Source: a virus
Length of the DNA stretch: 24,746 bases
Strand: one strand, 5' to 3'
Virus record (IMG/VR): IMGVR_UViG_3300035698_004574
Coordinates: 1 to 24,746 of that record
In this document: positions 1 through 24,746 of the stretch, one piece after another
How the letters are laid out: each line of letters starts with the position of its first letter
Position numbering within the stretch: the first letter of the stretch is position 1
Position numbers and translations under genes: made by a program
The notes under the pieces: generated by a model
Told to the model about the DNA's origin: nothing
Databases searched by the model: none
Seen by the model: only the letters and a program-made list of their open reading frames with translations

Positions 1-48
1 AAGAATGCGAAGCCCCTTTTTAAACAAAGAGTGTCGTTTTTTTTGAAG

Positions 49-109
49 CTGTTGCAACAAACCGAAGGCATTTTTTACGTACATTGCAACAGTTTTAATT
101 CTTGCAACA
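49..109. repeat. TTGCAACA repeats in the leader of the first gene
   Basis: The octamer TTGCAACA occurs three times, at 52-59, 84-91 and 102-109. CTGTTGCAA (49-57) and TTGCAACAG (84-92) also form a 9-bp inverted repeat. The cluster sits 25-85 nt before the first gene, where a promoter or operator would be expected; TACATTGC near 81 is one base short of the Bacteroidota TAnnTTTG box. A regulatory role is inferred only from position and repetition. The frame starting at base 1 is open to a TAG at 160-162, so the tail of an upstream gene could overlap this stretch. Confidence 0.3.
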
Positions 110-133
110 AATCAAATTTTAATCTTTTGCATT

Positions 134-433
134 ATGCGCAAATTTATTATCAAACACTATAGAAGTCTGACTCTCATTGCGTTCTTGATGCAGTGGGCCT
201 CTGCTTTAGCTGCAGTAATTTTCTATTTTATAAACGGGTGGTGGTGCCTTTGGGCGTTCCTGCTTTGCCTCGTCTCTCATTTCCTGACGGTCCGATTTGC
301 TGGAGTGGTAAAGGATCAGTATCTCCAAAATATTTGGGTCAAGCCATTGAGGGGATTATTCGGAAAACCTAAACGGAGAAAGAAAAGAAAAATAATAAGA
401 AAGTACGGTAAACCTATAGACCTGGATAAATGA
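134..433 (+). CDS. Small two-helix membrane protein, possible class II holin
   Basis: A 99-residue protein with two hydrophobic segments (about residues 12-33 and 36-58, the second containing the run WWCLWAFLLCL) followed by a strongly basic tail (KPKRRKKRK near 79-87). It has no cleavable-signal pattern and no catalytic motif. Size, two helices and a charged cytoplasmic tail match class II holins, which permeabilise the inner membrane at lysis, but no endolysin or spanin is in the window, so this is only a candidate. The stop TGA (431-433) overlaps the next ATG in an ATGA junction, tying it to the terminase genes. The leader is A/T-rich without a Shine-Dalgarno sequence, as is usual in Bacteroidota. 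It could equally be an unrelated small membrane protein. Confidence 0.6.
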   Translation: MRKFIIKHYRSLTLIAFLMQWASALAAVIFYFINGWWCLWAFLLCLVSHFLTVRFAGVVKDQYLQNIWVKPLRGLFGKPKRRKKRKIIRKYGKPIDLDK

Positions 434-1089
434 ATCTAGTTTCAAAAACTCAATTCTCGTCAATGTTCGGAAAGGCTTCGAACTATCTGTCAAACTATGT
501 CAAGCGGTCTCAAGTGGTCCTCAATGACAATCAAGTTGACCTGGACGATCCTATCAACGCGGACTTTTTGCAGTCACGCCGGGAGATTCTCGGATCGTTT
601 CCTATGTCTGAAGCCCGCGCCCCTGCTAAGAAGTACGAAAAGAAAATCAAAAAAGACAAACCAGCGCCAAAAGCGAAAGCGCCGTCCATCAAAAAGCCTG
701 TGACGGCTCCGTCAAAAGCTGAGAGCAAGGTCGCAAAGGAGGACGCGAGTCTCGCGAAACGAATCAGGGAGGCTGACCTCAAGAAAAAACTGCTGGACGC
801 GGAGATCAGTCAGAACAAACTGAACAAACTACTCGGAAAATCTTTGCCGACTGACTTAGTCAAAGAAGTTGTCACACAAATGAATAAAGCAATGACCGAC
901 TCAATGAAAGAGGCTGTTGATAGTTACACTGATGACATTGCACACCGGACCAGAATGTCCGCAAAGGACGTGAGCCAGTCAAAAAAAGAATTGATTGCAA
1001 TCGTCAACACTCATTCGAGGCGAGCAGTCGAAAAGGCAAAGCGCCGAATTGAAAAGGCAATAATCGAAATGACTGAGAATGAAAAGTGA
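430..1089 (+). CDS. Probable terminase small subunit (Nu1-like DNA-binding N-terminus)
   Basis: A 219-residue protein immediately upstream of, and overlapping by 11 nt, the large terminase gene. Residues about 5-50 (SKTQFSSMFG, then SNYVKRSQVVL, then DLDDPINADFLQSRR) look like the winged-helix DNA-binding domain of Nu1-type small terminases, which recognise the phage packaging site. Residues about 65-125 are a Lys/Ala/Pro-rich linker. The rest is predicted helical and highly charged, as expected for oligomerisation and contact with the large subunit. The function is inferred from the N-terminal pattern plus position. It is longer than many small subunits because of the linker. The start is fixed by the ATGA overlap with the preceding gene. 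Confidence 0.62.
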   Translation: MNLVSKTQFSSMFGKASNYLSNYVKRSQVVLNDNQVDLDDPINADFLQSRREILGSFPMSEARAPAKKYEKKIKKDKPAPKAKAPSIKKPVTAPSKAESKVAKEDASLAKRIREADLKKKLLDAEISQNKLNKLLGKSLPTDLVKEVVTQMNKAMTDSMKEAVDSYTDDIAHRTRMSAKDVSQSKKELIAIVNTHSRRAVEKAKRRIEKAIIEMTENEK

Positions 1090-3085
1090 GGGAATTCAAA
1101 AAATTTATTCTGATATTATTTTCGGCATCTATGAAGGGGCCGTCCACGAGCTGGACGATATCTCTCCGAGTGCCTGGGCTGAAAAGCACGTTGTCTTAGG
1201 TAAGGAGGAGCCAAAGCCAGGGCCTTTCTCCTATGATAACTCGCCTTACGTCAAGGGGATTGTCGATTGCTTAGACGTAAACCACCCCGCAAAGGAAATC
1301 GCGATCATGAAAGGGGCTCAAATTGGAATGAGTCGAGGTCTTATAATGAATGGAATCGGATATATCATTGACATTGCTCCAGGAAATACGGCGCTAATGG
1401 TCGGACACGAGGACCTAACAAAGGACGCGTCTACAAAAGTTGACTCAATGATCGACAATGCTGACATTCGTCACCTCATTTTCAATCAGTCTGGTAAGCT
1501 AAGGCACACAAAGTCAGGAGATACTGACAAACTGAAAGAGTTTGCAGGAGGTTATTTGCTGATCGGTACATCAAATCACAGTACACTGAGGCAGAGGTCT
1601 TTACGTTATGGATTTATAGATGACTTTGACGGAATGAAATCTGAATCTAAGGAGGCAGGGGATACTCGAAAGCTGATCAATAAAAGATTTGCAGCGTTCA
1701 AAGACAAAAGAAAAATAATGTATATCTCAACGCCAGAGCTCGCGGTCAACTCAAACATTGAGCCCGTCTATCTCAGAGGGGATCAGAGAAAATATCATAT
1801 TGAATGCCCGTGCTGTCAGGAGAGAATTGTCCTTGAGTGGGAGATTGAAAGCCAGTGTGACGGGGTCGATATGGCCGGGATCACCTGGAGTTTAGACGAT
1901 AGCGGGGACTTAATCCCTGAGTCTGTAGGCTATACGTGCTATAAATGCGGGGGATTCTTTGACGATAGGGACAAATATAAACTTTTGAGGGAGGGCGAAT
2001 GGATTCCGACTGCCAAACCTGCCGACCCTGATGTCGTTTCTTTCCATATCTCAGCGCTTTACGCTCCGCCTTTCATGTATGACTGGACCTATTACGTCCG
2101 AGAATACATTGAAGCGTGTCCGTTAGGGCAGGAAAGAAAGGAATCTGAGTACAAAACATTCGTTAACACGGTGCTAGGGCTGACATATACGCCGCTCTCT
2201 CAGGATATCAAGGCGACTGAGCTGCAGAAAAACTGCAGACCTTACTCAGTTAACACGATACCGGACAAGTTGTCTGTCGCTGACGGAAATGGAAAAATTG
2301 TTTTGCTGACTTTCGCCTGTGACCTTAACGGGAAAGTTGATGACGCTCGCCTTGATTATGAAATTGTAGCCTGGTCTGAAAACGGACAGACGTATTCTGT
2401 CAGTCACGGATCATTCGGAACTTTCATTCCAAAGGACCCCGGAAAAATCAAGCGTGACAAATGGACCTATCGAAAAGGAAAAGAGCTGAGCGTCTGGCCT
2501 AAAGTGACCGAGATTTTTGAGACACGTATCCCACGAGATGACGGCTCGACAATGGCAATCTTTGCGGGCGGAATTGATACAGGATATCTCTCAGAATATG
2601 CGTATCCTTTCGTCAGAGATTCGAATTTTAATATTTGGAGCCTTAGAGGTGACACGAAAGAGGGCGGCTTTATTAGCAAGCAACATGATACAAGGTCTTA
2701 CAAAGTATCGGCTGAGAAAAAAGATTTGTTTATTGTCAGGGGTAACGCGATCAAGGACGACCTCGCAAACCATATGCTTTTAAACTGGGACCAAGAGCAC
2801 GGAGAGATTCAGCCTCACGGCTTCATGAACTTTCCTAGTCCGTCTGAAGGGCAGTATCAATTCAAAAATTATTTCTCTCACTTCGAAGCGGAGAAAAAAG
2901 AATTTGATCCTAAGAATGAAAAATTTCTCTGGAAGAAAAAATCGAACAACCATCAAAACCACCTTTTCGATTGCCGGGTTTACAACGTGGCTGTCCGTGA
3001 TATCCTGCTCGATAAGATTTTCAGAGAGCGAGGGATTCAAAACGGGACTTGGGCGGATTGGGTTTCGTTAGTGCTTAAGAAATAG
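1079..3085 (+). CDS. Terminase large subunit, GpA family
   Basis: A 668-residue packaging motor: an ATPase that pumps DNA into the prohead and a nuclease that cuts concatemers. The Walker A-like loop is KGAQIGMSRG (residues 78-87). The segment HSTLRQRSLRYG then GFIDDFDG (about 178-185), the downstream GDT...KR and the ISTP coupling motif follow the order seen in GpA/lambda-type large terminases. Two Cys pairs (CPCC 243-246, CYKC 287-290) form a zinc-binding insert typical of this family. GGIDTGY (Asp about 500) fits the first nuclease acidic site and HLFDCRVYN near the end a late one. The Walker B acidic pair reads DD instead of the usual DE. The 3' end overlaps the convergent minus-strand gene by 18 nt. 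Confidence 0.93.
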   Translation: MKSEGIQKIYSDIIFGIYEGAVHELDDISPSAWAEKHVVLGKEEPKPGPFSYDNSPYVKGIVDCLDVNHPAKEIAIMKGAQIGMSRGLIMNGIGYIIDIAPGNTALMVGHEDLTKDASTKVDSMIDNADIRHLIFNQSGKLRHTKSGDTDKLKEFAGGYLLIGTSNHSTLRQRSLRYGFIDDFDGMKSESKEAGDTRKLINKRFAAFKDKRKIMYISTPELAVNSNIEPVYLRGDQRKYHIECPCCQERIVLEWEIESQCDGVDMAGITWSLDDSGDLIPESVGYTCYKCGGFFDDRDKYKLLREGEWIPTAKPADPDVVSFHISALYAPPFMYDWTYYVREYIEACPLGQERKESEYKTFVNTVLGLTYTPLSQDIKATELQKNCRPYSVNTIPDKLSVADGNGKIVLLTFACDLNGKVDDARLDYEIVAWSENGQTYSVSHGSFGTFIPKDPGKIKRDKWTYRKGKELSVWPKVTEIFETRIPRDDGSTMAIFAGGIDTGYLSEYAYPFVRDSNFNIWSLRGDTKEGGFISKQHDTRSYKVSAEKKDLFIVRGNAIKDDLANHMLLNWDQEHGEIQPHGFMNFPSPSEGQYQFKNYFSHFEAEKKEFDPKNEKFLWKKKSNNHQNHLFDCRVYNVAVRDILLDKIFRERGIQNGTWADWVSLVLKK

Positions 3086-3538
3086 TAATATCATAAATGT
3101 CATTATTGTTAGCCAAGAAAATATAATTATGAGTCTTGTATTGCTAGCTTTATCCTGACTGAAATCTCTAATAATTGAGTTGTCTCTAGTTTTTCTACTC
3201 CCGTTTTTGCTTGGTCTATTCGGGAATAAAGGCATATTTATTTCGGGCTTAGAGTATTCTGATAGATAATACTCCCCCCTATTTTGCTCCTGAGATATCC
3301 AACTCACCTCCTTCATGAATGTGATAAACTCTTTTGTTTTGTTATCTCTTATCGGTATTTTGGTGTTTTTGACAAACAAGTATTTGAATGACACAACAAG
3401 GTCTTTGTATCTTAGTCCGTTGTCGCCAGTATCGCTGAACGCGTCTGTCAGTATTCTATAGACTACTTGCGGACTGATAGTGTCTGCTCGACTGCTGTTA
3501 AAATTATATTTAGTCAATGTGTATGCTGATTTTTCCAT
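3068..3538 (-). CDS. Unknown protein with C-terminal membrane anchor
   Basis: About 156 residues from the ATG at 3538; a TTG at 3553 in the same frame is less likely because it lies inside the promoter-like element. The N-terminal two thirds are soluble, with predicted helices and a strand pair (ISQEQ...GEYYLSEYSK) that resembles the wing of a winged-helix fold, but I do not recognise a family. The last 22 residues are strongly hydrophobic (LIIIFSWLTIMTFMILLFL), giving a single tail anchor. The gene has its own Bacteroidota-type promoter and converges on the terminase, so it looks like an accessory (moron) gene expressed independently of the late operon. A superinfection-exclusion, lysis-control or membrane-tethered regulatory role would fit, but none is shown. 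Confidence 0.6.
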   Translation of the reverse strand: MEKSAYTLTKYNFNSSRADTISPQVVYRILTDAFSDTGDNGLRYKDLVVSFKYLFVKNTKIPIRDNKTKEFITFMKEVSWISQEQNRGEYYLSEYSKPEINMPLFPNRPSKNGSRKTRDNSIIRDFSQDKASNTRLIIIFSWLTIMTFMILLFLKH

Positions 3539-3542
3539 GCCC

Positions 3543-3574
3543 CAAACATACAAACAAGTTTACATATATACAAA
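3543..3574 (-). promoter_or_regulatory. Bacteroidota-type promoter (TTTG-N20-TATGTTTG)
   Basis: On the minus strand TTTG (3574-3571) is followed after 20 nt by TATGTTTG (3550-3543), matching the Bacteroidota sigma consensus TTTG...TAnnTTTG. The -7 box ends 4 nt before the ATG at 3538, so the expected transcription start falls at or next to the start codon. An 18-bp element shared with the site at 8656-8673 overlaps the upstream half. Confidence 0.65.
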
Positions 3575-3575
3575 C
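3558..3575. repeat. 18-bp shared element, copy 1
   Basis: GTTTACATATATACAAAC on the plus strand matches the element at 8656-8673 at 17 of 18 positions. It is an imperfect dyad with GTTT/AAAC ends around an AT core. Both copies stand just upstream of minus-strand genes, which suggests a common promoter or operator sequence. Confidence 0.5.
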
Positions 3576-3578
3576 TTT

Positions 3579-4337
3579 TTATAAAACTTTTTTCAAATTA
3601 AATTCGTCAGGCACCTCAATTAAATTCTGTCGATAGTCCTCAACGTAGGAGCCCGCCTTGATTTTTGGATCGAGATAGTCACGCAGTAAATTTGATTTTG
3701 CAATATTATTTTTTGCGCTAGAATTATTTATTTTTCTGTTTATGTCTCTGCGGACCCATGAAAAGTGGTGCATTTTTGTTTTCATTTGATAGACCTCTGC
3801 AGCATTTACCCTCCGAGTTGGGTCAACATATAAAGGATAAGATTGTTTATGTCCTCCGATAGTGTCAGGCTTTAGCTCGTGAATGAACGGGACGAAATAA
3901 TCATCAACGTTCTCGAATCTAAGTGTCGGCTTTTTAAAATATGTGAACATCTCACAGGCGGAGCCCTCGGCTCCTGAGTCAATATATTCCTGCTTAGCCG
4001 CTCCAAAGTCAGAGTAAAACTCGTCACAATCTAAATGCAGAAAGTGAGTGCATTCTAAAGCCTTAGCGAACTCTAACCCCAGGTTGCGCTTTGCTGTCTC
4101 GTTGTGCATTCCGTTATGCTTTGACGGATCGTACTTTTCAAAATGGACCTCCGCCTTGCACTCCTTAAAAAATGCGCGGTTTGCAAGTATCTCCGTGATT
4201 GGGTTATACTCCTCGCCGTAATTGGAGACCGTCTGAAACATTATGATAATTATATCAACGTGCTCATGTACCTGCCTCATTGAAGGGATCAGGAGCTCCT
4301 CGGAATCGAATACTGAATAAATCGCTGCTAACTTCAT
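3579..4337 (-). CDS. Putative glycosyltransferase (GT2/GT92-like), last gene of the glycan operon
   Basis: A 252-residue soluble protein. The start (KLAAIYSVFDSEELLIPSMRQV) is the beta-strand/helix opening of GT-A glycosyltransferases acting on nucleotide sugars. Residues 98-107 read HFLHLDCDEF, with a DxD metal-binding motif (D103, D105). Downstream, HHFSWVRRDINRKINNSS resembles the His-containing acceptor-side segment of GT92-like and related families. There is no transmembrane segment, so it probably works in the cytoplasm. The start ATG overlaps the stop of the methyltransferase upstream in an ATGA junction. Sugar donor and acceptor cannot be read from sequence. Confidence 0.72.
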   Translation of the reverse strand: MKLAAIYSVFDSEELLIPSMRQVHEHVDIIIIMFQTVSNYGEEYNPITEILANRAFFKECKAEVHFEKYDPSKHNGMHNETAKRNLGLEFAKALECTHFLHLDCDEFYSDFGAAKQEYIDSGAEGSACEMFTYFKKPTLRFENVDDYFVPFIHELKPDTIGGHKQSYPLYVDPTRRVNAAEVYQMKTKMHHFSWVRRDINRKINNSSAKNNIAKSNLLRDYLDPKIKAGSYVEDYRQNLIEVPDEFNLKKVL

Positions 4338-4861
4338 TGTATAGCAGTTATTTCAAAGCCGCCTGACTTCATTCCGATAAGCCCTGATATATCGACATAA
4401 TTCGAGACCATTGCCGCTCCTGCTCCTCCTCCTGGAGTATTCAGCTCAACGGCCCATTTGAATTTTGAAAAGTGCTGTCTGACTTGATACCCAGCGTCAG
4501 CTTGACCTTTCTCGGTGTCGTGTATTACGATAATTTTCGCGGTCTTTCTGTTTTGATATAAATCAATTTGACGTCTCTCTCCTGGAGCGTGGTCAATGAA
4601 TAGCACGTCAGGCGTAAAAATTGGTAAGTCTTTCCATTCCGCAATAAGTTCGGAGCCCGTCTGAGCAGCCCAGTCAGGGTAATTTTCAAACGAAAGGAAC
4701 TCTCTGCCTGCCTGGCTGCAGTACTCTCTCAAAAAAGGAGTTGACCCATGACCGGACCCGAACTCAATCACCTGTCCTTTAGTCATTTTCAGCGCCTCGA
4801 ATAAAAAGATTCTGTGATTTGATTCGTTGTTTAAATGTTCAAGAAATTCTGCTTTTTTCAT
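4334..4861 (-). CDS. Class I SAM-dependent methyltransferase-like protein
   Basis: A 175-residue protein with a SAM-binding glycine loop VIEFGSGHGS (residues 31-40), an acidic strand-end in LSFENY (about 56-61), DVLFIDHAPGERRQ (85-98) and IIVIHDTE (110-117). These follow the order of the Rossmann-fold methyltransferase core as found in small sugar or cell-envelope methyltransferases (Methyltransf_24-like). The glycine-rich PGGGAGAAM near 143-151 is unusual. Both ends share ATGA overlaps with neighbours, placing it in the glycan operon, where O-methylation of a sugar is the natural guess. A role in methylating another small molecule cannot be excluded. Confidence 0.7.
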   Translation of the reverse strand: MKKAEFLEHLNNESNHRIFLFEALKMTKGQVIEFGSGHGSTPFLREYCSQAGREFLSFENYPDWAAQTGSELIAEWKDLPIFTPDVLFIDHAPGERRQIDLYQNRKTAKIIVIHDTEKGQADAGYQVRQHFSKFKWAVELNTPGGGAGAAMVSNYVDISGLIGMKSGGFEITAIQ

Positions 4862-5334
4862 AATAAATTTTTAACTAAGTCCATACGTCCGAAGATAGAA
4901 ATTTCATTCTGTCCTCTGGTCGGTAGGTTGTCCGTGATAAATAATAATTGTTTTTTTGATGTGAGATATTTTATTTCTTCTCTGATTTCAGGATTTCTCC
5001 CGGCTTTTATTTCGGCCCTAAGATAGTTTAAAAAAGTTTTTGGATTATTTCCGAAATCAATATTTCCTATTTTAATAATGACGTGGTCAGGAAATAAAGC
5101 TGTCACGTATCGCTCCATAATTTTTTTATGGTTAACGTATTTTGTTTGTTGGCTCTGATCGAGCGTGCTGAAATATACGAGCATTTGATATCGCGGCTGC
5201 TCATAAAGGAGCTGAATCTCTCGCTGAAACTCTTTCGGGTCCTCGCATGAGCTGTCAGAAACTCCTGAAGCAAAGAAAGTGATATCTCGTCTGTCGTTTA
5301 AAGCTTGCGCTATGTCTCCGTTTCCTATTATCAT
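4858..5334 (-). CDS. Short NAD-dependent epimerase/dehydratase-like (SDR) protein
   Basis: A 158-residue protein beginning with the nucleotide-binding glycine motif MIIGNGDIAQAL. The middle carries FFASGVSDSS (20-29) and YFST (54-57) followed by KYVNHK (65-70). That supplies the Ser/Thr and YxxxK (Y66, K70) catalytic signature of extended short-chain dehydrogenases such as nucleotide-sugar epimerases and dehydratases. It is much shorter than classical sugar epimerases (usually around 300 residues), so the C-terminal substrate domain is reduced. Its TAA stop-side neighbour is coupled by ATGA (4858-4861), and its own ATG directly follows the upstream stop (TAAATG). It probably makes or modifies a nucleotide sugar for the neighbouring transferases. 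Confidence 0.68.
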   Translation of the reverse strand: MIIGNGDIAQALNDRRDITFFASGVSDSSCEDPKEFQREIQLLYEQPRYQMLVYFSTLDQSQQTKYVNHKKIMERYVTALFPDHVIIKIGNIDFGNNPKTFLNYLRAEIKAGRNPEIREEIKYLTSKKQLLFITDNLPTRGQNEISIFGRMDLVKNLL

Positions 5335-5550
5335 TTAGTTTTCAGTTTCACAATTGGGACAAATTATTGGGCATGTGCCTATTGCTCCCGTGGACATGCC
5401 TACGCTTCTGCCTTTCTTTATGGTGAGCATTCCATCTATAGCCAGTTTCTCACCGCAACTAATACATACTTTGGGTATGGTGAGCGGATTTAACCACTTC
5501 AGTGCTCTCTGGAGTTCAGCTTCTCTTTTTTTTTGTGATGTGATATTCAT
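5335..5550 (-). CDS. Small zinc-ribbon protein
   Basis: A 71-residue protein with an N-terminal charged helix (QKKREAELQRALKWL) and two Cys clusters: CISCG (about 29-33) and CPIICPNC (about 60-67). Together they form a four-Cys zinc ribbon with one extra Cys. I do not recognise a specific family. Its place in the middle of the glycan operon, joined by an ATGA overlap at 5547-5550 and by TAAATG at its end, suggests co-expression. It might act as an adaptor, a regulator or a metal-binding subunit; the sequence does not decide. Confidence 0.6.
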   Translation of the reverse strand: MNITSQKKREAELQRALKWLNPLTIPKVCISCGEKLAIDGMLTIKKGRSVGMSTGAIGTCPIICPNCETEN

Positions 5551-5789
5551 ATTGATCCTTTTTTAAATGGCCCGATTTTCGGTAATTCCTTGTATGCCTT
5601 AATCGTGGAGTTCGTGTCGTAAAACGCGTCAGTAGGTTCAATTATTATTCGCCTATGAATATAATCGAACTCCTCCTTTACGTGAGTATTTTCGCATCCC
5701 GTTATTAAAAACAGACCGGAATTCTCGTCATATTCAGCAACTTGCATTTTTTTGAGATACATAACCCAGTAAAATCCTGACTTCATCAT
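5547..5789 (-). CDS. Small conserved-looking protein of unknown function
   Basis: An 80-residue protein. I chose the ATG at 5789 because it makes a 4-nt ATGA overlap with the upstream FkbM gene; the frame is open further upstream, which would need a 31-nt overlap. The pattern SGFYWVMYLKKMQVAEYDE, then GLFLITGCE and EEFDYIHRRI, resembles a widespread family of short phage and bacterial proteins with a FYWV...W.IA.Y...W...G.E...F..I layout and no assigned activity. It is predicted to be a small mostly beta fold without membrane segments. Its function in the operon is unknown. Confidence 0.6.
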   Translation of the reverse strand: MMKSGFYWVMYLKKMQVAEYDENSGLFLITGCENTHVKEEFDYIHRRIIIEPTDAFYDTNSTIKAYKELPKIGPFKKGSI

Positions 5790-6340
5790 TCTGCTAATAT
5801 AAATAAACTTGACCAATAATTCTGTCCTGCTCCGTGCTCATTCGTCAGCTCATGACTCGCGGCGTAATATCCGAGCTCTGTCAGTTTGTCGACAATTTTG
5901 TCAACGTCAGTCTGATAGTAATCATTGATATGTAGGTGAAACTCAATCGAAATCTGACGCGCGGGCGCGGTATGCAGTGACCCTATGATCGCTCGCTCGT
6001 CTCCCTCAACGTCGATCTTAACGACGTCCCAGAATTTTATTTGATTATCTGTTGAGAATTTCTCAAGCGTCATGCACTCAACGTCAGAGCCTCCTAAAAT
6101 TGTGTGTGTTGCTTGAGGGTCTCTCGTGTTTTGTACGCCGATTAATCCTGTATAGCTGGAAATCCCGACTCTGTGATAATCTTTTCTATCAAGTTGGTCA
6201 ATGTCTACGGCGTAAACTTCAAAGCCTCTCCGCCTGAAGTGGTCCACAAAAAGAAAATTTCGACATCCGATATCAAGAATTTTCGCATTTTCTGGGAGCA
6301 GATCGGTATCGACTTTGTGCTCGTGTATTGTTTTTATCAT
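5786..6340 (-). CDS. FkbM-family methyltransferase
   Basis: A 184-residue SAM-dependent methyltransferase. Motif I is ILDIGC (21-26), the acidic ribose-binding residue sits in YAVDID (43-48), and the FkbM hallmark VKIDVEGDE lies at 107-115, followed by ISIEFH (about 130-135). FkbM proteins usually O-methylate sugars or polyketide hydroxyls, so methylating a glycan made by the surrounding transferases is the likely job. Its stop overlaps the start of the next small gene, and 6 nt separate it from the transferase upstream. At 184 residues it is a compact version of the family; the core motifs are intact. Confidence 0.85.
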   Translation of the reverse strand: MIKTIHEHKVDTDLLPENAKILDIGCRNFLFVDHFRRRGFEVYAVDIDQLDRKDYHRVGISSYTGLIGVQNTRDPQATHTILGGSDVECMTLEKFSTDNQIKFWDVVKIDVEGDERAIIGSLHTAPARQISIEFHLHINDYYQTDVDKIVDKLTELGYYAASHELTNEHGAGQNYWSSLFILAE

Positions 6341-6346
6341 AATTTC

Positions 6347-6985
6347 TTATTTAAAATGTCGCTTATTAAATACTGACTCGTCGCTCAGACAGTAGTCAAT
6401 CTCATGAGGACGGATAGGCTCAATAAAGTTGTGAAACATTGCGTAAGCAATGACCGACTCGTCTGCTCTATGGCCCTGCAGTCTCCCTGTCGCCTCCTGC
6501 TCTTGGCTCCCGAAATAGCCTGACTGCTCAAATACTTTCCATTGCTGGTATATCATGCAAGCTGGAGCAGTGTCAAAATCAAAATAATAGAGTGATCCGC
6601 CGACTAAATGTACTTCGTAAACATCTAGCGAATCCCTAGTCTCCTCAATTATTGTCAGAAAACTATCTGAAATAAAAGTACTGAGTCTGTTTTCGTCTCT
6701 GACGGCTGTCATATCGTATTTGAAAAGCGCGTCAACTGGTCCGTTGATAATCATAGCAGGGTCCAGCCAGAGCACCTTTTGAAATTTTTTCTTTGCTTGT
6801 TGTATAGCATACACCTTAAAACCATATAAAGACTCAAGGAAAGGCTTTGAGTATTCCGGCAGCTGTTCGGTCCAAAACATAATATTCGCGTCAGGATAGA
6901 CCTTTAAAATCGAAGCCTTGAGTCGGACCTGTTGCTTGACGTACTGCTCGCCGAAAGCTACTGAAACAAAAACTAAGTCTTTCAT
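6347..6985 (-). CDS. Putative GT-A glycosyltransferase with a degenerate DxD
   Basis: A 212-residue soluble protein. LVFVSVAFGEQYVKQ at the start, a conserved-looking VLWLDPAMIINGPVDALF (71-88), VGGSLYYFDFD (about 128-138) and the late GHRADESVIAYAM give the layout of GT8-like/nucleotide-diphospho-sugar transferases, in which the LWLD strand normally carries the metal-binding DxD. Here it reads D75-P-A77, so the second acidic residue is missing. The enzyme may be metal-independent, use another ligand or be inactive. Its ATG overlaps the stop of the transferase upstream (ATGA, 6982-6985). Confidence 0.65.
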   Translation of the reverse strand: MKDLVFVSVAFGEQYVKQQVRLKASILKVYPDANIMFWTEQLPEYSKPFLESLYGFKVYAIQQAKKKFQKVLWLDPAMIINGPVDALFKYDMTAVRDENRLSTFISDSFLTIIEETRDSLDVYEVHLVGGSLYYFDFDTAPACMIYQQWKVFEQSGYFGSQEQEATGRLQGHRADESVIAYAMFHNFIEPIRPHEIDYCLSDESVFNKRHFK

Positions 6986-7671
6986 GGTAATAAATTTAAA
7001 ATTCTCTCCGCCTCAATTTGATTGAACGGTCTCAACATGTGGGCGTCAATCTTCTCGCCTGGAGCGTTCAAAGTTCTTTCCCAGTCAGCGCGGTCAATTC
7101 GTCCTTTCGCTAATCCGTTCGTAAATCCTCGATCAATTAAATCAATTGACTCAGGGTTTGCGTTTACGTTTATTCTCTCAGTTATAATCTGTTGGTCAAC
7201 TGTCCACCACGTTTCCCAGTGCTCAGATTTTGCGTTCGGATATTTATCGAGCAACTCTGGGAGAGTTTCTTCAGGGATTATTTTTTCCCAGTATTCCGAT
7301 TTCATTGCAATGTAGCAAATCGGATATTGAGAGCGGCCTGTCAAATCGAATCCGTAGACCGTCAACTTGTTTTCGTTCGGGTGCCAGTAGTCAGAGCAGG
7401 GCATCATATCAACGTCTGAGGTCATAATGAATCCGTCAGTAAATCTGTGGCCTAGCAAACGAATGCACTGGACGACTGTCTCAGGCCTGTAATCTCCGCC
7501 CGCAAAAGTGACGTCAATGGTTTTGTTTTTAGGGTCCTTTGTTGATATCGTGATCCCGTGAGTAAATGTCAAAGTTTCCCAGCCTAATTTATTCCAGGCC
7601 TTTTGAACGTATGGCAAATAATTCAGATAATCTGGGTTATTGTTTGTCGATAGTATTACTGTCTTTTTCAT
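6982..7671 (-). CDS. Putative glycosyltransferase with DVD motif
   Basis: A 229-residue protein opening with VILSTNNNPDYLNYLPYV, the usual first strand and loop of nucleotide-sugar transferases. GFIMTSDVDMMP (80-91) supplies a DxD motif (D86, D88), and the later WETWWTVDQQIITERI has the aromatic-rich W..DQ segment often seen near the active site of GT-A enzymes that pick sugar acceptors. There is no membrane segment. It lies directly downstream of the degraded homing-endonuclease remnant and is coupled to the next transferase by an ATGA overlap. Donor and acceptor are unknown. Confidence 0.7.
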   Translation of the reverse strand: MKKTVILSTNNNPDYLNYLPYVQKAWNKLGWETLTFTHGITISTKDPKNKTIDVTFAGGDYRPETVVQCIRLLGHRFTDGFIMTSDVDMMPCSDYWHPNENKLTVYGFDLTGRSQYPICYIAMKSEYWEKIIPEETLPELLDKYPNAKSEHWETWWTVDQQIITERINVNANPESIDLIDRGFTNGLAKGRIDRADWERTLNAPGEKIDAHMLRPFNQIEAERILNLLP

Positions 7672-7674
7672 AAG

Positions 7675-7796
7675 TTATTTATTTAGATATTTCCATTTAA
7701 AACCGTAGGCATGAGGTCTCTCTCCTCTTGCCGCCTCTTTTTTATGTTTACTGACTGACCTATATAAATTCGGCCTGAAGGTGAAACAATCCTCAT
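7675..7796 (-). pseudogene. Remnant of a GIY-YIG/NUMOD homing endonuclease
   Basis: Two frames of this 122-nt gap recall opposite ends of one type of protein. From the ATG at 7796, a 37-codon frame starts MRIV, then SPSGRIYIGQSVNIKKR, the YIG half and following helix of a GIY-YIG nuclease domain. In another frame, ending at TAA 7677-7675, stands ARGERPHAYGFKWKYLNK, like the C-terminal end of NUMOD-type DNA-binding repeats in phage homing endonucleases. The GIY strand, the catalytic middle and the linker are absent. The simplest reading is a large internal deletion with frameshift. The second frame is the same frame as the upstream glycosyltransferase, entered past its TGA. It is not a working enzyme. 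Confidence 0.55.
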
Positions 7797-7797
7797 A

Positions 7798-8655
7798 TCA
7801 AAAAACAAATGGATCAGTCCAATAAAAAATCCTAGGATATTTTTTCTCTACCTCCTGGATGTCCTTGAATAACTCTTTTTTTGTCGACAGGAATCTCTCC
7901 ATTGTCGGGGAATAATATCCAGCCGCCCCAATGTGCCCGCACAGTAAATCAGTCTCCTTCAAGCTCTCATCAAGACCGATATCTATATCTGGTATATGAT
8001 TGTGGAAGTCACTCAGAAACGTATCTCCGTGACCTAAAACATAGTGCTGAGTGATTGAGTCCGTTCCTTTGGTCCCGACTGCAGGATATATCACTCTATT
8101 TAAAAAGTCCTGGTCACTGCCTTTCCTGTCGAAATTAATGTACTCAGATTTCGTGAGCATCTCGTCCCACGTTTGGCCCACCTTTTCAGTAATGTAATCA
8201 GGTTTAAATCCTATCATTCCGCCCATTAAAGGGATTGAATGACTGACTGAGTCGCAAATTGCGTGCGCTGCTTTGTCACTTTCGATCCATTGAGCAACCG
8301 CTTGAGCGTCTCTGTATGTTGTCGGACTGTCAAGGTCTCTGCAAATTACGTGTGAATATTTCCAGGCTCCGGCCTCCATTTCAAAGATAGGCTTCATTCG
8401 CCAAAGCATAGCCAGACAGAGCGGGGCCTCGGTTTCTACTTTCGTAGTGATTCCGATATTTTCAAAAATGAATTTATAAGCCTCGTATGTCTGGGGGTCC
8501 GTATGCAGAACGATTTCCCAGTCTGGAAAAATTAACCTGTTTAATCTGACGTTGATCAGTAGGCCTCTCAGGTAAGAGTGAAAATCAAAGCAGTTGGCTG
8601 CTCTCTCTTTACCGAATCCAAAAAGGCTGTATGATATTGCTTTTTTTCTTTTCAT
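7798..8655 (-). CDS. Putative glycosyltransferase with RDLDS motif
   Basis: The largest transferase of the island at 285 residues. It opens with AISYSLFGFG, then IFPDWEIVLHTD (42-53), then MLWRMKPIFE (83-92), and HVICRDLDSP (102-111) with a DxD motif (D107, D109). The following YRDAQAVAQWI, MGGMIGFK and GSDQDFLN are typical of a family of GT-A transferases found in capsule and phage loci. It has no membrane helix. Unlike its neighbours it has a private promoter-like site directly before its ATG, so it may start a second transcript within the operon. Its TGA is followed by 40 sense codons in frame, which I attribute to the endonuclease remnant. Confidence 0.78.
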   Translation of the reverse strand: MKRKKAISYSLFGFGKERAANCFDFHSYLRGLLINVRLNRLIFPDWEIVLHTDPQTYEAYKFIFENIGITTKVETEAPLCLAMLWRMKPIFEMEAGAWKYSHVICRDLDSPTTYRDAQAVAQWIESDKAAHAICDSVSHSIPLMGGMIGFKPDYITEKVGQTWDEMLTKSEYINFDRKGSDQDFLNRVIYPAVGTKGTDSITQHYVLGHGDTFLSDFHNHIPDIDIGLDESLKETDLLCGHIGAAGYYSPTMERFLSTKKELFKDIQEVEKKYPRIFYWTDPFVF

Positions 8656-8673
8656 GTTTACAAATATACAAAC
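8656..8673. repeat. 18-bp shared element, copy 2
   Basis: GTTTACAAATATACAAAC abuts the start codon of the glycosyltransferase at 8655 and differs from the copy at 3558-3575 at one position. In this copy the minus strand contains a perfect TATATTTG box. Confidence 0.5.
8661..8668 (-). promoter_or_regulatory. TATATTTG promoter-like -7 box
   Basis: The minus strand reads TATATTTG, a perfect match to the Bacteroidota -7 consensus TAnnTTTG, ending 5 nt before the ATG at 8655. A clear TTTG at the -33 distance is not seen. If used, the transcript would begin at about the start codon. Confidence 0.45.
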
Positions 8674-8674
8674 T

Positions 8675-9241
8675 TTATTTGTTTGAGCGGTATAAATAAT
8701 AATAAATGATTTCGTCCGAGTAAACCTCTGATTTTAAGAGACCTGAGCGCTGTATTTGGTCGCTCCAGTCCTTATCTTCTCCGTGATTTATTTCTTTAAA
8801 CTTAAATTTTTTCGCAATTTCTGACTTGATACAGTTCAAATGATTCGGGTTTCTCTCGTACTTAATCTCATTCTCAGTCGTTTTCCATTCCGAGTATTTA
8901 ATCGAGTGCTCGAAAATCTCAGGATTCTCTCCGTCAGTCGTCATGATCCCTCTCAAAGAAAGGCAATCGGGACCCGACTTGATTCCCTCCTTTATTGTTT
9001 TGATAAAGTTCGCGCCTGGCTTGTCGTCTGAATCAAAGAATAGTAAGTATTGGCCTTGAGCTATTTCGAGCAAGTCGTTTCTTTTGGTCCCGATTGACCC
9101 CTCCGCCATATTAGTGATTATCTGATAATCCTCATTTATTGACCATCCGGCTAGGACCCCCTGAACTATTAAATCATTTATCAAGGTGTCGGTCATGTCC
9201 ATTCTGTCCGGCGTGCTAGGAATTAAAATAGATAGTTTCAT
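8675..9241 (-). CDS. Putative family 2-like glycosyltransferase
   Basis: About 188 residues from the ATG at 9241, chosen because it forms an ATGA overlap with the small gene upstream and puts MKLSILIPSTPDR, the classic GT2 first strand, at the N-terminus; the frame extends 9 codons further upstream without such a signal. IGTKRNDLLEIAQGQYLLFFDSDDK is the nucleotide-sugar binding core, with DSDD (70-73) as the metal site. HGEDKDWSDQI near the C-terminus matches the ED acceptor-side motif of GT-A enzymes. It is soluble and shorter than average GT2 enzymes, but the catalytic core appears complete. Confidence 0.8.
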   Translation of the reverse strand: MKLSILIPSTPDRMDMTDTLINDLIVQGVLAGWSINEDYQIITNMAEGSIGTKRNDLLEIAQGQYLLFFDSDDKPGANFIKTIKEGIKSGPDCLSLRGIMTTDGENPEIFEHSIKYSEWKTTENEIKYERNPNHLNCIKSEIAKKFKFKEINHGEDKDWSDQIQRSGLLKSEVYSDEIIYYYLYRSNK

Positions 9242-9375
9242 TTCTTGTAAATTTTTAACGTGAAGCATAAGAAAAGATAATCAACTTTTTTCGCGTGAGG
9301 TGAAATATTTATTTTTTGCGGAATCAAAACCCATTCTCTCAGGCTGACGGATAGAACTATTTGCTTAATTTTCAT
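9238..9375 (-). CDS. Small translationally coupled protein of unknown function
   Basis: A 45-codon reading frame that exactly fills the space between two glycosyltransferase genes. Its ATG (9375-9373) overlaps the stop of the upstream gene (TGA 9374-9372) and its own TGA (9240-9238) overlaps the next ATG, so both junctions are ATGA. The protein begins MKIKQIVLSVSLREWVLIP and has a short hydrophobic stretch (YLFLCFTLKIY) and an overall basic character. No family is recognised. The double coupling is the main argument that it is translated. It could also merely be a passage that keeps ribosomes moving between the flanking genes. Confidence 0.45.
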   Translation of the reverse strand: MKIKQIVLSVSLREWVLIPQKINISPHAKKVDYLFLCFTLKIYKK

Positions 9376-10040
9376 ACTGGAAATCCCTCCGCACGTCTTT
9401 TGTGATAGACTGCTTTACCTTGAGCCCAGTTGTTCGAGCTGTTTTGATACGTCTCGTCAATTTGGCTTTTCAGATTTGGGTCCGGGTTGGTGTAATGTAG
9501 GTGAGGGAATTTGAGCGGCTCGGCAAAAATTAACCATTGATTTTTATCGCATACGTGATAAAGGTCCTGATCTACGAACATTGATAAATATAACGGATTC
9601 CAGAAATAGCCTAGCCTCTTATGTAAGGCCTTGCTCATTATTGGAATGGTTAAGACGTCAACTTTAAAACGCTGGAGGCAGTCGTCAACTTTCAAAAGCC
9701 AGAGCTCAGGATTATTCAGGACCGCGACTGAATCAATAATCAACTGATCCCATCCGATAGGACAATCGAAATCGTCAGACAAATAAATCAATATATCTCC
9801 GCGAGAAACTTTTGCCGCGACATTGGTCGCTTGCACGACTGAATCATTCGCGCTCGCGCAAATCGTGGAGCCCTCTTTGAATAGAGCTTTATACAGCTCA
9901 AGTTGAGAGTCGTCAAGGTCAACTGAAAGTATATGCTCAATTTCATTGAAGCCCGAAGCCTTTGAAAGCCATTTATTCAGCGTTTCGCTTGCTTGTTTTG
10001 CGCGCCCCCGCGAGGGGTGTATCAGTGAGATTTTAGTCAT
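9372..10040 (-). CDS. Putative family 2-like glycosyltransferase
   Basis: A 222-residue protein. ISLIHPSRGRAKQASETLNKW is a typical GT2 opening, with the acidic loop SVDLDDSQ at 39-46. GDILIYLSDDFDCPIGW (81-97) is the central strand with an SDDFD metal-binding motif (D89, D90, D92). The C-terminal FPHLHYTNPDP supplies a His-rich acceptor-side segment. It is soluble. It overlaps the upstream transferase by 8 nt and the small gene downstream by an ATGA. Donor and acceptor are unknown. Confidence 0.8.
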   Translation of the reverse strand: MTKISLIHPSRGRAKQASETLNKWLSKASGFNEIEHILSVDLDDSQLELYKALFKEGSTICASANDSVVQATNVAAKVSRGDILIYLSDDFDCPIGWDQLIIDSVAVLNNPELWLLKVDDCLQRFKVDVLTIPIMSKALHKRLGYFWNPLYLSMFVDQDLYHVCDKNQWLIFAEPLKFPHLHYTNPDPNLKSQIDETYQNSSNNWAQGKAVYHKRRAEGFPV

Positions 10041-10680
10041 AGTATTCAGTATAAAATTTATAACTTATAGGGTCCATATATTTTTTTAGAAATTCGAAAT
10101 TGTGGTCTAGGTTTTTATACCTATGCAGTAAATCAGTATGAAATTTGCCGCCTGTCAATCCTTCGCCGTGCTTTATCCCTATGCAGTTCGGACTCGCTGG
10201 CATATAGGTTAAATGCTTCAGGCCCGACAGGGTCCAAAGATGACTATCAGTATAAGGTTGTTTATCGTTGCACCATTCGAAATTTAGATCAGGCTTAATG
10301 AGTGTATTCATTGCGCTCGACCTTGAGAAGTGGTCAAATTGAAAGTAAGCCTTTAGCTTTAGATTATAATAGAGCGTGTATCTCTGACCGAAAAGCTCAG
10401 GCTTTCCGTGAGAGGTCCAGGCGTTGACAACCTCCTCAATATAAGTCGGAGAGTAAAAATCGTCATTCTCTATAAAGAAAATGCAATCGAGTCCTCGATT
10501 TCTGAGAGTATTATATCCGGTCCTATACCTCAGAGTGATATCTGACTCAGGCCATTTTGGCGCAAAATTTACGAGCTCAATCACTTCGATTTCAACGGTT
10601 TGGGCCGTTAACATTCTCAAACAATTCTCTAAAAATTTAGGTCTGTCCGACCTGTCGGGAATGATTACTCCTATTCTCAT
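10033..10680 (-). CDS. Putative glycosyltransferase, first gene of the glycan operon
   Basis: A 215-residue protein beginning MRIGVIIPDRSDRPKFLENCLRM, a GT2-type first strand and helix. GLDCIFFIENDDFYSPTYIEEV (63-84) carries the NDD metal-binding site (D73, D74). The later HLWTLSGLKHLTYMP and IGIKHGEGLTGG fit the acceptor half of GT-A folds. There is no membrane segment. It is the promoter-proximal gene of the minus-strand operon, with a TATATTTG box 4 nt before its ATG and a 23-bp palindrome just beyond that box, so its expression, and probably that of the genes below it, is likely regulated there. Confidence 0.75.
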   Translation of the reverse strand: MRIGVIIPDRSDRPKFLENCLRMLTAQTVEIEVIELVNFAPKWPESDITLRYRTGYNTLRNRGLDCIFFIENDDFYSPTYIEEVVNAWTSHGKPELFGQRYTLYYNLKLKAYFQFDHFSRSSAMNTLIKPDLNFEWCNDKQPYTDSHLWTLSGLKHLTYMPASPNCIGIKHGEGLTGGKFHTDLLHRYKNLDHNFEFLKKYMDPISYKFYTEYYD

Positions 10681-10684
10681 GACG

Positions 10685-10692
10685 CAAATATA
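10685..10692 (-). promoter_or_regulatory. TATATTTG promoter-like -7 box for the glycan operon
   Basis: The minus strand reads TATATTTG, matching TAnnTTTG, and ends 4 nt before the ATG at 10680. The region where a -33 TTTG would be expected is occupied by the palindrome at 10697-10719 and does not match the consensus, which would suit a promoter that depends on, or is blocked by, a bound regulator. Confidence 0.5.
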
Positions 10693-10696
10693 AAAA

Positions 10697-10719
10697 TTTA
10701 CTGTAATAATTACAGTAAA
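10697..10719. promoter_or_regulatory. Perfect 23-bp palindrome, candidate operator
   Basis: The arm TTTACTGTAAT (10697-10707) and its exact reverse complement (10709-10719) flank a single A. Each half contains a smaller dyad TTACnGTAA (10698-10706 and 10710-10718), with centres 12 bp apart, so two repressor dimers could bind side by side. It lies between the divergent glycan operon and tail operon, overlapping the -33 area of the minus-strand promoter. A stem-loop terminator is unlikely because both adjacent genes start here. Confidence 0.55.
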
Positions 10720-10786
10720 AATTCAATATATTTTTTAAAATATGTCAGATTTGTCTCAAGATTTTTCTAATTAAAAAAACTTATAG

Positions 10787-12301
10787 ATGTCAAGTAATGC
10801 AGTAGGTAGTTCAGTTCAGTCGGCGGTTGTTGGCTATAAGATAACAAAAGGAGACTTCAGGAATGAAACTCCAAACCTCCCACAAAGAGTCGCTTTATTA
10901 GGAGAGGCAAACTTTGCAAATCAAGGGACGCTAAGCTTGGCAGCTAAAGAAATTACAACTTCACAACAGGCGGGCGAGCTTTACGGCTTTGGGTCCCCTA
11001 TTCATATGGCAATGAGAATATTGCGCCCCGCTTCAGGTGGTGGTTTAGGTGGTATCCCTGTTTACGTCTATCCTCAAGCAGAGGCTGGATCGGCAACACA
11101 TAGACAACTTGATATAACTATCACTGGCTATGCTACAGCAAATGCTACTCATACGGTGGTGATTGCGGGACGTGAAGGATTAGAGGGCGGACGTTATGAC
11201 TTTGCGGTTGTAAAAGGAGATAGCTCAAACGAGATCAGTCAAAAAATTGAGGACGCTGTCAACAATGTTCTTGACTGTCCTATGACAGCAACGGGATCGG
11301 GATATGATTCGTCTTTAACTACGAAATGGAAAGGCTTGACTGCTCAAGAAATCACTGTAACAGTATCAACGAACGACTTAGCTGTCGGAATAACTTACGC
11401 GGTCGCTGAAATCACAGCGGGCTCAGGAACTCCTGCAGTCACTACGGCTCTGAATTTATTCGGGAACGCCTGGAATACAATCGTTGTAAATACTTACGGG
11501 ACAGTTTCGTCAATCATGACAGAGCTTGAGGACTTCAACGGAATAGCTGATCCAACGACTCCAACAGGTCGTTATACTAGCACAACAATGAAACCGTTTA
11601 TTGCTTTGACTGGATCGGTTGCGAACAACCCGTCAGACACTACGAACGCGAGACTTACTGAAATGACTATCGCAATCTGTCCGGCACCATTAAGCCCAGC
11701 CCACCCATTAGAGGCGGCAGCGAATCAAGCGGTCAATTTTGCTACAACTTCACAGGATAGCCCGAATTCGGACACTATCGAACAAAAATATTCAGATATG
11801 CCCGCTCCGGCTGACGGAGATATCGGCTCAATGGCTGTCTATGCAAATAGAGACTCATTTGTCAAAAAGGGTTGTTCTACTGTTGACATAGTTGACGGAG
11901 AGTATATCGTAAAAGATTTTGTCACCACTTACCACCCAACAGGAGAAACTCCTGCTCAATTTGCTTACTGTAGAAACTTAATGCTGGACCTTAACGTCTT
12001 TTATGGTTACTATTTGAAAGAGCAAATTTCGGTAGTTGGGAAAACATTAATTGACGGGACTGTAATAGTTAACGCGGCGAATACGATTTCGACTGATGTC
12101 TGGAAAGGAATTCTTTTCAAATATGCTGACGAATTAGGAGCGAGAGCTTTAATTGCTGACGTTCAATTCATGAAAGACTCTTTAGTCGTTAATATCGGAA
12201 CTTCTAATCCTGACAGAATGGAGACTTTCTTCAGATATAAGAGAACCGGAACCGTGAGAATCGCGTCATCTACGGCAGAGGCTGGATTCAATTTCGGATA
12301 A
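10787..12301 (+). CDS. Tail sheath protein (Mu gpL-like)
   Basis: A 504-residue structural protein forming the contractile outer sheath. The N-terminal segment PQRVALLGEANFANQG with AGELYGFGSPIHMAMRIL follows the first sheath domain pattern, in which the fold inserts into the neighbouring subunit. The middle (about 110-240) is a Thr/Ala/Gly-rich beta domain exposed on the surface. The C-terminal part from about DVWKGILFKYADELGARALIAD to the end, with NPDRMETFFRYKRTGTVRIAS, is the conserved sheath core and ends in the extended C-terminal arm. It is followed by the tube gene in the order usual for myoviruses. It starts a plus-strand operon after an A-rich leader (TAATTAAAAAAAC). Confidence 0.85.
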   Translation: MSSNAVGSSVQSAVVGYKITKGDFRNETPNLPQRVALLGEANFANQGTLSLAAKEITTSQQAGELYGFGSPIHMAMRILRPASGGGLGGIPVYVYPQAEAGSATHRQLDITITGYATANATHTVVIAGREGLEGGRYDFAVVKGDSSNEISQKIEDAVNNVLDCPMTATGSGYDSSLTTKWKGLTAQEITVTVSTNDLAVGITYAVAEITAGSGTPAVTTALNLFGNAWNTIVVNTYGTVSSIMTELEDFNGIADPTTPTGRYTSTTMKPFIALTGSVANNPSDTTNARLTEMTIAICPAPLSPAHPLEAAANQAVNFATTSQDSPNSDTIEQKYSDMPAPADGDIGSMAVYANRDSFVKKGCSTVDIVDGEYIVKDFVTTYHPTGETPAQFAYCRNLMLDLNVFYGYYLKEQISVVGKTLIDGTVIVNAANTISTDVWKGILFKYADELGARALIADVQFMKDSLVVNIGTSNPDRMETFFRYKRTGTVRIASSTAEAGFNFG

Positions 12302-12334
12302 AAAATAATTAAATAAATAAAAAAAATAAATAGC

Positions 12335-12739
12335 ATGGCAGTAGGCGGAGACATTCTCGAAATTACTTATTCTCACCCAACACTCGGAGAGGGTAGATTC
12401 TACCCGAAAGCGAATGAGGGCAATACTTTAGATATCGGAGGGATTCGCTCAACTGATGACGCCTCAATGATAACGGCGTCAGGGTCAATGATCGACCAAA
12501 TGAACCGAGTCAGAGGATCGCTTGAGGCATTATGCGAGAACGATATGGCTATCAGAAATGATATCAACATTGTTCGTCAATTGGCTTCTGATCCAGTGCC
12601 TACAGACTTTACGGCGAGTATAATTAACGGCTCAGTTTGGGCTTTTAGTGGGAAACCTGTCGGAGATATTTCAGCAGACGTGAACGCGTCAACTTTCACT
12701 TTGAAGGTTGCCTTTGCACTTGCTGAAAAAATTGCATAG
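12335..12739 (+). CDS. Tail tube protein
   Basis: A 134-residue protein directly after the sheath. It is small, mostly beta and Asp/Ser/Ala-rich, with an N-terminal GGDILEITYSHPTLGEGRFYPKANEGNTLDIGG and a C-terminal strand STFTLKVAFALAEKIA. The size and position (sheath, tube, chaperone, tape measure) match the inner tube subunit of contractile tails, although no single catalytic-type motif can prove it. The ATG follows a long A/T-rich 33-nt spacer, suitable for a highly translated Bacteroidota-type leader. Confidence 0.75.
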   Translation: MAVGGDILEITYSHPTLGEGRFYPKANEGNTLDIGGIRSTDDASMITASGSMIDQMNRVRGSLEALCENDMAIRNDINIVRQLASDPVPTDFTASIINGSVWAFSGKPVGDISADVNASTFTLKVAFALAEKIA

Positions 12740-12761
12740 TAAACACATTAACTCACAAATA

Positions 12762-13214
12762 ATGGAAAACAAAGCACAAAATGAGGCCGTAAGGTCTCAA
12801 CAAAATCAGGCGACCCAAACGAGGGACGTGAAAGTCACGAGAGCAGTTGCTCAAAATGAAATGAATAAATGGCTCGATTTTAAAAAAATCAAAGCTAAAA
12901 AAAGAGAGGGTCTCGCTGAAAGTATCGAGGAAGTTATTGACTCAATTGAGGACGGAACTTTGCGACTTGATGAAGATAAGAAACTCATACAGGATTTAAG
13001 CTTTCCACTGGAGGGCGTGAGCGAATTAGTTTTTAAGCCTAGAATTCAAGCCGTTGACATTAATGCAGCGCTGAAGGGAATCAAAATGAATGATAACAAC
13101 GGGCGAGTAATCGCCTATATATCAGCATTAACTGGACGCCCAAAGACTTTGATTTCTAAACTTGACACTGAGGATATGTCTATCGGTAACACTTTAGCGG
13201 TTTTTTTTATCTAG
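12762..13214 (+). CDS. Tail assembly chaperone, short (unshifted) product
   Basis: About 150 residues from the ATG at 12762; the frame is open from 12708, but that would overlap the tube gene and adds an unlikely leader. The N-terminus is Gln/Asn-rich and charged, followed by a helical region (NKWLDFKKIKAKKREGLAESIEEVID), DLSFPLEGVSELVFKPRIQ, and TGRPKTLISKLD. Proteins in this position coat the tape measure during tail assembly and are made as a short and a long form. The TAG at 13212-13214 lies just after a run of eight T residues, where a -1 shift gives the long form. It resembles lambda gpG and the P2/Mu equivalents in role, not in close sequence. Confidence 0.75.
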   Translation: MENKAQNEAVRSQQNQATQTRDVKVTRAVAQNEMNKWLDFKKIKAKKREGLAESIEEVIDSIEDGTLRLDEDKKLIQDLSFPLEGVSELVFKPRIQAVDINAALKGIKMNDNNGRVIAYISALTGRPKTLISKLDTEDMSIGNTLAVFFI

Positions 13215-13414
13215 GGTTTACGCCTGAAGTAATTGAAAAAAATGAGTTTGAATTTGAGATAGACGTTATTCACGAAATGGTCAGAGTAGTAGCTCAAGTA
13301 TATCACTGGACGCCTGAATACATTAAAAATCTATATCTTGACGATATGGATTTTTTCGGTTTAGAATTTTGGTTTGACGCCGCGATTAGTACTGTAAAAA
13401 ATTTAAAAGAATAA
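12762..13414 (+). CDS. Tail assembly chaperone, long product by -1 frameshift
   Basis: After TTT TTT (13203-13208) in the zero frame, slipping back one base makes the next codon TAT (13208-13210). The frame then stays open for 68 codons to TAA at 13412-13414: YLGFTPEVIEKNEFEFEIDV, then HEMVRVVAQVYHWTPEYIKN and so on to STVKNLKE. The extension has no start of its own near its beginning and abuts the tape measure ATG at 13415. The YHWTPEYIKNLYLDD and FWFDAA pattern resembles the extension (gpT or E'-like) domains of other tail chaperones. The total is about 217 residues. This is a well-known mechanism in tailed phages; here it is read directly from the frames. Confidence 0.8.
13202..13208 (+). 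other. Programmed -1 frameshift slippery site (T TTT TTT)
   Basis: Zero-frame codons GTT TTT TTT ATC TAG provide the slippery heptamer T TTT TTT. Re-pairing one base back preserves all codon-anticodon contacts, and the zero-frame stop follows two codons later. No strong downstream stem-loop is obvious in the next 40 nt. Confidence 0.8.
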
Positions 13415-15529
13415 ATGAAAGCCTTAACGGTCCCAACTATTTTTACAGCGGTTGACAAGTTCAGCCGAGTAACTCAGAAAATGGGGGGATCAGTTCAGAA
13501 ATTTGCCAAAAAGGCAGAGGCTGGACTGGCTCGAAGTGAACGGGCTTTCAGGAGGTTAACTCCTGCAATAGGCTCGGCCGCAAAACAATTCTTGCACTTT
13601 GCCTCAGCTGCCGCAATAGGCGCCGCTATCTTTGGAGGGATTGCTTTCTCTGTTAAATCTTTAATTGATTACGAGAAAGCTCTGGCCTCTACCCAGGCGA
13701 TCACTGGGACAACAAACGAAGAGTTTAAAGTTTTTAAGCTTGAGATTGACGCGGTCGCGCAAAGGACCAAAAAATCAGCGGTAGATATTGCGAAAGCTTT
13801 CGAAATTGTAGGGTCAGAAAAACCCGAGCTTTTGGCGAATGCTGAAGCTTTGGGGAAAGTGACTGAAGCCGTGACGATATTATCAAAGGCGTCAGGAGAC
13901 GATCTTGAAACGTCCGCTAAGTCCTTGACTGGCACAATGAATCAGTTTAATCTAGGGGCTGAACATTCTTTCAGGGTAATGAATGCACTCGGAGCCGGGG
14001 CAAAATTTGGATCAGCAAACATTTCTATGTTGAGTGATTCAATGAAAAATGTCGGGTCCGTTGCTGCAGACTCTAATCTATCAGTCGAGCAAACGGTCGC
14101 AATGCTGGAAATATTCGCGAAATTTAATCTTAAAGGCGCTGAAGCTGGGACGAAATTCAGGGCCTCATTGACAAACCTAAAAGTCGCGGGCTTTGGTTAC
14201 GCGAGCGGGGTCTTTAATATGGGAGACGCTTTGAGAGAGGCTAGTGAAGCTCAGGCCGCTATGGGAACGCAAATGGAAAAGGATTTGTTTATCGTTAATA
14301 CTTTCGGAAAAGAGAATCAGCTCGCGGGGGGAATAATGTTGAAAAACGTTGACGCCTACGAGAATATGACTGAGGCTGTGACAGGGACCTCAACGGCTCA
14401 GGAAATGGCTGCAACGAATTCAAACACGTTGAGCAATAGACTAGACGAGTTAAAAAATCAGTGGGTCAATTTAATCACGGGAGCGAATGGCTCCTCTGAC
14501 GCTCTGACGACTGTTAAGGACGCCGTAAAGTTTGTGACGGATAACCTCGATACAATTGTATCAGTAGGACTTAAAGTAATTAAGTTTTTTCTAGCATGGA
14601 AAGCGGTTAATTTATTGGTTGTCACTGGATTAAAGGCTTACAATATTGTTTTAGGTATATCAAATGCCTTGCAGAAAACCGCTGCGATATCAGTCGGCAA
14701 AAATGCAACGGCTTTAAAAGCGTATGCACTGACAACAAAGATAGCCGCAGCTGCTCAAAAGATTTACAATGTAGTTCTTTTGGGAAATCCTTATCTTGCT
14801 GTAGCTGCCGCCGCTTTAGTTCTAGGCGCTGCCATTTATGCTATATTTCAATCGACTGAAAAATTGACGACAGCCGAGCGGGTAAATGCTGGAATTCAAA
14901 AGACAGTTATTGAGAATACAGCTGACCAGCTTGTCGAATCAAAACTTTTATTCAGGGAGCTCAAAAACCTAGAGGTTGGATCAGTGGCATATAATGAGGC
15001 CCTCCAAAAACTAGAGGCTTTACAGCCTGGAATAATTCAAAAACATAACCTTCAGGCGGGAGCTGTAAAAGATTTAGCAGCAGCAGAGAAGCAACTGACT
15101 CAAAACATTATGGAGAGAGCAGCCGCTGAAGCAATTTCAAATCGAATCAGCGAAACGGCCTCGGAGATTTTGGACCTCCAAATGAGCGGCCCAGAGGAGG
15201 GCGGAGGAGTTTTCGGAATGAATCAGGGCCTCCTCGATATGATGCATAAGCAGAAACTGGAAGGAAAGCAAGCTGAACTCAATCAACTCATAGGCTCTCA
15301 GGCTTCAATCGAGTCGGGCGGCTTTGATGCGCTATTCAATAAAGGAACGGTGCCAGTCGTAGACGTTGAGAAAGAAAAACAACAGGCCTCAAATCAGAAT
15401 CAGGTCCGAACGCTAAAAGATATGTTGACGATTCGATTTGAAAATCCTCCTCCAGGAATGGACGCAAATCTCGCGGGCTCATCTTCAGGAGGCGGCGGCG
15501 GAATGCCCTCACTTACCACAACAAATTAA
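13415..15529 (+). CDS. Tail tape measure protein
   Basis: A 704-residue protein that sets tail length and helps DNA delivery. The N-terminus is basic and helical. A hydrophobic segment FASAAAIGAAIFGGIAF lies near 62-78. Residues about 105-262 (TKKSAVDIAKAFEIVGSEKP... to AEAGTKFRASLTNLK) match the TP901-type PhageMin_Tail tape-measure core. Further hydrophobic segments lie near 385-410 and 457-475, and a Gly-rich end (SSSGGGGGMPS). At roughly 1.5 angstrom per residue a tail near 100 nm is expected; this is an estimate. It starts immediately after the frameshifted chaperone stop, the usual arrangement. Confidence 0.92.
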   Translation: MKALTVPTIFTAVDKFSRVTQKMGGSVQKFAKKAEAGLARSERAFRRLTPAIGSAAKQFLHFASAAAIGAAIFGGIAFSVKSLIDYEKALASTQAITGTTNEEFKVFKLEIDAVAQRTKKSAVDIAKAFEIVGSEKPELLANAEALGKVTEAVTILSKASGDDLETSAKSLTGTMNQFNLGAEHSFRVMNALGAGAKFGSANISMLSDSMKNVGSVAADSNLSVEQTVAMLEIFAKFNLKGAEAGTKFRASLTNLKVAGFGYASGVFNMGDALREASEAQAAMGTQMEKDLFIVNTFGKENQLAGGIMLKNVDAYENMTEAVTGTSTAQEMAATNSNTLSNRLDELKNQWVNLITGANGSSDALTTVKDAVKFVTDNLDTIVSVGLKVIKFFLAWKAVNLLVVTGLKAYNIVLGISNALQKTAAISVGKNATALKAYALTTKIAAAAQKIYNVVLLGNPYLAVAAAALVLGAAIYAIFQSTEKLTTAERVNAGIQKTVIENTADQLVESKLLFRELKNLEVGSVAYNEALQKLEALQPGIIQKHNLQAGAVKDLAAAEKQLTQNIMERAAAEAISNRISETASEILDLQMSGPEEGGGVFGMNQGLLDMMHKQKLEGKQAELNQLIGSQASIESGGFDALFNKGTVPVVDVEKEKQQASNQNQVRTLKDMLTIRFENPPPGMDANLAGSSSGGGGGMPSLTTTN

Positions 15530-15532
15530 GAA

Positions 15533-16006
15533 ATGGCAGACTTAGAAATGATAGAATCAGGCTCAGGCGGAGATTTAGTTCTGAAAGGAAATGACCTTTC
15601 CGTGATAAATGGCTTTCAAAATATGCCATATATCGGAATATTCGGAGGTAATCCTGATCAGTCCACTGCAGGCGCGAAAGAGCCAGACGAGCAAGCACTT
15701 GACTTTTGGGGTAATCATTTATTTTCTCCTAACAAAGCAAAAATTCAGTTTAATTCTGAGCTAGAAATGAAGCTCAGAGGCTTAGCTATAACCTCAAATA
15801 GTCGAATTCAGATTGAGAGAACGGTCCTGAAAGACCTTGCTTTCATGTCTGATTTTGCTGGTCTATTTGTAGAGGTAACGCTCACGGGCGTTGATAGGAT
15901 TTTAATATATATCAGAATAGACGAGCCGAACAACTTGCAATCGAACGAATTTACTTATATTTGGGATAGCACCAACTCCGAATTAACAACGTCAACAAAT
16001 GATTAA
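15533..16006 (+). CDS. Baseplate wedge protein, Mu gp46-like
   Basis: A 157-residue protein. After a Gly/Asp-rich start, the segment LDFWGNHLFSPNK (about 59-71), then NSELEMKLRG and DLAFMSDFA, followed by FVEVTLTGVDRILIYIRID, gives the W-G-N, tE..L and C-terminal beta-strand layout of the GP46/gp25-related baseplate wedge family. Its position just before the baseplate J-like gene supports this. It overlaps that gene by 8 nt. Similarity is by pattern only, so a divergent wedge subunit of another type remains possible. Confidence 0.6.
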   Translation: MADLEMIESGSGGDLVLKGNDLSVINGFQNMPYIGIFGGNPDQSTAGAKEPDEQALDFWGNHLFSPNKAKIQFNSELEMKLRGLAITSNSRIQIERTVLKDLAFMSDFAGLFVEVTLTGVDRILIYIRIDEPNNLQSNEFTYIWDSTNSELTTSTND

Positions 16007-17168
16007 TATACCTACTACCAAAGAAATTTATGACGGGATTCTCGCTGATTTAGAGGCGGAGTTTACAATCACTATTCCTTTAATTGGGCCTAGCTTTTTG
16101 CGGGCTTTGGCGGCTGTTTTGGCTGGAGTAATTAAATTAAATTACTTAGCAATTGCCAGCGTTCAAAAGAACATATTTATTGACACGGCAGACCCTGAGT
16201 CTCAAGGCGGAACGCTTCAAAGGTTTGGATTCGTTAAGCTTGGAAGATATCCTTTCACGGCTACTCAAGGTCAATATACTATTCAATTGACCACGCTCGC
16301 GGGCGCGCTTGGAACTATCATTCCGGCGAATACAACTTTTAAAAGTGATGACGACAGTCTCAATCCTGGCATTCAATTTATTTTAGATAATGTTTTCACG
16401 ATTAACGGCGTTGATATAATCACTGTGAGATGTCTGACCCCAGGATTAGAGGGACAGCTTTCTCTGGGAGACACTATGACACTGAATGCCCCGATTGCTT
16501 TAGTTGACGACCTGGCAACTGTTTTGACAGAGCCAGTCGAACCTCAAGCGGCTGAGGATATTGAGGAATACAGGAGGAAGGCACTTGACGCCTACAGGTT
16601 AGAACCTCAAGGCGGGGCGCCTTCAGACTATAGGCTTTGGAGTTCTGACGCTCAGGGAGTTCAGCAATCATATCCTTATGTCGCGGCAGGAAATTCAAAT
16701 CAAATTAATTTATTTGTAGAGGCTACCACTGCAGGCAGTTCGGACGGAAAAGGAACGCCGACAGCTCAAATATTAACTGACGTTAAGGAGGCAGTCGAGG
16801 ACCCGACTGCAGCCAGGCCAGGGAGAAAGCCTCTCGGAGTTTTTCTCGTCAATTATTTGCCTATCGTAGTTAAAGAAATTGATATCACAGTCCCGTCTTT
16901 TGTTGGCTTAGATGCTACAACTCAGGCTTTGATATTGTCGGCAATGGAGACAGAGCTTGACGCTATTCGTCCTTATATTGGAGGGATATCTCCTCTGACT
17001 GAGAAAAACGACATATTTGATACTAATAGAATTGTAAATGTAATTTTAAACGCTAAGCCTGGGGCTGTTTTTGCTGCTCCGACTATGACCGTTTCTGCTA
17101 TTCTTTTAAGTACGTACACTTTTGACAATGGAGAGATCCCTTACCTTAATTCTATCACTTATACTTAA
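15999..17168 (+). CDS. Baseplate J-like wedge protein (Mu gp47-like)
   Basis: A 389-residue protein. N-terminal IPTTKEIYDGILADLEAEF, then FLRALAAVLAGVIKLNYLAIASVQKN and ADPESQGGTLQRFGFVKLGR are characteristic of Baseplate_J proteins. So are the AGALGTIIPANTTF strand, DIEEYRRKALDAYRLEPQGGAPSDYRLW (about 188-215) and the late KPLGVFLVNYLPIVVKEIDI. These proteins build the wedge ring that triggers sheath contraction. It ends one base into the next gene (shared A at 17168). The family assignment is the most secure of the baseplate genes. Confidence 0.9.
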   Translation: MINIPTTKEIYDGILADLEAEFTITIPLIGPSFLRALAAVLAGVIKLNYLAIASVQKNIFIDTADPESQGGTLQRFGFVKLGRYPFTATQGQYTIQLTTLAGALGTIIPANTTFKSDDDSLNPGIQFILDNVFTINGVDIITVRCLTPGLEGQLSLGDTMTLNAPIALVDDLATVLTEPVEPQAAEDIEEYRRKALDAYRLEPQGGAPSDYRLWSSDAQGVQQSYPYVAAGNSNQINLFVEATTAGSSDGKGTPTAQILTDVKEAVEDPTAARPGRKPLGVFLVNYLPIVVKEIDITVPSFVGLDATTQALILSAMETELDAIRPYIGGISPLTEKNDIFDTNRIVNVILNAKPGAVFAAPTMTVSAILLSTYTFDNGEIPYLNSITYT

Positions 17169-17887
17169 TGGCGGTACTTGACAAAATAAAGAAAGTCATT
17201 GCTCAGCTTTACCCGAAAGGGAGAGCTTTCAGGTTTCCAGACGAGGGAGTCTCTGATAAATTGCACAATGTAATTGCTAAACATTTGGCTCAGGTAAACT
17301 CTGACGCCGTTTCAACGCTTGATGTTATCTTACCGGATAACGCTAATTTTACAGCTGATGACGCTACCCGCTGGGAGGAGAGACTCGGCTTGATAGTCAG
17401 TCCGAGCGTATCACTGGCGGAAAGAAAGCTCGCGATTGAAAGAAAAATGAACCACCCCGGAACGATTCCGGCACGGCAAAACTGGGAGTATTTACAGGAC
17501 CAGCTACACGCTGCAGGATTTACTCAGCTATTTGTCTATGAAAATATTTTTTATCCTGGACCTATAACAAAAAGCCCCACTGACATTTTAGGCGCCTTTG
17601 TTGTCGGACTTTGGGAGCATGGAGTTTTGGCTGAGATGGGGGCCGTTGAGCATGGTACGGCTACCAGTGGGGCAGTTTACGAGAATTGTGTCGCTAACTA
17701 TGTTGACGAGGATTTTGATCAGTGGTTTGATACTGGAGCGAATTTAAGAAATACTTTTTTTGTAGCTGGCGAATATATTGACGACCTTGCAAACGTAGAC
17801 GTAAACAGAAAAGAGGAGTTGAGACAATTAATTTTAAAAATAAAGCCTACTCAAACGGTCGGTTTTTTATTCATAAACTATATCTAA
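17168..17887 (+). CDS. Baseplate protein, Mu gp48-like (DUF2313 type)
   Basis: A 239-residue protein. The start VIAQLYPKGRAFRFPDEG, then HNVIAKHLAQVNSDAVSTLDVILPDNA and TRWEERLGL with AERKLAIERKMNHPG, are the hallmarks of the DUF2313/YmfQ family that follows gp47 in Mu-like baseplates and connects the wedge to the fibre. The second half (residues about 110-239) is more variable and probably beta-rich. The last residues overlap nothing; a single base separates it from the fibre-like gene. Confidence 0.82.
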   Translation: MAVLDKIKKVIAQLYPKGRAFRFPDEGVSDKLHNVIAKHLAQVNSDAVSTLDVILPDNANFTADDATRWEERLGLIVSPSVSLAERKLAIERKMNHPGTIPARQNWEYLQDQLHAAGFTQLFVYENIFYPGPITKSPTDILGAFVVGLWEHGVLAEMGAVEHGTATSGAVYENCVANYVDEDFDQWFDTGANLRNTFFVAGEYIDDLANVDVNRKEELRQLILKIKPTQTVGFLFINYI

Positions 17888-17888
17888 T

Positions 17889-18458
17889 ATGATACCTTTA
17901 ATCAATAAACCAAATATAACAGGCTCAGACACTGAGTATCCTTTCGGGAATATTCGTGACAGAAACGGGGCTATAGTTGGCACCCCTGGAAATGTAGAGG
18001 TTTACGCTGATATACATCAATTTTTTGAAAAGCTAATATTCGAATCTGATGTGACGGCGAATGACTTGCCTGACAATGAGTATAACGGCTGGCAGCTTTG
18101 GGAGGCTATGCAGGACAGGATTAACAATGAGCGAGAATATAATCGCTTCTATGTTAAGATGAGCCAGTCAGGAACGGAAGCGCCTACCTTCGATAGGCAA
18201 ATTAAAAATGACTTTGGAACGTCTCCTGCTCTCGCTTATATTGGTGTGGGTATTTATGACCTGACTTTTGGATCGTCTGTTTTTGGAGCGGATACGACAA
18301 AGCTCGCGAAGTGGGCCGAAATAAATAGCGGAGGGTCTACAACTTGGATACGAATCACTTCTGGAACTGTCGCGAGATTAAACACTTACAACGGAGCTGG
18401 AACCTTAGCGAATGACATTCTTGACGAAACTACAATAATGATCAGAGTCTATCCATGA
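17889..18458 (+). CDS. Probable tail fibre or fibre-adaptor protein
   Basis: A 189-residue protein following the gp48-like gene, the place where fibre genes begin in Mu-like phages. The N-terminus (SDTEYPFGNIRDRNGAIVGT, then VEVYADIHQFFEKLIFESDV and LPDNEYNGWQLWEAM) looks like a baseplate-attachment segment shared by fibre-like proteins of Bacteroidota phages. The remainder is Gly/Thr/Ser-rich beta sequence. It is short for a full receptor-binding fibre, so it may be an adaptor, or the receptor domain may be very compact. It overlaps the next gene by 4 nt (ATGA). Confidence 0.5.
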   Translation: MIPLINKPNITGSDTEYPFGNIRDRNGAIVGTPGNVEVYADIHQFFEKLIFESDVTANDLPDNEYNGWQLWEAMQDRINNEREYNRFYVKMSQSGTEAPTFDRQIKNDFGTSPALAYIGVGIYDLTFGSSVFGADTTKLAKWAEINSGGSTTWIRITSGTVARLNTYNGAGTLANDILDETTIMIRVYP

Positions 18459-19171
18459 TACAATTAAACATTGCTACAACCGAACTCGTTGCTTATACGA
18501 ATAAACTCGAAAAGCTTCACCGTTCAGCGTTTCCGAATGCTGTCCGAACGGCTTTGAATTCGGTTGCTTTTGATGTTAAACAGGATACTTTATTGACGAG
18601 TGCACGAAAGAATTTCAAGAAAAGAAAGCCTAATTTTTTCAAAGCAAATAGCCGGGTCAATATGGCTCAAGGATTTGATTTGAATCGAATGCAGTCTGAG
18701 GTCGGAATGCGATCGCTTCACGGGGCTAACCACGCGGTCAGAGATTTAGAACAACAGGAGAGAGGCGGAGTCATTACGAACAAAGCGTTTATTCCTTTGG
18801 ATACTGCCAGAACTGGGAAAAGCTATGACAGAGGAGTCGCTAAAAGAAATAGATTAAACAACGTCAATGACCTTGTAAATAGCGCGAAAGTAAACGGCAG
18901 CTCGAAAGGCCAGAGATTCGCGAAAGCAATTAAAAAAGCAGGCGCGAAAGGCTACGTCCTTGACGAGCAGGGGACGCTGTGGAGGGTTAACTCATTGATT
19001 AAGAAAGCGAGAGGTTTTGATATTTCAGCTCTTTATAGTTACGAAAAAGATAGAAGCATTCGCGTCAAACCAACTCATTTCATGGAGGAGGCGTCAGTCG
19101 CTTCACAAAAAAAGATTGACAGATTTTATATAATTGAAGCTGAAAAGCAATTCAAAAAAGCGTTGAAATAA
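18455..19171 (+). CDS. Tail-completion / minor tail protein-like
   Basis: A 238-residue basic protein. LEKLHRSAFPNAVRTALNSVAFDVKQ at the start is the helix-rich pattern of HK97 gp10-like and lambda Z-like tail-completion proteins. The centre is very Lys/Arg-rich (RKNFKKRKPNFFK; SKGQRFAKAIKKAGAKG) and the end includes SIRVKPTHFMEEASVASQKK, as in virion-morphogenesis proteins. It is expected at the tail terminus or in head-tail joining. Its position between fibre and hub genes is not the common one. Its end shares one base with the next start. Confidence 0.5.
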   Translation: MIQLNIATTELVAYTNKLEKLHRSAFPNAVRTALNSVAFDVKQDTLLTSARKNFKKRKPNFFKANSRVNMAQGFDLNRMQSEVGMRSLHGANHAVRDLEQQERGGVITNKAFIPLDTARTGKSYDRGVAKRNRLNNVNDLVNSAKVNGSSKGQRFAKAIKKAGAKGYVLDEQGTLWRVNSLIKKARGFDISALYSYEKDRSIRVKPTHFMEEASVASQKKIDRFYIIEAEKQFKKALK

Positions 19172-20400
19172 TGAGCTGGAAAGAAAGAGTTGAGTCTGAT
19201 ATTATAATCACAACGGGAGACGGGAAAATATATACTCCTATGTACAAAATTTCTCCGCTGAGCGATTCGTTTAATATTGCGGAATTTAATTTCCCTAATA
19301 TACCAGGCACGAAAATAGACCGGAGAGAAATCAAAGGCTCTAAATATACAGTTGATTTGTATTTTCAGGGAGAGAATCACCTTGAGGAGGTTGCAAGTTT
19401 TAGAGAATCAAGCAAGGATAAAAGGCCTTGGATAGTTTCCCACCCTATGCACGGGACCCTGACAATGCACCCCGCCTCAATTCGATACGACCCGTCAGGA
19501 TTAAACGTGACAAAAGTCACTGTCAGTTTGCTTGAGACGATTACAGAGGATAATCCTAAAATAACAGTAGGACCAACAGAGCAGGCGTCAAGGTTTATCA
19601 TTCAAGCGACTGAAGCGTCAGACGAGGCCTTTGCTAATCAGGTGGTCGCGACCAGCTCGGACAGTAATTTGCTAACGAATAATTTGAGCGATATATATGA
19701 CGAGGCCTCAACTCAGGTGACACTGAATGACCAGGCAAATGAATATTTTAATTTATTTAATGACGCGAATAATAAGATTATCAATGTAATCTCAGAGCCT
19801 TTATTCGCGATTAATGCGGTTAAAAATACGATAATGTATCCGTCGCTCTTTTCGATAAGCGTCAAGGCTCGGCTCACTATTCTCTCAGATCAGTTTACTG
19901 GGCTTTATTCGGCAATCGCTACCTTGATAACGCCAAACGAAAAGAAAATATTCGAGAATAACGCGTCAAGCTTAGTCTCTGGAATGCTGCAGACTGTCCT
20001 AAATCCTTTAGACGAATTGGATTTCGAGAATACTACTGACGTACTCAGCGCGATAACGACACTGACGGACACCTATGACACCTATATTTTAGGGCTCGAT
20101 TCTCTGCAGACGGATAACGGAGGAGACGAAACGTCTTTTATCCCTGACTTTGATTTGAATCTTGCGCTTTACAATGCCATTTATTATACAGTATCTCAGC
20201 TTTTTGTGATAGCTTTATCCGCAAAGCAGGAGAGAATTGAATATATCTCAAACGATAGTAATTTAATATCACTGACTCACAGGTTTTTAGGACTTGAGCC
20301 GAATGACTCAACAATTGACCAGTTTATTCGAATCAATAAAATAGGATTAAATGAATTTTTACAGATCAAGAAAGGTCGTGAGATTAAATATTATGTTTAA
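19171..20400 (+). CDS. DNA-circularisation N-domain / Mu gp43-like baseplate protein
   Basis: A 409-residue protein. The first 130 residues (KISPLSDSFNIAEFNFPNIPGTKIDRREIKGSKYTVDLYF..., then RPWIVSHPMHGTLTMHPASIRYD) match the pattern of the DNA_circ_N domain found in Mu gpN-type proteins that link tape measure, tube end and hub: a PGT...R...Y.V.L.F strand set and a final W.V.HP..G. The C-terminal 280 residues are helical and variable. Despite the historic family name, a structural role at the tail tip is meant. It is followed after 2 nt by the gp44-like hub gene, as in Mu. Confidence 0.65.
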   Translation: MSWKERVESDIIITTGDGKIYTPMYKISPLSDSFNIAEFNFPNIPGTKIDRREIKGSKYTVDLYFQGENHLEEVASFRESSKDKRPWIVSHPMHGTLTMHPASIRYDPSGLNVTKVTVSLLETITEDNPKITVGPTEQASRFIIQATEASDEAFANQVVATSSDSNLLTNNLSDIYDEASTQVTLNDQANEYFNLFNDANNKIINVISEPLFAINAVKNTIMYPSLFSISVKARLTILSDQFTGLYSAIATLITPNEKKIFENNASSLVSGMLQTVLNPLDELDFENTTDVLSAITTLTDTYDTYILGLDSLQTDNGGDETSFIPDFDLNLALYNAIYYTVSQLFVIALSAKQERIEYISNDSNLISLTHRFLGLEPNDSTIDQFIRINKIGLNEFLQIKKGREIKYYV

Positions 20401-20402
20401 AA

Positions 20403-21491
20403 ATGGAGTTAAGTATAAACGATAGATTTGTAAATCGGACTGTTAAGTATTTTAATGAGTTCAGTTTTAAACTTGCTTATAATTCTGTCGGGTCGACTTT
20501 TCAATTTGTTATTGATTACGATTATACAAACCCAGAGCACAAAGAAATGGATTGTGTCTCTCACTATCACGAGGCGACCGTCACGCATTTAGGTCAGACC
20601 CTGCTCACGGGGACTCTGGTCTCTCAAAAGTTTTCAGTCAGTAAAGTAAAGAATTTAGCCTCCTTTTCTGGATACTCATCTCCAGGAGTTTTGGAGGACG
20701 TCAGCGTCCCTCCTGAATCTTACCCGCTACAGTCTAACAATTTGACTCTGACTCAAATATCTAATAAATTAGTCCGGCCTTTGCGTCCGAAACTTGATAT
20801 TGTGATTGATGACTCAGTCGCCGACAGAATGAATTCGAGCTTTGACACGTCAACGGCCTCGCCCACTTCAAAAATAAAAGGATATCTCGCTGACTTAGCT
20901 CAGCAGAAAAATATCATAATGTCTCACAATGAATTAGGGGCTCTCGTCTTTACTGAGGCAAAAACGAACATGGAGCCGTTGATTGATTTTGATCTAACGA
21001 AAGAGGTCCCGATCGGATTTGAATTTGATTTTGATTTCAATGGTCAGGCTATTCACTCACATATTACTGTTAAAAAGCAGGCCTCTATGACTGGGGGAAA
21101 TGCGGGAGACTATACGCTCAGAAATCCATACGTTGTAGGATCAGTATATCGACCTTTAGTTTTAACCCAGTCGAGCGGAACTGACAATGATACTCAGCTC
21201 GTGGCGAAAAGAGCTCTCGCAAATGAGCTCAGAAATTTACCGCTAACTATTAAAATGGATCGCTGGGACCTTGACGGGGTTATAGTCCGTCCGAATAATA
21301 CGATTACAATATACGCTCCTCAGTTATACATTTGGAAAAAAACCACTTTCTTTATTGAGTCGATTGACTTTTCAGGGAATAACACTGAGCAAACGGCGAC
21401 CCTTCATTGTGTTCTGCCTGAGTGCTATACGAATGAGGTCCCCGTTTCAATTTTTGCAGGTATTAATATTTACGCTAAAGATCACGTTTAA
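20403..21491 (+). CDS. Baseplate hub protein (Mu gp44-like)
   Basis: A 362-residue protein. The N-terminal strands (FNEFSFKLAYNSVGSTFQFVIDY, TVTHLGQTLLTGTLVSQKF, SFSGYSSPGVLEDVSVPPESY) and the later LADLAQQKNIIMSHNELGALVF fit the gp27/gp44 hub architecture that forms the trimeric ring around the tail tip. The C-terminal segment (FIESIDFSGNNTEQTATLHCVLPECY) is a typical final barrel. It lies between the gp43-like and spike genes and shares one base with the spike gene. Confidence 0.75.
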   Translation: MELSINDRFVNRTVKYFNEFSFKLAYNSVGSTFQFVIDYDYTNPEHKEMDCVSHYHEATVTHLGQTLLTGTLVSQKFSVSKVKNLASFSGYSSPGVLEDVSVPPESYPLQSNNLTLTQISNKLVRPLRPKLDIVIDDSVADRMNSSFDTSTASPTSKIKGYLADLAQQKNIIMSHNELGALVFTEAKTNMEPLIDFDLTKEVPIGFEFDFDFNGQAIHSHITVKKQASMTGGNAGDYTLRNPYVVGSVYRPLVLTQSSGTDNDTQLVAKRALANELRNLPLTIKMDRWDLDGVIVRPNNTITIYAPQLYIWKKTTFFIESIDFSGNNTEQTATLHCVLPECYTNEVPVSIFAGINIYAKDHV

Positions 21492-22009
21492 TGAATATAG
21501 TCAAAGTAATATCGACAAAGCTGCAGGAGAGCAAGCGATTTATCAAGTTCGTCAACATGGGAAAAGACGATATTCAGGAATGCAATACAATACAACCTCA
21601 TGGAATCGACTCAAATCCTGTCAAGGATATGGTCGCGCTATATGCTAAAACGAGCGAGGTCGGAAAGCCTGTGATTGTCGGATATGTTAATGAGAATCAA
21701 GTCGCTGAAATCGGAGGGAGCCGACTTTATTCAACCGATTCAGACGGAGTTGAGCAAATCGCTATATATATGCGAGCAGACGGGACTGCAGAAATCGGAG
21801 GAGATGCTGACTTTTTGGCTGGATTCAATGATTTAAAAGCAGGTTTTGACGAGTTGGTTGGTGACGTTAGGACTTTAACAACTGCTCACAATTTACATAT
21901 GCACCCGACTGCTGCAACTGGACCCCCCTCTCCGCCTACCGTGACAGTGCCTGTCGCAACTACCGCGAGCATTGATGCCGCGAAGATTGCGTCTTTAAAA
22001 TGCCCGTAA
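21491..22009 (+). CDS. Baseplate spike protein (Mu gp45-like)
   Basis: A 172-residue protein expected to form the trimeric membrane-piercing spike. IQECNTIQPHGIDSNPVKDMVALYA and PVIVGYVNENQVAEIGGSRLYSTD give the OB-like N-domain. MRADGTAEIGG begins the beta-helix. The tip-side end has HNLHMHPTAATGPPSPP (133-149); the HMH pair (136 and 138) is the kind of HxH motif that binds an iron ion at the tip of P2 and phi92 spikes. It follows the hub gene as in Mu. Confidence 0.78.
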   Translation: MNIVKVISTKLQESKRFIKFVNMGKDDIQECNTIQPHGIDSNPVKDMVALYAKTSEVGKPVIVGYVNENQVAEIGGSRLYSTDSDGVEQIAIYMRADGTAEIGGDADFLAGFNDLKAGFDELVGDVRTLTTAHNLHMHPTAATGPPSPPTVTVPVATTASIDAAKIASLKCP

Positions 22010-22024
22010 TAAAAAATTTAAAAC

Positions 22025-22032
22025 TATATTTG
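22025..22032 (+). promoter_or_regulatory. TATATTTG promoter-like -7 box before the connector/portal genes
   Basis: TATATTTG matches the TAnnTTTG consensus and ends 7 nt before the ATG at 22040, in the 30-nt gap after the spike gene. No convincing TTTG is seen 20 nt upstream. It may give the portal pair its own transcript. Confidence 0.4.
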
Positions 22033-22039
22033 TTTGATT

Positions 22040-22360
22040 ATGTCAGAAATTATTTATATAAAGCAAGCCGTTACAGCTTTCGGGGGACGAACAACTGCTC
22101 AGTTGAAAGCTCGCATTGCTGTAATTGACGAAATTATTGACGCTTTAGAAAGTCAAGCTTTGACTGCTATCGCGTCTGGAGGTGTTGTGAATTACGAGGA
22201 GTATGAGGTCAATACTGGTCAAACAAAAAACAAAGTAATATATAGAGACTCTGCCTCTGTGGCTAGGGCTGTTGAGGAGTACGAACGATTGAGACAGAAA
22301 TACGTGAATAAATTAACTCCGAGACGAATTCGTCTAATAGACGGTAAAAGCTTCAACTAA
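22040..22360 (+). CDS. Putative small head-tail connector upstream of portal
   Basis: A 106-residue protein from the ATG at 22040; an in-frame TTG at 22034 is less likely. IKQAVTAFGGRTTAQLKARIAVIDEIIDALESQALTAIASGG is a helical N-terminal half, followed by NYEEYEVNTGQTKNKVIYRDSASVARAVEEYERLRQKYV. Small helical proteins at this position, just before a lambda-type portal gene, are often gpW-like head-completion or connector proteins. The sequence similarity is only suggestive. The stop TAA (22358-22360) overlaps the portal ATG by one base, indicating co-translation. Confidence 0.5.
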   Translation: MSEIIYIKQAVTAFGGRTTAQLKARIAVIDEIIDALESQALTAIASGGVVNYEEYEVNTGQTKNKVIYRDSASVARAVEEYERLRQKYVNKLTPRRIRLIDGKSFN

Positions 22361-23955
22361 TGGGAATATTTGACATATTTAAAACAAAGGCAGCTCCTGT
22401 CCAGGAGAAAAGAGCGGGAGAGCCTACGGCTAACGGCTATTATGGTCCGACTTATTCAAAGTCTTATGACGGAGAAAAGAATCTCGGAGAAATTGGTCCT
22501 ATAATTGACTACCGTCTCGACTATAAAGCACTAAGCTTGAGATCGTGGCAATCTTACCTTGAGTCTGATATCGTTAAAACGGTCTTAGATTCTTATATCA
22601 AATGGATTGTTGACGCTGGGCTGAAGTGTAAAGCGGAGCCTGCAAAGTCAGTTCTCGCCTCCACGATTGGAAGTTTTGACGATAAAGAGGCTGAAACTTT
22701 TAATAAAAGAATAGAGTCTCGCTGGGCTGTATGGGCTAAATCTAATCAGTCAGTTTTCGGAGAAAGAATGACGTTTAACACGCTAAGCCAGGAGCTATAT
22801 AAAGGCGCGAAGATCGGCGGAGATATGCTCGTGATCTTGAGATTTGTCAAGGGCACTGTCAAAGTGCAAATGATTGACGGATTCCACGTTTCAACTCCTT
22901 ATGCTTTCACGTCTGACAAAAACGTCATTTCTGAGGGTGTTGAGATGGATAAGGACGGGCGTCATATTAATTACCACGTAAAAACAAGCGCGACCGCCTG
23001 GGATATAATCCCAGCCTATAGTAAAAAGACAAAATTCAGAACGGCGTTTCTAGTGAAAGGAACTAAATACAGAGCGAATGACGAGCGAGGAGCTCCCGCA
23101 ATTATGACCTCACTTGAGACCGTCAAGAAAATTGAACGGTACAAAGAGGCTACGGTCGGCAGTGCTGAGGAGCGTCAAAAGGTTGTCTGGCAGGTTGTTC
23201 ACCAATCATTTTCAGACGGGGAAAATCCTATCGCTGATAAAATTGCTTTCGCAATGGACGAGAACAACTCTCAAAATGATATGCTCCCTCAGTCTCAAGC
23301 TGGGGACGCGCTCGCGTCTGACGTGTACGCGACAACAAATAAACAGACATTTAACAACCCTATAGGAGCAGAATTAAAGACTTTAGACTCAGATAGTGAG
23401 CTTTCATTTAAGGAGTTTTATCAGACAAATGCTGACATTGTTTGCGCGTCTATGGGGATACCTCCGAACGTTGCGTTTTCTATTTACAATGACAGTTTTT
23501 CAGCCTCGCGGGCAGCGACAAAAGACTGGGAGCATACGATTTTAGTCGAAAGAGAGAATTTCAGAAGTGAGTTTTTACAACACGTTTATAATTTTTGGCT
23601 ATACTCTCAAGTGATCACTTTGAAAGTTGAGGCGCCAGGATACCTTGATGCTGTGAAGTCTGGAGACTGGATGACTCAAGAGGCTTATCAGTGCGTGAGA
23701 TTTACAGGACCTTTGTTTCCGCATATCGACCCACTGAAAGAAGTAAAAGCAGAGAGAGAAAAGCTCGGAGTTTTGGGTGCTCACCTCCCGCTTACCACCC
23801 TTGAGCAGGCTGTCGAGAATCTTAACTCAGGAAATTCTGAAAGCAATCTCGATCAGTTTGCTGATGAATTAGCTCAGGCCAAAAGTTTAGGAATTGAAGC
23901 TATTGAGGAGGCTCCTATCGAAGGTATTCCAGTTGAAAAAATTGACAGTGAATAA
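22360..23955 (+). CDS. Portal protein, lambda family (GpB-like)
   Basis: A 531-residue protein forming the dodecameric DNA channel at one capsid vertex. DYKALSLRSWQSYLESDIVKTVLDSYIKWIVDAGLK is the lambda-type N-terminal R-S-W...N/D...I.....G.G pattern. FNTLSQELYKGAKIGGDMLVILRF (about 145-170), then QMIDGFHVSTPY are the clip and wing segments. SRAATKDWEHTILVERENFRSEFLQHVYNFWL (about 385-420) is the conserved stem/crown helix. It is of roughly typical family length, with a Gln/Glu-rich C-terminal tail. It is the last gene of the plus-strand block and ends facing the minus-strand methyltransferase. Confidence 0.88.
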   Translation: MGIFDIFKTKAAPVQEKRAGEPTANGYYGPTYSKSYDGEKNLGEIGPIIDYRLDYKALSLRSWQSYLESDIVKTVLDSYIKWIVDAGLKCKAEPAKSVLASTIGSFDDKEAETFNKRIESRWAVWAKSNQSVFGERMTFNTLSQELYKGAKIGGDMLVILRFVKGTVKVQMIDGFHVSTPYAFTSDKNVISEGVEMDKDGRHINYHVKTSATAWDIIPAYSKKTKFRTAFLVKGTKYRANDERGAPAIMTSLETVKKIERYKEATVGSAEERQKVVWQVVHQSFSDGENPIADKIAFAMDENNSQNDMLPQSQAGDALASDVYATTNKQTFNNPIGAELKTLDSDSELSFKEFYQTNADIVCASMGIPPNVAFSIYNDSFSASRAATKDWEHTILVERENFRSEFLQHVYNFWLYSQVITLKVEAPGYLDAVKSGDWMTQEAYQCVRFTGPLFPHIDPLKEVKAEREKLGVLGAHLPLTTLEQAVENLNSGNSESNLDQFADELAQAKSLGIEAIEEAPIEGIPVEKIDSE

Positions 23956-24055
23956 CTGCAAGCAAAGTTCATCTCACTTGCGTTCAACGAATAACTTTGC
24001 TCATGTTTTACCTGCAAGTGCTTAGGCTTGTGCTAAACTTGAAGGCTCGTGCTTA
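23956..24055. other. 100-nt convergent gap with inverted and direct repeats
   Basis: This stretch separates the portal stop from the methyltransferase stop. AGCAAAGTT (23961-23969) pairs with AACTTTGCT (23993-24001) around 23 nt and could act as a weak bidirectional stop signal. AGGCTTGTGCT (24024-24034) and AGGCTCGTGCT (24043-24053) are direct repeats with one mismatch, 19 bp apart. No reading frame stands out. Base composition changes here toward the AT-rich methyltransferase, so it may also mark a recombination joint. Confidence 0.35.
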
Positions 24056-24746
24056 TCATCCCGTAATAATATTTTTTTCTTCCCCTTCTTTTTTCTTACT
24101 CATACCCTTTAAAATATGCGTAATAACATCTACAGTCCAACCATTACCAAGCATTTTATACCGTTGGCTATTGCTTACGTGGTTTGTGTAGTTATCTGGT
24201 ACTGTCTGCAGTCTTTCGCATTCTAAAACAGTTAGTTTTCTTGTGTGGCCCTTATCCACACTATCCCATTCGTGCCTATCATAACTTCCACGTCCACCAG
24301 AACGTACACATTTACTTTTTTTTCTTACTTCTAATCCTTGCCTTCCGCTTCTAATTGTTGGGCTTTTGTTTTCATATATCCTTTCAGGTCTATTTTTGTA
24401 TAATGAATCCACTATTACAATGTTATCCTTTTGAACGGTTGTAAGGCAATTACTTTTTTCATCACTTCTTATTTCCAAATATTGTTTAGTTTTTCCAGCA
24501 GTCAACATTTTGCCATCTTGTCTAATTCCATCAACTAAATAACGTCCACGTCTTGCACCTACTCTTTCATTTTCATCTTCTAAAACATCTTTTAGTAAAA
24601 TATTTTTGTCTTCCGGTAAAGTCAAATTAGGTATGTTAGTCCAATAATATCTTACTCTATTTTGAGCAGAAACCAAATTACTATTTATCATAATTGGTTC
24701 AACACCTAAATATTTACTAATAACATCTTGGCTTTCTTTTTTCATT
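24056..24746 (-). CDS. DNA cytosine-5 methyltransferase, C-terminal part (cut by window edge)
   Basis: At least 230 residues of a C5-cytosine methyltransferase. NSNLVSAQNRVRYYWTNIP holds conserved motif VIII (QNRxRxYW). A variable target-recognition region follows. RKLTVLECERLQTVPDNYT is motif IX, and RYKMLGNGWTVDVITHIL is motif X. The N-terminal motifs I (SAM-binding) and IV (PCQ catalytic Cys) are not present and must lie beyond 24746; the ATG at 24745 is therefore internal. Such orphan enzymes in phages usually protect DNA from restriction, but no partner nuclease is in view. The coding sequence is visibly more AT-rich than the phage structural genes, suggesting a separate origin. Confidence 0.88.
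   Translation of the reverse strand, partial: MKKESQDVISKYLGVEPIMINSNLVSAQNRVRYYWTNIPNLTLPEDKNILLKDVLEDENERVGARRGRYLVDGIRQDGKMLTAGKTKQYLEIRSDEKSNCLTTVQKDNIVIVDSLYKNRPERIYENKSPTIRSGRQGLEVRKKSKCVRSGGRGSYDRHEWDSVDKGHTRKLTVLECERLQTVPDNYTNHVSNSQRYKMLGNGWTVDVITHILKGMSKKKEGEEKNIITG

Follow-up and report, generated by a model that had tools for sequence, protein, structure and literature searches.

Which molecule is modified by a block of thirteen predicted soluble, predominantly glycan-modifying proteins encoded between the packaging and tail genes of a phage: a component of the virion, the surface of the host or the phage nucleic acid? The block (positions 3579-10680, hereafter the island) was analysed within a window of 24,746 nucleotides, the whole stretch under study (positions 1 to 24,746 of IMG/VR record IMGVR_UViG_3300035698_004574). 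The window comes from a phage that has not been cultured, has a contractile tail and is a relative of Flavobacterium phage FCL-2. Overall, our analysis favours, with a probability of roughly three in four, an exchangeable cassette for the glycosylation of virion proteins.

Organisation of the island and assignment of its genes

The first-pass annotation, made from the sequence alone, had described thirteen genes on the strand opposite to the flanking terminase and tail genes, lying head-to-tail mostly with ATGA overlaps and including no flippase, polymerase, initiating transferase or multi-pass membrane protein. This description was borne out. Thirteen ORFs (A-M) occupy the minus strand, with the gene for the terminase large subunit (TerL) on the left and that for the tail sheath on the right, both borders being identified by profile matches (Table 1). 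Overlaps of 4 nt (ATGA) occur at seven of the 12 junctions (B/C, C/D, F/G, H/I, I/J, K/L and L/M); A and B overlap by 8 nt, J and K abut, and gaps of 19, 126 and 6 nt are present at D/E, E/F and G/H, respectively. A crude hydropathy scan predicted a membrane segment in none of the 13 products. Start sites were revised for C (a 45-aa ORF, 9238-9375), D (probably from 9241, giving 188 aa) and I (from 5789, giving 80 aa). At the nucleotide level, the island matched no cultured phage.

Table 1. Features of the island, its borders and its surroundings, in order of position in the window.
Feature	Positions	Strand	Evidence
TerL, left border of the slot	1079-3085	+	PF05876 (GpA_ATPase) 4e-50; PF20454 2.6e-38; phrog_15 3.8e-137
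M, 252 aa, putative glycosyltransferase (CD[EH] motif)	3579-4337	-	D105 invariant; 42 relatives among the loci compared
L, 175 aa, putative class I SAM methyltransferase (ExGxGxGST)	4334-4861	-	motif kept in 29 aligned sequences; 4-nt overlaps with K and M
K, 158 aa, shortened extended SDR (predicted epimerase/reductase fold)	4858-5334	-	AF2 pLDDT 88; Foldseek RmlD 1.2e-5, WbmG 2.5e-5
J, 71 aa, CxxC...CxxC small protein, possible zinc ribbon	5335-5550	-	sequence; DZR 0.0063, under cutoff
I, 80 aa, small protein	5547-5789	-	ATGA overlaps with H and J
H, 184 aa, FkbM-family methyltransferase	5786-6340	-	PF05050 5.7e-9, 36.8 bits vs cutoff 22.7; TIGR01444 4.7e-6
G, 212 aa, GT8-like putative glycosyltransferase (WLDPxM)	6347-6985	-	PF01501 0.024, under cutoff; D75 invariant (20 aligned sequences)
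F, 229 aa, putative glycosyltransferase (DxDMxP)	6982-7671	-	D86, D88 invariant (28 aligned sequences)
GIY-YIG homing-endonuclease remnant in the E-F gap	7672-7797	-	SGRIYIGQSVNIKKR; 68% over 25 aa to Flavobacterium phage FL-1, E 8e-4 (tblastn to phages)
E, 285 aa, putative glycosyltransferase (RDxDSP)	7798-8655	-	R106, D107 invariant, D109 near-invariant (28 aligned sequences)
Bacteroidota-type promoter-like element before E, TATATTTG	8656-8674 (intergenic)	-	sequence
D, 188 aa, GT2-family glycosyltransferase	8675-9241	-	phrog_14775 2.4e-32; PF00535 2.2e-4; Che8 gp108 and LittleE gp15 homologue
C, 45 aa, small ORF	9238-9375	-	ATGA overlaps on both sides
B, 222 aa, glycosyltransferase (SDD motif)	9372-10040	-	phrog_14945 glycosyltransferase 2.2e-14; S88-D89-D90 invariant
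A, 215 aa, predicted GT-A fold glycosyltransferase (ENDD)	10033-10680	-	AF2 pLDDT 93.7; Foldseek 2e-6; VIA Z 15 to WrtF, SpsA, TarS
-7-like box TATATTTG, 4 nt upstream of the A start codon	10685-10692	-	sequence
Tail sheath, right border of the slot	10787-12301	+	phrog_165 4.7e-77
DNA methyltransferase-like ORF	24056-24745		

Seven GT-A glycosyltransferases had been put forward, and this claim stood in part. The modelled fold of A, together with an acidic metal-binding motif in which E71-N72-D73 are invariant in the alignment, places this protein in the GT-A superfamily as a GT2-like enzyme; B and D matched glycosyltransferase PHROGs, and G gave a weak GT8 match (E 0.024) and chance-level matches only to PDB profiles. 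No family was matched by E, F or M in Pfam, PHROGs, NCBIfam or PDB profiles. Alignments of 28-29 relatives each show no or almost no variation at the DxD-like positions of these three proteins, and it is from these motifs and the gene context only that they are read as putative glycosyltransferases. Filing E, F and M as GT-A by sequence was rejected, profile-profile tests (E-F, M-A, B-D, F-G and E-G) having given no significant relation. Among 84,980 bacterial genomes, F had no relatives and E had two, both in metagenome bins; A, F and L found no match in cultured phages by tblastn.

Analysis of the decoration genes upheld the FkbM methyltransferase, represented by H with a PF05050 score over the gathering cutoff. 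The proposed second SAM methyltransferase, L, keeps its conserved motif; it matched no database family, and PDB profiles gave chance-level matches only. Structure prediction, suggested for every gene, was applied to A and K and returned GT-A and SDR folds. The short epimerase-like SDR is thus supported by the predicted fold of K, whose model aligned across all 158 residues (VIA Z 13), and by its catalytic residues Ser56/Tyr66/Lys70, with YxxxK and G4/G6 invariant and S56 nearly invariant. On this model K is an extended SDR by Rossmann fold, Ser/Tyr/Lys triad and NAD-binding glycine motif, about half shorter than full epimerases. Relatives of the small proteins I and J were not found among the loci compared.

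The cassette would be transcribed in its own direction; in this phage, promoters of the Bacteroidota type immediately before A and before E apparently drive it. A TAnnTTTG box ending 2-10 nt before the ATG was present for nine of 34 A genes, compared with 0.8% of shuffles. The peptide of the E-F gap, in which the GIY-YIG remnant was recognised, gave no match in Pfam.

Exchange of cassettes among related phages

The synteny check proposed in the first-pass annotation revealed that two independent contigs, L003 and L045, share ten of the 13 genes, with order, strand and location unchanged and identities of about 45-60%; the island is therefore not a chance arrangement. The E-F gap is absent in L045. 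Other relatives carry altered cassettes, and from some the island is missing. Comparison of these loci identified the TerL-sheath slot as a cassette hotspot: some cassettes are flipped, orientation having changed at least three times among relatives, and others retain A and M around a swapped interior. Gene A is usually the first gene, adjoining the sheath, and M is the cassette gene most often adjoining TerL. The alternative interiors contain genes for Asn-synthase amidotransferase, hexapeptide acyltransferase, sulfotransferase, TylF, FkbM, WbqC, GT90 and methyltransferase proteins, and no flippase or polymerase look-alikes were found among them. Unrelated phages, whose TerL differs, also have the D-E-F-L core immediately upstream of their terminase gene. 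Traces of homing endonucleases are present in other cassettes, as an AP2/HNH ORF in L045 and as NUMOD4 in another.

A clear Wzx, Wzy or initiating transferase just outside the window would, on the first-pass annotation, have told against its proposed cytoplasmic pathway. In 11 longer cassette-bearing contigs (34-53 kb) none was recognised by a crude hydropathy scan; the multi-segment predictions were tape-measure-sized ORFs, or unidentified proteins with at most three segments.

The probable acceptor and alternative explanations

The glycosyltransferase genes are linked to structural genes by the TerL-sheath slot and, in relatives, by a shared protein domain. An N-terminal domain of about 50 aa was found on 15 cassette glycosyltransferases from 15 contigs, and otherwise here only in the product of a small gene that follows the major capsid gene. 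This small protein, encoded between the major capsid protein (MCP) and head-closure Hc1, was the sole training material of an HMM that matched the fusions with E values from 4e-13 to 1e-3 and matched none of 3692 reversed proteins. The catalytic domains of the 15 fusions differ, some being GT2-like and others GT1-like plus TOD1/MUCI70. The fused domain corresponds to phrog_6286, annotated as of unknown function, and could tether the enzyme to something besides the acceptor. The cassette of the window itself is without such a fusion, and the head module of this phage falls beyond the contig.

Gene D provides a second, independent line of evidence. Its tblastn homologues comprise 59 records, all from actinophages, and D is the only island gene with this homology. 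They include Che8 gp108 (tblastn 3e-14; HMM 2.7e-34), which opens a cluster of three glycosyltransferases, and LittleE gp15, encoded directly after the capsid gene. The Che8 capsid is reported to be glycan-bearing (PMC11256854 citing Freeman 2023; PMC12619734).

Because a head-module domain is fused to the glycosyltransferases of relatives and D is homologous to actinophage glycosyltransferases, a virion acceptor is favoured. Of the earlier proposal, a soluble pathway building a methylated glycan on a phage protein or on nucleic acid, the soluble pathway is supported and the phage-protein half is preferred to the nucleic-acid half. The acceptor would be a virion protein, more probably of the head than of the tail. 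S/T-rich C-terminal tails were absent from the MCP, decoration protein, tube, sheath and chaperone of cassette-bearing phages, and no acceptor was picked out in this way. In the proposed mechanism, the soluble glycosyltransferases A, B, D, E, F, G and M would work in the cytoplasm with nucleotide sugars of the host, which the short SDR K possibly adjusts, and would build a short oligosaccharide straight onto a structural protein of the phage; the glycan would be methylated by H and probably also by L. The number and order of sugars, and any role in adsorption, stability or evasion of recognition, are likewise inferred. Since the slot holds differing glycosyltransferase and decoration sets, related phages may present different surface glycans on similar particles.

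A more specific version, which we hold tentatively and at slightly less than even odds, regards the slot as a virion 'serotype locus' of interchangeable, invertible cassettes in which, in many relatives, the lead glycosyltransferase docks on the assembling head through the shared domain, coupling glycosylation to head assembly.

The best surviving alternative, though an unlikely one, is modification of the host surface, whereby soluble enzymes, acting at the inner membrane face, would alter the LOS core of the infected cell or a lipid-linked precursor and block superinfection or re-adsorption of progeny. Some LOS-core glycosyltransferases are peripheral soluble proteins, and such enzymes may act on host lipid-linked or LOS-core glycans. 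Furthermore, the FkbM, WbqC, TylF, hexapeptide acyltransferase and Asn-synthase amidotransferase families present among the cassettes are typical of cell-surface polysaccharide loci, and the orientation and own promoters of the cassettes would permit expression apart from the late genes. However, the cassette has no initiating transferase, flippase, polymerase or GtrA/B-like protein, nor was any of these recognised in the 11 longer contigs; its location is among packaging and tail genes and not in a lysogenic-conversion region; the E and F families are nearly absent from bacterial genomes; and the head-domain fusions and the actinophage homology of D favour virions.

Hypermodification of nucleic acid, in which the glycosyltransferases would glycosylate a modified base of phage DNA and block restriction, is considerably less probable. 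Phage glycosyltransferase clusters that hypermodify DNA with glycans are known, according to PMC12619734, citing Pyle 2024; a TET/JBP-like protein is encoded in one relative (G001), and the DNA methyltransferase-like ORF of the window could be read in the same sense. Yet among 28 related phage records, many of them, like the window, fragments, PF00303 (thymidylate-synthase/dCMP-hydroxymethylase) was found in none and PF12851 (TET/JBP) in one, relatives of D are located near capsid genes or in a phage whose capsid is reportedly glycosylated, and the fused domain derives from a head gene.

Least probable is a selfish or decaying passenger, a mobile block inserted in the TerL-sheath gap by homing endonucleases without constant benefit to the virion: the endonuclease relics here and in other cassettes, the repeated flips and the relatives without an island would fit it, but ten genes are preserved whole and in unchanged order, at identities of about 50% and with overlaps and promoter maintained, and their invariant catalytic motifs in 13-29 aligned relatives argue for long purifying selection.

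Few cases of glycosylated phage particles have been demonstrated, and those cited here are actinophages. A virion glycosylation cassette, if this reading is true, would extend the phenomenon to a Bacteroidota-infecting lineage, would provide a virus locus with the logic of polysaccharide loci (constant ends, exchangeable middle) and would offer a targeting hypothesis, a glycosyltransferase bearing a head-module domain. It would also make testable why phages should diversify the sugars of their particle surface, for example for adsorption to mucus or host glycans, for particle stability or for escape from antibodies or lectins.

Comparison with known systems

Flavobacterium phage FCL-2 (Ficleduovirus) has a structural backbone of the same kind as the source phage (TerL 36%, sheath 47% and portal 36%), with matching gene order from sheath to baseplate; it lacks the glycosyltransferase island, and the interval from TerL to sheath is occupied by its portal and head genes. 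Phage seroconversion gtr operons likewise encode glycosyltransferases. Unlike them, the island lies among packaging and tail genes and lacks a GtrA-type flippase, a bactoprenol GtrB and a membrane GtrC; no Gtr family was matched within the cassette. Bacterial O-antigen and capsule loci show the same constant flanks and exchangeable interiors of glycosyl-, acyl-, amido-, sulfo- and methyltransferases, whereas the island is without Wzx, Wzy, initiating phosphoglycosyltransferase, export system or nucleotide-sugar synthesis set.

Chlorovirus PBCV-1 resembles the island in virus-encoded capsid glycosylation and sugar methylation (A64R-type glycosyltransferase plus methyltransferase), with a conserved core and variable outer parts; it is a eukaryotic algal virus, likened here by organisation from papers and not by sequence (PMC4691112; PMC7826918). 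The Che8-type mycobacteriophages, reported to have glycosylated virions, likewise encode a soluble glycosyltransferase cluster (Freeman et al. 2023, as cited in PMC11256854 and PMC12619734), and D, through which alone the homology to the clusters of virion-glycan phages was found, is related to Che8 gp108 and to the LittleE glycosyltransferase beside the MCP. In contrast to the Che8 type, the island belongs to a contractile-tailed phage of a Bacteroidota-type host, comprises 13 genes instead of three, with additional methyltransferases and an SDR, and includes families (F, A and L) without cultured-phage relatives; its cassettes are exchanged in one slot, and the glycosyltransferases of its relatives carry head-domain fusions.

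Gene content and small elements of the island

The window, a viral contig record of 24,746 bases, has the gene order TerS-TerL-[island]-sheath-tube-tape measure-baseplate-portal, and its backbone resembles that of Flavobacterium phage FCL-2 (identity of 36% for TerL, 47% for the sheath and 36% for the portal). All 13 island ORFs, A to M, lie on the minus strand, confirming the gene content described in the first-pass annotation; with ORF starts corrected, seven junctions are ATGA overlaps. No membrane segment was predicted in any product A-M and no flippase, polymerase or initiating transferase was found, which supports the soluble glycan pathway proposed in that annotation. A minus-strand ORF downstream of M (3068-3553) overlaps the TerL end and its product has one C-terminal hydrophobic segment; no relatives of it were found in the fetched loci, and it is outside the conserved cassette.

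The predicted structure of A (pLDDT 93.7) has a GT-A fold, with Z about 15 against WrtF, SpsA and TarS in structure comparison. B and D are glycosyltransferases (GTs) by PHROG (2e-14 and 2e-32), D having in addition a GT2 match slightly below the Pfam cutoff; G matches GT8 weakly and H matches FkbM above cutoff. The predicted structure of K (pLDDT 88) superposes over 158/158 residues on extended SDRs (GalE, RmlD, MoeE5), and alignment revealed an invariant YxxxK in K and a conserved, methyltransferase-like glycine motif in L. E, F and M gave no family match, but each has conserved acidic motifs among 28-29 aligned sequences. Distant matches of E (E 3e-12 to 1e-3) were found among cyanophage and Acinetobacter phage proteins, one of them annotated as a SPINDLY-family O-GlcNAc transferase. 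C, I and J are small proteins without an assigned family.

For 9 of the 34 A genes, as against 0.8% of shuffled sequences, the box TAnnTTTG, which we take to be the -7 promoter element of Bacteroidota, lies upstream with its end 2-10 nt from the start; a similar element precedes E. The palindrome near A is possibly an operator or an AT-rich terminator; palindromes also occur upstream of A in the relatives L124 (TTACATTAATAATGTAA) and L139 (CTGTAGCATTGCTACAG). The two-copy near-palindrome is a possible binding site for a repressor, overlying a promoter. The closest relative of the GIY-YIG remnant is in Flavobacterium phage FL-1, and the remnant possibly has a NUMOD-like tail in another frame.

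Small elements of the island and their positions in the window
Feature	Sequence	Position	Location
Palindrome	TTTACTGTAATTATTACAGTAAA	10697-10719	just upstream of A promoter box
Near-palindrome, copy 1	GTTTGTATATNTGTAAAC	3558-3575	before ORF 3068-3553
Near-palindrome, copy 2	GTTTGTATATNTGTAAAC	8656-8673	before E
GIY-YIG homing endonuclease remnant	SGRIYIGQSVNIKKR...	7672-7797	between E and F

Conservation, inversion and exchange of the cassette

Ten cassette genes keep the order and place seen in the window in two related loci, L003 and L045, where their identity is about 45-60%, a divergence comparable to that of TerL in L003 (53%) and of the sheath in L045 (61%). In the set of 31 loci holding both TerL and sheath, the cassette is antisense to them in 21 and co-directional in five, and families A-M are absent from five, one of which (L174) still carries other GT genes; these frequencies are not population estimates, because the loci were recruited largely via A, E or TerL. 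Of the seven close relatives that were recruited via TerL and show the TerL-sheath order, three carry cassette genes. The co-directional state involves at least three changes on the sheath tree, forced by well-supported branches. Most commonly A adjoins the sheath and M adjoins TerL; A adjoins TerL instead in L121, L138, L156 and L147.

Short cassettes have the middle swapped for a GT2-like protein, an asparagine-synthase-type amidotransferase and a hexapeptide acyltransferase, and further cassettes contain an extra sulfotransferase, TylF, WbqC, FkbM or GT90; these families are sugar-building or sugar-tailoring. A second, diverged F-like gene between M and L of the L003 cassette (L003:4307-5020) is a sign of duplication inside cassettes. 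E was also found with B, or with B-G-L relatives, in two bacterial metagenome bins (L232 and L233; Gemmatimonadales, Alphaproteobacteria), sequences that may come from prophages or from viral contigs binned wrongly. D-E-F-L also occur just upstream of TerL in phages that are unrelated and have a terminase of a different type. In such phages (L043:2267-2800, L036:5818-6315) a protein that is sigma-factor-like by eye stands first in the GT cassette, and a small membrane protein carrying a CxxC motif comes after the cassette; the L043 pair had no match in Pfam or PHROG.

The acceptor of the glycan

The first-pass annotation left the acceptor as a phage protein or nucleic acid. Head-domain fusions and the homology of D favour the former, and we put the probability of a virion protein at about three in four. 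In many relatives the first ~50 residues of the GT after A are homologous to a small protein whose gene lies between those for the major capsid protein (MCP; Phage_cap_E) and head-closure Hc1; FCL-2 has a 54-aa ORF directly after MCP at the equivalent position. A domain HMM, trained solely on these head-module proteins, matched the N-termini of 15 cassette GTs on 15 contigs (E 4e-13 to 1e-3) and head-position genes, and almost nothing besides among 3,692 ORFs, with zero matches in reversed sequences. The catalytic domains behind the fused domain vary, which means either repeated joining of the domain or swaps of the catalytic parts. No such fusion occurs in the cassette of the window itself.

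Nucleic acid as acceptor is less favoured: a TET/JBP-like protein occurs in one of 28 related records and a thymidylate-synthase-family protein in none. The one record is the cassette-bearing L117 contig, which encodes a TET/JBP-like dioxygenase (G001:C1:42029-42391), and base oxidation may accompany the cassette in that phage. Against modification of the host surface, no flippase, polymerase, initiating transferase or GtrA-like protein was found, although the enzymes could still act peripherally on lipid-linked sugars. That the cassette is a passenger, as relics of homing endonucleases could indicate, is opposed by gene integrity, which argues against decay.

For a virion protein as acceptor, the second link is D, with matches in 59 phage records, all actinophages. 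The D homologue of LittleE directly follows the capsid gene and is followed by a kinase, three more GTs and then the head-tail connector; that of GodonK lies amid head and tail genes, and that of Che8 (gp108) leads a row of three adjacent GTs. The Che8 major capsid protein is reported, in a passage of PMC11256854 citing Freeman et al. 2023, to bear glycans, and PMC12619734 places these glycans on the C-terminal ends of the subunits of capsid and tail tube. The island would work like the virion glycosylation of actinophages, homology to that system being seen for D only.
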